A stretch of 64,000 nucleotides of DNA, taken from the NCBI RefSeq assembly GCF_015999335.1, contig NZ_JAEACP010000021.1:28155-92154 (forward strand). The letters are read 5' to 3'. This DNA is from Tabrizicola soli. Lineage in GTDB: Bacteria > Pseudomonadota > Alphaproteobacteria > Rhodobacterales > Rhodobacteraceae. The notes beneath the pieces are model-generated. The model was not told the DNA's origin. It worked only from the letters and a program-made list of their open reading frames with translations, and searched no databases. Made by a program: the position numbers and the translations under genes. Shown piece after piece: positions 1 to 64,000 of the stretch (position 1 is the stretch's first letter; every line of letters begins with the position of its first letter).

Positions 1-1235
1 CAGCCATCGCCGGGGCCGAACCCGGCGATGTCCTCATCCTCTCTGGCGGGGCCTATCTTGGCCCCGTCACCATCGACCGGACCCTGACGATGCAGGGTGA
101 CGGCACGGCCACCATCGACGGGCAGGGGCAGGGGTCCGTCGTCACCATCGACGCCGACGATGTGGTCCTGACCGGGCTGCATGTCACCGGCTCGGGCAAG
201 GTGAACCAGGACCTCGACGCCGGGATCAAGATCCTGAAGGGCGCCGACCGCGCGCGGATCGAGGGCAACCGGCTGACCGACAACATGCATGGCATCGACG
301 TGCATGGCGGACTGGACAGCCTGGTGCGCGGCAACGCCATCGAGGGCCGCAAGAATCCGCGCATGAACGAGCGCGGCAACGGCATCTACATCTGGAACAG
401 CCCCGGCACCGTGATCGAGGGCAACTCCGTCCGCTGGGGCCGTGACGGGATCTTCTCGAACGCGTCGAAGACCGGGACCTACCGCAACAATCTGTTCCGC
501 GACCTGCGCTTCGCCGTCCACTACATGTACACCCATGATTCCGAGGTTTCGGGCAACATCTCGATCGGCAACCATCTGGGCTTTGCCATCATGTTCTCGA
601 ACCGGGTCGTGGTGAAGGACAACCTTTCCCTCGGCGACCGCGAGCATGGCGTGATGCTGAACTTCGCCAACAGCGCCGACGTGGCGGGCAACCTGGTGCG
701 CGGCGGCACGAAGAAGTGCCTGTTCATCTACAACGCCCACAAGAACCTGATCGCGAACAACCGCTTCCAGGACTGCGGCATCGGCATCCACTTCACCGCC
801 GGGTCCGAGCGCAACATGCTGACCGGCAACGCCTTCATCGCCAACCAGGAGCAGGTGAAATACGTCGGCACCCGCTTCATGGAGTGGAGCTTCGAGGGCC
901 GCGGCAACTACTGGTCCGACCATCCCGCCTTCGACCTCAATGGCGACGGCATCGCTGACGGGGTCTATCGCCCGAACGACCTGATGGACCATATCCTCTG
1001 GTCGCAACCCGCCGCCGCGCTGCTGACCGGCTCTCCCGCCGTGCAACTGGTGCGCTGGTCGCAGTCCTCGTTCCCGGCGATCCTGCCGGGCGGCGTGACC
1101 GACAGCCACCCGCTGATGCAACCCCTTACCATCCCGGTTCCCGACGACATCGCCGCCATGGAGGCAGAGGTCGCCGGACGCTGGGCAAAAGGCAGTTACG
1201 ATGACATCGACCTTGAAGATCTCGGCACTCACTAA
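1..1235 (+). CDS. nosD: NosD, periplasmic copper-centre maturation protein (5' end missing)
   Basis: NosD is the periplasmic beta-helix protein needed, with NosF and NosY, to mature the copper-sulfide CuZ centre of nitrous-oxide reductase. The open frame runs in from the left edge (reading from base 3), so the signal peptide and first coil are outside the window. About 410 codons are visible. They show repeated coils of the right-handed parallel beta-helix type, with many G-N-x-I and N-x-G turns (for example GNRLTDN, GNAIEG, GNSVRW, GNLVRG, ANNRF, GNAFI), which is typical of NosD CASH domains. The stop codon lies 35 bases inside nosF, and the downstream order F-Y-L-X confirms the identity. 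nosR and nosZ are expected just to the left. Confidence 0.95.
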   Translation, partial: AIAGAEPGDVLILSGGAYLGPVTIDRTLTMQGDGTATIDGQGQGSVVTIDADDVVLTGLHVTGSGKVNQDLDAGIKILKGADRARIEGNRLTDNMHGIDVHGGLDSLVRGNAIEGRKNPRMNERGNGIYIWNSPGTVIEGNSVRWGRDGIFSNASKTGTYRNNLFRDLRFAVHYMYTHDSEVSGNISIGNHLGFAIMFSNRVVVKDNLSLGDREHGVMLNFANSADVAGNLVRGGTKKCLFIYNAHKNLIANNRFQDCGIGIHFTAGSERNMLTGNAFIANQEQVKYVGTRFMEWSFEGRGNYWSDHPAFDLNGDGIADGVYRPNDLMDHILWSQPAAALLTGSPAVQLVRWSQSSFPAILPGGVTDSHPLMQPLTIPVPDDIAAMEAEVAGRWAKGSYDDIDLEDLGTH

Positions 1236-2097
1236 GCGGTTCGGCGACCTTGCCGCGCTTGGCGGGGTCAGCCTGACCGTCGCCCCGGGCGAGCGGGTGG
1301 CGCTCCTGGGCCACAACGGCGCGGGCAAGTCGACGCTGATGAAGATCATCCTCGGCCTGATTCCCGCGACGGGCGGCGAGGTCACGATCTGCGACGCGGC
1401 CCCCGGCTCGCCCGCCGCGCGCCGTGCCGTCGCCTATCTGCCGGAAAACGTGGCCTTCCACCCGGCCCTGACTGGCGAGGAACAGATCCGCCATTACCTT
1501 TCGCTGCGCGGCGAAAGCCCGTCGTTGGCCATGGGCCTGCTGGAGAAGGTGGGCCTGGGCCAGGCCGCCCGCCGCCGGATCGGCACCTATTCCAAGGGGA
1601 TGCGCCAGCGGGTCGGCCTCGCCCAGGCGCTGATCGGCAACCCGCGCCTCCTGGTGCTGGACGAGCCGACCTCGGGCCTCGACCCCGTTTCCCGGCGCGA
1701 GTTCTATGCGCTCCTCGACGACCTTGCCGCGCAGGGGGCGTCGATCCTGCTGTCCTCGCACGCCCTGACGGAAGTCGAGGCGCGGACCGACCGCATCCTG
1801 ATCCTGTCGCGGGGCCGCCTGGTGGCCGAAGGCACGCTTTCCGACCTGCGCCGCCGGGCCGACCTGCCGGTGACGATGCATGTCACCGCCCGCAACGGCT
1901 ATGCCCCCGACATCGCCCGCGCGCTGCCCGGCGCGATCCTGGTGGACGGCGCACTGCACCTGACCTGCGCCCAGACCGAAAAGCTCGAGACGCTGGGCCG
2001 CATCGCCGGGCTTGGCGACAAGGTGGCGGACCTCGAGGTCCTGCCGCCCAGCCTGGAAGACCTCTACTCCCATTTCAGCCAGCAGGGCGCGCAATGA
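1201..2097 (+). CDS. nosF: NosF, ABC transporter ATP-binding subunit
   Basis: Cytoplasmic ATPase of the NosFY ABC complex, thought to supply NosD with a sulfur species for CuZ assembly. The 298-residue protein shows a Walker A motif GHNGAGKST at residues 37-45, a degenerate ABC signature SKGMRQR at 131-137, Walker B LLVLDEP at 150-156 and a switch histidine in SSHAL. The C-terminal 90 residues form the extra regulatory region seen in NosF/CcmA-like ATPases. The ATG at 1201 was chosen because it opens an immediate MTSTLKISALTKRFG N-terminus. It overlaps nosD by 35 bases and shares ATGA with nosY, indicating translational coupling. Confidence 0.96.
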   Translation: MTSTLKISALTKRFGDLAALGGVSLTVAPGERVALLGHNGAGKSTLMKIILGLIPATGGEVTICDAAPGSPAARRAVAYLPENVAFHPALTGEEQIRHYLSLRGESPSLAMGLLEKVGLGQAARRRIGTYSKGMRQRVGLAQALIGNPRLLVLDEPTSGLDPVSRREFYALLDDLAAQGASILLSSHALTEVEARTDRILILSRGRLVAEGTLSDLRRRADLPVTMHVTARNGYAPDIARALPGAILVDGALHLTCAQTEKLETLGRIAGLGDKVADLEVLPPSLEDLYSHFSQQGAQ

Positions 2098-2915
2098 ACC
2101 GGATCCTCTCCACCGCCGGGACCGAGTTCCGCATCGCCCTTCGCAACCGCTGGGTCGCCATCGCGCTGGTCCTGATGGCGGTCTTTTCGCTGGTCCTGTC
2201 GCTGGCCGGGTCCGCGCCCACCGGCGGCCTTGGCGTCGACCGGCTGTCCGTCACCGTGGCCTCGCTGACCTCGCTCTCGGTCTACCTGATCCCGCTTCTC
2301 GCCCTTTTGATGAGCTTCGACGCCATCGCCGGCGAATCCGAACGCGGCACCCTGTCGCTTCTCCTCGCCTATCCCATCGCGCGCGAGGAAATCCTGCTCG
2401 GCAAGCTGGTCGCCCATCTGGCGATCCTGACGCTGGCCGTCCTTCTTGGCCACGGCCTTGCCGCCGGCGTGGCGATCGCCACCGACGAGAACGCGCTTGC
2501 GGGCCTGCCCGCGCTGTTCCGGCTCAGCTGGTCCTCGGTCCTGCTTGGCGCGACCTTCCTTGGCGCAGGCTATGCGCTGTCCGCGCTCTCGCGCCGTCCC
2601 TCCGGTGCGGCCGGGCTGGCGATCGGCCTCTGGCTGGGGCTTGTCGTCCTTTACGACCTCGCGCTTCTTTCGGCGATCGTCGCGGACAACGGCGGCTGGT
2701 TCACCACCGATGCCTTCCCCGTCGCGCTTCTCGCCAACCCGGCCGACGCTTTCCGCCTGTTCAACCTCACCGCCTCGGGCGCCACCGCCGCCGCGGCCGG
2801 GGTGGGCGGGGCGGCCGATGCCATCCCGCTCTGGCAATCGCTGTCCTCCGTCCTTATCTGGCCGTTTGCCGCCCTCGCCCTGGCCGCTGCCGCCTTCCGA
2901 AAGGTCACGCCATGA
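2094..2915 (+). CDS. nosY: NosY, ABC transporter membrane permease
   Basis: Inner-membrane subunit of the NosFY transporter. The 273-residue protein has about six hydrophobic segments (near residues 15-40, 55-80, 105-130, 140-165, 175-195 and 245-270), in line with the NosY fold. A cytoplasmic stretch around DAIAGESERGTLSLLLAYP matches the coupling region that docks on the ATPase in ABC-2-type permeases. Its start overlaps the nosF stop (ATGA) and its stop overlaps the nosL start by four bases, so F, Y and L are probably made in fixed proportion. Confidence 0.95.
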   Translation: MNRILSTAGTEFRIALRNRWVAIALVLMAVFSLVLSLAGSAPTGGLGVDRLSVTVASLTSLSVYLIPLLALLMSFDAIAGESERGTLSLLLAYPIAREEILLGKLVAHLAILTLAVLLGHGLAAGVAIATDENALAGLPALFRLSWSSVLLGATFLGAGYALSALSRRPSGAAGLAIGLWLGLVVLYDLALLSAIVADNGGWFTTDAFPVALLANPADAFRLFNLTASGATAAAAGVGGAADAIPLWQSLSSVLIWPFAALALAAAAFRKVTP

Positions 2916-3466
2916 AACGCGCCCTGCTGTTCGTCCTTGCCCTTGCCGCCTGTCAGGACGAGGTGGCGCAGAACACCGACCCGCTCGCCCTCACCCCCGA
3001 GACCATCGGCCATTTCTGCCAGATGAACCTGCTGGAGCATGAGGGTCCGAAAGGGCAGGTGCATCTCGAGGGCCTGCCCGGCGCGCCGCTGTTCTTCAGC
3101 CAGGTGAGCGATACCGTGGCCTACCTCCGCCTGCCCGAGCAGACGCACAAGGTCCTTGCCATCTATGTCAGCGACATGGGTGCCGAAGGTGCGACCTGGC
3201 AGGAACCGGGCGCTGCGAACTGGATCGACGCCACCACCGCGCATTATGTCGTGGGCGGCGATCTTCCCGGTGGCATGGGCGCGCCCGAGATCGCGCCCTT
3301 TGCCGAACTTGCCGATGCCCAGGCCTTTGCCGCAGAACATGGTGGCAATGTGATGGGCCTGAAGGATATCCCCGACAGCGCCGTGATCGCCCCGATGCCC
3401 GAGGCCGGCGGCGACGACGACTATTCCCGCCGCCTCAAGGCGCTCTCCGACAAGACTGGAGGCTGA
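2912..3466 (+). CDS. nosL: NosL, copper chaperone lipoprotein of nitrous-oxide reductase
   Basis: NosL is a lipoprotein that delivers Cu(I) to apo-NosZ/NosDFY in the periplasm. The 184-residue protein begins MKRALLFVLALAAC, a short lipoprotein signal with lipidated Cys14. It then carries the NosL copper-site signature FCQMN (Cys36 and Met38). The ATG at 2912 is set by the ATGA overlap with nosY; an open frame continues further upstream but only as an out-of-frame shadow of nosY. It ends two bases before nosX. Confidence 0.94.
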   Translation: MKRALLFVLALAACQDEVAQNTDPLALTPETIGHFCQMNLLEHEGPKGQVHLEGLPGAPLFFSQVSDTVAYLRLPEQTHKVLAIYVSDMGAEGATWQEPGAANWIDATTAHYVVGGDLPGGMGAPEIAPFAELADAQAFAAEHGGNVMGLKDIPDSAVIAPMPEAGGDDDYSRRLKALSDKTGG

Positions 3467-3467
3467 C

Positions 3468-4364
3468 ATGCTGACCCGCCGCCGCTTCATCGCGATTTCC
3501 GCCGCCCTTGCGCCCACGATGGCGCTGGGACGCAGCCCCGACCTGCATGTCGAGACCGGCATCGCGTTGGGCGCGACCGTGACGCTGCGCCTGCAGCACC
3601 CCGAGGCCCCGCGCCTTGCCGCCCTCGCGATGGACGAGATCCGGCGGCTGGAACAGGTGTTCTCGCTTTATCGGCCCGAGTCGTCGCTGGTCCGGCTGAA
3701 CCGCGAGGCCAGGCTCGAGGCGCCGCCTTTCGAACTGCTGGACTGCCTCACCCTCGCCGCCTCGGTGCATCGTGCCAGCGGCGGCAGCTTCGACCCGACG
3801 GTCCAGCCGCTCTGGCTGGCCGAGGCTGGGGCCCTGACCCGCGGCACGTCCTTGACCGAGGCCGAGCGGGCGCAAGTCCGCGTGCTGATCGGCTGGGAGG
3901 GCGTGACCCTTGCGCCCGAGGCGATCACACTGCGTCCCGGCATGGCGCTGACGCTGAACGGCATCGCCCAGGGCTTCATCGCCGACCGGGTGGCGGCGCT
4001 TCTGGAAAGCCACGGCCTGACCCGCGCCCTGATCGACACCGGCGAGATGCGCGCCCTTCCCGAGGGCGACTGGCCGGTGAAGCTGGCCTCGGGCGGGGGG
4101 ATCAGCCTGCGGGACCGGGCTCTGGCGACCTCGGCGCCGCTGGGCATGACCTTCGGCGGTGACGGGGTGACCAGCCACATCCTCGACCCTCGAACCGGCC
4201 GTCCCCTGCGCTCGGCCTGGCAATCGGTCTCGATCTCGGCCCCCTCGGCGGCGCTGGCCGATGCGCTTTCGACTTCGGCCTGCCTGATGGACAGCCGCGT
4301 GGCGATGGACGGGCTTTGCGCCAGCTTCCCGGAGGCCAGGGTCGAGGTCGCCGTGGCCGCCTGA
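3468..4364 (+). CDS. nosX: NosX, ApbE-type FAD:protein FMN transferase
   Basis: Periplasmic flavin transferase that attaches FMN to NosR, the electron donor of nitrous-oxide reduction. The 298-residue protein opens with a Tat-type signal (RRRFIAISAALAP). It has ApbE hallmarks: the SGGSFDPTVQPL region near 105-116, TLNGIAQGFIADRVA near 163-177, LIDTGEMRA (the ApbE GGD/E region) near 188, and a C-terminal DPRTGRP motif. nosX is found mainly in alphaproteobacterial nos clusters. It is the last gene of the operon; its stop codon lies in the stem of a terminator shared with the convergent regulator. Confidence 0.93.
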   Translation: MLTRRRFIAISAALAPTMALGRSPDLHVETGIALGATVTLRLQHPEAPRLAALAMDEIRRLEQVFSLYRPESSLVRLNREARLEAPPFELLDCLTLAASVHRASGGSFDPTVQPLWLAEAGALTRGTSLTEAERAQVRVLIGWEGVTLAPEAITLRPGMALTLNGIAQGFIADRVAALLESHGLTRALIDTGEMRALPEGDWPVKLASGGGISLRDRALATSAPLGMTFGGDGVTSHILDPRTGRPLRSAWQSVSISAPSAALADALSTSACLMDSRVAMDGLCASFPEARVEVAVAA

Positions 4365-4378
4365 AGTCAGGCGGTTTT
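4357..4378 (+). terminator. Terminator hairpin spanning both convergent stop codons
   Basis: CCGCCTG (4357-4363) pairs with CAGGCGG (4368-4374) around an AAGT loop, followed by TTTT. The nosX stop (4362-4364) and the regulator stop (4367-4369) both fall inside the hairpin. The T run favours the nosX direction. No other terminator separates the two genes. Confidence 0.7.
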
Positions 4379-4978
4379 CGCGCCATAGCCGCTGGGCGGC
4401 GAGATGATCCATTGCACGGTGGCGATACGCGTCCCGCAGTTCACCGTGCGATGCGGTGTGGACGAGGCATATTCGATGCAGTCGCCTTCCGACAACCTGT
4501 GGATCTCCTCGGCGAGATGCAGCTCGACCTCGCCCGCGATCACCAGCATCATCTCATGGCTGTCGCCGTGGGTGTATTGCTCGGGCCCGGTCGAGCCACC
4601 CACGTCGAACTCGCCGACGAAAACCTCGAAATCCTGGATCGGCCGCTGCGAGAGCAGCATCTTGCGATAGCCCGCCGCCTCGGGCCAGGAGGGCCGCTCG
4701 GCCTTGCGCAGGACGCGGTGGGTCGAGCGGGGGCGGTCGTCGAACAGGTCGGCGATCGAGATGTCCAGCGCATTCGCGATCCGCATCAGCGTCGAGGTTG
4801 TGGCCCCCGTCGCACCCCGTTCAAGCTGGCTGAGGAACGAGGCCGTGGTTCCCGACAGTTCTCCCAGTTGGCGCAGCGACAGACGCCGGGCCTGACGGAA
4901 CCGCTTCACCCGTCGCGCCAGGATGTCCAGCTCGGGCGTGGCGGGGTCTTCCCCAGCAGGCATGACAGTTTCCGCCAT
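4367..4978 (-). CDS. XRE-family regulator with C-terminal cupin domain
   Basis: DNA-binding regulator of the HTH-XRE plus cupin architecture (PuuR-like family), in which the cupin senses a small metabolite. The 203-residue product has the helix-turn-helix at about residues 20-80 (VKRFRQARRLSLRQLGELSG, SFLSQLERG) and a cupin barrel at about 110-195 (YTHGDSHEMMLVIAGEVELH, SEGDCIEY, TPHR). The start at 4978 is preferred over longer versions because GGAG lies just upstream. It is divergent from the polyamine-type transporter operon and probably represses or tunes it. PuuR is the closest functional analogy, by inference. Confidence 0.85.
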   Translation of the reverse strand: MAETVMPAGEDPATPELDILARRVKRFRQARRLSLRQLGELSGTTASFLSQLERGATGATTSTLMRIANALDISIADLFDDRPRSTHRVLRKAERPSWPEAAGYRKMLLSQRPIQDFEVFVGEFDVGGSTGPEQYTHGDSHEMMLVIAGEVELHLAEEIHRLSEGDCIEYASSTPHRTVNCGTRIATVQWIISPPSGYGAKTA

Positions 4979-5098
4979 CGTCAACTCCGTTCCGGGGGCC
5001 GGCACCCGATGTTCCGGCGCTGCCATGGCAGCTTGCCGGCAGGTAGGGTGCGAACCTTCGTCGGTCAATTCTCAATTCAGGATCCGCTTGATTTGTGT

Positions 5099-5118
5099 AC
5101 AGCGCTTCTTTACGCTGT
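5099..5118. promoter_or_regulatory. Candidate operator for the XRE-cupin regulator
   Basis: In the 245-base divergent region, ACAGCG (5099-5104) and CGCTGT (5113-5118) form an inverted repeat with an 8-base spacer. A second overlapping inverted repeat is TTTAC-GCTGT-GTAAA (5109-5123). The surrounding DNA is AT-richer than its neighbours. The site lies about 105 bases before the binding-protein start and 120 bases before the regulator start. Assignment to this regulator is inference from position. Confidence 0.45.
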
Positions 5119-5223
5119 GTAAAGTTACTTGAACGGGCTGCGAACGTCAGGCGGCAGGTTCGGGAGCCGAAGGACAGAACGATGGCACCCAGAAGGGCGC
5201 AGGACAACCAACGGAGGATGCTG

Positions 5224-6297
5224 ATGAAACGGACTGCAAAGGTCGCGCTGCAAGCGGGCCTGTTGATGACGATCGGTCTTGCGGCCCAGGCCCAGGACGC
5301 GCCGGTTGCCGGCGAAGTGGCCGAGGGCTCGCTGGCCGGCAAGACGCTGACCTTCGTCTCCTACGGCGGGATCTACCAGGACGGGCAGATCGCCTCGCTG
5401 CAGGATTTCGTCACCAAGTCGGGCGTCACCCTGCTGTCGGACGGACCGACCGAGGTCGCCAAGATCCAGGCCCAGGTCGAATCGGGCGACGTGCAGTGGG
5501 ATGTGGTCGATACCGGCACGCTCACGCCCTATGTCTATTGCGGAACGCTGTTCCAGAAGCTGGACCTGACGAAGATCGACACCTCGAACATCCCCGAGGG
5601 TCAGGTCGGCGAATGTTCGGTTCCGGCGATGAACTACGGCACCGTGCTGATGTACAAGAAGTCCACCTATGGCGACAACCCGCCGAAGGGCTGGGCCGAT
5701 TTCTTCGACACCGAGAACTTCCCCGGCACCCGCGCGATGCCCGGCGATTCCGAGCCCGACACCACCCTGGTCGAGATCGCGCTTCTGGCCGACGGCGTGC
5801 CGAAGGACCAGCTTTTCCCGGCCGACGTCGACCGCGCGCTGAACAAGTTCCGTGGTCTGGGCGAAGACCTGATCTTCTGGAAGACCGGCGCGGAATCGCA
5901 GCAAATGATGGAATCGGGCGAGGCCGACATGGTCATCGCCTGGTCGGGCCGCGCCATGGCCGCCCAGAAGAACGGGGCCGAGTACGAGCCGGTCTGGCAG
6001 GACTGGATCGTCGTCATGGACCAGTTGACGATCCCGGTCGGCGTCAAGGACCCCGACGCCTCCTATGCGCTGATCAACGCCGCCATCGGCAAACGCGCGC
6101 AGGAGATCATGACCGAGCAGACCTCCTACTCGCCGATCCACAAGGACGCGCAGCCGCAGGTGGACGAGCTGCTGCAGAAATGGCTGACCAACACGCCTGA
6201 AAAGGTCGCGATGGGCTATCAGCAGAACATCCCCTACTGGATCGAGAACTACGACGAGGTCGAGACCAAGTGGGGCGAGTTCATCGCCGGGAACTGA
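5224..6297 (+). CDS. Polyamine-type ABC transporter periplasmic binding protein (PotD/PotF family)
   Basis: Periplasmic solute receptor of a spermidine/putrescine-type importer. The 357-residue protein has a signal peptide (MKRTAKVALQAGLLMTIGLAAQAQ) followed by the bacterial extracellular solute-binding fold: KTLTFVSYGGIYQDGQ, an interlobe QWDVVDTGTL, and later DMVIAWSGRA. The ATG at 5224 is chosen because GGAGG sits six bases upstream; the ATG at 5218 would directly abut that Shine-Dalgarno. It is followed by two permeases, an ATPase and an FAD amine oxidase, which supports an amine substrate. The exact ligand cannot be read from the sequence. Confidence 0.9.
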   Translation: MKRTAKVALQAGLLMTIGLAAQAQDAPVAGEVAEGSLAGKTLTFVSYGGIYQDGQIASLQDFVTKSGVTLLSDGPTEVAKIQAQVESGDVQWDVVDTGTLTPYVYCGTLFQKLDLTKIDTSNIPEGQVGECSVPAMNYGTVLMYKKSTYGDNPPKGWADFFDTENFPGTRAMPGDSEPDTTLVEIALLADGVPKDQLFPADVDRALNKFRGLGEDLIFWKTGAESQQMMESGEADMVIAWSGRAMAAQKNGAEYEPVWQDWIVVMDQLTIPVGVKDPDASYALINAAIGKRAQEIMTEQTSYSPIHKDAQPQVDELLQKWLTNTPEKVAMGYQQNIPYWIENYDEVETKWGEFIAGN

Positions 6298-6304
6298 TCC
6301 CTTC

Positions 6305-6330
6305 GGCGGGGCCGCATCGACGGCCCCGCC
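6305..6330 (+). other. Intercistronic hairpin after the binding-protein gene
   Basis: GGCGGGGCCG (6305-6314) and CGGCCCCGCC (6321-6330) form a perfect 10-bp stem with a CATCGA loop, with no T run after it. Such hairpins between binding-protein and permease genes usually protect the upstream mRNA and give more binding protein than permease. Confidence 0.65.
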
Positions 6331-6351
6331 CTTCCGCCCGAAAGTACCGCG

Positions 6352-7185
6352 ATGCCCAAGCTTCTCCGCCAACCGGCCTGGCTGGTGCTGCCCGCGATCC
6401 TTCTGCTTGTGGTTGCGCTGGGCTACCCGCTCCTCCAGGTGGTGATCCGCAGCTTCACCGACCCCGAGCCGGGCCTTGGCAACTATACCTGGTTCTTCAG
6501 CCGTCCGGTGAACATGACCGTGTTCTGGCGCACCTTCGAGGTCGCGGGCTGGGTCACTGTCCTGTGCCTCGTGCTGGGCTATCCCTACGCCTGGCTGATG
6601 ACGGCGGTGGGGCCGAACATGCGGTTGCTGCTGATCCTCTGCGTGCTGGTCCCCTTCTGGGTCTCGGGCGTGGTGCGGACGCTGGCCTGGGTGATCCTGC
6701 TGCAGGACTCGGGCGTCATCAACAAGGTCATCATGGCGCTGGGGTTCGAGAAGGTGCGGCTGATCCGTACCCAGACCGGCGTGATCATCGGCATGACCCA
6801 GGTCCTGCTGCCCTTCATGATCATGCCGCTTTACGCCGTCATGCGCGGCATCGACCTGCGCCTTGTGCAGGCGGCGCGCAGCCTTGGCGCGCGGCCGGTG
6901 CTGGCCTTCCTCCAGGTCTACCTGCCGCTGTCGCTGCCGGGCGTATTCGGCGGCGCGGTGATCGTCTTCATCCTCGGCCTTGGTTTCTACATCACGCCCG
7001 CGCTTCTGGGCGGGCCGCGGGCCACCATGCTGTCCACGCTGGCGCAGCAACAGGTTCTGCAACAGCTGAACTGGGGCAAGGGCGGGGCCATGGGGGTCAT
7101 TCTCCTCGCCTCGACTCTGGTGCTGCTGGCCATCGCGGCCCGCTTCACCCGCCGGCGCTATCAGATTTCCGGGGGCAGCAAGTGA
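6352..7185 (+). CDS. ABC transporter permease (PotB/PotH type)
   Basis: First inner-membrane permease of the polyamine-type importer. The 277-residue protein has about six membrane segments. The conserved EAA-type loop reads DLRLVQAARSLGARPVLAFL (near residues 164-183), where the ATPase docks. It starts 54 bases after the binding-protein gene, behind a stable hairpin. Its stop codon overlaps the GTG start of the next permease, so the two are coupled. Confidence 0.9.
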   Translation: MPKLLRQPAWLVLPAILLLVVALGYPLLQVVIRSFTDPEPGLGNYTWFFSRPVNMTVFWRTFEVAGWVTVLCLVLGYPYAWLMTAVGPNMRLLLILCVLVPFWVSGVVRTLAWVILLQDSGVINKVIMALGFEKVRLIRTQTGVIIGMTQVLLPFMIMPLYAVMRGIDLRLVQAARSLGARPVLAFLQVYLPLSLPGVFGGAVIVFILGLGFYITPALLGGPRATMLSTLAQQQVLQQLNWGKGGAMGVILLASTLVLLAIAARFTRRRYQISGGSK

Positions 7186-7967
7186 CCCGCCTGCAACGTA
7201 TCCTGATCTGGATCTTCTGCGCCGGAGTGGCGCTCTGGCTGGTGGCGCCGACGCTGGTGATCGTGCCGATCTCCTTCGCCGAGAAGAAATCGCTGGCCTT
7301 TCCGCCCGACGGATTTTCGCTGCAATGGTATGCCAACATCCTGAACAGCCCGGACTGGTCGGGCAGCATCGTCAGCTCGCTGAAGATCGCGGCCATCGTC
7401 GCGGTGGTTGCCACGGTGATCGGCACGCTGGCGGCCATGGGTCTAGCGAAGATGAAGGCCGGGCCCGGCGGCATCCTGCGCGCCATCCTGATCACGCCGA
7501 TGATCGTGCCCGGCGTGGTGCTGGCGATCGGCATCTATGCCGTCTACCTGGACCACCAGATGGTCGGCACGCTGGTGGGCTACGTGCTGGCGCATTCGAT
7601 GCTGGCGATCCCCTTCGTGATCATCGCCGTCGGCGCCAGCCTTGCCGTCTTCGACACCAGGCTTGAGACGGCGGCAGCCAGCCTTGGCGCCTCGCGCATC
7701 ACCACCTTCTTCACGGTGACCCTGCCGCTGATCGCCCCCGGCATCCTTTCGGGCCTGCTCTTCGCCTTCGTCACCTCGTTCGACGAGGTGATCGTGGCCC
7801 TCTTCATCAACAGCCCGACGCTGAAGACCCTGCCGGTGCAGATATTCGCCAGCATGACCCGCGATTCCGATCCCACGGTCGCCGCGGTGGGCACGCTGAT
7901 CTTCGTGCTGACCTCGTTCACCATCGCTGTCGGGCTCTGGCTTGGCACAAGACGGAGACGTTCCTGA
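7182..7967 (+). CDS. ABC transporter permease (PotC/PotI type)
   Basis: Second permease of the importer, 261 residues with about six membrane helices. The EAA loop reads TRLETAAASLGASRITTFF. The start is a GTG (7182) that overlaps the stop of the first permease; the frame is open further upstream, but that stretch is only a shadow of the first permease. A G-rich Shine-Dalgarno (GGGGG) precedes the GTG. The ATPase gene follows two bases after the stop. Confidence 0.9.
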   Translation: MTRLQRILIWIFCAGVALWLVAPTLVIVPISFAEKKSLAFPPDGFSLQWYANILNSPDWSGSIVSSLKIAAIVAVVATVIGTLAAMGLAKMKAGPGGILRAILITPMIVPGVVLAIGIYAVYLDHQMVGTLVGYVLAHSMLAIPFVIIAVGASLAVFDTRLETAAASLGASRITTFFTVTLPLIAPGILSGLLFAFVTSFDEVIVALFINSPTLKTLPVQIFASMTRDSDPTVAAVGTLIFVLTSFTIAVGLWLGTRRRRS

Positions 7968-7969
7968 AC

Positions 7970-9091
7970 ATGGACGCAAAACACCGCGGCGCTGCAGTCG
8001 ACATCCGCGACGTCACCAAGACCTACGGGACTTTCACCGCGCTCGACAAGGTCAGCCTGCAGATCGAGGCCGGCCAGTTCATGACCTTCCTCGGCCCCTC
8101 CGGCTCGGGCAAGACGACGACGCTGAACGTGATCGCCGGTTTCACCGACCTGACGGCGGGCGAGATTCTGATCGGCGAGCGTTCGGTCGGCAACCTGCCC
8201 GCGCACAAGCGCAATGTGGGCGTCGTGTTCCAGCACTATGCGCTGTTCCCGCACATGACGGTGGCCGGGAATGTCGAATACCCGCTGAAGCTGCGCAAGC
8301 TGCCCAAGGCCGACCGCGCCCGGCGCGTAGCGGCGGCGCTGGCCATGGTGCACCTGACCGACTTCGCCCACCGCTACCCGGCCGAGCTTTCGGGCGGCCA
8401 GCAACAGCGCGTGGCGCTCGCCCGCGCGATGGTCTTCGACCCGCCGCTTCTGTTGATGGATGAGCCCTTGGGCGCGCTGGACAAGAAGCTGCGTGAATGG
8501 CTGCAACTTGAGATCAAGCGCATCCACCGCGAGCTGGGGACGACCTTCGTCTACGTCACCCACGACCAGGAGGAGGCGCTGGCGCTGTCCGACCGGATCG
8601 CCGTGTTCAACAAGGGAAGGATCGAGCAGGTCGGCTCGGGCCGCGACCTGTACGAACGGCCCGAGACGCTGTTCGTCGGCCGCTTCATCGGCGAATCCAC
8701 CGTGCTGACCGGCGCGCATGAGACGCGCGGCGATGAGACCGCGATCAAGGTGGGCGACCAGTGGGTCGGCATTCCCGGCCGCCCGGCGGGCGCGGGTCCG
8801 CAGGCTCTGCTTTTGCGGCCCGAGCGGATCACCCTGGCCCGGCCCGGAACAGGCGCGGTTGCCGGAACGAACCGCCTTCCCGCTCGCGTGACCGAGGCGA
8901 TCTACCTCGGCTCGGGCGTGAAATACGAGGTGACGCTGGCCGACGGCACCCGCGGCATCGCCCGCATGACCTTGGCGGACGACCACTTCGCGCTGGGCGA
9001 TCCGGTCGAGGTCGCCTGGCAGAAACACGAGGCCCGCCTGCTTGCCGACGATGGCAGCAGCCTCGCGGCCCAATCGGGAGAGGACAAATGA
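7970..9091 (+). CDS. ABC transporter ATP-binding protein (PotA/PotG type)
   Basis: Energising ATPase of the importer, 373 residues. Walker A is GPSGSGKTT at 42-50, the Q-loop lies in [12 protein letters not shown], the ABC signature is LSGGQQQR, Walker B is [12 protein letters not shown] and the H-loop is VTHDQ. The C-terminal 100 residues form the TOBE domain typical of PotA/MalK-type subunits. The stop overlaps the next start by four bases (ATGA), which ties the amine oxidase gene to the transporter operon. Confidence 0.93.
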
Positions 9092-10485
9092 ACGCGAGCG
9101 TCGCGCGCAACGGGGATGTTTCGTTCTGGTATGCCCAGATGGGGGGGACCCCCGGCTATCGCCCGCCGCTGCCGGGCGATCGCTCGGTCGATGTCTGCAT
9201 CATCGGCGCGGGCTATACCGGCCTCTGGACCGCCTATTACCTCAAGACCCTGCAACCCGACCTTTCCGTCGCCGTGGTCGAGCGCGAATTCGCCGGATTC
9301 GGCGCCTCGGGCCGGAACGGCGGCTGGCTGACCGGCGGTTTCAGCTGGAGCCGCGAGAAATACCTGGCCGCGGGCGGCACCCGCGAGGGCGTGATCGCCA
9401 TGGGTCACGCTTTGCGCGGCACGGTGGCCGAGGTGATGCGCGTCGCAGAGATTGAGGGCATTTCGGCCGACATCCTGCCGACCGATGGCCTGACCGTCGC
9501 CTGCACCCCAGCGCAGCTGGAACGGATGCGCGAGACCTATGAGGAAGAGATCGCCTGGGGCACCCCGAAAACCCGGATCGAGATGATCGGCGGGTCGGAG
9601 ATGCGGGCGCGGATCAAGGTCAAGGACGCCGTGGGCGCGCTGGTCACGCATGGCGTGGCAAGGGTCCAGCCGGCCAAGCTGGTCCGCGGCCTTGCCGCTG
9701 CGGTGGAACGGCTGGGGGTGCAGATCTGGGAACAGACCGCCGTCACCGGGATGGAGAAGGGCCGCGTCCACACCAACCGGGGCACTGTCACCGCCCCGGT
9801 GATCGTCCGCGCGACCGAGGGCTTCACCCCCGGCCTGCCCGGCCAGTCGCGCAAGATCCTGCCGCTGAACAGCGCCATCGTCGTGACCGAGCCGGTGCCG
9901 GAAACCGTCTGGCAGCAGATCGGCTGGAACGGGTACGAGCTTCTGGGCGATGCCTCGCACACCTATTCCTACGCGCAGCGCACGGCGGACAACCGCATCG
10001 CCATGGGCGGGCGCGGGGTGCCCTACCGCTTCGGCAGCAAGACCGACGTGCGCGGCCAGACCCAGGATGCGACCATCGACAAGCTCCAGGGCATCCTGCG
10101 CCGCCTTCTGCCCGAGGCCGCCGGCCTGAAGCTGGCACATGGCTGGTGCGGCGTCCTCGGCGTTCCCCGCGACTGGTGCGCCAGCGTGGGTTTTGACCGG
10201 CAGTCGGGCATGGCCTGGGCCGGTGGCTATGTCGGGCTGGGTGTCTCGACCTCGAACCTCTCCGGGCAGACGCTGGCCGACCTGATCCTCGGCCGCGATA
10301 CCGGGCTTGTCACCCTGCCCTGGGTGAACCGCAAGGTCCGCGAGTGGGAGCCCGAGCCCTTCCGCTGGCTGGGCGTGCACGGCATGTACCAGCTTTACTA
10401 CCGCGCCGACGCGCAAGAGGCCCGGTCCGGCGGCGTGCGGACCTCGGCCCTGGCCAAGCTGGCCAACAAGATTACCGGACGTTGA
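9088..10485 (+). CDS. FAD-dependent amine oxidoreductase (PuuB-like, DAO fold)
   Basis: Flavoenzyme of the D-amino acid oxidase (DAO) family, 465 residues, closest in type to gamma-glutamylputrescine oxidase. The dinucleotide-binding motif GAGYTG lies at residues 40-45. It is followed by a conserved EREFAGFGASGRNGGW segment, typical of the PuuB/glycine-oxidase-like group. The C-terminal GGYVGLGVSTSNLSGQ segment also binds FAD. Overlap with the ATPase gene suggests that it oxidises the imported amine. No gamma-glutamylputrescine synthetase (puuA) lies next to it, so the true substrate may differ. Confidence 0.85.
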   Translation: MNASVARNGDVSFWYAQMGGTPGYRPPLPGDRSVDVCIIGAGYTGLWTAYYLKTLQPDLSVAVVEREFAGFGASGRNGGWLTGGFSWSREKYLAAGGTREGVIAMGHALRGTVAEVMRVAEIEGISADILPTDGLTVACTPAQLERMRETYEEEIAWGTPKTRIEMIGGSEMRARIKVKDAVGALVTHGVARVQPAKLVRGLAAAVERLGVQIWEQTAVTGMEKGRVHTNRGTVTAPVIVRATEGFTPGLPGQSRKILPLNSAIVVTEPVPETVWQQIGWNGYELLGDASHTYSYAQRTADNRIAMGGRGVPYRFGSKTDVRGQTQDATIDKLQGILRRLLPEAAGLKLAHGWCGVLGVPRDWCASVGFDRQSGMAWAGGYVGLGVSTSNLSGQTLADLILGRDTGLVTLPWVNRKVREWEPEPFRWLGVHGMYQLYYRADAQEARSGGVRTSALAKLANKITGR

Positions 10486-10496
10486 AAGGACCCGAA

Positions 10497-10850
10497 ATGA
10501 TTGACCTGTCAGGATTTCTTGCCCTTGCGGATATGGAGCTGGACGATTTCGCGCCCAAGCCCACCACGATCGAAGGCGACCAGAAGGAAGCGACCCGGAC
10601 GCTCTGGAAATCGCCCGACGGCAAGCTGGAGATCGGCATCTGGGAATGCACCCCCGGCCGTTTCACGGCCGACCGCTCGCAGGCGGCGGAGTTCTGCCAT
10701 TTCCTCTCCGGCTCGGTCGAGATGCACCATGCCGATGGCCGGGTGGAGCGGCTGGGGCCCGGCGATGCCCTGATGCTGCCGCGCGGCTGGAAGGGCGAAT
10801 GGCGCCTCCTGGAGCAGACGCGCAAGATCTATGTGTTCTATACCGGCTGA
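10497..10850 (+). CDS. Small single-domain cupin protein (DUF861/ureidoglycine-type cupin)
   Basis: A 117-residue cupin with a conserved core: EIGIWECTPGRFTADRS, then EFCHFLSGSVEMHHADG and GDALMLPRGWKGEW. It belongs to the short cupin group often found beside amine and opine oxidases. AAAGGA precedes the ATG at 10497. It is the last gene of the amine cluster, 11 bases after the oxidase. Its role is unknown; possibilities are a sensor or a small isomerase acting on the oxidation product. Confidence 0.8.
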   Translation: MIDLSGFLALADMELDDFAPKPTTIEGDQKEATRTLWKSPDGKLEIGIWECTPGRFTADRSQAAEFCHFLSGSVEMHHADGRVERLGPGDALMLPRGWKGEWRLLEQTRKIYVFYTG

Positions 10851-10858
10851 ATGAAAAA

Positions 10859-10884
10859 GGGGGAGGGCCCTGCGGCCCTCCCCC
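10859..10884 (-). terminator. Strong rho-independent terminator between cupin gene and dadA
   Basis: GGGGGAGGGCC (10859-10869) and GGCCCTCCCCC (10874-10884) form a perfect 11-bp stem with a CTGC loop. Read on the minus strand it is followed by TTTTT, so it terminates dadA. It probably also stops the cupin operon from the other side. Confidence 0.85.
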
Positions 10885-10903
10885 AGGCATCGCACGGCCG
10901 GTC

Positions 10904-12208
10904 TTACGCCGGCACCGCAACCCCCGAGCCCTGCCGCATCCCCTTGCGCCCCTCGCGCAGGTAGCGGGCATAGCCCAGATCCGAGGCCTCGATCTCGGCC
11001 CGGCGACCGCTGACGATATCCGCCAGCACCCGGCCTGAGCCGGCGGCCATGGTCCAGCCCAGCGTCCCGTGCCCGGTATTCAGGAACAGGTTCTCGATCG
11101 GCGAGCGCCCGACGACCGGCGTCCCGTCCGGCGTCATCGGCCGCAGCCCGCACCAGAAGCTTGCCTGGGACTGGTCGCCCGCGCCGCCGAACAGATCCTC
11201 GACCGAATGGGTCAGGGTCGCCTGCCGCTTGGCCTTCAGGCTCATGTCGAAGCCCGCGATCTCGGCCATGCCGCCGACGCGGATGCGGCCGCCCAGCCGG
11301 GTGATCGCGATCTTGTGCGTCTCGTCCATCACCGTCGAGACCGGGGCGCGGCCCTCGTCCACGATCGGAACCGTGATCGAATAGCCCTTCACCGGATAGA
11401 CCGGCAGCTTGATCCCGAAAGGGGCCACCAGCATCGGCGAATAGGAACCCAGCGCCACCACGAAGGCATCCGCCGCCACCCGGCCCGCGCTGGTCCGGGC
11501 CGCGACGATCCGGCCGCCCTCGGCCTCCAGCCCGTCGATCCCCACGCCATAGCGGAAGGTCACGCCCTGCGCCTCTGCCATTTCCGACAGGCTTTGCGTG
11601 AACTTGAAGCAATCGCCGGTCTCATCCCCCGGCAGCCGCAACCCGCCCGCAAGCTTGTGCTTCGCCGCCGCCAGACCCGGCTCGGCCGCGACGCACTGTT
11701 CGGCGTCCAGCACCTCGAACGGCACGCCGTCCGCCTTCAGCACCGCGATGTCCTTCTCGGCCGCCGCCACCTGCTTTTCGGTGCGGAACAGCTGCAGCGT
11801 GCCCTGGGTTCGCTCGTCGTAAGAGATCCCGGTCTCGGTCCGCAGCTCCATCAGGCAGTCGCGCGAATATTCCGCCAGCCGCACCATCCGGCTCTTGTTG
11901 ACCGCATAGGCCGAGGCGGTGCAGTTCATCAGCATCCGCGCCATCCAGCTGATCTTGGTCCAGTCCGGGCGCGGCTGGACGATCAGCGGCGCATGTTCCT
12001 GGAACATCCACTTGATTGCCTTGACCGGAATGCCCGGCGCCGCCCAGGGCGAGGCATAGCCGGGGCTGATCTCGCCCGCATTGGCGAAAGAGGTCTCCAG
12101 CGCCGGGGCCGGCTGGCGGTCGATCACCGTCACCTCATGCCCGGCCCTGGCCAGATACCAGGCCGAAGTCACCCCGATCACGCCCGCGCCAAGCACCACG
12201 ACTTTCAT
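10904..12208 (-). CDS. dadA: D-amino acid dehydrogenase small subunit
   Basis: Membrane-associated FAD enzyme that oxidises D-amino acids (mainly D-alanine) to 2-oxo acids and passes electrons to the quinone pool. The 434-residue protein begins [20 protein letters not shown] with the FAD-binding GxGxxG, then EVTVIDRQ, and carries [19 protein letters not shown], which is highly typical of DadA. The start at 12208 is preferred: GGCGG lies nine bases upstream, whereas the ATG at 12217 directly abuts it. The gene is monocistronic here, with no alr racemase or Lrp gene beside it. Confidence 0.93.
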
Positions 12209-12467
12209 GTCAGTCATCCGCCAGAATTTTCCGATGCCTTGCAGAATACGTCCGTCCTGCGCGAAGTTCTTGGGGATTTCTGGTTTGGTTTGCCCTGAAT
12301 GTCGAAGAATGTTGCGTATAATCGTGGAAAGTTCGAATGATCAACCGGAAGTGGCGAATCCCGTCGTAGAGCCTTGCGCCCTCACGCGCAATCACGCGTC
12401 GGCACGTCCTTGCAAACCCGTATCGCCGGGGGTGCAAGCCGCCCGGGCCGCCGCTATTATATCCGGC

Positions 12468-13067
12468 ATGAACCGTCGCTTCGCCCTTCTGGCCCCGCTC
12501 GCCTTCCTTCTGCCGCTGCCCGCCGCGGCCGAGAAGATTCCGCTTGGCACCATCTCGGACTATCTGAACAGCCTCACGACGGTCGAGGCCGACTTCACCC
12601 AGGTCAACTCCGACGGCTCGATCTCGACCGGCAAGATCTACATCCGCCGCCCGGGCCGCGTGCGCTTTGAATACGCGCCGCCCGACCGCAGCCTGGTGAT
12701 CGCCGGGGGCCAGCAGGTTGCGGTCTTCGACGCCAAGTCGAACCAGCCGCCCGAGCAGTATCCGCTGAAGCGCACGCCCCTGAACCTGATCCTGGCCGAG
12801 AACATCGACCTGTCCCGCGCCAGGATGGTCGTGGGCCATACCGAGGATGGCACCTCGACCCGCGTCCGCGCGCAGGACCCTGAGACCCCGGAATACGGCA
12901 CGATCGAGCTGGTCTTCACCTCGAACCCGGTCGAGTTGCGGCAATGGATCATCACCGACGATCTCGGCCAGCAGACCACCGTGGTTCTGGGCGAACTGAA
13001 GAAGGGCGGCAACATGGGCGCGCGGCTTTTCGACATCTCGGCCGAGATGAAGCGGCGCGGGAACTAG
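12468..13067 (+). CDS. lolA: LolA-like outer-membrane lipoprotein carrier
   Basis: Periplasmic carrier of the LolA fold, which moves lipoproteins from LolCDE to the outer membrane. The 199-residue protein has a clear signal peptide (MNRRFALLAPLAFLLPLPAAAEK). The mature part opens TISDYLNSLTTVEADFTQVNSDGS and continues GKIYIRRPGRVRFEYAPPD, the hallmark of LolA and its short alphaproteobacterial relatives. The 250 bases upstream, shared with divergent dadA, contain a TATAAT at 12317-12322 but no convincing -35 partner. Confidence 0.87.
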   Translation: MNRRFALLAPLAFLLPLPAAAEKIPLGTISDYLNSLTTVEADFTQVNSDGSISTGKIYIRRPGRVRFEYAPPDRSLVIAGGQQVAVFDAKSNQPPEQYPLKRTPLNLILAENIDLSRARMVVGHTEDGTSTRVRAQDPETPEYGTIELVFTSNPVELRQWIITDDLGQQTTVVLGELKKGGNMGARLFDISAEMKRRGN

Positions 13068-13173
13068 GCCAAAGGCCGGCGTTCTGCGCCGCCGACCTGC
13101 TGGTCCGTCTCCGGTTTTCATGCCGACGGGGGGAGAGCCTTGCCCGCCACGGCCCCGCGCCGGCCGGGCAGGA

Positions 13174-13755
13174 TCAGCGGCAATAGGCCAATTGGCCGCG
13201 ATACATCTCGGAGCGCCGGCCCACGGCGGCGGCCACCTCGACCAGCCAGGGCTTGCCCAGGTGCGACTGGTTGGCATAGCCCTTCCGCCCTTCGTGATAG
13301 GCGAGGTACTGGGCCTCGGCGTCGGCTTTCGAGATCCCCAGGGCCCGGCTGGATTCGTCCATGTACCAGCCCATGAAATCGGTCGCCGCGGCGATGTCGT
13401 CCCGCTTCGCCCGCCGCCCCCCGCCGCTGTGCTGATATTCCTCCCAGGTCGCGTTCAGCGCCTGGCTGTAGCCATAGGCCGTGCTCTGCCGCCCCATCGG
13501 GATCACCCCCAGCGCGAAGGTGTGCGGGGTGCGCGCATTGCCGATGAACTTCGATTCCTGATAGATCGTCGCCATCTGCACATGCACCGGAATGCCCCAG
13601 CGCCGCTCGGTCCGCTCCATCGCCCGCAGATACTGCGGCCGCTCGCGGATGATCGCACATGCATCGTCCAGCTGCCTGGGCGCCGAATAATTGCCGCCGC
13701 CCCCGCATGACGCAAGGAACGCCACCAACAGCGACGCACGGAGAAACCTGCTCAT
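13174..13755 (-). CDS. Lipoprotein with lysozyme/transglycosylase-like domain
   Basis: A 193-residue lipoprotein: MSRFLRASLLVAFLASC gives a lipobox with Cys17, followed by a glycine stretch. The mature part resembles SLT/lysozyme-like murein hydrolases: a catalytic-type glutamate in QMATIYQESKF and downstream AYGYSQALNATWEEYQ. GAGGGG precedes the ATG at 13755; an open frame continues upstream but is out of place relative to the signal peptide. It is convergent with the LolA-like gene. Family assignment is from motif recognition. Confidence 0.75.
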   Translation of the reverse strand: MSRFLRASLLVAFLASCGGGGNYSAPRQLDDACAIIRERPQYLRAMERTERRWGIPVHVQMATIYQESKFIGNARTPHTFALGVIPMGRQSTAYGYSQALNATWEEYQHSGGGRRAKRDDIAAATDFMGWYMDESSRALGISKADAEAQYLAYHEGRKGYANQSHLGKPWLVEVAAAVGRRSEMYRGQLAYCR

Positions 13756-13944
13756 CTGCCCCTCGTGCTCGTTCTTCTTTTGGCCGCAGGATACCGCAAG
13801 CCTGAAGGCGATGAAATGGGGAACTCCGCGCCCTGCGATCATAAAACCGACAGCCGCGACTGTCGGTGCAGGCCCCACACACTGTTTCCACCGATTCGGC
13901 GCAGCTTGGTGGACAGGGCCGCCCCATCGGCGTAAATATCTCGC

Positions 13945-14286
13945 ATGGGGATTGCGCAGATGTTCACCGCCCACGCCAAGTATCACCTGGGCCAGGTGCT
14001 CCGCCATCGGAAGCATCCGTTTCGTGGTGTCGTGTTCGATGTGGATGCGATATTCTCGAATACCGAGGAATGGTATCACAACATCCCCGAGGACAGCCGT
14101 CCCGCAAGGGACCAGCCCTTCTACCATCTGCTCGCAGAGAATGGCCAAAGCTACTATGTCGCCTATGTCTCCGAGCAGAACCTCGTCCCGGACGAGACGG
14201 GAGAGCCCGTGGACCATCCCGATCTCGGCGATCTTTTCGGGGATTTCCAGGATGGGTGCTATCCGGTGACCTTCCAGCTCAACTGA
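13945..14286 (+). CDS. hspQ: HspQ, heat-shock protein / Lon specificity factor
   Basis: HspQ binds hemimethylated DNA and adjusts Lon protease activity. The protein of 108 to 113 residues has the conserved AKYHLGQVLRHRKHPFRGVV and FDVDAIFSNTEEWY, then QPFYHLLAENG and YVAYVSEQNL, characteristic of alphaproteobacterial HspQ. Two starts are possible. ATG 13945 has no clear Shine-Dalgarno; ATG 13960 has GGGGA nine bases upstream and gives MFTAHAKYHLG. A CTTG (N13) CCCCAT pattern upstream, ending at 13927, resembles a heat-shock sigma promoter with a short spacer. Confidence 0.92.
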   Translation: MGIAQMFTAHAKYHLGQVLRHRKHPFRGVVFDVDAIFSNTEEWYHNIPEDSRPARDQPFYHLLAENGQSYYVAYVSEQNLVPDETGEPVDHPDLGDLFGDFQDGCYPVTFQLN

Positions 14287-14298
14287 CGCTTAACGCTT

Positions 14299-14332
14299 TT
14301 CCCCTAGCCTGCAGGAAATGCAGCCAGGGGAA
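14299..14332 (+). promoter_or_regulatory. Leader hairpin that buries the STAS gene Shine-Dalgarno
   Basis: TTCCCCT (14299-14305) pairs with AGGGGAA (14326-14332), and inside it CTGCA (14309-14313) pairs with TGCAG (14319-14323). The AGGGGA Shine-Dalgarno of the STAS gene (start 14338) lies wholly in the outer stem, so translation may depend on melting of the hairpin. Confidence 0.55.
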
Positions 14333-14337
14333 CCAAG

Positions 14338-14679
14338 ATGCAGCTGAAAACCCAGACAAGACCCAAGGTCCTGACCGTCTCGGTGATGGAGGACCGGATC
14401 GACGCCGCCACCGCCATCCAGTTCAAGGAACGGATGCGCGAGGTCACCAGGGCCGGGGACCAGCGCGTGGTGCTTGACCTGGCCCGTGTCCAGTTCCTGG
14501 ATTCCAGCGGTCTCGGCGCCATCGTCGCGGTGAAGAAGATGCTTGGCCCCGCCCGCCCGCTGGAGCTTTCGGGGCTGACCGCCACCGTCGAAAAGGTCTT
14601 TCGCCTGACGCGGATGGATTCGATCTTCACCATCCATTCCTCGATCGAGGTTGCCGCTTCGCATGCCGCCGGCACCTGA
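14338..14679 (+). CDS. STAS-domain anti-sigma factor antagonist (RsbV/SpoIIAA type)
   Basis: Partner-switching protein whose phosphorylation state controls binding to an RsbW-type kinase. It has 113 residues with the STAS signature VVLDLARVQFLDSSGLGAIV; the serine in DSSGLG (near residue 58) is the expected phosphorylation site. The stop lies inside the next gene, which encodes the kinase, so the pair is coupled. No sigma factor or PP2C phosphatase gene is adjacent. The output therefore acts on an unlinked target, or the target is not a sigma factor. Confidence 0.9.
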   Translation: MQLKTQTRPKVLTVSVMEDRIDAATAIQFKERMREVTRAGDQRVVLDLARVQFLDSSGLGAIVAVKKMLGPARPLELSGLTATVEKVFRLTRMDSIFTIHSSIEVAASHAAGT

Positions 14680-15121
14680 CCCCTTCGCCCAGGCCGACAC
14701 GCACGACCTGGTGATCCGGGCCGAGCCGGCTTCGGTCCGGGCCGCGCTCCGGCGCGTCACCGCCTCGCCGCCGGTCGTGGACCTCGCCACCGACCTGCGC
14801 TCCACGGTCGAGATTGTACTGGCCGAGGTGCTGAACAACGTCGCCGAACACGCCTATGCCGAGCTGGAGGGCCACGTCGCCGTGACTGTCGCGCTGCATC
14901 CCGGTGCGCTCTGGTGCGAGGTGGTGGATGAGGGGGCTGCCATGCCCGGTGGTTCCCTGCCCGAAGGCAGGCTGCCGCAGACCGACCTGGCCGAGACCGA
15001 CCTGCCCGAGGGCGGCTTCGGCTGGCACCTGATCCGCAGCATGACCCGCGATCTGGAGTACCGGCGGCGGCGGGGCACGAATCGGCTGAACTTCCTCATT
15101 CCCCTGGTCGAGTATCCCTGA
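14663..15121 (+). CDS. RsbW-type serine kinase / anti-sigma factor (HATPase_c)
   Basis: Kinase partner of the STAS protein, 152 residues from ATG 14663 (a TTG at 14651 is an alternative). It has the GHKL N-box EVLNNVAEHAY (about 55-65), a VVDEG motif near 87-91 and GFGWHLIRSM at 118-127. Between the last two lies a short repetitive insertion at about 98-117 (LPEGRLP, TDLAETDLPEGG) in the ATP-lid region, which is longer than in standard RsbW proteins. Confidence 0.87.
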   Translation: MPPAPDPFAQADTHDLVIRAEPASVRAALRRVTASPPVVDLATDLRSTVEIVLAEVLNNVAEHAYAELEGHVAVTVALHPGALWCEVVDEGAAMPGGSLPEGRLPQTDLAETDLPEGGFGWHLIRSMTRDLEYRRRRGTNRLNFLIPLVEYP

Positions 15122-15322
15122 CCTCTCGATTTGCAGCGAAGCGTCCCGGATTCGCCGCAGTCCATCCGCCTTTCCGCCGCGGCTTCCGGCCACCGTCCGA
15201 CCGCGGCCCTTCCGGCCTCGCCGGCACCCGGATCATCTGCCCTCAGCTTCTCCGGGTGCCAGCCGACCTTGCACTCCCGACCGTCCCGGCCCTAGGGTTG
15301 GCGCGAACCATCGGGGGACCAG

Positions 15323-16897
15323 ATGCGCGACCTTCACCTTCCCGGCCGCTCCGCCGTCTATGCCTGTAACGGCATGGCGGCGACCTCGCACCCGATCGCG
15401 GCGCAGGTTGCGGTCGAGGTGCTGAAAGCCGGCGGCAACGCGGCCGATGCCGCCATCGCCGGCGCCATGGTCCTCAACATCGCCGAGCCGCAGATGACCG
15501 GGATCGGCGGCGACTGTTTCGTTCTCTTGAAACCGCCGGGATCCGAGGAGATCGTCGCCCTGAACGGCTCCGGCCGCGCGCCCCGGGGCCTGAACGCCGC
15601 CGAGCTGCGTGCCCGTGGCCTGACCGTCATGCCGATCCAGGCCATCGAATCGGTCACGCTCCCCGGTGCCATCGACGCCTTCTGCCGCCTGAACGCGGAT
15701 TACGGGCTGAAGTCGCTGGAAGAAATCCTCGCCCCCGCCATTCACTATGCCGAGGAAGGCATCCCCGTCGCCCCCCGCGTCGCCTTCGACTGGGTCGACG
15801 ACCTGCCCTGCCTGAAGGGGGCCGCCCGCGACTTCTACAGCTTCGGCGGCAAGGCCCCGGCCGTGGGCCAGATCTTCCGCGCCCCCGGCCAGGCCGAGGT
15901 CCTGCGCCGCATCGCGCGCGAAGGCCGCGCCGGATTCTATCAGGGCGAAGTGGCCGAGGACATGATCACCTCGCTGCAGGCTCTGGGCGGCACCCACACG
16001 CTGGACGACCTCGCCGCCACCGCCTGCGACTACACCACCCCGGTCTCCGGTCTCTACCAGGGGGTCGAACTGGTCGAGCATCCGCCGAACGGCCAGGGCG
16101 CCACGGCGATCCTCCTGCTGAACATCCTCGGCCACTTCGACATCAAGACGATGGACCCCTTCGGCAGCCAGCGCGCCCATATCGAGGCCGAGGCGACGAA
16201 ACTCGCCTACGACGCCCGCAACCGCTTCATCGCCGATCCCGACCACACCAGCCGCCTCGCGCATATGCTGCACCCCGAAACCGCCGCGAAGCTCGCCGCG
16301 CTGATCGACCCGAAACAGGCGATGCCGCAAGCCGCCCCCCTGTCCGAGGCCGTGCACCGCGACACGATCTACATCACCGTCGTCGACCGCGACCGGATGG
16401 CGGTCTCGCTGATCTATTCGATCTTCTGGGGTTTCGGAGCGGGCCTCGCCTCGTCGAAATTCGGCATCAACTTCCAGAACCGCGGCGCAGGCTTCACCCT
16501 GGCCGAGGGTCACCCGAACGAGGCCGGCGGCGGCAAGCGCCCGATGCATACCATCATCCCCGGCATGATCCGCCAGAACGGCCGCGTCACCATGCCCTTC
16601 GGCGTGATGGGCGGCGCCTACCAGCCCTGTGGGCACGCCCGCTTCGTCTCGAACCTCACCGATTTCGGCATGGACCCGCAGGCGGCGATCGACGCGCCCC
16701 GCTGCTTCTCCGGCGCCGAGGGGATGGAGGTCGAGCGCGGCTATTCCGACCAGATCCGGGCCGAGCTTGCCGCCATGGGCCACAAGGTCGTGATTCCCCA
16801 CGTGCCGCTGGGGGGCGGCCAGGCAATCGGCATCGACGGCGACCTGCTGGTCGGTGCCTCGGATCCCAGAAAGGATGGCTGCGCCCTTGGCTACTGA
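15323..16897 (+). CDS. ggt: Gamma-glutamyltransferase family Ntn-hydrolase
   Basis: Gamma-glutamyltransferase-like enzyme, 524 residues, made as one chain that self-cleaves before its catalytic threonine. The cleavage site is DTIYITVVD with Thr348 as the new N-terminus. Other hallmarks are MTGIGGDCFVL near 58-68, NGSGRAPRGL near 81-90 and the C-terminal MGGAYQPCGHARF. No signal peptide is visible, so it is probably cytoplasmic and may act on gamma-glutamyl intermediates or another amide rather than on periplasmic glutathione. GGGGGA precedes the ATG. Its stop overlaps the msrC-like gene by 23 bases. Confidence 0.9.
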   Translation: MRDLHLPGRSAVYACNGMAATSHPIAAQVAVEVLKAGGNAADAAIAGAMVLNIAEPQMTGIGGDCFVLLKPPGSEEIVALNGSGRAPRGLNAAELRARGLTVMPIQAIESVTLPGAIDAFCRLNADYGLKSLEEILAPAIHYAEEGIPVAPRVAFDWVDDLPCLKGAARDFYSFGGKAPAVGQIFRAPGQAEVLRRIAREGRAGFYQGEVAEDMITSLQALGGTHTLDDLAATACDYTTPVSGLYQGVELVEHPPNGQGATAILLLNILGHFDIKTMDPFGSQRAHIEAEATKLAYDARNRFIADPDHTSRLAHMLHPETAAKLAALIDPKQAMPQAAPLSEAVHRDTIYITVVDRDRMAVSLIYSIFWGFGAGLASSKFGINFQNRGAGFTLAEGHPNEAGGGKRPMHTIIPGMIRQNGRVTMPFGVMGGAYQPCGHARFVSNLTDFGMDPQAAIDAPRCFSGAEGMEVERGYSDQIRAELAAMGHKVVIPHVPLGGGQAIGIDGDLLVGASDPRKDGCALGY

Positions 16898-17351
16898 ACC
16901 CGACCGCCCCGCGATCACCGAAGCGATCCGCGCCCTCACCCATGGCGAGACGGATACCGTCGCATTGATGGCCACCATGGCCTGCGAGATCCACCACGCC
17001 CATCCGTTCTGCGACTGGACCGGCTTCTACCGCGTCACCGGACCCGAGCTTCTGAAGATCGGTCCCTACCAGGGCGGCCACGGCTGCCTTGTCATCCCGT
17101 TTTCAAGGGGCGTCTGCGGCGCCGCCGCGCGCACCGGGCAGGTGCAGAACATCCCCGATGTCGAGGCGTTCCCCGGCCATATCGCCTGTTCGTCCTCGAC
17201 GAAATCCGAACTGGTCCTCCCGGTCTGGAACGGGCAGGGCAGGCTCCTCGGCGTCCTCGATCTCGACAGCGACAACCCCGCCGCCTTCACCAAGGCCGAC
17301 GAGGACTGGCTCGTCCCCCTGCTGGCCGAGGTCTTCCGCGACGCAACCTGA
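16875..17351 (+). CDS. msrC: Free methionine-(R)-sulfoxide reductase (GAF domain)
   Basis: Cytoplasmic GAF-fold reductase that repairs free Met-R-sulfoxide, 158 residues. The three catalytic/resolving cysteines of the family are present with the right spacing: Cys71 (GHGC), Cys81 (RGVCG) and Cys105 (GHIACSS). ATG 16875 was chosen over an upstream GTG at 16854 because an AGAAAGG motif lies next to it. It is coupled to ggt by overlap, and the homocysteine methyltransferase gene follows, giving a small methionine and glutathione-related grouping. Confidence 0.93.
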   Translation: MAAPLATEPDRPAITEAIRALTHGETDTVALMATMACEIHHAHPFCDWTGFYRVTGPELLKIGPYQGGHGCLVIPFSRGVCGAAARTGQVQNIPDVEAFPGHIACSSSTKSELVLPVWNGQGRLLGVLDLDSDNPAAFTKADEDWLVPLLAEVFRDAT

Positions 17352-17371
17352 ACAATTCGACTAAAATTGTG

Positions 17372-17395
17372 CTTCCTCTTGGCCTAAATACTCCA
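17372..17395 (-). repeat. Copy of a dispersed 24-base intergenic repeat
   Basis: Read on the minus strand this segment starts TGGAGTATTT and ends GAGGAAG. It matches the plus-strand segment 44162-44185 at 21 of 24 positions. Both lie in short intergenic gaps. Confidence 0.6.
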
Positions 17396-17403
17396 CGGGA
17401 GGT

Positions 17404-17426
17404 CCGGAGGGTGTGAAACCCTCCGG
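17404..17426 (+). other. Leader hairpin before the homocysteine methyltransferase gene
   Basis: CCGGAGGGT (17404-17412) and ACCCTCCGG (17418-17426) form a perfect 9-bp stem with a GTGAA loop, 22 bases before the start codon. It may be an attenuator or an mRNA-stabilising hairpin. It does not match a SAM-II or SAH riboswitch pattern. Confidence 0.5.
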
Positions 17427-17448
17427 GGCCAGCCAGAGGAACCAGCGC

Positions 17449-18339
17449 ATGAGCAGACTCACCCTCCTCGACGGCGGCATGGGCCAGGAGCTGATCGCCC
17501 GCGCGGGGACCGATCCCGGCCCGCTCTGGGCGACGCGGGTCATGCTCGACCACCCCGGCCTGGTCCGCGCGATCCATGAGGATTACTTCGCCGCCGGAGC
17601 CAGCCTTGCCACGACGAACACCTACAACATCCTGCATGACCGCTTGGTCCCGCAGGGCCTCGACCCCCTCTACCACGCCCTTCACCTCCGCGCCCTGGCC
17701 GAGGCGCATGAGGCCCGCGCCGCCGCCGGGCGCGGGCTGATCGCGGGTTCGATGGGACCTCTCGGCGAGAGCTACCGCCCCGACCTTACCCCGCCGGTCG
17801 GGGTTTCCGCCCCGCTCTATGCCGAGAAGGCGAAGATCCTTGCCCCGCATGTCGACCTGATCCTGGTCGAGACCATTTCCTCGCTCGCCCTCGCCCGGGG
17901 CGCCCTCCAGGGCGCGCGGACCACCGGCCGCCCGGTCTGGCTCTCGGTCTCGGTCCAGGACCGCGACGGCACGCGCCTGCGCTCCGGCGAACCCGTGGCC
18001 GCGCTGGCCGAGGTGCTGGCGGAGACCCCCGCCGATGCCGTCCTCGCCAACTGTTCGATGCCCGAGGCGATGTCTGCAGCCCTCGCCGAACTGAAGCCGC
18101 TCGGCCTGCCCTTCGGCGCCTATGCCAACGGCTTTTCCGAGATCACGCCGCACAGCCACGGCACCTCCGCCCCCACCTATTGTGCCCGCCACGACCTGAC
18201 GCCCGACCGCTACGCCGACTTCGCGCTAGGCTGGGTCGCGCAGGGCGCCACCCTGATCGGCGGCTGCTGCGAGGTCGGCCCGGCCCATATCCGCCGCCTC
18301 CACGCCCGCCTCACGGCCGAAGGTCATACCATTGCATAA
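17449..18339 (+). CDS. Homocysteine S-methyltransferase family protein (MmuM/BHMT type)
   Basis: Zinc-dependent methyltransferase that moves a methyl group from S-methylmethionine, betaine or a related donor to homocysteine. The 296-residue protein starts LTLLDGGMGQEL and carries the zinc ligands: a cysteine in LANCSMPEAM and the pair in [14 protein letters not shown] precedes ATG 17449. The donor cannot be decided from sequence. It overlaps the RluA-type gene by eight bases. Confidence 0.88.
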   Translation: MSRLTLLDGGMGQELIARAGTDPGPLWATRVMLDHPGLVRAIHEDYFAAGASLATTNTYNILHDRLVPQGLDPLYHALHLRALAEAHEARAAAGRGLIAGSMGPLGESYRPDLTPPVGVSAPLYAEKAKILAPHVDLILVETISSLALARGALQGARTTGRPVWLSVSVQDRDGTRLRSGEPVAALAEVLAETPADAVLANCSMPEAMSAALAELKPLGLPFGAYANGFSEITPHSHGTSAPTYCARHDLTPDRYADFALGWVAQGATLIGGCCEVGPAHIRRLHARLTAEGHTIA

Positions 18340-19000
18340 GCCCTCGCTGATCCCCGATTTCGCCTATGACCCGCCCGACACCCCGCTCTCGATCCTGCAC
18401 GAGGACGCGGCGATCCTGGTCCTGGACAAGCCCGCCGGCCTTCTCACCGTGCCGGGCAAGCTGGAGAACCGGCAGGATTGCCTGATCACCCGCCTGCGGG
18501 CCGCGCGCTGGGACGCGCTTCTGGTGCACCGGCTGGATTGCGACACCTCGGGCGTGATCATCTTCGCACGCACCAGGCAGGCGCAGGGCTTCCTCGGGCA
18601 GGAGTTCGAGCAGCGCCGGGCGCAAAAGGCCTATGTCGCGCGGCTGAAGGGCCGGATCGAAGGCGAGAGCGGCACCGTCGACCTGCCGCTTGGCAGTGAC
18701 TGGGACTACCGCCCGCGCCAGAAAGTCGACCACACGCATGGCCGCCCGGCGCAGACCGACTGGCAGGTGATTGGCCGCAGCGAAGACGAGACCCGCGTCC
18801 GCCTCACGCCCCACACCGGGCGCAGCCACCAGCTCCGCGTTCACATGCTGGCGCTTGGGCACCCGATCCTCGGCGACCAGATCTACGCGCCCGAAACCAG
18901 GGCCGCCCATCCCCGCCTGATGCTGCATGCCGAGACGCTGTCGCTGCACCACCCGGCCACCGGCGAGCGGGTCAGCTTCGCCGCGCCCGTGCCCTTCTGA
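18332..19000 (+). CDS. RluA-family pseudouridine synthase
   Basis: Modifies uridine to pseudouridine in rRNA or tRNA. The 222-residue size is close to RluA. It has the catalytic motif HRLDCDTSG with Asp69, an early LDKPAGLLTVPG motif, and the C-terminal TGRSHQLRVHMLALGHPILGD. It has no S4 domain. The start is a TTG (18332) that overlaps the stop of the preceding gene. Confidence 0.9.
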   Translation: MHKPSLIPDFAYDPPDTPLSILHEDAAILVLDKPAGLLTVPGKLENRQDCLITRLRAARWDALLVHRLDCDTSGVIIFARTRQAQGFLGQEFEQRRAQKAYVARLKGRIEGESGTVDLPLGSDWDYRPRQKVDHTHGRPAQTDWQVIGRSEDETRVRLTPHTGRSHQLRVHMLALGHPILGDQIYAPETRAAHPRLMLHAETLSLHHPATGERVSFAAPVPF

Positions 19001-19049
19001 TCCCGGCGCAGGGTGGGTGATTCACCCATCCTGTCCCGCCGCCGGCAGG

Positions 19050-21026
19050 TCAGATCGCCAGCCCCAGCTTCCGCCCCTCATGGAAGGCATAGGCCGCCAG
19101 CCGGGGGGCCGTGCAATCGCCGATCCGATGCATCACCTTGCCCGCAATCATTTCGGGCAGCGGATCGAAGGCCCGGTTCGTCGTCGCCATCACCAGGGCC
19201 GAGAACGGGATCACCTCCTCCTCCCCGGTCAGGAACGACCGCACCGTCACCCCGTTGCCGTGCCAACGGACAAGACAGCTTTCTGTCAGCATCCGCACCC
19301 CCAGCGCCCCCAGCCGCCGTCGCACCACGCCGTCCGCCGCCGTCCGGGCGATCTCCTTGCCGACGAAGGGCTCCGGCGTCACGATGGTCACCTTTTTGCC
19401 GGCCTCCGCCATCGCCCAGGCTGTGCCGACCCCGCGCCAGTTGCTGCCCTCGTCGTAGATCACCACCGCGTCGCCCAGCCGGGCCTCGCGCCGCAGCACC
19501 GCCTCGGGCGACCACACGCCCCCCGCCTCGATCCCCGGCAGGGAGGGCTCCGATGGCACCCAGCGCTGGAACCCCGTCTCGTCCGGCAGGGATCCCGTCG
19601 CCACCACGACCACCGAAGCCGGATGCTCTGCAACCTCCTGCTCGTCCAGGAAGGTGTTCAGCCGCAACCGCACCCCCAGCTTCTCGAACTGCCGCTCGTA
19701 CCAGTCCATCAACTCCAGGATCTGCCCCCGCCGCGGCTGCATCCCCGCCAGCCGGAACTGCCCGCCCACGACCGGAGCAGCCTCCACGATTTCCACCCGG
19801 TGCCCCCGCTCCGCCGCCGCCCGCGCCGCCTCCAGCCCTGCCGGGCCAGCGCCCACCACCAGCACATCCTTGGGCGCGGGCGAGGCCACGAACCGATCCC
19901 CGCCCCACTCGAACTCCCGCCCCGCCGAGGGATTGATCAGGCAGGAAATCCAGTAGTCGCGCGACCGCCGCCCCCAGCACATCTGGTTGCACGAGATGCA
20001 GCCCCGGATGTCCTCGGCCCGCCCCTCCGCCACCTTCCGCGCCAGATGCGGGTCGGCGATCTGCCCCCGCACGATCGACACCAGATCCGCCAAGCCGGAG
20101 GCGATGATCGCCTCGCCATTCTCCGGCGTCCGTACCCCGGCCTCCGAGGTCACGACCGCATGGCTGAGCACCCCCTTCAACTGCTGCGTCAGCGGCGTCG
20201 TCAGCTTCTCGGCATGGGTGAAGGGCGGGATGATCGCCTCGAATTCCAGATAGGACCCGGCCCCGACCGTCACATAGTCCACATGCCCCGTCCGGTCATG
20301 CAGCGCCAGGATCTCGCACAAGGCCTCGGCGCCTAGGGTCACCTCGTAGGCCGTCGAATAGCTGACCGCCAAGCCGACGATGAACTCTTCCCCGCAGGCC
20401 CGCCGCACCCGCTCGATCAGCTCGCGCGAAAACCGCGTCCGCCCCTCCAGCGACCCGCCCCACTGGTCGGTCCGCTGGTTCGACCAGGGTGTCCAGAACT
20501 GGTCGACCAGCGAGTGATAGGCCCCCCAGACCTCCACCCCCTGAAACCCCGCCGCCTTCGCGCGCACCGCCGCCGCGACATGCGCCTGCAGCAGTTCCTC
20601 GACCTCCGCCCCGGTCATCGCGTGCGACCCGTCGCTGTCGTGATAGGACGGCCCGCCCGAAGGCGACCAGTGCGGCGCGAAGCTCAGGTCGGAATCGCCA
20701 TGCGCGCCGATGTGGTAGAGTTGCTGGATGATGACCGCGCCGGCGTCCTTCACCTCGTCGGTGATGGTGCGATAGGCCGGAATCACCGCGTCATCGGAAT
20801 GCAGGATGTTGCCCCGGGTCAGGACGCCCGTCCGGTGTACCGGCACCGGCTCGGCCACCACCATCGCCGCCCCGCCCAGGGCACGCTCCAGCAGGTATTT
20901 GCCAAAGCGCGGGCCGGGCATGCCCTGGTCGGACATGTTGTTGGTATGCGCGCCAAAGACGATGCGGTTGCGCAGGGTCTGGTCGCGCAGCTTGAGCGGG
21001 GACATCAGGCGGGGATGCTGGGTCAT
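19050..21026 (-). CDS. Old-yellow-enzyme-type flavoprotein with 4Fe-4S cluster and FAD/NAD domain (N-demethylase type)
   Basis: A 658-residue enzyme with three parts: an FMN-binding TIM barrel (about 1-340, LRNRIVFGAHTNNMSD, GFQGVEVWGAYHSLVDQF); a 4Fe-4S motif Cys343-x2-Cys346-x3-Cys350-x11-Cys362; and a C-terminal FAD/NAD domain (VVGAGPAGLEAARAAAERGH). This is the layout of trimethylamine, dimethylamine and histamine dehydrogenases, 2,4-dienoyl-CoA reductase and N-methylproline demethylase. The neighbouring aldehyde dehydrogenase on the same strand fits removal of a methyl group or aldehyde formation. The substrate is inferred only. Confidence 0.85.
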   Translation of the reverse strand: MTQHPRLMSPLKLRDQTLRNRIVFGAHTNNMSDQGMPGPRFGKYLLERALGGAAMVVAEPVPVHRTGVLTRGNILHSDDAVIPAYRTITDEVKDAGAVIIQQLYHIGAHGDSDLSFAPHWSPSGGPSYHDSDGSHAMTGAEVEELLQAHVAAAVRAKAAGFQGVEVWGAYHSLVDQFWTPWSNQRTDQWGGSLEGRTRFSRELIERVRRACGEEFIVGLAVSYSTAYEVTLGAEALCEILALHDRTGHVDYVTVGAGSYLEFEAIIPPFTHAEKLTTPLTQQLKGVLSHAVVTSEAGVRTPENGEAIIASGLADLVSIVRGQIADPHLARKVAEGRAEDIRGCISCNQMCWGRRSRDYWISCLINPSAGREFEWGGDRFVASPAPKDVLVVGAGPAGLEAARAAAERGHRVEIVEAAPVVGGQFRLAGMQPRRGQILELMDWYERQFEKLGVRLRLNTFLDEQEVAEHPASVVVVATGSLPDETGFQRWVPSEPSLPGIEAGGVWSPEAVLRREARLGDAVVIYDEGSNWRGVGTAWAMAEAGKKVTIVTPEPFVGKEIARTAADGVVRRRLGALGVRMLTESCLVRWHGNGVTVRSFLTGEEEVIPFSALVMATTNRAFDPLPEMIAGKVMHRIGDCTAPRLAAYAFHEGRKLGLAI

Positions 21027-21093
21027 GGGGGCCTCCGGTTGCCCCCATGTCAGCGATTCTCGACACCTGTGTCAAGTTTTCTGCGCCGGGTAG

Positions 21094-21131
21094 GGTGGGT
21101 CGTTCCGCGCCCTGGCGCGGGTTGACCCACC
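21094..21131. repeat. Long hairpin repeat between aldehyde dehydrogenase and demethylase genes
   Basis: GGTGGGTC (21094-21101) pairs with GACCCACC (21124-21131), and between them CGCGCC and GGCGCG form a second stem. It lies between the two minus-strand genes and may weaken read-through or stabilise the upstream message. A weaker relative (GGGTGA-T-TCACCC) lies at 19015-19027. Confidence 0.6.
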
Positions 21132-21134
21132 GTC

Positions 21135-22580
21135 CTATTCCGAGGCCACGTCCCAGCCCGAGATCGCCTTGACCTCCAGGAACTCCTCGATTCCCCAGGC
21201 CCCGCCCTCGCGCGCCCGGCCGCTGGCCTTGATGCCGCCGAACGGCGCCCCCGCCCCGCGCGAGCGGCCGTTCATCTCGACCATCCCCGCCTTCAGCTCC
21301 CGCGCCAGCCGGTTGCGCCGCGCGCCGTCCAGGCTTTGCACATAGTTGGTCAGCCCATAGGGCGTGTCATTGGCGATCCGCACCGCATCGGCCTCGCTGT
21401 CAAAGGGGATCATGCACAGGACCGGGCCGAAGATCTCCTCGCGCTCGATGGTCATGCCGGGCTTCACATCGGCAAAGACCGTCGGCCGGACATAGAAGCC
21501 CTTGTTCATCCCCTCGGGCAGGCCCAGGCCGCCCGCGACCAGCCGCGCGCCCTCGTCGATGCCCTTCTGGATATAGCCCTGGATCTGGTCCCACTGGCGC
21601 TTGTTCACCACTGGCCCGATCTGCTTGCCCGGCTCGCTGGCGGGCGCGACCCTGATGCTGCTGGCCACTTCGGCCGCGATCTCCACCGCCCGGTCGTAAT
21701 AGCTCCGCTCCACCAGCATCCGCGAGGGCGCATTGCAGCTTTGCCCCGAGTTGTTCATCATGTGCCGCACCCCACGCTCCACCGCGCGATCGTCGGCATC
21801 GGCGAAGACCAGATTCGCCCCCTTGCCGCCCAGCTCCAGCGTCACCCGCTTCAGCGTCTGCGCCGCGGCCACCGAGATTGCCCGCCCGGCCCGCGTGCTG
21901 CCGGTAAAGCTGATCATCTCGACATCCGGGTGGCTGGAAAGCTGCGTCCCCACCCCCGCGCCATCGCCGTTCACCAGGTTGAACACGCCCGCAGGCACGC
22001 CGGCGTCATGGCAGAATTCGGCGAACAGCATCGAGGAGAGCGGCGCCTCCTCCGACGGCTTCAGCACGCAGGTGCAGCCCGCCAGCAGCGCCGGGATCAC
22101 CTTCAGCGTGACCTGGTTCATCGGCCAGTTCCAGGGCGTGATCAGCCCTACCACCCCGATCGGCTCCAGCGCGATGCGGGTGTCGGGGGCATGCGGGCCA
22201 AGCGGGCGGATCCATTCGATCTGGTCGAAGGCGCGCAGGAAGTTCTTCAGGTGCCAGGGCAGACACTCCGCCTGATCGTCCCGCGCCATGTCGATCGGCG
22301 CGCCCATCTCCAGGCTGATCGCCTGTGCCATCTCCTCCTTGCGCAGCTGGTACTGCTCCAGGATCCCCTCCACCATCCGGCGCCGCTCGGCCGGGGGCGT
22401 CGCGGACCAGCCCGGCAGCGCGGCCTTGGCGGCGGCGACGGCGGCGTTGGTGTCCGCCTCGCTGCCCAGCGAGATCACCGCGCAGACCTCCTCGGTCGAA
22501 GGGTCGATGACCGGGCAGTCGCGCGCGACCTCGGGGGCGACCCAGGCGCCGTTGATGTAGAACTCACGCTTGGTGATCAT
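21135..22580 (-). CDS. NAD(P)-dependent aldehyde dehydrogenase
   Basis: Cytoplasmic aldehyde dehydrogenase, 481 residues, full length. The general base is Glu249 (LELGGKG) and the nucleophile Cys282 (SGQSCNAPS). Further hallmarks are TPWNWPMNQ, FTGSTRAG and the C-terminal EIFGPVLCMIPF. AAAGGA precedes the ATG at 22580. A near-perfect 16-bp palindrome sits directly upstream, so the gene is probably under its own repressor. It lies upstream of the demethylase gene with a 108-base gap and may clear its aldehyde product. The substrate is not known. Confidence 0.92.
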   Translation of the reverse strand: MITKREFYINGAWVAPEVARDCPVIDPSTEEVCAVISLGSEADTNAAVAAAKAALPGWSATPPAERRRMVEGILEQYQLRKEEMAQAISLEMGAPIDMARDDQAECLPWHLKNFLRAFDQIEWIRPLGPHAPDTRIALEPIGVVGLITPWNWPMNQVTLKVIPALLAGCTCVLKPSEEAPLSSMLFAEFCHDAGVPAGVFNLVNGDGAGVGTQLSSHPDVEMISFTGSTRAGRAISVAAAQTLKRVTLELGGKGANLVFADADDRAVERGVRHMMNNSGQSCNAPSRMLVERSYYDRAVEIAAEVASSIRVAPASEPGKQIGPVVNKRQWDQIQGYIQKGIDEGARLVAGGLGLPEGMNKGFYVRPTVFADVKPGMTIEREEIFGPVLCMIPFDSEADAVRIANDTPYGLTNYVQSLDGARRNRLARELKAGMVEMNGRSRGAGAPFGGIKASGRAREGGAWGIEEFLEVKAISGWDVASE

Positions 22581-22596
22581 GGTCCGGTCCTTTCAG

Positions 22597-22612
22597 GAAT
22601 TTGATCATATTC
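22597..22612. promoter_or_regulatory. Candidate operator palindrome for the aldehyde dehydrogenase gene
   Basis: GAATTTGATCATATTC is symmetric at 14 of 16 positions around TGATCA, and lies 17-32 bases before the start codon. The local AT content is high. The cognate regulator is not in this window; a GntR-type repressor would be a reasonable guess. Confidence 0.5.
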
Positions 22613-22628
22613 TGACAGGAGGGGCCTG

Positions 22629-22649
22629 CCGGGGCAAGGCCTGCCCCGG
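22629..22649 (-). terminator. Hairpin at the end of the mobAB-GNAT operon
   Basis: CCGGGGCA (22629-22636) and TGCCCCGG (22642-22649) form an 8-bp stem two bases past the GNAT stop codon. There is no T run, so termination efficiency is uncertain. Confidence 0.45.
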
Positions 22650-22651
22650 TG

Positions 22652-23242
22652 TCAGGCCGAAAACGGCCGCACCATCGTGGTCGCGGCCGAGAATCCGAAC
22701 AGATAGCCCAAGAGTCCCAGCCGCTGCGAGCGGGCGGCGACAAAGCCGTGTCTCTCGTACAGCGCCCTGGCGCGCCAGTTGGTGTCGACCACATCCAGCC
22801 GCACCGCCGGATAGCCGCGCTCCCGCGCCTCGTTGCACAGCGCGGCGATGAGCATCGAGCCGATCCCCTTGCTGCGATGCGCCCTGGTGACGCTGATCCC
22901 GTCGATCAGGAAACGGTCGTTGTCGACCTCGCGCCCCAGCGCCCACAGCAGTCCGCCGCGCCAGCGCCCGCCAAACCGGCCATAGATGCCTGTCAGGTCG
23001 TCCCAGCTGCCCCCGGCAAAGCTGCCTCCCGGGATCTTGTAGCCGGCGATGCCGATCAGCCGCCCGTCGCCATCCAGTGCGGCGAAGCACAGGTCGGCGC
23101 GGATCACCCGCTCGAAATAATCCAGCGCCAGCGGCTCCGGCCCCATGACCCGGCCCAGCTTGCCGCCGAATGCCTCCCAATACAGCAGCGCCGCTTCCCG
23201 GCGCAGGCCCTCGTGCAGACCGTGATAGATCGTCACGCCCAT
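22652..23242 (-). CDS. GNAT-family N-acetyltransferase
   Basis: A 196-residue acetyl-CoA-dependent acetyltransferase. The acetyl-CoA-binding motif A is SVTRAHRSKGIGSMLIAAL (near 120-138), followed by RLDVVDTNWRARALYERHGF, the usual GNAT beta6-beta7 region. The start at 23242 overlaps the preceding gene by 10 bases, making it the last gene of the translationally coupled mobA operon. The acceptor substrate is unknown. Confidence 0.88.
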   Translation of the reverse strand: MGVTIYHGLHEGLRREAALLYWEAFGGKLGRVMGPEPLALDYFERVIRADLCFAALDGDGRLIGIAGYKIPGGSFAGGSWDDLTGIYGRFGGRWRGGLLWALGREVDNDRFLIDGISVTRAHRSKGIGSMLIAALCNEARERGYPAVRLDVVDTNWRARALYERHGFVAARSQRLGLLGYLFGFSAATTMVRPFSA

Positions 23243-24099
23243 GCCAGCGCCTCGGCCAGAAGGGCGGAGCGCCCCGCCCCAAGGATCCACCCCTCCTCCG
23301 CCGCTTCGGACGGCGCGTCGAACAGGGGCGCCAGCCGGGCCTCCCGCGCCAGAAGGTGCAGCGCCCGCGACAAGAGCCGGACCTGCCCCTGATCGGCCGG
23401 CAGCCCCTCGGCATTGGCCAGGATCGCCACCGGCCCCGCCAGCAGCGAGGGGTAGACCTCGGCCAGCACCACCGGGGCCTCCGGCGCGTCGAAGGGCCAG
23501 ACCGAGACATCGGGCCGCTGCGACAGCCGGTGAATCATCGGCAGGCCCAGCAGGCTCTGCGACCCGACCGAGCCGGGATTGAACAGCATCCAGGGGCTTT
23601 TCGCCCCCCGGACCGCCGCTTCGGCCGCGCGGGTCTCGGCCAGCCCAAGCGCCGCATAATCGATGCCATGGCGGCGAAAGGGCAAGCCCGGCCAGCTTTG
23701 CCCGCTCGGATGGCTCCAGAACGGGCCGGGACCCTCGGGGAATGCCGCGTTGATGCGGGCGGCCACGGCAAAGCGGTTGTTGCGGTTTTCGGGCGTGTCG
23801 GTGATCTCGCGCGCCAGCCACTCCCAGACTGTGCGCACATCGCCGCCGGTCAGGCGGGCCGCGAAGCCGGACGGATAGCCCATGGCGAAATCGAAGCCGA
23901 CCAGAAGGCGCAGTCCATCGGCGCGGGCCGTGTCGATCAGCGTCACCAGCTGGGCCTCGGCCGCGGCACGGGTGCGATGGTGCCATTCCGCCCCGCCCTC
24001 GGCGTCATGGCAGCCGATCCAGACGGCATTCGCCCGGTTCGTCGCGCTGGTGGGCAGGTTCGCCGCCGACCAGTCGACCACGATCACCCGGTCAAACAA
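23233..24099 (-). CDS. Uncharacterised protein embedded in the mob operon (RNase-H-like fold suspected)
   Basis: No confident family match. The 288-residue soluble protein starts MFDRVIVVDWSAANLP; an early VDWSA strand plus a later GFDFAMGYP and an acidic DAPEAP segment recall the RNase-H-like arrangement of DUF429-type proteins. It overlaps mobB by eight bases at its start and the GNAT gene by ten bases at its end, so it is made in step with molybdenum cofactor enzymes. A role linked to molybdopterin nucleotides is a guess from this context only. Confidence 0.75.
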   Translation of the reverse strand: MFDRVIVVDWSAANLPTSATNRANAVWIGCHDAEGGAEWHHRTRAAAEAQLVTLIDTARADGLRLLVGFDFAMGYPSGFAARLTGGDVRTVWEWLAREITDTPENRNNRFAVAARINAAFPEGPGPFWSHPSGQSWPGLPFRRHGIDYAALGLAETRAAEAAVRGAKSPWMLFNPGSVGSQSLLGLPMIHRLSQRPDVSVWPFDAPEAPVVLAEVYPSLLAGPVAILANAEGLPADQGQVRLLSRALHLLAREARLAPLFDAPSEAAEEGWILGAGRSALLAEALAWA

Positions 24100-24583
24100 G
24101 CCCGACCTCGCGCAGGATGAAATCGGCGACGGTGCGCGTGTCGTTCAGATCCAGCACCGGCACCGGCAGCACCAGTGCCGCATCCGTCGCCACCGCCCGC
24201 ACCAGCGGATCCTGCGGCTGGATCAGCGCCTGCCCGGTCTCTGCGCGCCAGACCTCGACCTTGGGATGGGCGTCGCGCTTGTAGCCCTCGACCAGCACCA
24301 GATCGACCGGGGCCAGCCGCGCCAGGATCGCCGGCAGCTCCGGCTCCGGCCCGCGATGCTCCACCATCAGCGCGAAGCGGTCGGCCGAGGCCAGTACCAC
24401 CTCGCGCGCCCCGGCGGCGCGGTGGCGGAACGTGTCCTTGCCCGGCTGGTCCAGGTCCACGGAATGATGCACATGCTTGACCGTCGAGACGCTGAAGCCG
24501 CGCCCGGTGATCTCGCTCACCAGCCGCTCCATCAGGCTGGTCTTGCCCGAGTTCTTCCAGCCGATCACGCCGTAGACCCTCAT
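24092..24583 (-). CDS. mobB: MobB, molybdopterin-guanine dinucleotide biosynthesis adaptor
   Basis: GTP-binding partner of MobA in making bis-MGD cofactor. The 163-residue protein has the P-loop GWKNSGKTS at 8-16, then STVKHVHHSVDLDQPGKDTFRHRAAGA and LVEGYKRDAHPKVEVW, all typical of MobB. The start at 24583 overlaps the mobA stop by four bases (ATGA). The open frame upstream of this start is a shadow of mobA. Confidence 0.95.
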   Translation of the reverse strand: MRVYGVIGWKNSGKTSLMERLVSEITGRGFSVSTVKHVHHSVDLDQPGKDTFRHRAAGAREVVLASADRFALMVEHRGPEPELPAILARLAPVDLVLVEGYKRDAHPKVEVWRAETGQALIQPQDPLVRAVATDAALVLPVPVLDLNDTRTVADFILREVGLV

Positions 24584-25194
24584 GCCGTCCCCTTCAGCAG
24601 CGCCTCGGCGAGGGCCAGGTCTTCGGGCGTGTTCAGGTTCGCGAAGGCGCGCGGGTCCGGGAAGACAGCGCGCGCGGCCCCCTGCGCCGCGGCAAAACGC
24701 GTGACCTTCGCCTCGCCGGCAGCCAGGAATCCGGACAGCGCCGGGGCCAGCATGACCGGCCAAAGCGCCGTTGCGGGATGATCCCCGGTCGGATCGGCAG
24801 CATAGGCCAACCCCCCGGTCGCGCCCTTGGCCGCCATGAGGAGTTGCGGCACCAGGTCGCCCGGCAGGAAGGGCGTGTCGACCGGGGTCGAGACCAGATG
24901 CGTCGCACCCGACTCCCCGGCTTTCAGCAGCGCCGCAAGGATACCGGACAACGGTCCCTGCGGCCGGGCATCCGGCACGACCGTGCAGCCAAACCGCCCG
25001 AACCGCGCCGGATCGCCATTGGCCGAGATCAGCACCCGCTCCACCTGCGGCTCCAGCCGGTCAAGGACATGGGCAATCAGCGGCTGACCGGCCAAGGGCA
25101 AGAGCGCCTTGTCCACACCCCCCATGCGGCGACCTTCTCCTCCGGCGAGGATGACCCCGAATATGCGCAAATTCCTGTTCCCGGTTGTGGGCAA
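24580..25194 (-). CDS. mobA: MobA, molybdenum cofactor guanylyltransferase
   Basis: Adds GMP to molybdopterin to form MGD for enzymes such as nitrate reductase. The product of about 200 residues has the family signature VILAGGEGRRMGGVDKALL, then ANGDPARFG, VVPDARPQGPLSGI and the metal-binding STPVDTPFLP. The start is uncertain: no ATG is available, and TTG at 25194 or TTG at 25170 (giving MRIFGVILAGG) would both serve. It heads a four-gene overlapping operon. Need for MGD fits a denitrifier. Confidence 0.94.
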   Translation of the reverse strand: MPTTGNRNLRIFGVILAGGEGRRMGGVDKALLPLAGQPLIAHVLDRLEPQVERVLISANGDPARFGRFGCTVVPDARPQGPLSGILAALLKAGESGATHLVSTPVDTPFLPGDLVPQLLMAAKGATGGLAYAADPTGDHPATALWPVMLAPALSGFLAAGEAKVTRFAAAQGAARAVFPDPRAFANLNTPEDLALAEALLKGTA

Positions 25195-25242
25195 GCCAAG
25201 CCTAGCCGGTCAGGCTGCAGGCGCAAGCGGCAGGGCAGGGGC

Positions 25243-25286
25243 GCAAGACTTTTCGAAAAGTCTTGCAAAATCCTTCGAAGGATTTT
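25243..25286. repeat. Two adjacent perfect palindromes (dispersed TTC-GAA family)
   Basis: AAGACTTTTCGAAAAGTCTT (25245-25264, symmetric out to 25243-25266) is followed directly by AAAATCCTTCGAAGGATTTT (25267-25286). Each can form a hairpin or cruciform. They lie between the mobA start and a lipoprotein gene. Related elements occur at 40571, 58814 and 62744. Confidence 0.75.
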
Positions 25287-25302
25287 GGCCCGGACCCCAC
25301 CC

Positions 25303-25917
25303 TCAACCCTCCAGCGGGTCGCCGTTGGCCTGGACCAGCAGAACGCCGTGGTTGCTGTCGTCGTCGTCGTCGGTGATCTTCCGCGTCGTCACGCCCGGCA
25401 ATTCGCCGAAGGCATCGGCCAGCTTCTTCGGATACCAGGTCGACGGCATGCTCTGGAACCCCGGCACCCCGCGCAGCACCGAGGACGTCGCCTGCGTGCA
25501 CATCGCCTTCGGCACCGCGCCATAATCCTCGACCCGCCGCAGCACCAGCTCCGCCACCTCGGGCGAGACCTGGACCTTCTGCTCGATCACGTCATAGGTC
25601 TTGCGGGCATGGTAATCGATGTAGAAGGCAAGCGCCTTGTCGGTCATCCCGAAATGCACGTCGTTGCGTTCGGGCAGTTTCGGGTGATGCCAGGTTCCCG
25701 CCGGATCGAAGATCACCCTTTCGGACCCGTTGACCAGGATCGCCGAATGCGCGCCCGAGCCGGAGTTCTTGTTCACCACCGTGTAAAGCGTGATCGACGT
25801 CGGCTCGTCCGAGGTGAAGCGGGCGGCCTGCACCTGCTCCTCCGGCGCCCAGACCGATTGCGCGCCGCAGGCGGTCAGGCCCGAAAGGGCGGCAAGGCAA
25901 AGGAGAAGGCGCAGCAT
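25303..25917 (-). CDS. Conserved lipoprotein, possible permuted papain-like fold
   Basis: A 204-residue lipoprotein with signal MLRLLLCLAALSGLTAC (lipidated Cys17). No family was recognised with certainty. The mature domain has a histidine in SGAHSAILVNG (His57) early and a cysteine in KAMCTQATSS (Cys140) late. This His-then-Cys order is that of circularly permuted NlpC/P60-like hydrolases. The tail contains a run of aspartates (ITDDDDDSN). The catalytic assignment is inference. Confidence 0.7.
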   Translation of the reverse strand: MLRLLLCLAALSGLTACGAQSVWAPEEQVQAARFTSDEPTSITLYTVVNKNSGSGAHSAILVNGSERVIFDPAGTWHHPKLPERNDVHFGMTDKALAFYIDYHARKTYDVIEQKVQVSPEVAELVLRRVEDYGAVPKAMCTQATSSVLRGVPGFQSMPSTWYPKKLADAFGELPGVTTRKITDDDDDSNHGVLLVQANGDPLEG

Positions 25918-25928
25918 CGAGTCGCGGA

Positions 25929-26072
25929 TCAGGCGTTGGCCAGTGCGAGGAAGACCAGCACCGCGATCGAGAGTCCGGCGGCCCAGACCGACAGGCGGAT
26001 GAAGCCCTCGAAGGTCTTTTCCTGCGCGCGAATGTCCATCGTTCCGTGCTTGTGCTCGTTGTGGTCGGCCAT
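25929..26072 (-). CDS. aa3-type cytochrome c oxidase subunit IV (47 residues)
   Basis: A very small gene encoding [19 protein letters not shown] followed by TFEGFIRL and a single membrane helix ([19 protein letters not shown]). The HKHG-MDIR-TF-GFI pattern and the [12 protein letters not shown] helix match the fourth, peripheral subunit of Paracoccus-type aa3 oxidase. AAGGAAG precedes the ATG at 26072. It stands alone, away from the other oxidase subunits, 11 bases before the preceding lipoprotein gene on the same strand. Confidence 0.9.
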
Positions 26073-26141
26073 TTTACCGCTTCCTTGTTTGATCCCTTGT
26101 TGCCCCTTAGCCTATTCGCCGCCGCCTGTCACGGGTCGGCA

Positions 26142-26558
26142 TCACGCCGAAGCATCGCCGGAATCGCCCCCGGTCCAGCCCGAGTTCAACTGGAACCCGA
26201 TGCGGCGCGGGGCCTCCTCCTCGCCTTCCTTCGGCACCGCCCGCAGGGTCACCGACAGCTGGCTGACATGCTGGATCAACTGGGTCTTGGTGCCCGAATC
26301 GTCGCGGCCGTAGAAGCTGATGATGTCGGGATCGAAGAAGCCGATCCCCTCGATCCGCAGGATGCCGGCCTCGTCCCCTGCGAAACCCATGGCGATCTCC
26401 TGCTCGGCGTCCAGCTCGCGCTCGAAGTCGCGGATATACATCACCAGCCGGTCATGCGCCCATTCCGCCGGGCTTTTCTGCCGCGCGGGCTTCTTTGCGG
26501 CCGGCTTCGCCGCCGGTTTCCCGGCGGGTTTCGCCGCAGCCTTCGGTGCCTTTGTCAT
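26142..26558 (-). CDS. DUF6173-type small protein with Lys/Ala/Pro-rich N-terminus
   Basis: A 138-residue protein with a basic low-complexity head (KAAAKPAGKPAAKPAAKK) of about 30 residues and a globular part (AEWAHDRLVMYIRDFERELDAEQ, RIEGIGFFDPDIISFYG). The globular part looks like the DUF6173 family of unknown function. ATG 26558 is chosen for its GGGA Shine-Dalgarno. It overlaps the MBL hydrolase gene by four bases and so belongs to the acyl-CoA dehydrogenase operon. Confidence 0.75.
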   Translation of the reverse strand: MTKAPKAAAKPAGKPAAKPAAKKPARQKSPAEWAHDRLVMYIRDFERELDAEQEIAMGFAGDEAGILRIEGIGFFDPDIISFYGRDDSGTKTQLIQHVSQLSVTLRAVPKEGEEEAPRRIGFQLNSGWTGGDSGDASA

Positions 26559-27580
26559 CGCCGTTCCCATTCCCATGCCCCTGCCGGGTTCAGGGAACGC
26601 AAAACCGCGCCCCGCCGCAAGAGGCAGTTGAGATGCGCGATGGCCTCGACCAGCGCCAGCCCGTGCTGCGCGGGCCCGATCTCGCGCCGGAAGAGCGGCG
26701 GGAAGCACTCGGCCGCCGTTCGCGGGATGCGCAGATGCTCCAGCAGCCGGCCAAGCGCCTGGTCGTGGTTCTCGACCATCTGCATCAGGCGGAAGGGCAG
26801 GCCGGTGAAGGGCAGCTTGTGGCCCGGCAGGACCAGCTGCTCCTCGCGCGCATGGGCCGCCAGCGCGCGGCAACTGTCCAGCCAGTCGGTCAGCGGATCG
26901 GCCTCGGGCTCGGTCGGGTAGACGCCGATATTGGCCGAGATCCCGGGCAGAAGCTGGTCGCCGCCCAGCACGATCCCGTCGTCGGACCACAGCGTCAGAT
27001 GCTCGGGCGCATGGCCATGCCCGATCCGCACCACCCAGTCCCGCCCCGCCGCCCGCAGCCGCCCGCCCTCGACCAGCCGGGTAAAGCCAAGGGGCATCGG
27101 CTCCACGATGTCGGCAAAGTTGAACGGCCGCTCCTCGGCCCGCTGCGCCAGCTCCGCCTCCGTCAGCCCGGCGCGGCGGTAGAAGGTCAGCGCCTCGGGC
27201 GAGGGCCGCTCCTGCACGTCCAGCACCAGCATCCGCGCGTAAAGCCAGGCGGTGCGCGTGGTCAGAAGCTCCGCGCCCCGCGACTGGAACCAGCCGACCA
27301 GCCCGACATGGTCGGGATGGTGGTGGGTCAGGATCACGCGCCGGACCGGCTTGCCGCGCAGGGGACCGGCAAGCAGCCGCTCCCAGATCGCCTTCGACCG
27401 TTTCGACGAAAGACCCGTATCCACGATGGTCCAGCCGTCGCCCTCGTCCAGCGCGAAGATGTTCACATGGTCCAGCGCCATCGGCAGCGGCAGCCGCAGC
27501 CAGAGAATCCCCTCGGCCACCGCGACCGCCTCGCCCTCGGCCGGGGCGGTCGCGAACGGATGCCTGACGCCTTCGCTCAT
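26555..27580 (-). CDS. MBL-fold metallo-hydrolase
   Basis: A 341-residue metallo-beta-lactamase-fold hydrolase with the metal-binding motif THHHPDH at 85-91 and a downstream GHGHAPEHL and GDQLLPGIS supplying further ligands. Proteins of this type hydrolyse thioesters or lactones. Its start overlaps the stop of the acyl-CoA dehydrogenase gene (ATGA), which suggests a shared CoA-ester pathway, but the substrate is unknown. Confidence 0.9.
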   Translation of the reverse strand: MSEGVRHPFATAPAEGEAVAVAEGILWLRLPLPMALDHVNIFALDEGDGWTIVDTGLSSKRSKAIWERLLAGPLRGKPVRRVILTHHHPDHVGLVGWFQSRGAELLTTRTAWLYARMLVLDVQERPSPEALTFYRRAGLTEAELAQRAEERPFNFADIVEPMPLGFTRLVEGGRLRAAGRDWVVRIGHGHAPEHLTLWSDDGIVLGGDQLLPGISANIGVYPTEPEADPLTDWLDSCRALAAHAREEQLVLPGHKLPFTGLPFRLMQMVENHDQALGRLLEHLRIPRTAAECFPPLFRREIGPAQHGLALVEAIAHLNCLLRRGAVLRSLNPAGAWEWERR

Positions 27581-29280
27581 CCGGCCAGGTCCTCGGGCCG
27601 CACCGCATACAGCCCCTCGGCCCCCTCGCGCACCTGCGCCAGCAGCGCGGCATGTTCCGGCAATATCCGGCGGATCATCACCCGCGCCAGCGCCAGCCGG
27701 TCGGAATCGGCCAGTGCCGCCTTCAGATGCGCATCGCCGCCCAGCACCCTGGCAAAGGCGCGCAGATAGGGCACCGCGCCTGCGAAACGGTCATTGAGCG
27801 GCTGGGCGACCAGCGCCTCGGTCGCCTCGCGCAGCGCCTCCGACGCCTGCCAGACCTCGCCCGCCAGGTCGGGATAGCGTGTCCGCGCCGCCTCGGCCCC
27901 GCGCTGGACCTCGTCGATCAGGCGAAAGGCCGCCTCGCCCCCGTCGGCCATCTTGCGCCCCACCAGATCCATCGCCTGAATTCCGTTCGTACCTTCGTAG
28001 ATCGCGGTGATCCGCACGTCGCGGGCGAACTGCGCCGCGCCGGTCTCCTCGATATAGCCCATGCCGCCCTGGACCTGCATCCCCAGATGTGCGACCTCGC
28101 AGCCGATGTCGGTGCCATGCGCCTTGGCGATGGGCGTCAGGAGCGCCGCCCGCGCCTGCCAGTCCGGATTGCCCGTGGCCCTGGCCATGTCGATCGCCAC
28201 CGCGCAGGACAGCGCGATCGAGCGGGCGGCAAAGACCTCGGCCCGCATCGCCGCCAGCATCCGGCGCACGTCGGCATGATCCAGGATCGGCCCCCCCGCC
28301 GACAGGGGCGTCGCGCCCTGGTGCCGCTCCATCGCATGGGCCAGCGCCTGCTGCAGCGCCGCCTCGGCCACGCCCACGCCCTGCACCCCGACCGAAAGCC
28401 GGGCGTTGTTCATCATCGTGAACATCGCCGCCATGCCCTTGTTCGCCTCGCCCACCAGCCAGCCCTTTGCCCCGTCGTACTCCATCACGCAGGTCGGGCT
28501 GCCGTGGATGCCCAGCTTGTGCTCCAGGCTGACGGCGCGCAGGCTGTTGCGCGCGCCGGGGCGGCCTTCGGCATCGGGGATGAACTTCGGCACCATGAAG
28601 AGGCTGATCCCTTTCGTCCCCTCCGGCGCGCCGGGCAGGCGGGCAAGGACCATATGGCAGACATTCGCCACCAGATCGCTGTCGCCCCAGGTGATGAAGA
28701 TCTTCTGCCCGCTGATCGCATGGGTCCCGTCGCCCAAGGGTTCCGCCTTCGTCCGCAGCGCCCCCACGTCCGACCCGGCCTGCGGCTCGGTCAGGTTCAT
28801 CGTCCCCGACCACTCGCCCGAGGTGAGCTTCGGCAGATACAGCGCCTTCATCGCGTCGCTCGCGTGGTGCTCCAGCGCCTCGATCTGGCCCTTGGACAGC
28901 AGCGGCTTCAGCTGCAAGGCCAGGCAGGCGCCCGACAGCATGTCGTCCACCGCCAGCGCCAGGCTGATCGGCAGGCCCATGCCGCCATGCTCGGGCCGCG
29001 CCGCGATGCCGACCCAGCCGCCCTCCGCCAGCGCCCGATACCCCTCGGCAAAGCCGGGAGAGGAGACCACCGCCCCGTTCTCCAGCCGCGCCGCGTTCAG
29101 GTCGCCCGCCCGGTTCAACGGCGCGATCACATCCGTCGCGATCCGCCCCGCCTCGGCCAGGATCGCATCGGCCAGTTCCGGCGTCGCCTCGGCGAACCGC
29201 GGCGTGGCCGCGACCCTGGCGAAGCCCGCCACATGCTCCAGGATGAAGCGCAGGTCCCTGACCGGGGCGCGATAGGGCAT
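27577..29280 (-). CDS. Acyl-CoA dehydrogenase (long form, FadE/DmdC-like)
   Basis: FAD-dependent dehydrogenase of 567 residues, longer than the common 380-residue form. It contains GTMNLTEPQAGSDVGALRTKA, the usual substrate/FAD loop, then GQKIFITWGDSDL. The likely catalytic base is Glu429 (YEGTNGIQAMDLVGRK). The 560-600-residue subgroup includes DmdC (methylmercaptopropionyl-CoA dehydrogenase). No dmdB or dmdD is adjacent, so the substrate is open. GGAGG precedes the ATG at 29280; the MBL hydrolase and DUF6173 genes follow in the same operon. Confidence 0.9.
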   Translation of the reverse strand: MPYRAPVRDLRFILEHVAGFARVAATPRFAEATPELADAILAEAGRIATDVIAPLNRAGDLNAARLENGAVVSSPGFAEGYRALAEGGWVGIAARPEHGGMGLPISLALAVDDMLSGACLALQLKPLLSKGQIEALEHHASDAMKALYLPKLTSGEWSGTMNLTEPQAGSDVGALRTKAEPLGDGTHAISGQKIFITWGDSDLVANVCHMVLARLPGAPEGTKGISLFMVPKFIPDAEGRPGARNSLRAVSLEHKLGIHGSPTCVMEYDGAKGWLVGEANKGMAAMFTMMNNARLSVGVQGVGVAEAALQQALAHAMERHQGATPLSAGGPILDHADVRRMLAAMRAEVFAARSIALSCAVAIDMARATGNPDWQARAALLTPIAKAHGTDIGCEVAHLGMQVQGGMGYIEETGAAQFARDVRITAIYEGTNGIQAMDLVGRKMADGGEAAFRLIDEVQRGAEAARTRYPDLAGEVWQASEALREATEALVAQPLNDRFAGAVPYLRAFARVLGGDAHLKAALADSDRLALARVMIRRILPEHAALLAQVREGAEGLYAVRPEDLAG

Positions 29281-29388
29281 GGCGACGTCCTCCGACGGCT
29301 TGGCAAGGCGCGGGCCCTGCCGTAAGCACGACCCCGCACCGAGGCTACCGCTTTCCCCCCGACCTGCAACCCGGACGCTGCGTCAGAG

Positions 29389-30333
29389 ATGACCGAGACC
29401 CTTGCCCCCGACGATGCCGGCATCGCCCGCGCCGCCCGCCTGCTGGCGGAAGGCGAACTCGTCGCCTTCCCGACCGAGACGGTCTACGGCCTTGGCGGCG
29501 ATGCGCGCTCCGACCGGGCGGTGGCGGGGATCTATGCGGCCAAGGGGCGGCCCAGCTTCAACCCGCTGATCGTCCACCTTCCCGACCTCTCCGCGGTCGA
29601 GGCGCTGGCGACCGTCGGCCCCAACGCCCGCGCGCTGGCGCGGGCCTTCTGGCCCGGCCCGCTGACCCTGGTCCTGCCGCTGCGCGACGGCGCGGGCCTC
29701 TCGCCCCTGGTGACGGCGGGCCTCGCCACCGTCGCCGTCCGCATCCCCGCCCATCCCCTTGCCCGGCGCCTTTTGCAGGCCTTCGGCGGCCCGGTCGCCG
29801 CGCCCTCGGCCAACCCTTCCGGCCGCGTCTCGCCCACCCGGGCCGGGCATGTGCTGGAGGGGCTGAGCGGGCGCATCGCCGCCGTGCTCGATGGCGGTCC
29901 CTGCGCCGTCGGCCTGGAATCCACCATCGTTGCCGCCGATCCCGCCCCCACCCTCCTCCGTCCCGGCGGTGTCCCGGTCGAGGCGATGGAGGCGCTGCTT
30001 GGCCAGCCCTTCGCCACCGGCGGCGATGCGCACAGACCCAGCGCACCGGGCCAACTCGCCTCGCATTACGCGCCCGAGGCCGGGGTTCGCCTGAACGCAA
30101 CCGCCGCCGAGCCGGGCGAGGTGCTGGTAGGCTTCGGCCCGGTCAAGGGCGCGCTCACGCTTTCGGACACCGGCGATCTGGTCGAGGCCGCCGCCCGCCT
30201 CTTCGACCTGCTCCGCCAGGCCGACCGTCTGGCCGGCCCCCATGGCCGCATCGCCTTTGCCCCGGTGCCCGAGGCCGGCCTTGGCCTTGCGATCAACGAC
30301 CGTCTGCGCCGCGCCGCCGCCCCGCGTCCTTGA
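29389..30333 (+). CDS. tsaC: Threonylcarbamoyl-AMP synthase (Sua5/TsaC)
   Basis: Makes threonylcarbamoyl-AMP for the t6A modification of tRNA. The 314-residue size and C-terminal extra domain mark the longer Sua5 form. The N-terminal YrdC domain has VAFPTETVYGLGGDA and AAKGRPSFNPLIVH, then VAAPSANPSGRVSPT and the LESTIV region. It is divergent from the acyl-CoA dehydrogenase gene with about 108 bases between starts. After the stop comes a small hairpin (CCGGGTT-CGG-AACCCGG, 30353-30369). Confidence 0.93.
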   Translation: MTETLAPDDAGIARAARLLAEGELVAFPTETVYGLGGDARSDRAVAGIYAAKGRPSFNPLIVHLPDLSAVEALATVGPNARALARAFWPGPLTLVLPLRDGAGLSPLVTAGLATVAVRIPAHPLARRLLQAFGGPVAAPSANPSGRVSPTRAGHVLEGLSGRIAAVLDGGPCAVGLESTIVAADPAPTLLRPGGVPVEAMEALLGQPFATGGDAHRPSAPGQLASHYAPEAGVRLNATAAEPGEVLVGFGPVKGALTLSDTGDLVEAAARLFDLLRQADRLAGPHGRIAFAPVPEAGLGLAINDRLRRAAAPRP

Positions 30334-30457
30334 GGGGCGAAGGGCCGAAATTCCGGGTTCGGAACCCGGCAAAGTTGTGCAATAGTTTCGGCGGGCCGTC
30401 GCGCCCAACGGGTCAAGATAGCCCGCCAGTCAAGGCGGGTACATGAGGGAACAAGTG

Positions 30458-30829
30458 ATGTTCAACGAATTCAAGACATTCATCGCCCGGGGCAATGTCC
30501 TCGATCTCGCCGTCGGTGTGGTCATCGGCGCGGCCTTCACCGCCATCGTCACCTCGCTGGTCGATGACCTGATCAATCCGCTGATCGGCCTGATCGTCGG
30601 CGGGGTGGACTTCAGCGGCCTCAGCGTCGGTCTGGGCGACGCGCAGTTCATGTATGGCAACTTCATCACCGCGATCATCAAGTTCCTGATCGTCGCCTGG
30701 GTGGTGTTCCTGATCGTCAAGGGCGTGAACCGGCTGATGCCGAAGAAGCCCGAGGCCCCGCCGGCCCCGGCTGGCCCGACCGACAACGACCTGCTCAAGG
30801 ACATCCTGGCCGAGCTGAAGAAGAAATAG
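30458..30829 (+). CDS. mscL: MscL, large-conductance mechanosensitive channel
   Basis: Homopentameric inner-membrane channel that opens under osmotic downshock. The 123-residue protein begins [22 protein letters not shown] with the conserved RGN-V-DLAVGV-IGAAF helix TM1, a loop, TM2 ([16 protein letters not shown]) and a C-terminal helix ([13 protein letters not shown]). ATG 30458 is preferred over ATG 30443 because GAGGGA lies the right distance upstream. A CCCGCC/GGCGGG hairpin (30422-30439) precedes the Shine-Dalgarno. Confidence 0.95.
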
Positions 30830-30835
30830 GCAAAA

Positions 30836-30861
30836 GGCCCGCGGCACATCCGCCGCGGGCC
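30836..30861 (+). terminator. Terminator between mscL and msrQ
   Basis: GGCCCGCGGC (30836-30845) pairs with GCCGCGGGCC (30852-30861) in a 10-bp stem, followed by CTTTCC. On the other strand it is followed by TTTT, so it can serve both convergent genes. Confidence 0.75.
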
Positions 30862-30867
30862 CTTTCC

Positions 30868-31473
30868 TTACGCCGCCACCGGAAGGCGCGACCGCAGGTT
30901 CCAGTACCAGAACCGATAGGCCCACAGCGCCAGGAGCGGCCCGAAGTGGATCAGCGCCGGCGGCCAGCCGCCCCAGTCCTTCATCGCGGCCCAGTGCAGC
31001 AGCACCAGCACCGCCGCCGGCCAGGCCATGCGCTGCATCGTCTTCCAGCCGGTGCCCAGCCAGCGCTGCGCGGCATTGTTCGAAGTCACCGCCAGCGGCA
31101 CGAAGATCAGGAAGGCCAGCCAGCCGGTCCAGATCCTTGTCTGCGGCAGTTGCTCGAGGATCCGGTCCAGCGTGCCCCGGTCGATCACATAGACCACGAC
31201 GTGCAGCGCGGCATAGAGGAAGGCCGCCACCCCCAGGTCGCGCCGGTGCCGCATCAGCCAGCGCGGCCAATGGTGGGTGCGGAACACCAGCATCAGGCCC
31301 GAGGCCATCATCCCGATGATCATGAACCGCGCCGCGAACTCGCCCGTCGGGTGCAGCAACTGATGGAACGCCTTCGGATCGTCGCCGAACAGCGGGCCGA
31401 TCATGCCCAGCGCAGGCAGCGAAAGCACGGCCCAGAGGATCAGGGTCGAGGGTTTGTAACCGGATAATGTCAT
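30868..31473 (-). CDS. msrQ: MsrQ-like heme-binding membrane subunit of methionine sulfoxide reductase
   Basis: Inner-membrane cytochrome b that feeds quinone electrons to periplasmic MsrP. The 201-residue protein has about five to six membrane helices of the ferric-reductase-like type. Likely heme ligands are the histidines in RRDLGVAAFLYAALHVVVYV and AVLVLLHWAAM. The start codon at 31473 sits in the stem of an 8-bp leader hairpin. No msrP gene is adjacent on this side, which is unusual because msrPQ normally pair, so another ferric-reductase-like role is possible. Confidence 0.83.
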   Translation of the reverse strand: MTLSGYKPSTLILWAVLSLPALGMIGPLFGDDPKAFHQLLHPTGEFAARFMIIGMMASGLMLVFRTHHWPRWLMRHRRDLGVAAFLYAALHVVVYVIDRGTLDRILEQLPQTRIWTGWLAFLIFVPLAVTSNNAAQRWLGTGWKTMQRMAWPAAVLVLLHWAAMKDWGGWPPALIHFGPLLALWAYRFWYWNLRSRLPVAA

Positions 31474-31499
31474 GGGGCACCTGTTGTCTGATGCCCCAT
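31472..31499 (-). promoter_or_regulatory. Leader hairpin covering the msrQ start codon
   Basis: ATGGGGCA (31472-31479) and TGCCCCAT (31492-31499) are perfect inverted repeats. In the minus-strand transcript the 3' arm contains the msrQ ATG, and the loop holds the AGG of the Shine-Dalgarno. Confidence 0.5.
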
Positions 31500-31526
31500 A
31501 TACGCCGCAGCGCAGCACTTCCGTCG

Positions 31527-32645
31527 TCAGAGCGCCAGCGCCTCCGCCCCCGTGATCGACGGCAGCCCCAGCGCCGTGCCGACCGCCGCATAGGTCAGCT
31601 TCCCGGCATGGACGTTCAGCCCGGCCAGCAGATGCGGATCGTCGGCACAGGCCTTTTTCCAGCCCTTGTCGGCCAGCGCCAGCAGGAAGGGCAGGGTGGC
31701 GTTGCCCAAAGCCTGGGTCGAGGTCCGCGCCACCGCGCCGGGCATGTTGGCCACGCAGTAATGCATCACTCCGTCCACCTCGTAGATCGGATCCTGGTGC
31801 GTGGTGGCCCGGCTGGTCTCGAAACAGCCGCCCTGGTCGATCGCCACGTCGACCAGCACCGCGCCGGGCTTCATCTCCTTCAGCTGCGCCCGGCTGACCA
31901 GCTTCGGCGCCGCCGCACCGGGGATCAGCACCGCGCCGATCACCATGTCGGCGGTCCGCACCAGTTCGGCCAAAGCGCCGGCGCTGGAATACTGCGTCAC
32001 CAGCTTGCCGTGGAAGATGTCGTCCAGATAGCTCAGCCGCGGAACGGATCGGTCGAGCACCGTCACCCGCGCCCCCATCCCCACCGCGACCCGCGCCGCC
32101 GCCGTCCCGACCACGCCGCCGCCGACGATCACCACATTCGCCGGGGCCACCCCCGGCACCCCGCCCAGCAGCACGCCGCGCCCGCCATTGGCCTTCTGCA
32201 GCGTCCAGGCCCCCACCTGCGGCGCGAGGCGCCCCGCCACCTCGGACATCGGTGCCAGAAGGGGCAGCCCGCCCCGCGCGTCCGTCACCGTCTCGTAGGC
32301 GATGCAGGTCGCGCCGCTGGCCAGAAGGTCCCGCGTCTGCTCCGGGTCCGGCGCCAGGTGCAGATAGGTGAACAGAAGCTGCCCCGCCCGCAGCCGCTTG
32401 CGCTCGGCGGCCTGTGGCTCCTTGACCTTCACGATCATCTCGGCTTCGGCGAACACCTCTTCCGCCGTGGCCACCACCTCTGCCCCCGCCGCCGCGTAAT
32501 CCGCATCGGCAAAGCCCGCGCCCAGACCCGCGCCGGTCTCGATCATCACCCGGTGGCCATGCGCCACCGCCTCGCGCGCCGCGTCCGGGGTCATTCCGAC
32601 CCGGAATTCCTGCGGCTTTACTTCCCTTGGACATCCGATCTTCAT
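31527..32645 (-). CDS. ald: Alanine dehydrogenase
   Basis: NAD-dependent interconversion of L-alanine and pyruvate plus ammonium. The 372-residue full-length protein starts MKIGCPREVKPQEFRVGMTP, with the substrate-binding lysine in IVKVKEP, the cofactor loop VIVGGGVVGTAAARVAVGMGA and SRATTHQDPIYEVDGVMHYCVANMPG. GGAGG precedes the ATG. It is divergent from an Lrp-family gene, the classic arrangement for alanine-induced control. Confidence 0.96.
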   Translation of the reverse strand: MKIGCPREVKPQEFRVGMTPDAAREAVAHGHRVMIETGAGLGAGFADADYAAAGAEVVATAEEVFAEAEMIVKVKEPQAAERKRLRAGQLLFTYLHLAPDPEQTRDLLASGATCIAYETVTDARGGLPLLAPMSEVAGRLAPQVGAWTLQKANGGRGVLLGGVPGVAPANVVIVGGGVVGTAAARVAVGMGARVTVLDRSVPRLSYLDDIFHGKLVTQYSSAGALAELVRTADMVIGAVLIPGAAAPKLVSRAQLKEMKPGAVLVDVAIDQGGCFETSRATTHQDPIYEVDGVMHYCVANMPGAVARTSTQALGNATLPFLLALADKGWKKACADDPHLLAGLNVHAGKLTYAAVGTALGLPSITGAEALAL

Positions 32646-32719
32646 CTGATCCTCCCCGAGGGCATCCTGCCCCCCTTGTGACGATCACTCTGATCCTGTT
32701 TTGCGGGCGATGCTTTGAA

Positions 32720-32775
32720 ATCCGGATGACTTGTGGCCGCCGTCCGGATAGATTCCGGCGCAGAACCGCCCGGAT
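32720..32775. promoter_or_regulatory. Three CCGGAT sites in the ald-Lrp divergent region
   Basis: TCCGGAT occurs at 32721-32727 (within palindrome ATCCGGAT) and 32743-32749, and CCCGGAT at 32769-32775. The spacing of 22 and 26 bases is roughly two helical turns. They are candidate binding sites for the Lrp-family regulator. Confidence 0.4.
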
Positions 32776-32796
32776 GCCGAAGGATATTGCAGCAGG

Positions 32797-33255
32797 ATGG
32801 ACCTCGACGCCACGGATCGCCGCATCCTGACGGTGCTGCAAAAGGACGGCCGCATCACCAATGCCGAGCTTTCGGAACAGGTGAACCTCTCCCCCTCCGC
32901 CTGCCACCGCCGCGTGCAGCGGCTGGAGGAGGAGGGTTACATCGCCGGCTACGTTGCCCTTCTGGACGCCCGCCGCATGGGCCGGATGACCACGGTCTTC
33001 GTGGAAATCACCCTGCAAAGCCAGGCCGAGGACCTGCTCGACGCCTTCGAGCGCGAGGTCGCCCGCGTCCCCGACCTTCTGGAATGTCACCTGATGGCCG
33101 GGACCGCCGACTACCTGCTGAAGATCATGGCCGCCGATACCGAGGACTTCGCCCGCATCCACCGCCAGTTCCTCTCGCGCCTGCCCGGCGTGCGGCAGAT
33201 GCAGTCCTCCTTCGCGCTGCGCACGGTGGTCAAGACCACGGCGCTGGCCGTCTGA
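32797..33255 (+). CDS. Lrp/AsnC-family transcriptional regulator (probable ald activator)
   Basis: A 152-residue regulator with N-terminal helix-turn-helix (LDATDRRILTVLQKDGRITNAEL, NLSPSACHRRVQRLEEEGYI) and a C-terminal ligand-binding RAM domain (VTVF-type strand, LLECHLMAGTADYLLKIMAAD). It is divergently transcribed from ald with 151 bases between starts. Control of ald in response to alanine is the expected role, by analogy with AldR/Lrp pairs. Confidence 0.92.
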   Translation: MDLDATDRRILTVLQKDGRITNAELSEQVNLSPSACHRRVQRLEEEGYIAGYVALLDARRMGRMTTVFVEITLQSQAEDLLDAFEREVARVPDLLECHLMAGTADYLLKIMAADTEDFARIHRQFLSRLPGVRQMQSSFALRTVVKTTALAV

Positions 33256-33287
33256 CCGCGGCCGCTTCAACGGCGGAGAGGGCCGGC

Positions 33288-33444
33288 ATGACCGCAGGTT
33301 CCCGCACCTTGGCCCAGCGATTGGGCTTCTGGCCACCTCCCTCGTCACCGGGGCGGTTCTGGGGGTGCCTCCCAGCTCGCCGGGGCGCTCATGGCCGCGC
33401 TGCTGGGGCGCTGGCTTTTCGCAGACGAAAAACCCCCGGCCTGA
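33288..33444 (+). pseudogene. Possible small membrane-protein ORF broken by two frameshifts
   Basis: In the 240-base gap between the Lrp gene and rpsU, three successive frames read like one small protein: MTAGSRTLAQRLG from 33288, then LLATSLVTGAVLG from about 33326, then GASQLAGALMAALLGRWLF and ADEKPPA ending at the TGA 33442-33444. Each change of frame falls in a run of G and equals one missing base. It could be a decayed gene or two base-calling errors; chance is not excluded. Confidence 0.3.
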
Positions 33445-33456
33445 CGGACGGGGGTT
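33431..33456 (-). terminator. Terminator of rpsU
   Basis: AACCCCCG (33431-33438) and CGGGGGTT (33449-33456) form an 8-bp stem. Read on the minus strand, TTTTTCG follows. It lies 40 bases past the rpsU stop codon. Confidence 0.8.
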
Positions 33457-33495
33457 GATCGATCGGGAATCGCTTCCCCAGTGTCGCCGGACGTC

Positions 33496-33702
33496 TTAGA
33501 GACCGCCTTCGCGCTGAAGCTTCTTCCGGGCAAGTTTCCTTGCACGGCGGACCGCTTCGGCCTGTTCGCGTGCCTTCTTGACGGAGGGCTTCTCGAAATG
33601 CTGCTTGAGCTTCATTTCCCGAAACACCCCTTCACGCTGAAGTTTCTTCTTCAGGGCACGGAGGGCCTGTTCGACGTTGTTGTCGCGGACGCTGACCTGC
33701 AT
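33496..33702 (-). CDS. rpsU: 30S ribosomal protein S21
   Basis: Small basic ribosomal protein of 68 residues that binds near the 3' end of 16S rRNA and helps initiation. The sequence [20 protein letters not shown] and the C-terminal Arg/Lys-rich part ([16 protein letters not shown]) are those of alphaproteobacterial S21. It is monocistronic, with its own terminator downstream. Confidence 0.97.
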
Positions 33703-33804
33703 GTGGTTGTCACCACCTTCCTAAGCTAGAGTTGCACTGACTTGTGCAGGCCGCCGCCCTATAACAAGCATGACGTCAGTTGTCCACCATGGAAGGATCA
33801 GCCC

Positions 33805-34476
33805 ATGACCCAGCACATCAAGGACCGCCTGCTCGACGCCGCGCTGTCGCATGTGCCCTTCGACGGCTGGTCCGACCGCACGCTGCGCGCCGCCGCTACC
33901 GAGACGGGGGTCGATCCGGGCCTCACGCGGGCGCTTTTCCCGCGCGGCGGGGTCGATCTGGCGCTGGCCTACCACGCAAGGGGCGATGCGGCCATGGTCG
34001 CGCAGCTTGCCGCGACCGATCTTTCCGCCCTGCGCTTCCGCGATCGAATCGCCCATGCCGTCCATACCCGGATCGAGCTTGCCGACCGCGAGTTGGTGCG
34101 GCGCGGCTCCACCCTCTTTTCCCTGCCCCAGCACGCCGCCGACGGCGCACGGGCGATCTGGTCCACCGCCGACCGGATCTGGACCGCGCTGGGCGACACG
34201 TCCCAGGACCTGAACTGGTACACCAAGCGCGCCACCCTCTCGGCCGTCTACGGCGCGACGGTGCTTTTCTGGCTGGGCGACGACAGCTCCGACCACCAAG
34301 CAACCTGGGAATTTCTCGACCGCCGGATCGAGGGCGTGATGCGCTTCGAGAAGCTCAAGGCGGATTTCCGTGAAAATCCTCTGGGAAAAAAGCTGTTCTC
34401 CGGTCCGTTCAAGGTTATGGAACACATCCGGGCGCCTAAGCCGCCCACCACCCTGCCCGGCCTGCACCGGGACTGA
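33805..34476 (+). CDS. coq9: COQ9-family ubiquinone biosynthesis protein
   Basis: Lipid-binding accessory protein of ubiquinone synthesis, TetR-like fold. The 223-residue protein starts MTQHIKDRLLDAALSHVPFDGW. The C-terminal COQ9 domain has DLNWYTKRATLSAVYGATVLFWLGDDS and EFLDRRIEGVMRFEKLK. GGAAGGA precedes ATG 33805; an open frame extends upstream to 33742 but has no Shine-Dalgarno. A quinone oxidoreductase gene follows by 21 bases in the same operon. Confidence 0.92.
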   Translation: MTQHIKDRLLDAALSHVPFDGWSDRTLRAAATETGVDPGLTRALFPRGGVDLALAYHARGDAAMVAQLAATDLSALRFRDRIAHAVHTRIELADRELVRRGSTLFSLPQHAADGARAIWSTADRIWTALGDTSQDLNWYTKRATLSAVYGATVLFWLGDDSSDHQATWEFLDRRIEGVMRFEKLKADFRENPLGKKLFSGPFKVMEHIRAPKPPTTLPGLHRD

Positions 34477-34497
34477 CCCTCAAGCCGGAACCGACCC

Positions 34498-35490
34498 ATG
34501 GCCCTGACCCACAGCATGCTTGCCGTCGAAATCTCCCAGCCCGGCGGGCCGGACGTGTTGCAGCCGGTCTCGGTCCCGGTGCCGGTGCCGGGGCATGGCC
34601 AGATCATCATCCGCGTCGCCTATGCCGGGGTGAACCGTCCCGACGCGCTGCAACGCGCCGGCATGTATGCCCCGCCGCCCTCGGCCTCGCCCCTGCCCGG
34701 CCTCGAATGTTCCGGCACCGTGGTCGAGGTCGGGCCGGGCGCCACCCGCTGGCAGATCGGCGACCAGGTCTGCGCGCTCCTGCCGGGCGGCGGCTATGCC
34801 GAATATGCCGCCACGCACGAAGCGCACGCCCTTCCGGTCCCGCGCGGCCTTTCCCTGCGCGAAGCCGCCTGCCTGCCGGAAACCTGCTTCACCGTCTGGT
34901 CCAACATCGTGATGCGCGGCGGCCTGCAGGCGGGCGAACGCTTCCTCGTCCATGGCGGCACCTCGGGCATCGGCACCACCGCGATCCAGATCGCCCGCGC
35001 CCTTGGCGCCCGCGTCTTCGCCACCGCCGGATCGGACGAAAAGGTCCAGGTCTGCCGCGATCTCGGCGCCGAGGTCGCGCTGAACTATCGGAGCGAGGAT
35101 TTCGTCCAGACCCTGCGCGAGGCCGGCGGCGCGAACCTGATTCTCGACATGGTCGGCGGCCCCTATCTCGAGCGGAACCTGAAGGCGCTGGCCGACGATG
35201 GCCGCCTGGTGCAGATCGCCTTCCTGCAAGGCCCCAAGGTCACGGTCAACTGGGCCGAGCTGATGACCCGCCGCCTCACCTTCACCGGCTCCACGCTGCG
35301 CCCGCAGTCCGACCTTGCCAAGGCCCGCATCGCGCGCGAGGTCGAGACCCATGTCTGGCCGATGATCGAGCGCGGCGCCTTCCGCGTCGTCATGGACAGC
35401 GAATACCCCCTGACCGAGGCCCCCGCCGCGCATTGGCGAATCGAGGCCGAGGGCCATGTCGGAAAGATCGTGCTGAAAGTCGAAAACTGA
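34498..35490 (+). CDS. NAD(P)H-quinone oxidoreductase (zeta-crystallin/PIG3-like MDR family)
   Basis: Zinc-free medium-chain reductase of 330 residues. It has a GroES-like N-terminal half (AGVNRPDALQRAGMYAPPP, GLECSGTVVEVGPGA) and a Rossmann half with VHGGTSGIGTTAIQIARALGA for NADPH. The catalytic zinc cysteine/histidine pair of alcohol dehydrogenases is absent. It probably reduces quinones or enones. It sits just downstream of coq9. Confidence 0.9.
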   Translation: MALTHSMLAVEISQPGGPDVLQPVSVPVPVPGHGQIIIRVAYAGVNRPDALQRAGMYAPPPSASPLPGLECSGTVVEVGPGATRWQIGDQVCALLPGGGYAEYAATHEAHALPVPRGLSLREAACLPETCFTVWSNIVMRGGLQAGERFLVHGGTSGIGTTAIQIARALGARVFATAGSDEKVQVCRDLGAEVALNYRSEDFVQTLREAGGANLILDMVGGPYLERNLKALADDGRLVQIAFLQGPKVTVNWAELMTRRLTFTGSTLRPQSDLAKARIAREVETHVWPMIERGAFRVVMDSEYPLTEAPAAHWRIEAEGHVGKIVLKVEN

Positions 35491-35522
35491 ATGTGTCGGT
35501 CGTTTGACGCTGCGGCATGCAA

Positions 35523-35692
35523 TTGACGCAACTTTCACGCGCAGCTGCCATAAAGGTTTGTTAAACCACGACTCAGGCGGGATCGGAATTCAGACGGAAG
35601 CCTGGGCCGGGCGGCAGATCCCCAGCTGCCCCCGGCATCGCGCATTTCAAGACTCCCTTGCTTCGACTTCCACCGGAAGCTTGTTTTTATGC
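35523..35692 (+). ncRNA. Possible orphan small RNA (weak evidence)
   Basis: In the 215-base gap between the quinone reductase and RNase T2 genes there is a TTGACG (35523-35528) with CATAAA (35549-35554), although the spacing is long. There is also an inverted repeat GGTTT-GTT-AAACC (35555-35567), and CTTCC-ACC-GGAAG (35667-35679) followed by CTTGTTTTT. Together these look like a promoter-to-terminator unit without an ORF. Confidence 0.3.
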
Positions 35693-35705
35693 GATCCCGC
35701 CGCTT

Positions 35706-36344
35706 CTACCGCACCGGCTCCAGCACCGCCTCCGACAGGCGGCAGTCGCGGGCCACATCGGGCCCGCAGGTGCGCGGCTCGAGTTCCGGCGTCAGGCAGA
35801 TCCGTGCCTCCTGGATCAGCCCGGCCTTGCAGGTGATGGTGATGCTGTCGGCGGAAAGCGCCGGATTCGCCTCCAGGAACGCCGCCTCGATCACGGCTGC
35901 GGGCAGGGTCAGCGGGCGGTCCACGCCAGAGAATAACTCGGGAACCGCAACGCTTTCAAAGGCTTGCCGCGCCGTCCGGTAATAGTCCCCTGCCGCCAGG
36001 CCCGAACAGCGGCCGTGCTTCTTCCACTGGTGGAAGGCCTGCCCCGCGCCCCCCATGACATCCGCCATCGCCGCCGTCTCCGCCCGGCCCGGATCGCGCG
36101 CGCCGGTCCGGCAATAGCTGGGCCAGCCGTCCTCGTACTGCGGCCAAAGCCCGTGCAGCACGAAAGTCAGCCCGCGCCCCCGGTCGCATTGCGGATCGTT
36201 CCGCGCATCGCCCTCCAGCGCGCACCAGCCGGCGGACCAGGACAGCGACAGGACGTAATAGTCGAACTCGCCGGCCCGCTCGCCCCCGGCCCGGACCGCC
36301 TGCGACAGGCAGAACAGCGCGAGCACGGCCACCAGCTTCCGCAT
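35706..36344 (-). CDS. Ribonuclease T2 family secreted RNase
   Basis: Periplasmic or secreted RNase, 212 residues with signal peptide MRKLVAVLALFCLSQAVRAG. The first catalytic segment FVLHGLWPQ (His64) is intact. The second reads HQWKKHGRC at 105-113, where the usual catalytic glutamate (HEW-KHGTC) is a glutamine (Gln106); His110 is kept. Four or more cysteines for disulfides are present. GGAGG precedes the ATG at 36344. Activity may be altered by the substitution. Confidence 0.88.
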   Translation of the reverse strand: MRKLVAVLALFCLSQAVRAGGERAGEFDYYVLSLSWSAGWCALEGDARNDPQCDRGRGLTFVLHGLWPQYEDGWPSYCRTGARDPGRAETAAMADVMGGAGQAFHQWKKHGRCSGLAAGDYYRTARQAFESVAVPELFSGVDRPLTLPAAVIEAAFLEANPALSADSITITCKAGLIQEARICLTPELEPRTCGPDVARDCRLSEAVLEPVR

Positions 36345-36469
36345 TTCCGCTTTTCCTCCCGGGATTCTGGTCTTATATGGACGGGTGAATTCCCCGAAAT
36401 CGTGGAACTCGCGGGCCCGGCCCGCAGCCGTTTTCCCGGCCCGGGAGAGATTTGTAAAGGAGAGATCCG

Positions 36470-37222
36470 ATGTCGATGTCAAAGCCGCTCATGGCGAAGG
36501 CGACCGCCGTCTGGCTGGTCGACAACACGACCCTCAGCTTCGCGCAGATCGCCGATTTCTGCGGCATGCACGAGCTTGAGGTGCAGGGCATCGCCGACGG
36601 CGACGTCGCCACCGGGGTCAAGGGCTTCGACCCGATCGCGAACAACCAGCTCGATCCGATCGAGATCGAGCGCGCCCAGGCCAACCCGCTCTACCGGATG
36701 AAGCTGAAGTTCAACGCTGCCGCCGTGGGCGAGGAAAAGCGTCGCGGCCCCCGGTACACCCCGCTGTCGAAGCGCCAGGACCGCCCGGCCGCGATCCTCT
36801 GGCTGGTCAAGTTCCACCCCGAGCTTTCGGATGGCGCCATCGGCAAGCTGGTCGGCACCACCAAGCCCACGATCCAGTCGATCCGTGAGCGCACGCACTG
36901 GAACATCGGCTCGATCCAGCCGATCGACCCGGTCGCGCTCGGCCTCTGCAAGCAGTCCGAGCTTGACGCCGCCGTCCAGGTCGCCGCCCGCAAGAAAGCC
37001 GCCGAAGGCTCGGTGATGACCGATGACGAGCGGCGGAAACTCGTCTCCACCGAGCAGTCCCTCGGCATGGCGCCCGAGCCGAAGTTGCCCACGGGGCTCG
37101 AGGTCTTCGGCGACGAGGAGAAGGACGAAAGCTCGCCCGCCGATTTCTCGGATGCCGACAGCTTCTTCAACCTCCCCGCCGGCAGCCACGACGACGAGGA
37201 CGAGGACGACTCGCACCGCTGA
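36470..37222 (+). CDS. DUF1013 / TrcR-type cell-cycle transcriptional regulator
   Basis: A 250-residue cytoplasmic protein of the DUF1013 family, annotated in alphaproteobacteria as cell-cycle regulator TrcR. It has an N-terminal helix-turn-helix-like part (KATAVWLVDNTTLSFAQIAD), a second part with KRRGPRYTPLSKRQDRPAAI and GKLVGTTKPTIQSIRERTHWN, and a strongly acidic tail (DDEDEDD). AAAGGAG precedes the ATG. It is divergent from the RNase T2 gene and has a strong terminator. Confidence 0.88.
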   Translation: MSMSKPLMAKATAVWLVDNTTLSFAQIADFCGMHELEVQGIADGDVATGVKGFDPIANNQLDPIEIERAQANPLYRMKLKFNAAAVGEEKRRGPRYTPLSKRQDRPAAILWLVKFHPELSDGAIGKLVGTTKPTIQSIRERTHWNIGSIQPIDPVALGLCKQSELDAAVQVAARKKAAEGSVMTDDERRKLVSTEQSLGMAPEPKLPTGLEVFGDEEKDESSPADFSDADSFFNLPAGSHDDEDEDDSHR

Positions 37223-37243
37223 TCCGGCTTCTGCTGAAAAGAG

Positions 37244-37273
37244 AAAACCCCGGTCCATGGCGGCCGGGGTTTT
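37244..37273 (+). terminator. Rho-independent terminator of the DUF1013 gene
   Basis: AAAACCCCGG (37244-37253) pairs with CCGGGGTTTT (37264-37273), with TTTC following. The symmetric A and T runs make it effective in both directions, so it also separates the convergent patD-like gene. Confidence 0.85.
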
Positions 37274-37350
37274 TCTTTGGCCCCGCTCGTCGATGACTTC
37301 GTCACTCCTCGCGGCCAACCGACGAGGAGACGAAGTCGAACGAGGAGGGG

Positions 37351-38793
37351 TCAGCCGTGCCTCACCATCACATGCCGGACGACCGTATAGTCCTCCAGAG
37401 CATAGGCCGACATGTCCTTGCCATAGCCCGACTGCTTCAGCCCGCCATGCGGCATCTCGTTGGTCAGCATGAAATGGGTATTGATCCAGGTACAGCCGTA
37501 ACGCAGCCGCGCCGCCGTCGCCATCGCGCGACCCACGTCCTTCGTCCACACGGATGACGCCAGCCCATAATCGCTGTCATTGGCCCAGTTCACCGCTTCG
37601 TCCACGTCGCTGAACGGCGTGACCGAGACCACCGGGCCGAAGACCTCGCGCCGCACGATCTCGTCGTCCTGCTTCGCGCCCGCCACCACGGTGGGGCGGT
37701 AGTAGAAGCCCTGGTCCATCGCCTCGCCGCCGGTGGTGATCTCGACATGGTTCAATTCGCGGGCGCGGTTGACGAAGCTCGCCACCCGGTCGCGCTGGCG
37801 CTGGCTGATCAAGGGGCCGATCTCGTTCGCGGTGTCGTCCTCGGCCCCCAGCACGATGGACGCGGCCGCCGAGGTCAGGTCGGCGACCAGATTGTCGTAG
37901 ACCTTCTTCCCGGCATAGACCCGGCAGGCGGCGGTGCAGTCCTGCCCGGCGTTGTAGAAACTGAACGCCCGCAGCCCCTCGACCACGGCGCCCACATCCG
38001 CATCGTCGAAGACCACGACCGGGGCCTTGCCGCCCAGTTCCAGATGTGTGCGCTTCACCGTCTTGGCCGCTGCGTCGAGCATCTTCTTGCCCGTGGCCAC
38101 GTCGCCGGTGAGGCTGATCATGTCCACCTGCGGATGGTTGATCAGGTAGCTGCCCACCGTCTGCCCGCGCCCGGCGATCACGTTGACCACGCCTTCCGGC
38201 AACACCTCGGCCAGCACATGCGCCAGCTTCAGCGCCGTCAGCGGCGTCTGCTCGCTGGGCTTGAACACCACCGTGTTGCCGCCTGCGATGGCCGGCCCCA
38301 GCTTCCAGGCCATCATCATCAGGGGATAGTTCCAGGGCGCGATCGAGGCGACCACCCCCACCGGGTCGCGCCGGATCATGCTGGTGTGCCCCGATAGATA
38401 CTCCCCCGCCACCGTCCCCGTCATGCAGCGCACGGCACCGGCGAAATAGCGGAAGCAATCGACGATCGCCGGGATCTCGTCATTCCGTGCCGCGTTGATC
38501 GGTTTGCCGCAGTTCAGCGCCTCCAGGCTGGCGAAGGCATCCGCCTCGGCCTCGATCCGGTCGGCAATCGTCAAGAGCGCGGCAGAGCGTTCCGCCGGCG
38601 TCGTCCGCGACCAGCCCTCGAAGGCCTTCCGCGCCGCCGCCACCGCCCGGTCCACCTGCGCGGTCGAGGCTTCCGGCACCTCCAGGATCAGCCCGCCGGT
38701 GCGCGGGTTCAGGATGGCTTCCTTCGCCTCCTGCCCGGCCTCGAAGCTGGAGCCGATCAGAAGCCGGGTGTCGATCTTGGCGTGCTGGTTCAT
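37351..38793 (-). CDS. patD: Gamma-aminobutyraldehyde dehydrogenase (PatD/YdcW)
   Basis: Oxidises 4-aminobutanal, the product of putrescine transamination or oxidation, to GABA. The 480-residue protein has Glu252 (LELGGKAP) and Cys286 ([10 protein letters not shown]). It carries stretches very typical of YdcW, such as [20 protein letters not shown] and the C-terminal [20 protein letters not shown]. It is the last gene of a ydcSTUVW-like operon, 12 bases after the second permease, which links import of putrescine-like amines to their breakdown. Confidence 0.93.
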
Positions 38794-38805
38794 GGGTCTG
38801 TCTCC

Positions 38806-39624
38806 CTATTTGCCCATGCCGGCGGTCTCGGAGCCGCCGCGGGTCAGGTAGTAGGCTGCAAGGATGGGGAAGAAGGTGGCCGCGAAGACCAGGATCGCGA
38901 CGACATTGGTCACGGGCCGCTGGCGCGGGCGGATCAGCTCGTCCAGCATCCAGATCGGCAGGGTCTTGGCGTCGGTGCCGGAGCCGGCGGTGAAGATGGT
39001 GACGATCACCTCGTCGAAGGACAGCGCAAAGGCCAGCATCCCGCCCGCCAGCAGGGCCGAACCCATGTTGGGCAGAAGAACATGCCGGAAGGTCTGGAAC
39101 GCGTTGGCGCCCAGGTCGGCCGAGGCCTCCATGATCCCGCCCGACAGCCGGCGAAGGCGGGCGACGGCGTTGTTGTAGACGATCACGATGCAGAAGGTCG
39201 CGTGACCCAGCACGATGGTCCAGGTGGAGAAGGGGATGTCCATGATGCCGAAGGCCGACCGCAGCGCCATGCCGGTGATCACGCCTGGGAGCGCGATGGG
39301 CAGAAGGATCAGCAGGCTGATCTGGTCCCGCCCGAAAAACGCCGTCCGCGTCATCGCCGCCGCGACCAGCGTGCCCAGGATCAGTGCGATGCTGGTCGCG
39401 ATGGCCGCAACCTTCAGCGACAGCCAGAGCGGCGGCCAGATGTCGGGCCGGTCGTTCCAGGCCACCCCGAACCACTCGGTCGTCAGGCCGGGCGGCGGGA
39501 ACTGGAAACTGCGCTCCTCGGTGGTGAAGGCGTAGAGGAAGATGAGGAGGATCGGCAGGTGCAGGAACAGAAGTCCCCCGATGGCCGCCGCGCGAAGCGA
39601 GAGGGGAGAGCGGTCAGAGAGCAT
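38806..39624 (-). CDS. ydcV: ABC transporter permease, YdcV-like
   Basis: Second inner-membrane permease of the putrescine-type importer, 272 residues with about six helices. The EAA docking loop reads [20 protein letters not shown], followed by [16 protein letters not shown], typical of the PotC/YdcV group. It overlaps the first permease gene by 11 bases. The operon order S-T-U-V-W matches the Escherichia coli ydc operon. Confidence 0.9.
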
Positions 39625-40552
39625 CGAACGCCCCCATCCGCCGCGCGAGGGCCAGATAGACCAGCATGATCAGGATCGGCACCACCGCGAAGGCCGCGGC
39701 CAGCGGGATGTTCCCGGCGGTGCCCTGCAACTGGTAGACCGCCATGCCGATGAAATTCGCCGAATTGCCGATGATCTGCGGAATGATGTAGTCGCCCAGC
39801 GTCAGCGAGAAGGTGAAGATCGACCCTGCGATCACCCCCGGCAGCGCCAGCGGCAGGACCACGGTGCGGAAGGCCTGTGCGCGCGTCGCGCCCAGATCGG
39901 CCGAGGCTTCCAGCATGGAGGTCGGCACCCGCTCCAGCGCAGCCTGCATCGGCAGGATCATGTAGGGCAGCCAGATGTAGCAGAAGACCGCGAAGGTCCC
40001 GAGGGGCGAGGTGGAGAGCGAGGATCCCTCCAGCCCCGGGATCGACAGCAGCCCGTCGATGATCCAGGAGGTATGCGTCCGCTCGGCCGCCCAGCCGATG
40101 ATGCCCTCCTTGGCCAGGATCAGCTTCCAGGCATAGACCTTGACCAGATAGCTCGACCACAGGGGCAGCATGACGCCAAGGTAGAAGGCCGCCTTCCAGT
40201 GCCCCCTGGCATAGCGGGCGGCGTAATAGGCGATGGGGAAGGCCAGCGCGGCACAGGCCAGCGTCACGCAGGCGGCCATGATCACGGTGCGGACCAGGAT
40301 GTCGAAGTTCGACGGGCGCAGCAACTCGCCATAGGTCTTCAGCGTGAACTCCTCCTTCACCACGCCCGAGAATTCGTCGATGGCGTAGAAGCTTTGCAGG
40401 AGGAGAGCGGCGAGCGAGCCGAGGTAGACCACCCCCAGCCAGAGGAGCGGCGGGGTGAGGAGCAGCGCCAGCAGCACGCGCGGGTGGCGCCAGAAGAGCC
40501 CGGTCAGCCGGTCGGCCAGACCCCTTGCGGGCAGGATCGCGGGGGCGGTCAT
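39614..40552 (-). CDS. ydcU: ABC transporter permease, YdcU-like
   Basis: First permease of the putrescine-type importer, 312 residues. It has a cytoplasmic N-terminal stretch of about 30 residues, then helices starting [20 protein letters not shown]. The EAA loop is [27 protein letters not shown] precedes the ATG at 40552. It is separated from the ATPase gene by an unusual 259-base gap full of inverted repeats. Confidence 0.9.
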
Positions 40553-40570
40553 CGGCGCGCCTCTCCGCCA

Positions 40571-40709
40571 CCAAAATTCTTGAAGGAAGAATTTTGGGCG
40601 CTTCCTCTTGCGGTGTTCCGCTTGTGGGAAAGCTCGGAGCCTCCGGCGGGGATATTTGAAAACAGAAGATGGCCTTTCTCCCAGGGCATTTTCCGTCCGG
40701 AAATATCCC
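40571..40709. repeat. Inverted-repeat block inside the ydc operon
   Basis: CCAAAATTCTT (40571-40581) and AAGAATTTTGG (40587-40597) form a perfect 11-bp hairpin of the TTC-GAA family. Further on, GGGATATTT (40649-40657) is repeated inverted as AAATATCCC (40701-40709). No ORF is supported in this 259-base gap between the ATPase and permease genes. Confidence 0.65.
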
Positions 40710-40811
40710 GGGGTATGGCATCTGCCGCGCCATCGGTTCGAGCGGCTGCTGCCATGGTCCGAAGGGCGAAGGGGCAGTGCCCCCTGCGAGGGTGGGTCCG
40801 GGAGCCGGGCA

Positions 40812-41798
40812 TCAGTTGGCCCCCATCAGATGCAGCGCGCCGGGGTCGAAGGCGAAGGCGGTCGTCGCGCCTTCCTCCGGGACCGGCTGGCCGGCGGGGA
40901 CCAGCGCCGCGACCTCGGTGCCATTCGCCTCGATCACCACGCGGGTGCCCGAGCCGAGGTAGCGCAGCGCCTTCACCGTGCCCCGGACCGGGCCGGAGGC
41001 CGCAAGCCGCGTCGCCTCGGGGCGCAGCGAGGCCCATTCCGCCGGACCGCCCAGCGCGCGGGTCAGCTCGGGCGGCAGCACGTTGGACGATCCGACGAAA
41101 TCGGCCACGAAGCGGGTGGCGGGGCGGTCGTAGATCTGTTGCGGGGTGCCGATCTGGGCGATCCTGCCCTCGTTGAAGACAGCCAGGCTGTCCGCCATCG
41201 ACAGGGCCTCGTGCTGGTCATGGGTGACGAAGACGAAGGTCAGGCCCAGCTTCATCTGCAGGGCCTTCAGTTCGTCCTGCATCGCCTCGCGCAGCTTCAG
41301 GTCCAGCGCGCCCAGGGGTTCGTCCAGCAGGAGCACCCGTGGTTCGTTCACCAGCGCCCGCGCCAGCGCCACCCGCTGCCGCTGCCCGCCGGACAGTTGC
41401 GCCGGCTTGCGGTCGCCGTAGGCGTCCAGCTTGACCAGCGCCAGCATCTCCTCTGCCTTGGCATGGCGCTGCGACCGGCCCATGCCCTTGACCATCAGCC
41501 CATAGGCCACGTTGTCGCGCACGTTCATGTGCGGGAACAGCGCATAGTCCTGGAACACCGTGTTCACGTTGCGCAGATGCGGCGGGGTGGCGGAGACGTC
41601 CTCGCCGAAGATGCGGATCGCCCCGCCCGTCGGCTTCTCGAACCCCGAGATCAGCCGCAGGCAGGTGGTCTTGCCCGACCCCGACGGCCCGAGCATGGCG
41701 AAGAACGAGCCCTCGGCGATGGTCAGGTCGACGCCATCGACGGCCTTCACGGGGCCGAAATGGCGCGAGACATTCTGGAATTCGACGGCTGAGGTCAT
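40812..41798 (-). CDS. ydcT: ABC transporter ATP-binding protein, YdcT-like
   Basis: ATPase of the putrescine-type importer, 328 residues. Walker [10 protein letters not shown] is at 37-45; the signature LSGGQRQR, Walker [12 protein letters not shown] and H-loop VTHDQHEA follow, with a C-terminal TOBE domain. The start is placed at [15 protein letters not shown] (41798). The frame stays open ten codons further upstream, but only because a palindromic repeat lacks a stop there. Confidence 0.92.
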
Positions 41799-41811
41799 AA
41801 GATATCCGTAG

Positions 41812-41864
41812 GGTGCGCAACAGCGCACCTCTGGCTAGAGTGCGGGTGCGCACATGGCGCACCC
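41812..41864. repeat. Two GTGCGC palindromes between ydcS and ydcT
   Basis: GGTGCGC (41812-41818) pairs with GCGCACC (41823-41829), and GGGTGCGC (41844-41851) pairs with GCGCACCC (41857-41864). They sit just after the binding-protein gene and probably stabilise its message. Same family as the hairpin at 51959-51976. Confidence 0.65.
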
Positions 41865-41878
41865 GGATTCCGGTAAGA

Positions 41879-43036
41879 TCAACGGCCGCCGATCACGCCG
41901 ATGTAGTCGCTGACCCAGCGGTAATAGGGTACGCAGGCCCCTTCCCCCTGGGAGCAATTCGACACCGGGGTGGTCCAGAACCGGATCTTGTCGAAATCGT
42001 CCATCCCGTTCGCGGTGCAGCTTTCCGCCGTCGACATGCCGCGGCCGTCGGTGCAGGCGGCCGGAACCGAGGGGTTCGCGCCGAACCAGACCGCAAGGTC
42101 GGATTGCAGGTTCGAGGCCAGCGAATGCTCCATCCACAGATAGGCGCAGTTCGGGTTCTTCGCGTCGACATGCATCATCGTGGTGTCGGCCCAGCCCGTC
42201 GCGCCCTCTTCCGGGATGGTCGAGGCCACCGGCTGCCCGTCCGCCTTCAGCAGGTTCACCTGGAACGGCCAGGAGCCCGAGGCGACCACGCCCTCGTTCT
42301 TGAAGTCGTCGATCTGGATGAAGGCGTCGTGCCAGTAGCGGCTGACCAGGTTGCGCTGGGCGCGCAAGAGGTCCAGCGCGGCCTTGTACTGGTCCTCGTT
42401 CAACTCGTAGGGCGAGGTGATCCCCAGTTCCGGCTTGTGCGCCATCAGGTACTGCGCCGCATCCGCGATGTGGATCGGCCCGTCATAGGCCTGCACCCGG
42501 CCCTTGTTCGACTTGCCGTCGGGCAGGTCCATCTCCTCGAACACCACGTTCCAGCTGGTCGGCGGCTCCTTGAAGACCTCGGTGTTGTACATCAGCACGT
42601 TCGGCCCCCACATGTAGGGCACGCCGTAATGCACCCCGTCCACCGTATGCCAGGGCGCGTTCTGCAGGCGCTCGTCCACGGTCTTCCACGACGGGATCAG
42701 GTCCGTGTTGATCGGCTGCACCCGGTCGCCCGCCACCAGCCGCAGCGAGGCGTCGCCCGAGGCAGTCACCAGGTCGAACCCGCCCTCGTTCATCAGCGCG
42801 ACCATCTCGTCCGAGGTGTTCGCGGTCTTGACGTTGACCTTGCAGCCCGAGGCTTCCTCGAACTTCGTCACCCAGTCGAAGGCCTTGTCGGTCTCGCCCC
42901 GCTCGATATAGCCGGGCCAGGCGACGATGCTGACCTGGCCCTCTGGGGCGCCAAGCTCGGTCACCTGGGCGAGCGCGGGGGTGATCCCGGTCAGCGCGCA
43001 GAGTGCCGTGGTGGCCATCAGCTTCAAATTCTTCAT
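41879..43036 (-). CDS. ydcS: Putrescine-type ABC binding protein, YdcS-like
   Basis: Periplasmic receptor of the importer, 385 residues with signal peptide MKNLKLMATTALCALTGITPALAQ. The mature part begins QVSIVAWPGYIERGETDKAFDWV, then DLVTASGDASLRLVAGDRVQPIN and GVHYGVPYMWGPNVLMYNT, as in the PotD/YdcS group. Several cysteines near the C-terminus (ACTDGRG, ESCTANG, NCSQGEGAC) suggest disulfides. AAAGGGAG precedes the ATG. It is the first gene of the operon, directly downstream of a LysR gene on the same strand. Confidence 0.9.
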   Translation of the reverse strand: MKNLKLMATTALCALTGITPALAQVTELGAPEGQVSIVAWPGYIERGETDKAFDWVTKFEEASGCKVNVKTANTSDEMVALMNEGGFDLVTASGDASLRLVAGDRVQPINTDLIPSWKTVDERLQNAPWHTVDGVHYGVPYMWGPNVLMYNTEVFKEPPTSWNVVFEEMDLPDGKSNKGRVQAYDGPIHIADAAQYLMAHKPELGITSPYELNEDQYKAALDLLRAQRNLVSRYWHDAFIQIDDFKNEGVVASGSWPFQVNLLKADGQPVASTIPEEGATGWADTTMMHVDAKNPNCAYLWMEHSLASNLQSDLAVWFGANPSVPAACTDGRGMSTAESCTANGMDDFDKIRFWTTPVSNCSQGEGACVPYYRWVSDYIGVIGGR

Positions 43037-43131
43037 CGAGAAACTCCCTTTGGAATGGGCCGCAGGCAGCGCGGCACGCCGGTGTTCCGGTCATGGCAGG
43101 CAGGCTAGCTAGCGCGGCAGAAATCGCAAAT

Positions 43132-43166
43132 GCAAAAACTGGATGCGTGCTATCGGTTTTGCCGAT
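43132..43166. promoter_or_regulatory. Inverted repeat upstream of the ydc operon
   Basis: GCAAAA (43132-43137) and TTTTGC (43157-43162) are inverted repeats, overlapped by ATCGG-TTTTG-CCGAT (43152-43166). It lies in the 134-base gap between the LysR stop and the ydcS start and may be a regulator site. Confidence 0.35.
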
Positions 43167-43170
43167 GGGT

Positions 43171-44088
43171 CTACGGCGCGGCTCCGCTGCGGGCGGGAAG
43201 CCCGACCTGGGCCGAGCGGACAAAATTATGCGCCGGCGCCGAAAGCGGTGCGCCCTTGCGCCAGGCCAGGCCGACCTGGACCGAGGGCAGGTCGCCCGAG
43301 ACATCGCGGATCTCGATCCGGTCGCCTTCCAGCGACCACGGCCGGTAGACCAGCCCCGGCAGGATCGCGAGGCCCGATCCGGTGGCCACCAGCGAGCGTA
43401 CGGCCTCGACGCTGCGGGTGCGGAAGGTGATCTGCGGCTTCACGGGCAGGGCCGCGGTCAGGCGGCGGGTCGATTCCTCGATCTCGTCCACCATCAGCTG
43501 GATCAGCGGCTGGCCCGCCAACTCCTCCAGCGTGATCGTCTCCTGCTGCGCCAGCGGGTGCCCCAGCGGCAGCCACAGCCGATAGGGCGAGACGAGCAGG
43601 GTCTCGAGGTTCAGCGCCAGCCGGTCCTTGACCGACGAGGTCAAGAGCACCGCCACGTCCAGCTCGCCGCCGATCAGCAGGTGCTGCAGGTAGTCGCCGT
43701 TGTCCTCGATCACGTTCAGCTCGACCTGCGGAAAGGCGCGGCGATAGCGGGCCAGGATGTCCGACAGCACATAGCCCGCCACCAGGCTGGTCACCCCCAG
43801 CGACAACCGCCCGGTGGCGGTCTCGGCCTCCTCCTGAAAGGCGCTGCGGGCAGTGGCGACATCGGCCAGGATCTTGCGCGCATGGCGCAGGAAGGCCGAG
43901 CCCTTGTGCGTGATCATCAGCCCCCGCGCCTGCCGGTCGAAGAGCGTGACGCCCAGGTCGTCCTCCAGGCTGCGGAGCGCCTCGGTCACCGAGGACTGGC
44001 TGATCGACAGGGCCCGCGCCCCGCCCGAGACCGATCCGGCCTCGGCGACGGCGACGAAGAACTGAAGCTGGCGGAGCGTGAAGGCCAT
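43171..44088 (-). CDS. LysR-family transcriptional regulator
   Basis: A 305-residue LysR regulator. The N-terminal winged helix (FTLRQLQFFVAVAEAGSVSGGARALSISQSSVTEALRSLE) is followed by the usual linker helix and two-lobe effector domain (ATGRLSLGVTSLVAGYVLSDIL, SLVATGSGLAILPG). AAAGGAA precedes ATG 44088. It reads in the same direction as the ydc operon and lies just upstream, so it is the likely controller; the effector is unknown. Confidence 0.92.
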   Translation of the reverse strand: MAFTLRQLQFFVAVAEAGSVSGGARALSISQSSVTEALRSLEDDLGVTLFDRQARGLMITHKGSAFLRHARKILADVATARSAFQEEAETATGRLSLGVTSLVAGYVLSDILARYRRAFPQVELNVIEDNGDYLQHLLIGGELDVAVLLTSSVKDRLALNLETLLVSPYRLWLPLGHPLAQQETITLEELAGQPLIQLMVDEIEESTRRLTAALPVKPQITFRTRSVEAVRSLVATGSGLAILPGLVYRPWSLEGDRIEIRDVSGDLPSVQVGLAWRKGAPLSAPAHNFVRSAQVGLPARSGAAP

Positions 44089-44127
44089 CCGTGTTCCTTT
44101 GGGCTGGCTCCGGGGTTTCACTCCCCC

Positions 44128-44156
44128 AAGCCATTGGGTGCCTGAACCAATGGCTT
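44128..44156. promoter_or_regulatory. Perfect 10-bp inverted repeat upstream of the LysR gene
   Basis: AAGCCATTGG (44128-44137) and CCAATGGCTT (44147-44156) are separated by nine bases, in the divergent region between the LysR gene and the YdcZ-like gene. Size and position fit a dimeric regulator site or a hairpin at the 5' end of either transcript. Confidence 0.5.
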
Positions 44157-44161
44157 ACCCA

Positions 44162-44185
44162 TGGAGTATTTCCGCCAGGAGGAAG
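44162..44185 (+). repeat. Second copy of the 24-base dispersed repeat
   Basis: Begins TGGAGTATTT and ends GAGGAAG. It matches 17372-17395 (minus strand) at 21 of 24 positions. Confidence 0.6.
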
Positions 44186-44282
44186 GGCCAGGGGCAGTCT
44201 GCCCATTCCCGGCGCGAGGGCAAGGGTTGTTGCCGGGCCGGGGGCGTGGTTCAGTCGCTCCGGCAAGACAAGGAGACGCGGC

Positions 44283-44717
44283 ATGTGGTGGGCAGTGGCG
44301 GCGGTGGCTCTGGGGGGGGTGGCGATCGCGGTGCAGGCCCCGATCAACGCGGCGCTGGGCCGGGGATTGGGCGCGCCGGTCCCGGCGGCGGCGGTGTCCT
44401 TCGGGGTGGGTTTCCTGGTGCTGCTGGCGGTCTCGGTCCTGCAGGGGCAGGGGCCGGCCTATCTGCGGCTGGCGCAGGTGCCGGGCTGGACGCTTCTCGG
44501 CGGGATCCTCGGCGCCTGGTATGTCTTCGCCTCGATCTGGGGCGTGTCGTCCCTGGGCGTGGTCACCCTGGTCGCCGCGCTGATCCTGGGCCAGATGGGC
44601 GCGGCCCTGGTGATCGACGCGACCGGAATCCTGGGCATGGCCGTGCGCGAGGTCACCCCCACGCGGATCGCCGCGGCGGGGCTGGTCCTCGCCGGGCTCC
44701 TCCTGTCGCGACTCTAG
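44283..44717 (+). CDS. DUF606/YdcZ-type small membrane transporter
   Basis: A 144-residue inner-membrane protein with about five helices (MWWAVAAVALGGVAIAVQAP, VSFGVGFLVLLAVSVL, WTLLGGILGAWYVFASIWG, TLVAALILGQMGAALVI). QAPINAALGRG and the GQMGAA motif mark the DUF606 half-size DMT family. AAGGAG precedes the ATG. The frame stays open upstream but without a start signal. It is divergent from the LysR gene; the ligand is unknown. Confidence 0.87.
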   Translation: MWWAVAAVALGGVAIAVQAPINAALGRGLGAPVPAAAVSFGVGFLVLLAVSVLQGQGPAYLRLAQVPGWTLLGGILGAWYVFASIWGVSSLGVVTLVAALILGQMGAALVIDATGILGMAVREVTPTRIAAAGLVLAGLLLSRL

Positions 44718-45034
44718 CCCCAGCGCGCCGAATCGAGTGCGACCCAGCCCGGCGGCAGCGGCGGCGCGGGGCTCTCGTCCTGCCAGAACTCCAGCCGCAG
44801 GTGGTCGGGCAGCGTCGGCGCATCGGCCGCTGCCACCAGCGTCCACTGCATCCGGAACCCGTCCAGCAGAAGCCCCTCGGCGTAGAAGGCGATCTCCTCG
44901 GCCTCCAGCGCCTCGGAGGGCGAAGCCTCCCAACCCTCGGCTCCGCCCCAGAACACCAGCCCCTCCAGCGCCTTCAGCTTGCGGGCATGGCGCGCCAGCG
45001 GCGCCAGGAAAGCCTCGATCGCAGCGGGGTCCAT
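44714..45034 (-). CDS. Small conserved hypothetical protein
   Basis: Not recognised. It is a 106-residue acidic soluble protein (MDPAAIEAFLAPLARHARKLKALEGL, EAEEIAFYAEGLLLDGFRMQW) with no signal peptide or membrane segment. AGGAGG sits just before ATG 45034. It lies eight bases after holA on the same strand, so it ends the leuS-lptE-holA operon, and its last four bases overlap the convergent YdcZ-like gene. Confidence 0.75.
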   Translation of the reverse strand: MDPAAIEAFLAPLARHARKLKALEGLVFWGGAEGWEASPSEALEAEEIAFYAEGLLLDGFRMQWTLVAAADAPTLPDHLRLEFWQDESPAPPLPPGWVALDSARWG

Positions 45035-45042
45035 CTTTCCTC

Positions 45043-46056
45043 CTAGCGCCGCATCATCGCGATGCGGATCAGCGCGCGTTCCATCAGCGCCATCCCCGGC
45101 GCCCTGCTGGTCGAGCGCAGCGTCAGGTCGGTCTCGACCAGCACCGCGACCGCCGCCTCCAGCGCCCGCAGTCCCCATTGCCCGGCCTGACGCCCCATCG
45201 CGTCCTTCTGCTTGAAGTTCACCCGCGCCTTCTGGATTCCGACCCCCGGCCCCTGCGGGTCGCAGACCGCGCCGTGCAGCACCCGGAAATGCCGCAGCGC
45301 CGCGATGCAGATCGTCACCGGCAGCACGCCCTGTCCCTCCAGCCGGCGGAACAACGGGCCGATCGCCTCGCGCCGCGCCTCGGCCACCGCGCCGACCAGA
45401 TCGTCCACCTCGGCCTCGATCGTCGCCGGGGCCATCGCCGCCACATCCGCCGGCGTCAGGGGCGAGGCATCGCCGTATTTGTACAGCGCGATCTTCTCCA
45501 GCGTCTGCCGGAAGTCGCCCGGATCCAGCGCCCGGGCCAGCACGTTCAGGTCCGCCATCGCCTCGCGGTCGATGTCATGCAGCCCCGAGGCCTTCAGCGC
45601 CGCCTCGATCTCCTCCCGCCCCGGAGGCTCGTCGTAAAGACCGATGCAGACGGCGGCGGGATGCTTCTCGAACAGGGCTTTCAGCGCCGACTTGGCCGTA
45701 AGCGAACCCGCCGTGACCACGATCACCGCATCGCCCGGCTTCCACTCCCTCAGCGCGATTCCCACCACCTCGGCCAGCCCGTCCGTCGCCTCCTCGACAA
45801 AGGCCACCCGGGGACCCGGAAAGAACCCGACCTCCTTGATCGCATCCAGCAGCAGGCTGCCATCCTTGCGCAGGTCCGCCCCCGACATCCGCGACAGCCG
45901 CATCTCGGCCTCGCCCTCGGGGCCGACCAGAGCGGCGATCGCCTCCTGCCGCTTCAGCGCCACCCGCATCGCATCGGCGCCGAACACCAGCAGGCCGGGA
46001 CGCGCGGGATCGGGCTTTGCGCAATACCGGGCGGCCTCGGCCCCCTTCAGGATCAT
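45043..46056 (-). CDS. holA: DNA polymerase III delta subunit
   Basis: Clamp-loader subunit that opens the beta clamp, 337 residues. It has the typical alphaproteobacterial HolA opening (MILKGAEAARYCAKPDPARPG, LLVFGADAMRVALKRQE), then LRKDGSLLLDAIKEVGFFPG and a C-terminal helical collar (RREAIGPLFRRLEGQGV). The start overlaps the lptE stop by four bases. lptE-holA pairing is standard in proteobacteria. Confidence 0.94.
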   Translation of the reverse strand: MILKGAEAARYCAKPDPARPGLLVFGADAMRVALKRQEAIAALVGPEGEAEMRLSRMSGADLRKDGSLLLDAIKEVGFFPGPRVAFVEEATDGLAEVVGIALREWKPGDAVIVVTAGSLTAKSALKALFEKHPAAVCIGLYDEPPGREEIEAALKASGLHDIDREAMADLNVLARALDPGDFRQTLEKIALYKYGDASPLTPADVAAMAPATIEAEVDDLVGAVAEARREAIGPLFRRLEGQGVLPVTICIAALRHFRVLHGAVCDPQGPGVGIQKARVNFKQKDAMGRQAGQWGLRALEAAVAVLVETDLTLRSTSRAPGMALMERALIRIAMMRR

Positions 46057-46589
46057 GGCAGGCTGGCCGAGACGGCGATCAGGCGGGCGACGATCTGGTC
46101 GGCCAGGATCCGCATCAGCCGCAGCGCCGCGTCTTCTTCCGCCGCCAGCCCCGCGACGGTCGAGCCGGTGGCCGAATAGGCGGTAAAGCTCTGCACCCGC
46201 CCGCCCGCGACCCGCGTGCCGGTCGCGCGCTCGGTCAGGGTGTAATCGACCACGCCCTTCAGGTTGTAGCGGGTGATCTGGCTCTCCTCGGTTAGGCCGA
46301 CGCCCACCGCCTCGGTGGTGATCACATAGGCCAGGTCATAGCGGACAGCCTCCGGCCGGCCCAGCCGCTCCTCCAGCCGCTCGACCAGATCGAATCCGGC
46401 CTTGGTGTCGGGGTCCTGCACCCAGATCGTGCCCAGCAGCCGATCCGCCCCGCCGCCCGGCGCATAGGCCGGGGTAAAGCCGCAAGCCGCCAGCGCAAGC
46501 GGGGCGAGGAGGAGGAAGCGACGCGAAAGCCGTCCGCCGGATGCCCCCCCACCCCATCCCTCCCCCACGCGGGGGGAGGGAGGCGCCAT
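46053..46589 (-). CDS. lptE: LPS-assembly lipoprotein LptE
   Basis: Outer-membrane lipoprotein that plugs LptD. The core reads RRFLLLAPLALAACGFTPAYA with the lipidated cysteine in the lipobox, then LLGTIWVQDPDTKAGFDLVERLEERLG. The N-terminus is odd: upstream of RLSRRF the frame has no ATG except 46589, which lies beyond a GC-rich palindromic repeat. This adds about 20 residues (MAPPSPRVGEGWGGG) encoded by that repeat; a GTG within the repeat (46568) is an alternative. The repeat may have replaced the native start. Confidence 0.85.
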   Translation of the reverse strand: MAPPSPRVGEGWGGGASGGRLSRRFLLLAPLALAACGFTPAYAPGGGADRLLGTIWVQDPDTKAGFDLVERLEERLGRPEAVRYDLAYVITTEAVGVGLTEESQITRYNLKGVVDYTLTERATGTRVAGGRVQSFTAYSATGSTVAGLAAEEDAALRLMRILADQIVARLIAVSASLP

Positions 46590-46756
46590 ATCCGAAGCGC
46601 TGCGCTGGGTGACAGGCGCGACAGGCCCCCTCCCCCCTCCGTGGGGGAGGGATGGGGTGGGGGGGCAGGTGCCGGAAGGCAGAGAGCCCCGCCCGATGCC
46701 GGGCATAACCGATCGCCTCTCCCCTTGTGGGAGGGGGCCAGGTTGGGGGGGGCTGG
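46544..46756. repeat. Three GC-rich palindromic repeat units between leuS and lptE
   Basis: Unit A (46544-46583) and unit B (46624-46665) share a perfect 25-base inverted repeat: 46544-46568 against 46641-46665, containing GGGGGAGGGATGGGGTGGGG. Unit C (46717-46756, CTCTCCCCTTGTGGGAGGGG and following) is a looser relative. Each unit has an internal CCCTCCCCC/GGGGGAGGG-type stem. Confidence 0.8.
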
Positions 46757-46758
46757 TC

Positions 46759-49314
46759 CTAGACGACGACATTGATGATGCGGCCCGGCACGACGATGAT
46801 CTTCTTCACCGGCTGCCCGGCAAGGAACTTCAGCACATCCTCGTTCGTCAGCGCGATCTTTTCAATCTCGGGAATCGCCATGTCCTTCGGCACGCCGATT
46901 TCCGCCCGGCGCTTGCCGTTGATCTGGATCGGCAGCACCACGGTGTCGTCGATCAGCAGCGCCGGGTCCGCCTTGGGCCAGGGCGCCTTGGCGCAAAGGC
47001 CTTCGCCGCCCTGGTAGCTCCAGATCGACTCCGCGATATGCGGCGTCATCGGCGAGGTGAGCTGCGCCAGCGTGCGGATCGCCTCCTTCATCACCGGGGT
47101 CGAGGCATTGGCCTTCGCGATGGTGTTGGTGAAGGCGTAGAGGCTGGCGATGGCCTTGTTGAAGGCAAAGCCCTCGATTCCCTTCGTCACCTCGTCGATG
47201 GCCTTCGCCGTCGCGCGGCGCAGCGCGTCGTCACCCTGTCCGACGTGGTCCGCCGGCATCTCGCCGATGCGGCTGCACAGCGCCCAGACCCGCGCCAGAT
47301 GCTTGTGCGCGGCCTCGGCTCCGGCGCTGGTCCATTCCACGTCGCGCTCCGGGGGCGAGTCCGACATCACGAACCACCGCGCCGTATCCGCCCCGAACGA
47401 GGCGATGATATGCATCGGATCGACCACGTTCTTCTTCGACTTCGACATCTTGGCCGAGGGGATGACCTCGACCCTGGTCCCGTCCTTCAGCGTCGCCCCG
47501 GACTCGCTGCGGACGACATCCTCGGGCAGGTGATAGACCGGCCGGCCCTGGGTATCGGTGGTCTTGTAGATCTCGTGCGTCACCATGCCTTGGGTGAACA
47601 GCGCGCTGAACGGCTCCACCGCCTTGGCGGGCAGGTGGCCGGTCTTGTGCATCGCCCTTGCGAAGAAGCGGGAGTAGAGGAGATGCAGGATCGCATGCTC
47701 GATCCCGCCGATATACTGGTCGACGTTCATCCAGTAGTCCGCTTCCGCCGCCACCGTCGGCGTCGTCGCGCGGGGGGCGGTGAAGCGGGCATAGTACCAG
47801 GACGAATCGACGAAGGTGTCCATCGTATCCGTCTCGCGCTTCGCCGCCGCGCCGCAGGCCGGGCAGGGCACGTCGCGCCAGGTGGGATGGCGGTCCAAGG
47901 GATTGCCCGGCTTGTCGAAGCTCACGTCATAGGGCAGCTCGACCGGCAGGTTCTCCTTCTTCTCCGGCACCACGCCGCAGGTCGGGCAATGCACCACCGG
48001 GATCGGGCAGCCCCAGTAGCGTTGCCGCGAAATCCCCCAGTCGCGCAGGCGGAACTTGGTCACGCCCTTGCCATAGCCCTTCGCCTCGGCATGGGCGATC
48101 GCCGCCGCCACGCCCTCGTCCCCGGTCTGCACCTCCGCGCCCGCGAAGCCCCGGACGTAATGCACCTTCTCGGACTTCATCGGCACGAAAGCCTCGGCCA
48201 GGGCCGCATCCTCCGCCCCTTCGGCCACGAAGACCGCCTTGATCGGCAACCCGTATTTCGTGGCGAAGTCAAAGTCGCGCTGGTCATGTCCCGGGCAGCC
48301 GAAGATCGCCCCGGTGCCGTAGTCCATCAGGATGAAGTTCGCGATCCAGACCGGCAATTCCCACGCCGGATCAAGCGGATGCCTCACCCTGATCCCCGTG
48401 TCGTAGCCGATCTTCTCCGCCGTCTCGATCTCTTCGGCGCTCGTCCCCCCGCGACGGCACTTCGCCACGAACTCCGCCACCGCCGGGTCGCCCTCCAGCG
48501 CCCGCGCCAGCGGATGGTCCGGCGAGATCGCCGCGAACGACGCCCCCAGCAGCGTATCCGGCCGCGTCGTATAGACTTCCAGCGACTCGAACCCGGCCGG
48601 AGCCCCCACCGTCTCGAAGGCGAACTGCAACCCGCGCGACTTGCCGATCCAGTTCGCCTGCATCAGCCGCACCTTCTCGGGCCAGTCCTTCAGCCCGTCC
48701 AGCGCCGCCAGCAACTCCTCCGAGTAGTCGCTGATCTTGAAGAACCACTGCACCAGCTCGCGCCGCTCGACCGCCGCACCCGAGCGCCAGCCCTTGCCGT
48801 CGATCACCTGCTCGTTGGCCAGCACCGTCATGTCCACCGGGTCCCAGTTGACTACGGCGGCCTTGCGGTAGACCAGCCCGGCCTCCATCATGTCCAGGAA
48901 CATCGCCTGCTGCTGGCCGTAATACTCCGGATCGCAGGTCGCCAGCTCCCGCGACCAGTCGATGCTCAACCCCAAGGGCTTCATCTGCGCCTTCATGTCG
49001 GCGATGTTGCCGTGGGTCCAGTCCTTCGGATGCCCGCCCCGCTCCATCGCCGCGTTCTCGGCCGGCATCCCGAAGGCGTCCCAGCCCATCGGGTGCAGCA
49101 CCGAATAGCCCTGCGCCGCCTTGGTCCGCGCCACCACGTCGCCCATGGTATAGTTGCGCACATGCCCCATGTGGATGCGCCCGCTCGGATAGGGGAACAT
49201 CTCCAGCACGTAATACTTCGGCCGCGACGGGTCGCGCACGGCGGCGAAGGCCTGGGCCTCGTCCCATGCCTCCTGCCATCTGGGTTCGATCACCGAAGGG
49301 TCATAGCGCGACAT
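46759..49314 (-). CDS. leuS: Leucyl-tRNA synthetase
   Basis: Class I synthetase charging tRNA-Leu, 851 residues, full length. The HIGH-like motif lies in [14 protein letters not shown] (41-54) and KMSKS at 622-626. The editing domain sits between, with [21 protein letters not shown] zinc-type cysteine cluster is seen ([16 protein letters not shown]). It is followed by lptE and holA on the same strand, across a 169-base gap occupied by GC-rich palindromes. Confidence 0.98.
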
Positions 49315-49415
49315 CTGGGGGCCCCCTGCAACAGTCCGCGCGGAATTACACCGCCGGCCGCAGGAAGGTCCACCCCCCAGAAGCCCTCAAGTCGGAAGCC
49401 CCGGGGCAGACACCC

Positions 49416-49943
49416 TCAAAGCTTGCTGTCGCGCACCCGCAGCTGCCGCGCCCGGGTCAGGATCGCATCCTCGACCGCCCGCACGGTTTCCGGCGCCACC
49501 GCGCCGCCGCCCTGGCCCTGCAGCGCCACCTTCAGGCTGCGCGCATCCAGCGCCGGGTCCTGCACATAGATCGTCGCGCGATAGGCCTTCCCGCCGCCGG
49601 GGGGCCGCCCGTATCCCGTCACGATCACCCCGGTGAACGGGTCCACCGATTCGATCGGCAGGAAGTTCAGCACCTCGAGGCTGGCCTGCCAGATGTACTT
49701 GTTGACCTCGACCGTCGTGTTCGGGTCATCCGCGTTCGAGAACAGGTCCCACAGGCTGGAGCCCTTCTTCTTCTCGCCCGTCGCCGCCTCGATGTTGGCG
49801 CGCTGCTCGTCGGCCAGCGCCCTCTGCGCCGCCTTCGACTCCGAGGAGCCGCCCCGGTTGAACAGCCCGCCGCCACCGCAGGCGGACAAGGTGGCGACCA
49901 GCGCGGTTGCCAGTGCAATGCGTGCGACCTGCTGCAAGTTCAT
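49416..49943 (-). CDS. DUF3576-type lipoprotein
   Basis: A 175-residue lipoprotein with signal MNLQQVARIALATALVATLSAC. The mature domain (LWDLFSNADDPNTTVEVNKYIWQASLEVLNFLPIESVDPFTGVIVTGYG) matches the DUF3576 family, usually found just upstream of leuS in Rhodobacteraceae as here. The function is unknown; an envelope or LPS-related role is plausible from leuS-lptE linkage. AGGGTGG precedes ATG 49943. Confidence 0.85.
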   Translation of the reverse strand: MNLQQVARIALATALVATLSACGGGGLFNRGGSSESKAAQRALADEQRANIEAATGEKKKGSSLWDLFSNADDPNTTVEVNKYIWQASLEVLNFLPIESVDPFTGVIVTGYGRPPGGGKAYRATIYVQDPALDARSLKVALQGQGGGAVAPETVRAVEDAILTRARQLRVRDSKL

Positions 49944-50168
49944 CCGTCCACCCTGCCGTTCCGTGACCTGCTGTCTAGCCCAGCGCCCCCCGCCTGCCAA
50001 GGGCTTTCGCCCGCGCGGGCGGGTCCGGCACTCCTGCCCCCGCTCCTGCCCCGGCCCCGCCGACCGCGCCCGCCGGACCTGTGGCATGTCTGCACCACGT
50101 CCGGGCCGTTTTGCGCCGGACCGGCCGTTGGCGTTGCAATCCGGGGTGGGGCGGGTGAAATACGGCTC

Positions 50169-50192
50169 ATTCCCCTGCGGATTCCCCTGCGG
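50169..50192 (+). repeat. Tandem 12-base repeat in the porin leader
   Basis: ATTCCCCTGCGG occurs twice head to tail (50169-50180, 50181-50192), 32 bases before the porin start. It may be a regulator site or an mRNA element. The rest of the 280-base upstream gap holds no ORF. Confidence 0.6.
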
Positions 50193-50223
50193 CGGGCTTA
50201 ACCTTAAGGAAAGAGGGAAAAAC

Positions 50224-51177
50224 ATGAAAAAGGTTCTCCTCGCGTCCAGCGTCCTGGCCCTGTCGGCAGGCTTCGCTTCCGCGGAAATCACCTTCTCCGG
50301 CACGGCCGTCATGGGTGTTGGCGACAACGGCGACAGCCTCGACAACAGCGCCCGTTCGGTCATGGAAACCTACCTGACCGCCACCGCTTCGGGCGAAACT
50401 GACACCGGCCTCTCCTTCGGCTTGGAGTCGACCTTCGCGACCTACACCACCGATGACGAAGAGTTCACCGACGACGGCACCTCCGTCTTCATCTCGGGCG
50501 CTTGGGGCAAGCTCTCGATGGGTGATGTCACCGAAGCCGACGAAATGCCTGGTTCCTTCTCCGACATCGGCGGCCTGTCGGGCCTCGGCGTTGACGACGT
50601 TGCCGAAACCTACACCGGCGACGAGGCTGCCGGCGAGTTTGACCGTGAATCGCACGACGTGAACTACACCTATTCGGGTGGCGCTCTGACCGCCGCGATC
50701 TCGGCCCAGATCGGCGCGCAAGGTGACTTGGACGGCGAAGGTGACGGCTACGCTCTCGGCCTGAAATACTCGTTCGGCGACGCCTATGTCGGCATCGGCT
50801 ACAACGACGATGGCGTTGACGCCTACACCGACGTTGCCGGCTCTGCGACCACGCTCTATGCTGGCGGCACCTTCGGCGCCTTCGGCGTCAAGGCGATGTA
50901 CACCGACTTCAGCGCCGACACTGGCAGCATCCTTCCCGATGGCGAAGCCTTCGGCCTGCACGTCAGCTACACCGTCGAAGCTCTGACCCTTATGGCTCAG
51001 TACGCTCAATCTGACGCTGAGAACCCGGTTTCGTTCGAAAACTACGAAGCCTTCGGCGTGGGCGCTGCCTACGACCTCGGCGGTGGCGCCTCGGTGGTCG
51101 GCGGTGTTGCCCAGATCACCGACTGGGATCGCGACGACGAAACCGTCTGGGAAGCCGGCTTCAGCTTCTCGTTCTGA
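50224..51177 (+). CDS. Gram-negative porin
   Basis: Outer-membrane beta-barrel porin of 317 residues. It has signal peptide MKKVLLASSVLALSAGFASA, then alternating beta strands (EITFSGTAVMGVG, VFISGAWGKLSMGDV, GYALGLKYSFGDAYVGIGYND) and a C-terminal phenylalanine (AGFSFSF), the sorting signal for BAM. The protein is very acidic. GGAAAGAGGG precedes the ATG. Codon use is richer in T-ending codons (gct, ggt) than its neighbours, as in highly expressed genes. A strong terminator follows. Confidence 0.93.
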   Translation: MKKVLLASSVLALSAGFASAEITFSGTAVMGVGDNGDSLDNSARSVMETYLTATASGETDTGLSFGLESTFATYTTDDEEFTDDGTSVFISGAWGKLSMGDVTEADEMPGSFSDIGGLSGLGVDDVAETYTGDEAAGEFDRESHDVNYTYSGGALTAAISAQIGAQGDLDGEGDGYALGLKYSFGDAYVGIGYNDDGVDAYTDVAGSATTLYAGGTFGAFGVKAMYTDFSADTGSILPDGEAFGLHVSYTVEALTLMAQYAQSDAENPVSFENYEAFGVGAAYDLGGGASVVGGVAQITDWDRDDETVWEAGFSFSF

Positions 51178-51198
51178 TCCTTCGGGATCGGAATACGG

Positions 51199-51223
51199 AA
51201 AGAGCGGGCCTTGCCCGCTCTTT
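51199..51223 (+). terminator. Strong terminator of the porin gene
   Basis: AAAGAGCGGGC (51199-51209) pairs with GCCCGCTCTTT (51213-51223) with a CTT loop, followed by TCTTTTT. Typical rho-independent terminator. Confidence 0.9.
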
Positions 51224-51274
51224 TCTTTTTGCGCCATGCCGTTACCTTGCCGCCAAAGGCAGAAGGGGATGGCG

Positions 51275-51931
51275 ATGGCACTGGCAGAAATCACCGCGCG
51301 GCTGCGCGCGGCCGAGGCGGCGGCAGGCCGCGCCCCCGGCTCGGTGACGCTGATCGCCGTCTCCAAGGTGCAACCGGCCGGGCGGGTGACCGCCGTCCTG
51401 GACCAGGGCCACCGCGTCTTTGGCGAGAATTATGTGCAAGAGGCCGCCGCGAAATGGCCCGCCTGGCGCGCGCAATATCCCGGCGTGCAGCTGCACATGA
51501 TCGGCCCCTTGCAGACCAACAAGGCGAAACAGGCGGTCGATCTGTTCGACGCGATCCACACCCTCGACCGCCCCTCGCTGGCGCAGAAACTCGCCAGCCT
51601 GCAACAGTCGCGCGGGTCGTTGCCGCAGCTTTTCGTCCAGGTGAACACGGGGGAAGAACCGCAGAAGGCCGGCGTCCTCCCCGCCGACCTTGCCCCTTTC
51701 CTGCGCGACTGCCGGGGGATGGGGCTGGCGCCCACCGGCCTCATGTGCATCCCGCCCGAGGATGCGGAGTCCACCCCCCATTTCGCCCTGCTCGCCCGCA
51801 TGGCCGCCGACCACGGCCTTGCGAATCTCTCGATGGGCATGAGCCACGATTTCGAATCCGCCGTCGCCCAGGGCGCCACCCACATCCGCGTCGGCAGCGC
51901 GATCTTCGGCCAACGAACCTACCCGCAATAG
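51275..51931 (+). CDS. yggS: YggS-family PLP-binding homeostasis protein
   Basis: PLP-binding TIM-barrel protein that keeps vitamin B6 and amino acid pools balanced, 218 residues. The PLP lysine is in LIAVSKVQP; further motifs are VFGENYVQEA, LHMIGPLQTNKAK and LSMGMSHDFESAVAQGATHIRVGSAIFG. ATG 51275 has AGAAGGGG at a suitable distance, whereas ATG 51269 abuts it. The gene starts 51 bases after the porin terminator. Confidence 0.95.
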   Translation: MALAEITARLRAAEAAAGRAPGSVTLIAVSKVQPAGRVTAVLDQGHRVFGENYVQEAAAKWPAWRAQYPGVQLHMIGPLQTNKAKQAVDLFDAIHTLDRPSLAQKLASLQQSRGSLPQLFVQVNTGEEPQKAGVLPADLAPFLRDCRGMGLAPTGLMCIPPEDAESTPHFALLARMAADHGLANLSMGMSHDFESAVAQGATHIRVGSAIFGQRTYPQ

Positions 51932-51958
51932 CGCCGCCCGCGAAACCCCCGGCCCGAA

Positions 51959-52010
51959 GGTGCGCTATAGCGCACCCTACGACACCCCGTAGGTCGGGGC
52001 GTGCCCCGAC
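51959..52010. repeat. Three tandem palindromes after yggS
   Basis: GGTGCGCTATAGCGCACC (51959-51976) is a perfect 18-base palindrome. Next come CCTACG/CGTAGG (51976-51981, 51988-51993) and GTCGGGGC-GT-GCCCCGAC (51993-52010). They lie between the convergent yggS and YkuD genes. Confidence 0.7.
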
Positions 52011-52042
52011 TCCCCCGCCTCCAAAAAACCCTTAACAAACCC

Positions 52043-52594
52043 CTAACGCCCGCGCCCAACCCCTTGATTTCCCTCACCTCCGCGATCCTGTCCACCGTGG
52101 ACAATGACTCGCGTCCCCGGCACCACCCGCCCCGCGATCCACCTTAGGTCCCGCCCCGAGAAAGCCACGCACCCCGCCGTCGCCGCCCCCGGCCGCCGCC
52201 AGCGATGCAGGAAGATCGCCGACCCAAGCCCCGGCACCCCCTCCGGCCAGTTCCAGTCGGTCAGCAGGACCAGATCATACATCGGATCCCCCCGCCGCAG
52301 CTTTTCATGCCCGAAAGGGTGCGGGGCCCGGACCAGCCGGTTGTAGTCCGGGTCGCGCGGATCGTCCGACCAGAGGTCCCCCGGCCCGATCGGCTCCGCC
52401 CAGCCCGACGGCCGCGCGATCCGGTCCGCCCGGTAGAGCATCCCCACCAGCCGGTGCACCCCCGCCGGCGTCGCCCCGTCCCCCTCCCGCTTCGCCGGCC
52501 CCGGCACGATCCCGCCCCGCCCGACCGTGCAGGCGAACCGCCGCCCCAGGAACCGCACCCCGCCCGGCGTCACCACCAGGTCGGCGGGCGTCAC
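52043..52594 (-). CDS. YkuD-type L,D-transpeptidase-like protein
   Basis: A 183-residue L,D-transpeptidase-fold enzyme. The active site is His130 in FLHRW and Cys142 in ATAGCVAFS, the HxxxS-GC pattern with threonine/alanine in place of serine. The GTG start at 52594 overlaps the ribA stop by four bases. No signal peptide is visible, so either the protein is cytoplasmic or export is non-classical, unlike standard cell-wall YkuD enzymes. Confidence 0.88.
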
Positions 52595-53679
52595 AACAGA
52601 TGCCCCGACTTCGCCGCCTTGGTCGCGAGATAGGCCCGGTTCTCCGCCGTCTCCCCCACCTTCAGCGGCACCCGCTCGACCACATGCAGCCCGCAGGCCT
52701 CCATCATTGCGATCTTCCGGGGATTGTTGGTCAGGAGGCGCACCGAGGAGAACCCCATCTTCCGCAGGATCTCGGCCCCGATCCGGAAGTCCCGCTCGTC
52801 GTCCTCGAAGCCGAGGCGGTGGTTCGCCTCGACCGTGTCGAAGCCCTGGTCCTGCAGGCTGTAGGCCCGCATCTTGTTCGCCAGCCCGATCCCCCGCCCC
52901 TCCTGGTTCAGGTAGAGCAGCACCCCCGCGCCTTCCTCGCCCATCTGGGCCAGCGCCGCCCGCAATTGCGGCCCGCAGTCGCATTTCAGCGACCCCAGCA
53001 CATCCCCGGTGAAACAGGCCGAATGCAGCCGCGCCAGCACCGGCCGGCTCCGGTCCGGCCGGCCGATCTCGATCGCGTAATGCTCGTCCCCGCCATCGTC
53101 GGGCCGGAACACATGCACCCGCCCGGCCTCCGAGGCGACCAGCGGCACCCTTGCCGAGACGACCTCGTCCAGCGGCGGCAGGGCGGCCAGCGCGGGCGCG
53201 ATCTCGTCCAGGACCAGCAGGGTCAGCCCATGCTCCGCCGCGAGGCGCAGGGCATCGCCGACCGGCACCACCAGCGCCGCCGGGAGGAGATGCGCGGCCT
53301 TCGCCAGCGCCAGCGCCGCCCGGTGCAGGTCCGCCGCCCCCTCGCGCGCCGAGGTGAGCGGTCCCTTCATCGGCGCCCGCAGGTCATCCGCCGGATCCGC
53401 GACCGAGCGCAGCCAGCCGAGGTCGGCCGTCGCGGGCGGCAGGATCCGCGCCAGATCGCCGTCATAGGCGCGGGCCTTCAGCGTCTCGGCCCGCCGCGCG
53501 GTGATGGCCAGGACCGGCGGCCCGAAGCCGCGCAGATCGGCCAGCCGCCCGGCATCCAGCGCCTCGACCGAGGCGACCAGCGCCGCGCCCATTGGGCCGC
53601 AGAGGATCACGGGCACGCCCATGCGCAGGTCGCCTCGGGCACGGGTCAGGCGTTCGGCAATCGAAAGATGCAGGCTCAT
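52591..53679 (-). CDS. ribA: GTP cyclohydrolase II with degenerate N-terminal DHBP-like domain
   Basis: First step of riboflavin synthesis from GTP. The 362-residue protein has a C-terminal GTP cyclohydrolase II domain with zinc cysteines in [18 protein letters not shown], then [19 protein letters not shown] and [10 protein letters not shown]. The first 170 residues resemble a DHBP synthase domain (RibB-like) without its typical acidic active site, as in other alphaproteobacteria. The start at 53679 ([11 protein letters not shown]) is preferred; ATG 53691 is an alternative. Coupled to the YkuD gene. Confidence 0.9.
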
Positions 53680-53818
53680 GCGGATATCCATATCCGGCGG
53701 CACGGGAAATTGAAACATTCCCCACCAAAGCGACACGAGCGCGTGAGTTTCCGGTAGCAAACCTTGCGGGACTCGTGATCGGGCCGCATCTGACCCGCAA
53801 GAAGCGATGGAGGCTGCA

Positions 53819-54505
53819 ATGGCCGGACTGCGGAAGATCCTGCTGGTCGACGACGACGACGACCTGCGCGAGGCGCTGAGCGAACAGTTGGTGATGACCG
53901 AGGATTTCGACGTGTTCGAGGCCCGCAACGGCGCCGAAGGCATGGAGAAGGTGAAGGCCGGCCTCTTCGACCTGGTGATCCTGGATGTGGGCCTGCCCGA
54001 CACCGACGGGCGCGAGCTGTGCCGCCGGATGCGCAAGGGCGGCGTGAAATGCCCGATCCTGATGCTGACCGGCCATGACACAGACAGCGACACGATCCTG
54101 GGCCTGGATGCGGGCGCGAACGATTATGTGACCAAGCCGTTCAAGTTCCCGGTCCTCCTCGCCCGGATCCGGGCGCAGCTGCGGACGCATGAGCAGTCCG
54201 AGGACGCGGTGTTCCAGATGGGTCCCTATACCTTCCGCCCGGCGCAGAAGATGCTGGTGGACGAGAAGGAGAAGAAGATCCGCCTGACCGAGAAGGAAAC
54301 CAACATCCTGAAGTTCCTGTATCGCGCGCAATCCGGCGTGGTGCCGCGGGATGTGCTGTTGCACGAGGTCTGGGGCTACAACGCGGGCGTCACCACCCAT
54401 ACGCTGGAAACCCATATCTACCGCCTGCGCCAGAAGATCGAGCCCGACCCCTCGAATGCCCGGCTTCTGGTCACGGAAAGCGGCGGCTACCGGCTGGTGG
54501 CGTAA
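53819..54505 (+). CDS. CenR-like OmpR/PhoB-family response regulator
   Basis: Two-component regulator of 228 residues. The receiver domain has an acidic pocket (VDDDDD at 10-15), phosphoacceptor Asp56 in VILDVGLP, the threonine of LTGHD and lysine of TKPFKF. The winged-helix output domain carries [14 protein letters not shown] and [17 protein letters not shown]. The sequence looks like the alphaproteobacterial CenR envelope regulator; no histidine kinase is adjacent. GGAGG precedes ATG 53819. The stop codon is followed immediately by the first structured RNA. Confidence 0.88.
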
Positions 54506-54590
54506 GGTTCCCCTGGCCGCGTCGGGGTCATGATGCGGCTCCTCCCTGTTGACTGGCCCGGCGGACCCTTGGGGCGCCGGGCATTTTCTG
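54506..54590 (+). ncRNA. Structured small RNA candidate 1 (anti-Shine-Dalgarno motif), 3' of the CenR-like gene
   Basis: The 5' hairpin is GCCGCGTC (54516-54523) with GATGCGGC (54532-54539) around loop GGGGTCAT. Single-stranded UCCUCCCUGUU follows (54540-54550). The terminator is GCCCGGCG (54556-54563) with CGCCGGGC (54575-54582), then ATTTTC. Together with copy 2 it shows sequence identity in the loops and compensatory change in the stem. The UCCUCCC motif recalls CcsR/cuckoo-type alphaproteobacterial RNAs. It may be released from the 3' UTR of the response-regulator mRNA. The spacer 54591-54704 shows no ORF and no convincing promoter. Confidence 0.62.
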
Positions 54591-54704
54591 GCAAGGGGGC
54601 AACGGAACTGCGTCCTTGCTGCAACAACGCGGGAATCTTGGGCCTTGGGACTTATTGTTGCCGGAATCGGTTGCTACCTTGAGTTTCGTGCACAGGTTGT
54701 GCGA

Positions 54705-54786
54705 CAAGTTCCCCTTGCCGTGTCGGGGTCATGACACGGCATCCTCCCTGTTGGACCTGGCCGGGCTTCTTGCCCGGCCTTTTTTT
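54705..54786 (+). ncRNA. Structured small RNA candidate 2 (tandem homologue)
   Basis: The 5' hairpin is GCCGTGTC (54717-54724) with GACACGGC (54733-54740), perfect 8 bp, loop GGGGTCAT identical to copy 1. Then AUCCUCCCUGUU follows (54741-54752). The terminator is GGCCGGGC (54759-54766) with GCCCGGCC (54772-54779) and seven T. The stem differs from copy 1 by a C-G to U-A exchange and a G-U to G-C change, so pairing is conserved while sequence is not. The stretch 54787-54890 after it holds nothing recognised before the next gene. Confidence 0.68.
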
Positions 54787-54890
54787 GCGAAATGCCACGC
54801 GCCCGGCGCAGGGCCGCCATGGGGGTTGCACAATTCCGGGGCTGCCTGCGCCCGTCCGCAGAGAGGCTGCGGCACCGATCGGAGAATTGC

Positions 54891-55199
54891 ATGCGTTTCG
54901 CCCTTGCTGCCCTTGCTGCCCTTGCCGCCACCCCCGCCCTGGCCGAGGATCTGGTGTTCACCCTGGTCAACGACAGTTCGCACACCATCGTCGAGATGTA
55001 TGTCTCGGAAATCGGCGTCGACCAGTGGGGCGAGAACATCCTGTTCGGCGCGGTGGAGCCCGGCGTCTCGGGCGAGGTGACGATCGCCGACGGGCTGGAT
55101 GTCTGCGACTACGACCTGCGCTATGTCTCGGCCGAAGGGGGCGAGGCCGAGGATACCCAGAACCTGTGCGAGCTGGCCACCTATACCCTGACCGACTGA
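54891..55199 (+). CDS. Small exported protein of unknown function
   Basis: Not assigned to a family. The 102-residue precursor has a clean signal peptide (MRFALAALAALAATPALAED). The mature part of about 80 residues is acidic and beta-rich (LVFTLVNDSSHTIVEMYVSE, VDQWGENILFGAV, GLDVCDYDLRYV), with two cysteines (DVCDY, NLCEL) that could form a disulfide. GGAG precedes ATG 54891. It sits between the tandem RNAs and xthA. Confidence 0.8.
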   Translation: MRFALAALAALAATPALAEDLVFTLVNDSSHTIVEMYVSEIGVDQWGENILFGAVEPGVSGEVTIADGLDVCDYDLRYVSAEGGEAEDTQNLCELATYTLTD

Positions 55200-55262
55200 T
55201 CCGGGACTTGTGCCTTGCGGCGGAGGGTCCTAGTGTCCGCCGCCGCAGCCCGGAGCCTGTCC

Positions 55263-56051
55263 ATGACCTTCACCCTCGCCACCTGGAACATCAACTCGGT
55301 CCGCCTGCGCGAGGCGCTGGTCTCGCGCCTGATGAGCGAGGAGACGCCGGACATCCTGTGCCTGCAGGAATGCAAGTGCCCGGTCGAGCTGATCCCGCTG
55401 GAGGGGTTCCGCGCGCTGGGCTACAGCCATGTCGTCGCGCGCGGACAGAAGGGTTACAACGGCGTCGCGATCCTGTCCAAGCTGCCGATGCAGGACGTGG
55501 GCGGCCATGATTTCGCGACGCTGGGCCATGCGCGGCACGTCGCCGGGCGGCTGGAGAACGGGGTCACGATCCACAACTTCTATGTCCCGGCAGGGGGCGA
55601 CATTCCCGACCGGGCGCAGAACGTGAAGTTCGGGCAGAAGCTGGATTTCCTGACCCATATGCGCGACCATTTCCACGCCGAGGCGCCGGAAAAGTCGATC
55701 CTGGTGGGCGACCTGAACATCGCCCCGCGTGAGGATGACGTCTGGAATCACAAGGCGCTGTTGAAGATCGTCAGCCATACGCCGGTCGAGGTCGAGCATC
55801 TGGGGCAGGTGATGGATGCTGGCCGCTGGCAGGACGTGACGCGGCAGGACATCCCGACCGGCAACCTCTACAGCTGGTGGAGCTATCGCAGCCCCGACTG
55901 GGACAGCGCCGACAAGGGCCGCCGGCTGGACCATGTCTGGGCAACGCCCGACATCTCTGCCGCGGCGCATGGCAGCCGCATCCTGCGCCCGGTGCGCGGC
56001 TGGGAGCAGCCCAGCGACCACGTCCCGGTTTTCGCCAGCTTCGATCTCTGA
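55263..56051 (+). CDS. xthA: Exodeoxyribonuclease III
   Basis: AP endonuclease and 3'-5' exonuclease of base-excision repair, 262 residues. The catalytic residues sit in FTLATWNINSVRLR, CLQECKC, SILVGDLNIAPREDDVW and the C-terminal QPSDHVPVFASF; RRLDHVWAT is also typical. GGAG precedes ATG 55263. An open frame extends 16 codons upstream without a Shine-Dalgarno. Confidence 0.96.
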   Translation: MTFTLATWNINSVRLREALVSRLMSEETPDILCLQECKCPVELIPLEGFRALGYSHVVARGQKGYNGVAILSKLPMQDVGGHDFATLGHARHVAGRLENGVTIHNFYVPAGGDIPDRAQNVKFGQKLDFLTHMRDHFHAEAPEKSILVGDLNIAPREDDVWNHKALLKIVSHTPVEVEHLGQVMDAGRWQDVTRQDIPTGNLYSWWSYRSPDWDSADKGRRLDHVWATPDISAAAHGSRILRPVRGWEQPSDHVPVFASFDL

Positions 56052-56112
56052 AGGGAACAAACCCCCGTTTCGCCGCATATGCACCTCGTCTGGCAGGAGG
56101 GCAGAGGATGGC

Positions 56113-56562
56113 ATGCGTCTGTGGCAGTTGACGAAACCGGAACATGTGCCCGGCCTGGACGGCGAGGGCGCGCGCCTGCAGGGAGGCCGCTGGAACAGTC
56201 CCGGTCTGCCGGCGGTCTATTGCGCCTCGTCCCTTGCGCTGGCCGCGCTGGAGGTGCTGGTCAACCTTCCCGACCGGCAGCGCCGCAAGGGCCGGGCCCC
56301 GCCCCATGCGGCGGTCGAGATGGAACTGCCCGACGAGCTCTGCAGGCTTTCCGGCTTTCCCGGAGCCATGCCCGAGCACCGGACCCGCCCCTTGGGCGAT
56401 GCCTGGCTGGGCAGCCTGGAATGTCTTGCGCTGAGCGTCCCGAGCAACGTCGTCCCGCTTGAGGCCAACGTCGTCCTGAATCCGCGCCACCCCGAGATGG
56501 GCCGCGTCACCGTGCTGCGGGTCGAACCCTTCGCCTTCGACGAGCGCCTGTTATTCGACTGA
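56113..56562 (+). CDS. RES-domain protein (toxin-type), no adjacent antitoxin
   Basis: RES-domain proteins are toxins that degrade or transfer ADP-ribose from NAD, normally paired with a Xre/MbcA-type antitoxin. The 149-residue product is full length: MRLWQLTKPEH, GGRWNSPGLPAVYCASSLALAALE (Arg26, Tyr36, Glu47 conserved) and VPSNVVPLEANVVLNPRHPEM. ATG 56113 follows a purine-rich Shine-Dalgarno. Upstream is xthA (62 bases away) and downstream a convergent tlpA-like gene overlapping by 12 bases, so no antitoxin gene fits beside it. Confidence 0.85.
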   Translation: MRLWQLTKPEHVPGLDGEGARLQGGRWNSPGLPAVYCASSLALAALEVLVNLPDRQRRKGRAPPHAAVEMELPDELCRLSGFPGAMPEHRTRPLGDAWLGSLECLALSVPSNVVPLEANVVLNPRHPEMGRVTVLRVEPFAFDERLLFD

Positions 56563-57124
56563 GGGCTGCCCCGCCATCAGCGCCCCCAGCACCGCCTTGG
56601 CGCTGTCGCTGTCCCATTCGGCGTCGCCGATCAGCCGGGCGACCTCTTCGCCCTCGGGGTTCAGGATCACCGTCACCGGCAGCCCCATCACGCCCATCGC
56701 CCGCGACAGGACGGATTTCGGATCGCGCAGGATCGGCAAGGCCGTCACGCCGGCCTCCTCGAAGAACCGCTCGATCCCCTCCACCGCATTGCGGCCGGTC
56801 GCCACCGGCACCACGGCCAGATCCGGCATCGCCGCCTGCAACCGCTCCAGCGAGGGCATCTCGCGCCGGCAGGGGGCGCACCAGGTGGCCCAGAAATTCA
56901 GCACCACCCATTTGCCCCGGTATTCGGCCAGCGTATGTTCGCCGTCCCCGGCATCCAGCAGCACCGCCTCGGGCAGGGCCACCGGCGCCTCGTGCAGCGC
57001 GAGCTTCTTCATGTCGCCGTCGCGCAGGGCGGCCACATCCGCCGCCGCCGCATTTGCACCGATCAGGAAGGCCGTGTAGAGGACGACCAGGATTTTCCGC
57101 ACGTTTCCACCCATCGAGGCCAGC

Positions 57125-57126
<2 letters not shown>
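56551..57126 (-). CDS. TlpA-like thiol-disulfide oxidoreductase
   Basis: Exported thioredoxin-fold protein of 191 residues. It has a signal/anchor ([21 protein letters not shown]), then [20 protein letters not shown] with redox Cys83 and Cys86, and [15 protein letters not shown]. It probably serves cytochrome c or envelope thiols. The start at 57126 is chosen for GGGGGGA upstream; its ATG shares the CATG tetramer with the argH start on the other strand. GTG 57102 and ATG 57114 are alternatives without a good Shine-Dalgarno. Confidence 0.9.
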
Positions 57127-58528
<1,402 letters not shown>

Positions 58529-58592
58529 ATGCCCGACTTGCCGGCGCCCGGCGGGGATGCCACCGTCCCGCCGAACCACAGATGAGGTCCCG

Positions 58593-58721
58593 ATGCCCCG
58601 CCTTTTCCTCCTCGCCTGCCTGACGCTCGCCGCCTGCGGCGCCGATGGCGAGCCGCAATCGCCCGGCCAGACCGGCGTCACCTTCGGCGGCAAGGTCACC
58701 ATGGGCGTCGGTGGCAACTGA
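58593..58721 (+). CDS. Very small lipoprotein between argH and lysA
   Basis: A 42-residue lipoprotein: MPRLFLLACLTLAAC with lipidated Cys15, then GADGEPQSPGQTGVTFGGKV and a glycine-rich end. The position upstream of lysA is that of the small lipoprotein LptM/YifL in many proteobacteria, and the C-G-x-x-G-x-P pattern after the cysteine is loosely similar. The similarity is weak, so no symbol is given. GAGG precedes the ATG. Confidence 0.65.
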   Translation: MPRLFLLACLTLAACGADGEPQSPGQTGVTFGGKVTMGVGGN

Positions 58722-58813
58722 CGCTGCGCCGGGCCGTCCTGCTTGTCGCTAGGGACGTCTGGAAGGCCGCCCCCGACAAGGCGCGATAGCGGAACCCTGA
58801 CCCGGGGCGCGCG

Positions 58814-58858
58814 CCGGAATTCTTACGAATTCCGGTCCGATTTCTTTGAAGAAATCGG
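58814..58858. repeat. Two-hairpin palindromic element upstream of lysA
   Basis: CCGGAATTC (58814-58822) pairs with GAATTCCGG (58827-58835), then CCGATTTCTT (58837-58846) pairs with AAGAAATCGG (58849-58858). The same two palindromes, in the same order, recur at 62744-62809. Confidence 0.75.
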
Positions 58859-58916
58859 CGCTTTGCACCCGCCGCGCGCCCGGATATGACGGCGTGGCAA
58901 GACCGGGGGGCGACGC

Positions 58917-60182
58917 ATGGACCATTTCCTCTATCACAACGGCACGCTGCACGCCGAGGACGTCGCGATCCCCGATATCGCCGCCGTCGTCGGCACCCCC
59001 TTCTACGTCTACTCCACCGCGACGCTCTCCCGGCACTACCGCCTGTTCACCGAGGCCCTGTCGCCCCTTCCGCATCTCGTCTGCTTCGCGATCAAGTCGC
59101 TGTCGAACGTCGCCGTCCTGAAGACCCTCGGCAACCTCGGCGCCGGGATGGACGTGGTCTCGGCCGGCGAATACCTGCGCGCCAAGGCGGCGGGGGTGCC
59201 CGGTGACCGGATCGTCTTCTCAGGCGTCGGCAAGACGCGCGAGGAGATGCGCCTCGCCCTCACCGGCGGCATCCGGCAGTTCAACGTCGAATCCGAACCC
59301 GAGATGCGGGCGCTGTCCGAGGTCGCCACCAGCCTCGGCGTCACCGCCCCGATCGCCGTGCGCGTGAATCCCGACGTCGATGCCCGGACCCACGAGAAGA
59401 TCGCGACCGGCAAGAAGGAAAACAAGTTCGGCATCCCCATCGCCCGCGCGTCGGAGGTCTATGCCGAGGCCGCGCGCCTGCCCGGCCTGCAGGTCGTCGG
59501 GATCGATGTCCATATCGGCAGTCAGCTCACCGAGCTGGAACCCTTCGAGCAGGCCTACCTCAAGGTCGCCGACCTCACCCGCCGCCTGCGGGCCGAGGGC
59601 CATGCGATCACCCGGCTCGACCTCGGTGGCGGCCTCGGCATTCCCTATGCCCGCTCGAACGAGGCCCCGCCCTTGCCCACCGACTATGGCGCCCTGATCA
59701 AGCGCACCGTGGGCGACCTCGGCTGCGAGATCGAGATCGAACCCGGCCGCCTGATCTCCGGCAACGCCGGGCTGCTGGTGGCCAGGGTCGTCTACGTCAA
59801 GAACGGCGAGGGCCGAGACTTCCTGATCCTCGACGCCGCGATGAACGATCTCGTGCGCCCCTCGATGTATGGCGCGCACCATGACATCGTCCCCGTCGCC
59901 GAACCGCCGGTCGCCAGCCCGACGCAGGAATTCGACGTCGTCGGCCCGGTCTGCGAGACCGGCGATACCTTCGCCAAGGGCCGCGACCTGCCGCTGCTGG
60001 CCGAGGGCGACCTCGTGGCCTTCCGCAGCGCCGGGGCCTATGGCGCGGTGATGGCGTCCGAATACAACACCCGGCCGCTGGTGCCCGAGGTGCTGGTGAA
60101 CGGGGATCAATTCGCTGTCATCCGGGCGCGGCCAAGCTTTGACGAAATCCTCAACCGCGATACCATCCCTCCATGGCTGTGA
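58917..60182 (+). CDS. lysA: Diaminopimelate decarboxylase
   Basis: PLP enzyme making L-lysine from meso-diaminopimelate, 421 residues. The PLP lysine is Lys60 in CFAIKSLSN. Further hallmarks are DVHIGSQLTELEPFEQAY, RLDLGGGLGIPY, EIEPGRLISGNAG and the C-terminal CETGDTFAKGR. The start gives MDHFLYHNGTLHAEDV, typical of alphaproteobacterial LysA. Confidence 0.97.
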   Translation: MDHFLYHNGTLHAEDVAIPDIAAVVGTPFYVYSTATLSRHYRLFTEALSPLPHLVCFAIKSLSNVAVLKTLGNLGAGMDVVSAGEYLRAKAAGVPGDRIVFSGVGKTREEMRLALTGGIRQFNVESEPEMRALSEVATSLGVTAPIAVRVNPDVDARTHEKIATGKKENKFGIPIARASEVYAEAARLPGLQVVGIDVHIGSQLTELEPFEQAYLKVADLTRRLRAEGHAITRLDLGGGLGIPYARSNEAPPLPTDYGALIKRTVGDLGCEIEIEPGRLISGNAGLLVARVVYVKNGEGRDFLILDAAMNDLVRPSMYGAHHDIVPVAEPPVASPTQEFDVVGPVCETGDTFAKGRDLPLLAEGDLVAFRSAGAYGAVMASEYNTRPLVPEVLVNGDQFAVIRARPSFDEILNRDTIPPWL

Positions 60183-60209
60183 CGCGATGTCCGGTCGAAG
60201 GCAGGTGAG

Positions 60210-62708
60210 ATGACCGGACCCGGAACGACGCCACCGCTGAAATCCCTGCTTTGGCCGATGCGGCTGACGCTCGTCGGCCTCTGGGCGGAACGGATGGCGC
60301 GGGCGTTCTGGCCGCTCTGGTCGCTGGCGCTGGCGGTCATGGCTGCCCTGGCCTTCGGGCTTCAGGACCTCGGCCCGCTGCTGCACGCCCGGATCGCGGG
60401 CGGCGCGGTCGCGCTGGCGGCGCTTCTCCTGCTGGCGCTGGGGATGCGGCGCTTCCGTAGACCCACCGTTTCCGATGCGCTCGACCGGCTGGACGCCGCC
60501 ATGCCCGGCCGTCCCATCGCCGCGTTGCGCGACACACAGGTAATCGGCACGACGGACCCCGCCTCGCTGGCCGTCTGGCGGGCGCATCAGGACAGGATGG
60601 CCGCCCGCGCCGCCGGGGCCCGGCCGGTCCGGCCCGACCTGCGGCTGTCCTCGCGCGACCCCTTCTCCCTGCGCTACGTCGCCCTGACCGCCTTCGTCAT
60701 GGCGCTTCTCTTCGGCTCGTTCTGGCGCGCGGCCTCGGTCACCGGGCTTGCGCCCGGCCCCGCCATCGCCATGCCCGGCGGGCCGAGTTGGGAGGCCTGG
60801 GCCCAGCCGCCCGGCTATACCGGCAAGCCTTCGCTCTACCTCAACGACATCACCGCAACCGCGCTGGAACTGCCCACCGGCACCCGCCTGCAGATCCGGC
60901 TCTACGGCCCCGAAGGCACCCTTGCGGTCGAGCAGACCATCGCCGACCAACCATCCGCGCCCCCGGAAACGACCGAGGCCGCCGCCGCCCCCGACGGGAT
61001 GGCCGGCGTGCGCGACTATACCGTCACCCGCTCGGGCAGGCTGTCCATCGAAGGCCCCGGCGGCCGCGAATGGGCGGTGACCGCCATTCCCGACGCCCTG
61101 CCCGCAATCGCCGTCTCGGGCGCCATCGGACGCGAGGGGGACGGCCGCTTCAAGCAGGGCTTCACCGCGTCCGACGATTACGGCGTGGTCGCGGGGCGGG
61201 TGACGATCACCCTCGACCTTGCCAAGGTCGACCGCCGCCACGGCCTGATCCCCGAGCCCGAGCCGGTGGAATCCGTGGTCCTCGACCTGCCGATGCCCCT
61301 CACCGGCGGGCGGGGCGAGGTGACCGAGACGCTGGTCGACGACCTGTCGAAACATGTTTTCGCGAACCTGCCCGTCACCATGGTCTTCGCCGCCCTCGAT
61401 GCCGCCGGACAGGAAGGCCAGTCCGAGCCCTATGCCGTGACCCTGCCCGGCAAACGCTTCTTCGACCCGCTGGCCGCCGCGTTGATCGAGATGCGCCGCG
61501 ACATCCTGTGGAACCGGATCAACGCCCCCCGCGCGGTCGAGCTTCTCAAGGCGGTGACCTTCCGCCCCGAAGGCTTCATCCGCCACGACCGCGCCTTCCT
61601 GCACCTGCGTGTCCTGATGCGCGAGCTTGAGGCGAAGGAGGCCAGCCTTTCGACCGAGGACCGCGATGCCTTGGCCGAAAAGCTCTGGACCATCGCCCTG
61701 ATGGTCGAGGAAGGGAACCTCCAGGACGCGCTGGAACGCTTGCAACGCGCGCAGGACCGGCTGGACGAGGCGATCAGGAACGGCGCTTCGCCCGAAGAGA
61801 TCGACCAGCTGATGAAGGAAATGCAGCAGGCGCTGAACGAATACATGCGCGAACTGGCCGAAGAGGCGCAGCGCAATCCCGGCGACCAGCAGCAGCAGGG
61901 CCAGATGCAGGGCCAGATGATGTCGGGCGACCAGTTGCAGCAGATGCTGGACGAGTTGCAGAAGCTGATGGAGGAGGGTCGCACCGCCGAGGCGGCCGAG
62001 CTGATGGAGCAGCTGCGCCAGCTGATGCAGAACATGCAGGTGGTGCAGGGCGAAGGCGGGCAGGGCAAGGGCGGCCCGATGGGCGAGCTGGGCGATACGC
62101 TCCGCGACCAGCAGGAGCTGTCGGACGACGCCTATCGCGACATGCAGCAGGGCCAGGGTGGGCAGGAGCCGGGGCAGGAGGGCCAGCAGGACGGCGAGGG
62201 CGAAGGCCAGGGCTCGCTGGCCGAGCGCCAGCAGGAGTTGCGCGACCGGCTGGACCAGTTGCAGGACGGCCAGCTGCCGGGTGACGGTGGTGCGCAGGGC
62301 GAGGAAGGGCGCCGGAAGCTCGATCAGGCCGGACGCGCCATGGACGAGGCCGAGGAGGCGCTGCGCCAGGGCGATCTCGACGGCGCGCTCGATCGCCAGG
62401 CCGAGGCGATGGAGGCGATGCGCGACGGGCTGCGCAACTTCGGCGAGGCGCTGGCCGACGAGCAGCGCCAGAACCGCGAAGGCCAGGGCAACGAGCGCGA
62501 CCTCGGCAGCGCCGACCCCAGCGGCCGCGACCCCTTGGGCCGCGAGCCGGGCGATACCGCGCGGATCGGCTCGGACCGGAACATGGTGCAGACCGACCCG
62601 AACAGGCGTGCGCAGGAACTTCTGGACGAGCTTCGCCGCCGCTCGGGCGAGCTGACCCGGCCCAGCGAGGAGCTGGACTATTTCAAGCGGCTCCTGCAGC
62701 TGTTCTGA
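60210..62708 (+). CDS. TIGR02302/DUF4175-type large membrane protein
   Basis: A conserved but uncharacterised alphaproteobacterial protein of 832 residues. Two hydrophobic segments lie near the N-terminus (about 30-50 and 60-82), and one near 150-175. A large exported or cytoplasmic beta domain follows. The C-terminal third (about 480-832) is rich in Gln, Glu and Gly with long coiled-coil heptads (QQMLDELQKLMEEGRTAEAA) and low-complexity runs (GDQQQQGQMQGQ). It lies 27 bases after lysA. Function is unknown; an envelope scaffold is possible. Confidence 0.85.
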   Translation: MTGPGTTPPLKSLLWPMRLTLVGLWAERMARAFWPLWSLALAVMAALAFGLQDLGPLLHARIAGGAVALAALLLLALGMRRFRRPTVSDALDRLDAAMPGRPIAALRDTQVIGTTDPASLAVWRAHQDRMAARAAGARPVRPDLRLSSRDPFSLRYVALTAFVMALLFGSFWRAASVTGLAPGPAIAMPGGPSWEAWAQPPGYTGKPSLYLNDITATALELPTGTRLQIRLYGPEGTLAVEQTIADQPSAPPETTEAAAAPDGMAGVRDYTVTRSGRLSIEGPGGREWAVTAIPDALPAIAVSGAIGREGDGRFKQGFTASDDYGVVAGRVTITLDLAKVDRRHGLIPEPEPVESVVLDLPMPLTGGRGEVTETLVDDLSKHVFANLPVTMVFAALDAAGQEGQSEPYAVTLPGKRFFDPLAAALIEMRRDILWNRINAPRAVELLKAVTFRPEGFIRHDRAFLHLRVLMRELEAKEASLSTEDRDALAEKLWTIALMVEEGNLQDALERLQRAQDRLDEAIRNGASPEEIDQLMKEMQQALNEYMRELAEEAQRNPGDQQQQGQMQGQMMSGDQLQQMLDELQKLMEEGRTAEAAELMEQLRQLMQNMQVVQGEGGQGKGGPMGELGDTLRDQQELSDDAYRDMQQGQGGQEPGQEGQQDGEGEGQGSLAERQQELRDRLDQLQDGQLPGDGGAQGEEGRRKLDQAGRAMDEAEEALRQGDLDGALDRQAEAMEAMRDGLRNFGEALADEQRQNREGQGNERDLGSADPSGRDPLGREPGDTARIGSDRNMVQTDPNRRAQELLDELRRRSGELTRPSEELDYFKRLLQLF

Positions 62709-62715
62709 AGCCCGA

Positions 62716-62741
62716 GGCGCCCCGGTCGAAAACCGGGCGCC
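62716..62741 (+). terminator. Hairpin at the end of the lysA-TIGR02302 operon
   Basis: GGCGCCCCGGT (62716-62726) pairs with ACCGGGCGCC (62732-62741) with one bulged C and loop CGAAA. There is no T run; termination may need Rho. Confidence 0.5.
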
Positions 62742-62743
62742 AG

Positions 62744-62809
62744 CGGAATTCTGCAGAATTCCGGCTCGGAGCCTTCAAAGGCTCCGTCACGATTTCCTGG
62801 AAGAAATCG
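62744..62809. repeat. Three-hairpin palindromic element upstream of gfa
   Basis: CGGAATTCTGCAGAATTCCG (62744-62763) comes first. Then CGGAGCCTT pairs with AAGGCTCCG (62767-62786), and CGATTTC pairs with GAAATCG (62790-62809). The first and third hairpins match those at 58814-58858; the middle one is extra. Confidence 0.75.
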
Positions 62810-62952
62810 CCTCCCAGGCCCGGGCCGGAGGCCGAAGTCGACGATGCGCTGGTGGATCCGGTGGCTCGTGTTTCCAGCCTTTTGGTTGAATTGCCCGACC
62901 TGCGCATTGGTGCGAACCTGTCCGCGTCAACGAAGATCAGGGGAGGCGCGAA

Positions 62953-63528
62953 ATGACGACGGTCAGGATCCACCCGGCGGTGGACAATGGCGTGAAACCC
63001 GGCAGGCCGGGATTCGCGGGCGGGACGCTGCGCTGCAGCTGCACGACGGACCCGGTCGAGGTGGAGATCGCCACGGATTGCCTGCACAACCACGTCTGCG
63101 GCTGCACCAAGTGCTGGAAGCCCGAGGGGGCGATCTTCTCGATGGTCTCGGTGGTGCCATCCGACAAGGTGACGGTGACGCGGAACGGCCACAAGCTGAA
63201 GGTCGTCGATCCTTCGGCCCTGATCCAGCGCCACGCCTGCACGGCTTGCGGCGTGCACATGCATGGGCCGGTCACGCGCGAGAACCACCCCTTCACCGGC
63301 CTCAGCTTCATCCATACCGAGCGGTCGGACGAGGAGGGCTGGTCGCCGCCGACCTTCGCCGCCTTCGTGTCCTCGGTGATCGAGGGCGGCACCCGGCCCG
63401 AAGCGATGGAGGGGATCCGGGCGCGGCTGAACGAGCTGGGCCTGCCGCCCTATGACGCGCTGTCGCCGGGGCTGATGGACTATATCGCCACCTTTACCGC
63501 CCGGGCGAGTGGCGTGTTGAAGGACTAG
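62953..63528 (+). CDS. gfa: S-(hydroxymethyl)glutathione synthase (Gfa)
   Basis: Zinc protein that speeds condensation of formaldehyde with glutathione, 191 residues. Zinc cysteines are in [19 protein letters not shown] and [21 protein letters not shown] precedes ATG 62953. The class III alcohol dehydrogenase gene follows 45 bases later, giving the standard glutathione-dependent formaldehyde oxidation pair of Paracoccus-like bacteria. Confidence 0.96.
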
Positions 63529-63573
63529 GTCGCCCGGCCCGCCCGGCCGGAAGGATCATTGGGAGGAAAGCTG

Positions 63574-64000
63574 ATGCGCACCCGAGCCGCCGTTGCAGTC
63601 GCCGCCGGACAACCCTTGCAGGTGATGGATGTCAATCTCGACGACCCCAGGGAAGGCGAGGTCCTGGTCGAGATCAAGGCCACCGGCATCTGCCACACCG
63701 ACGAATTCACCCTCTCGGGCGCGGACCCGGAGGGGATCTTCCCCTCCATTCTCGGCCATGAAGGCGCGGGCGTGGTGGTGAAATGCGGGCCGGGGGTGAA
63801 AAGCCTGAAACCCGGCGACCATGTGATCCCGCTCTACACGCCGGAATGCCGGGAATGCCCGTCCTGCCTGTCGCGCAAGACCAACCTCTGCACCGCGATC
63901 CGCGACACGCAAGGCAAGGGGCTGATGCCGGACGGGACGACGCGGTTCTCGATGCTCGACGGCACGCCGATCCATCACTACATGGGCTGCTCGACCTTCG
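63574..64000 (+). CDS. frmA: S-(hydroxymethyl)glutathione dehydrogenase / class III alcohol dehydrogenase (3' end missing)
   Basis: NAD-dependent zinc enzyme oxidising S-hydroxymethylglutathione. The first 142 residues are in the window: [20 protein letters not shown], catalytic zinc ligands in GICHTDE and GHEGAG, and the structural zinc loop [17 protein letters not shown]. The frame is open at the right edge. GGGAGG precedes the ATG. It is called flhA in Paracoccus. Confidence 0.95.

What the first reader, a model, noticed from the sequence alone, without database searches (positions are those of the whole stretch)
54506..54786. Tandem homologous small RNAs with covarying stem and anti-Shine-Dalgarno motif after a CenR-like gene
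Two copies, 201 bases apart, share a 5' hairpin with the identical loop GGGGTCAT, a UCCUCCCUGUU segment and a terminator hairpin. The 5' stems differ (GCCGCGTC/GATGCGGC against GCCGTGTC/GACACGGC), yet all pairs are kept: one C-G to U-A exchange and one G-U to G-C change. That is evolutionary support for an RNA. UCCUCCC is complementary to Shine-Dalgarno sequences. Alphaproteobacterial CcsR/cuckoo RNAs carry CCUCCUCCC motifs and occur in tandem, so this may be a member or a distinct branch linked to the response regulator.
Basis: partly seen in the sequence, partly recalled or inferred. Interest (0 to 1): 0.82.

Follow-up and report, generated by a model that had tools for sequence, protein, structure and literature searches.

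The report
Tandem pseudoknotted SorX RNAs behind cenR
Directly behind the gene for the cell-envelope regulator CenR, this bacterium carries two copies in a row of SorX, a small RNA known from stress responses of its relatives; each copy is predicted to fold into a knot that the family's reference model lacks, and the second copy likely has its own promoter while the first would have to come from the cenR message.

Summary
Both copies belong to the SorX sRNA family (Rfam RF02784): 54711-54785 scores 84.1 bits (cut-off 46.6); 54510-54588 scores 43.0 (E 2.7e-9 in 401 nt), just below, while its counterpart in a congener passes (52.5). The gene before them is the orthologue of RSP_0847 = CenR, the source of SorX in Rhodobacter sphaeroides. 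CcsR/cuckoo membership fails.

Comparing 125 distinct SorX copies adds three things. (1) A covarying H-type pseudoknot between the 5' CCC(C/G) and the first loop bases (G/C)GGG, absent from the Rfam structure; both window copies have it. (2) Signs of own promoters: a conserved block before the distal copy throughout the genus (CTTATT-N17-CTACCT); elsewhere an FNR box before 30 of 125 copies, with the class-II start within 2 nt of SorX's 5' end in 25 of the 30. Published ChIP-seq puts FnrL at the SorX promoter region in R. sphaeroides. (3) The window combines a copy abutting the cenR stop with a promoter-borne copy, as do 7 of 29 loci in the genus.

No expression data were available. New variant of a known kind.

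The parts
53733..53747 (+). ACACGAGCGCGTGAG, identical to the CenR site listed before RSP_0847 in R. sphaeroides
   Evidence: Sequence, same string in 11 of 255 loci including L001 of this genome and L138; site as listed in a table row of PMC9275681
53807..54505 (+). cenR: OmpR-type response regulator, 232 aa
   Evidence: Pfam Response_reg and Trans_reg_C; 93% identical to its counterpart in L138
54508..54588 (+). Proximal SorX copy; its Rfam match starts 4 nt behind the cenR stop codon
   Evidence: RF02784 43.0 bits, E 2.7e-9; counterpart in congener L095 52.5 bits, above the cut-off
54510..54527 (+). Predicted pseudoknot helix of the proximal copy: CCCC 54510-54513 with GGGG 54524-54527
   Evidence: Sequence; covariation in relatives
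54516..54539 (+). 5' hairpin of the proximal copy, loop GGGGTCAT
   Evidence: Fold; covariation
54540..54550 (+). Linker TCCTCCCTGTT of the proximal copy, predicted seed
   Evidence: Sequence; same motif in 68 of 68 family loci found by the SorX model
54556..54587 (+). Terminator-like hairpin of the proximal copy with T4 (weak)
   Evidence: Fold -21.7 kcal/mol; terminator scan
54616..54708 (+). Conserved promoter-like block before the distal copy
   Evidence: 10-column conservation means 0.74-0.97 in 29 loci of the genus, 0.41-0.47 behind the terminator
54651..54679 (+). Predicted promoter of the distal copy: CTTATT (54651-54656), 17 nt, CTACCT (54674-54679); start predicted near 54686
   Evidence: Same spacing as in six SorY loci; only place of this core in the genome
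54690..54702 (+). Inverted repeat GCAC-AGGTT-GTGC between predicted start and SorX (leader hairpin or operator)
   Evidence: Sequence; conserved in most of 29 loci, missing in L101
54709..54786 (+). Distal SorX copy
   Evidence: RF02784 84.1 bits, E 2.8e-19
54711..54728 (+). Predicted pseudoknot helix of the distal copy: CCCC 54711-54714 with GGGG 54725-54728
   Evidence: Sequence; covariation in relatives
54717..54740 (+). 5' hairpin of the distal copy, loop GGGGTCAT
   Evidence: Fold; covariation
54742..54752 (+). Linker TCCTCCCTGTT of the distal copy, predicted seed
   Evidence: Sequence
54759..54786 (+). Terminator hairpin of the distal copy with T7
   Evidence: Terminator scan; z -4.94

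Best explanation
The segment holds two tandem SorX small RNAs (RF02784) behind cenR, each predicted to fold into an H-type pseudoknot followed by the same linker and a terminator hairpin, and both would likely block translation of the same mRNAs by pairing the linker UCCUCCCUGUU with Shine-Dalgarno regions. This follows the reported inhibition of potA translation by SorX in Rhodobacter sphaeroides; targets here are untested. The proximal copy abuts the cenR stop codon, so it would be cut or terminated from the cenR mRNA (inferred), and its amount would follow cenR transcription. The distal copy stands behind a conserved promoter-like block (shown) and is likely transcribed on its own from near 54686, then trimmed by RNase E just 5' of the pseudoknot, where the published mature end of R. 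sphaeroides SorX lies (inferred for this genome). The pseudoknot would bury the 5' end and slow 5'-end-dependent decay (inferred). The pair thus likely gives one seed two inputs: cenR expression and a separate, probably stress-type signal.
For: Rfam matches. Stem: all six pairs change on both sides in relatives. Pseudoknot: 117 of 125 copies with four Watson-Crick pairs against a shuffled mean of 71.5 and largest 90 of 1000; 5' strand and loop agree in 116 of 118 informative copies; at least 12 changes of the loop state on the cenR tree; covariation score 0.213 against 0.071, 0 of 500 shuffles as high. Promoter block in 29 of 29 loci of the genus, spacing shared with SorY promoters. Two full copies in 7 of 29 loci of the genus and in L165 of another genus. 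SorX biology from passages of PMC6238624 and PMC9438474.
Against: No transcript of either copy was seen. Proximal copy: below the Rfam cut-off, folds no better than shuffles as a whole and ends in T4, absent or decayed in most of the genus. The 4-pair helix with G-U allowed does not discriminate (122 of 125 against a shuffled mean of 121.1); most of the covariation rests on one pair; on well-supported branches only 3 independent changes are left, too few for a sign test. Sigma-70 scan finds no promoter and the -35 box has TTA where RpoHI/HII promoters keep TTG (PMC3441632). Linker complements are not enriched in two genomes, and a test on potA-like genes gave no support and was flawed.
Confidence: 0.65

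Rival explanations
1. Only the distal copy is a working SorX; the proximal copy is a decaying duplicate kept as the transcription terminator of cenR.
For: Weak fold as a whole and T4 tail; score below the cut-off; linker damaged in L103 and only a remnant in L108; scattered presence on the tree.
Against: Stem, loop, pseudoknot letters and linker are intact in six of the eight loci that have it or its remnant; counterpart in L095 passes the Rfam cut-off; SorX copies abutting the stop are the only copy in several other genera.
Confidence: 0.25
2. Both copies come only from the cenR transcript by processing, as described for R. sphaeroides; the conserved block is an RNA processing element and not a promoter.
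For: SorX is reported as cut from the RSP_0847 mRNA, 116-nt precursor to 75 nt (passages); the precursor end lies 14 nt upstream of the start that an FNR promoter would predict in L138.
Against: Spacing shared with SorY promoters, one of which has a mapped start; in other genera an FNR box at the class-II distance from SorX's 5' end in 25 of 30 copies that have a box; FnrL ChIP-seq site at the RSs2461 promoter region.
Confidence: 0.2
3. A member or branch of the CcsR/cuckoo (alpha-r14) RNAs.
For: C-rich anti-Shine-Dalgarno motif, tandem order.
Against: No CCUCCUCCC in the segment, motif not in hairpin loops, no DUF1127 gene among four neighbours, SorX model matched.
Confidence: 0.02

Closest known systems
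SorX (formerly RSs2461; Rfam RF02784) of Rhodobacter sphaeroides 2.4.1
   Same: Same covariance model, same place behind cenR/RSP_0847, same linker and terminator, same 5' stem; the R. sphaeroides copy also has CCCU opposite GGGG (L138)
   Different: One copy there, two here; the copy abutting the stop is new to this locus; the promoter-like block of this genus is not seen in L138, which has an FNR-like site instead
SorY (RF02651)
   Same: Nearly the same linker CCUCCCUGUUGGAC and terminator; same promoter spacing
   Different: Other 5' hairpin, own locus; window copies score 41.3 and 12.4 bits against a cut-off of 111
CcsR1-4 / cuckoo / alpha-r14 RNAs
   Same: Short C-rich anti-Shine-Dalgarno motif, copies in a row, alphaproteobacteria
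   Different: Motif CCUCCUCCC in hairpin loops and DUF1127 partner gene (passages) are missing here
FnrS of Escherichia coli
   Same: FNR-type promoter driving an sRNA, as predicted for 30 of 125 SorX copies
   Different: No sequence likeness according to PMC4263372; the window has no FNR box

Membership tests
SorX (RF02784) | Score above the curated cut-off of 46.6 bits | tested here: met
   Distal copy 84.1 bits. Proximal copy 43.0 bits, not met by itself; its counterpart in L095 52.5 bits
SorX (RF02784) | Location behind the RSP_0847 (cenR) orthologue | tested here: met
SorX (RF02784) | Hfq dependence and RNase E maturation to about 75 nt | not testable with these tools
   Reported for R. 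sphaeroides only
SorX (RF02784) | Translation inhibition of potA | tested here: inconclusive
   Duplex test on eight potA-like loci gave no support and picked wrong frames
SorY (RF02651) | Score above the curated cut-off of 111 bits | tested here: not met
   41.3 and 12.4 bits
CcsR / cuckoo / alpha-r14 | CCUCCUCCC in unpaired regions of hairpins | tested here: not met
   Only place in the window is 19217; definition from a passage of PMC10746234
CcsR / cuckoo / alpha-r14 | DUF1127 partner gene (CIN1 locus) | tested here: not met
   Four neighbouring genes scanned with Pfam, no DUF1127; definition from a passage of PMC10253847
CcsR / cuckoo / alpha-r14 | Match to a covariance model of the family | tested here: inconclusive
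   No such family among the 16 matches up to E 10, but I did not establish that Rfam 15 holds one

The most novel reading that the evidence does not exclude
SorX is a pseudoknot-capped sRNA with promoters of its own (FNR/FnrL class II in many genera, a SorY-like stress-type promoter in this genus) and not merely a 3'-UTR fragment; the window's locus adds a second, 3'-UTR-locked copy, so that one seed reports both the activity of the essential envelope regulator CenR and an oxygen or stress signal.
Probability: 0.5. Interest if true: 0.65.

Novelty: new variant of a known kind. Interest (0 to 1): 0.5.

Why it matters
In the passages read, SorX is a textbook case of an sRNA cut from an mRNA 3' end. 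A covarying pseudoknot at its mature 5' end gives a testable reason for its stability. A promoter at its 5' end in many relatives, with FnrL bound at the SorX promoter region in R. sphaeroides, would make it an oxygen-linked sRNA as well. The link to the essential regulator CenR joins two lines of work: the main text of the CenKR paper has no occurrence of SorX or sRNA. Loci with both a stop-abutting and a promoter-borne copy are natural tests of how the two ways of making an sRNA arise from each other.

Tried and rejected
CcsR/cuckoo membership: rejected. SorY membership of the window copies: rejected by score. FNR box in the window: none with up to one mismatch. Sigma-70 scan: no promoter. 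Target search: the linker complement CCRRCRGGGRGG gave 29 places in the own genome and 21 in G077, equal to the backward control (29 and 21), so no enrichment; besides the SorX and SorY places, one exact CCAACAGGGAGG per genome lies 5-6 nt before an ATG (L207, L246), suggestive only. PotA-like genes: no support, and the script chose wrong frames; not repeated. Other uses of the promoter core in the genome: none. A Ruegeria and a Paracoccus sRNA paper: passages searched for by term, SorX not identified there.

Corrections and rows dropped. The FNR count (36 of 143 stem-bearing sites, 7 of 15 sites without a recognised stem) contains one artefact of slicing (L165, site 35) and repeated sequences, and its shuffles kept single-base content only; I use the distinct-copy count (30 of 125), where the offset of -29 for L167 comes from a misplaced 5' end. 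Before the pseudoknot counts, of 172 sites 13 without a recognised stem were dropped (mostly half copies, but also L037 and L073, which by eye still have CCCC/GGGG and CCCG/CGGG), then repeated sequences, then two accidental stems (L113 site 268, L179 site 268), leaving 125. The alignment holds 39 copies of one stem length, chosen by a script that asked for CC in the middle of the 5' strand; the window copies have a longer stem and are not in it; L167, the fortieth row, I left out because its loop has 9 bases. A longer-stem set was listed but not counted. One search looks only 700 nt behind the stop and so misses the second stem-bearing site of L033 at 762. The 80 named loci and the genus loci overlap (for instance L015 and L098).

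Full report
What is there. Rfam release 15 gives one match above threshold in the 64-kb window: SorX, RF02784, at 54711-54785, 84.1 bits, E 2.8e-19. A sensitive scan of 54450-54850 adds the first copy, 54510-54588, 43.0 bits, E 2.7e-9, slightly below the cut-off of 46.6. The own genome has a third hit elsewhere, which is SorY-like (48.4 bits for SorY, 46.2 for SorX).

Where it is. The gene before the pair encodes an OmpR-type response regulator, 93% identical to its counterpart in L138. PMC9275681 names RSP_0847 CenR, an essential cell-envelope regulator, and lists its own gene as a positively regulated target (passages). The CenR site listed there, ACACGAGCGCGTGAG, is at 53733-53747. Behind the pair come a 102-aa frame without Pfam or NCBIfam match and an exonuclease-III-type gene; by eye the latter also follows SorX in L138.

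How widespread. SorX is above the cut-off in 30 of 32 genomes of the genus and in 120 of 150 genomes of the family. Of 80 named loci picked by likeness of CenR alone, 58 have the linker motif within 900 nt behind the stop; 22 do not, one of which ends after 129 nt. Within 700 nt behind cenR, two full copies stand in 7 of 29 loci of the genus, in 0 of the 80 named loci and in 1 of 68 family loci (L165, another genus, both copies above the cut-off); L033, one of the 80, has a second one farther off, at 762. Among the 29, six upstream copies have an intact linker, L103 has CCTCACTGTT, and L108 only a remnant. On the cenR tree (34 rows; L117 left out because its gene is cut) presence needs 5 changes and is scattered. 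I read that as an old duplicate lost several times; the tree cannot tell gain from loss.

The pseudoknot. In both window copies CCCC stands before the 5' hairpin and the loop begins with GGGG. In many relatives the two are CCCG and CGGG. Of 172 linker sites behind cenR orthologues, 125 distinct copies have the 5' stem. In 117 of 125 the two segments form four Watson-Crick pairs; with loops dealt out anew among copies the mean is 71.5 and the largest of 1000 trials 90. With G-U pairs allowed the count does not discriminate (122 against 121.1). CCCG before the stem goes with CGGG, and its absence with GGGG, in 116 of 118 informative copies (exceptions L090, L201); single copies have CCCU/AGGG (L193) and ACCG/CGGU (L167). 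The spacer between first strand and stem is 1-3 nt in 112 of 122, the stem 6-9 bp in 123 of 125, the last loop 4 nt in 111 of 122, which are the measures of a classical H-type pseudoknot (recalled). The loop state needs 12 changes on the cenR tree and the 5' state 13; on well-supported branches 3 independent pairs remain, going the same way in most pairings, too few for a sign test. On a gap-free alignment of 39 copies (36 distinct) 96.5% of cells pair (shuffles 86.9%), the covariation score is 0.213 (shuffles 0.071; 0 of 500 as high), and slid versions reach at most 73.6%; most of it rests on one pair (G-C 24, C-G 6, U-G 4, other 2). The ordinary stem shows changes on both sides at all six pairs. 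The Rfam structure line leaves both pseudoknot strands unpaired. A search for SorX with pseudoknot found no paper in the open-access library. The original SorX paper (Peng 2016) is not held; I have not read it.

Promoters. In the 29 loci of the genus about 100 columns before the distal copy are conserved (10-column means 0.74-0.97), while sequence behind the terminator falls to 0.41-0.47; third codon positions of cenR average 0.79 over 28 loci. The block contains CTTATT-N17-CTACCT. SorY loci of the own genome, four congeners and L241 of G077 have CTTG-N19-CTA(T/A)(C/T/A)T, the same spacing; in G077 the published SorY start (1,632,642, passage) lies 6-7 nt behind that -10 box. Against an RpoHI/RpoHII reading, PMC3441632 finds TTG conserved at -35 (passage) and the window has TTA. 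Elsewhere in the family a TTGATN4ATCAA box with at most one mismatch precedes 30 of 125 distinct copies, and in 25 of the 30 the start predicted for a class-II FNR promoter (box centre plus 41.5; rule recalled) falls 0-2 nt from SorX's 5' end. Independent support: FnrL ChIP-seq found a site in the putative promoter region of RSs2461 (PMC4263372, passages), and RSs2461 is the former name of SorX (PMC5036791, passage); the effect of FnrL on it could not be measured there. In L138 I read TTGCGTGAGATCAA (two mismatches) across the cenR stop and TATAAA at the fitting distance; but the published pre-SorX end, 2,598,182, lies 14 nt upstream of the start this predicts, so that RNA is not the product of such a promoter.

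How it likely works. Shown: two SorX copies, conservation of stem and pseudoknot letters, same linker, promoter-like block before the second. Reported for R. sphaeroides: SorX is Hfq-dependent, goes from 116 to 75 nt with RNase E, and inhibits potA translation (PMC9438474; PMC6238624). Inferred: both window copies use UCCUCCCUGUU as seed; the proximal copy comes from the cenR mRNA, because it starts 4 nt behind the stop codon; the distal copy has its own start near 54686; the pseudoknot shields the 5' end left by RNase E. The two copies would then answer to cenR expression and to a second signal.

Limits. There are no transcript data, no target proof, and no test of Hfq or RNase E here. The proximal copy is the weaker claim. 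The named and genus sites were found through the linker motif, so its invariance there is partly by construction; the 68 family loci were found by the SorX model, which also scores the linker, and all 68 have CCTCCCTGTTG.

Noticed in passing
L019, L024, L026, L027, L113, L119 (behind the main SorX) and L072, L081 (alone), all behind cenR orthologues: Half copies: linker plus terminator without the 5' hairpin, most with an FNR-like box upstream (at most one mismatch in L019, L024, L027, L072, L081, L119; two in L026 and L113). They may be oxygen-regulated sRNAs with the SorX seed.
   Followed up: partly
L138:1424-1472: R. sphaeroides SorX locus: FNR-like TTGCGTGAGATCAA across the cenR stop codon with TATAAA at class-II distance, in line with the published FnrL ChIP-seq site at RSs2461.
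   Followed up: partly
L073, about 60 nt before the linker behind the cenR stop: By eye a SorX in which the last pseudoknot loop carries an extra hairpin while CCCG/CGGG and the stem arms are kept.
   Followed up: no
L002:1501-1583 (own genome C1:243236-243316): SorY orthologue of the window's genome, below both Rfam cut-offs (SorY 48.4 of 111, SorX 46.2 of 46.6 bits), with promoter CTTG-N19-CTATCT.
   Followed up: partly
L207 and L246, base 1501 onward: In the own genome and in G077 the only further exact CCAACAGGGAGG (full linker complement) lies 5-6 nt before an ATG of an open frame: candidate targets, not tested.
   Followed up: no
window 54891-55199: Frame of 102 aa with a signal-like start between SorX and the exonuclease gene, without Pfam or NCBIfam match; by eye similar frames follow SorX in some congeners, e.g. 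L101, L109, L110.
   Followed up: no
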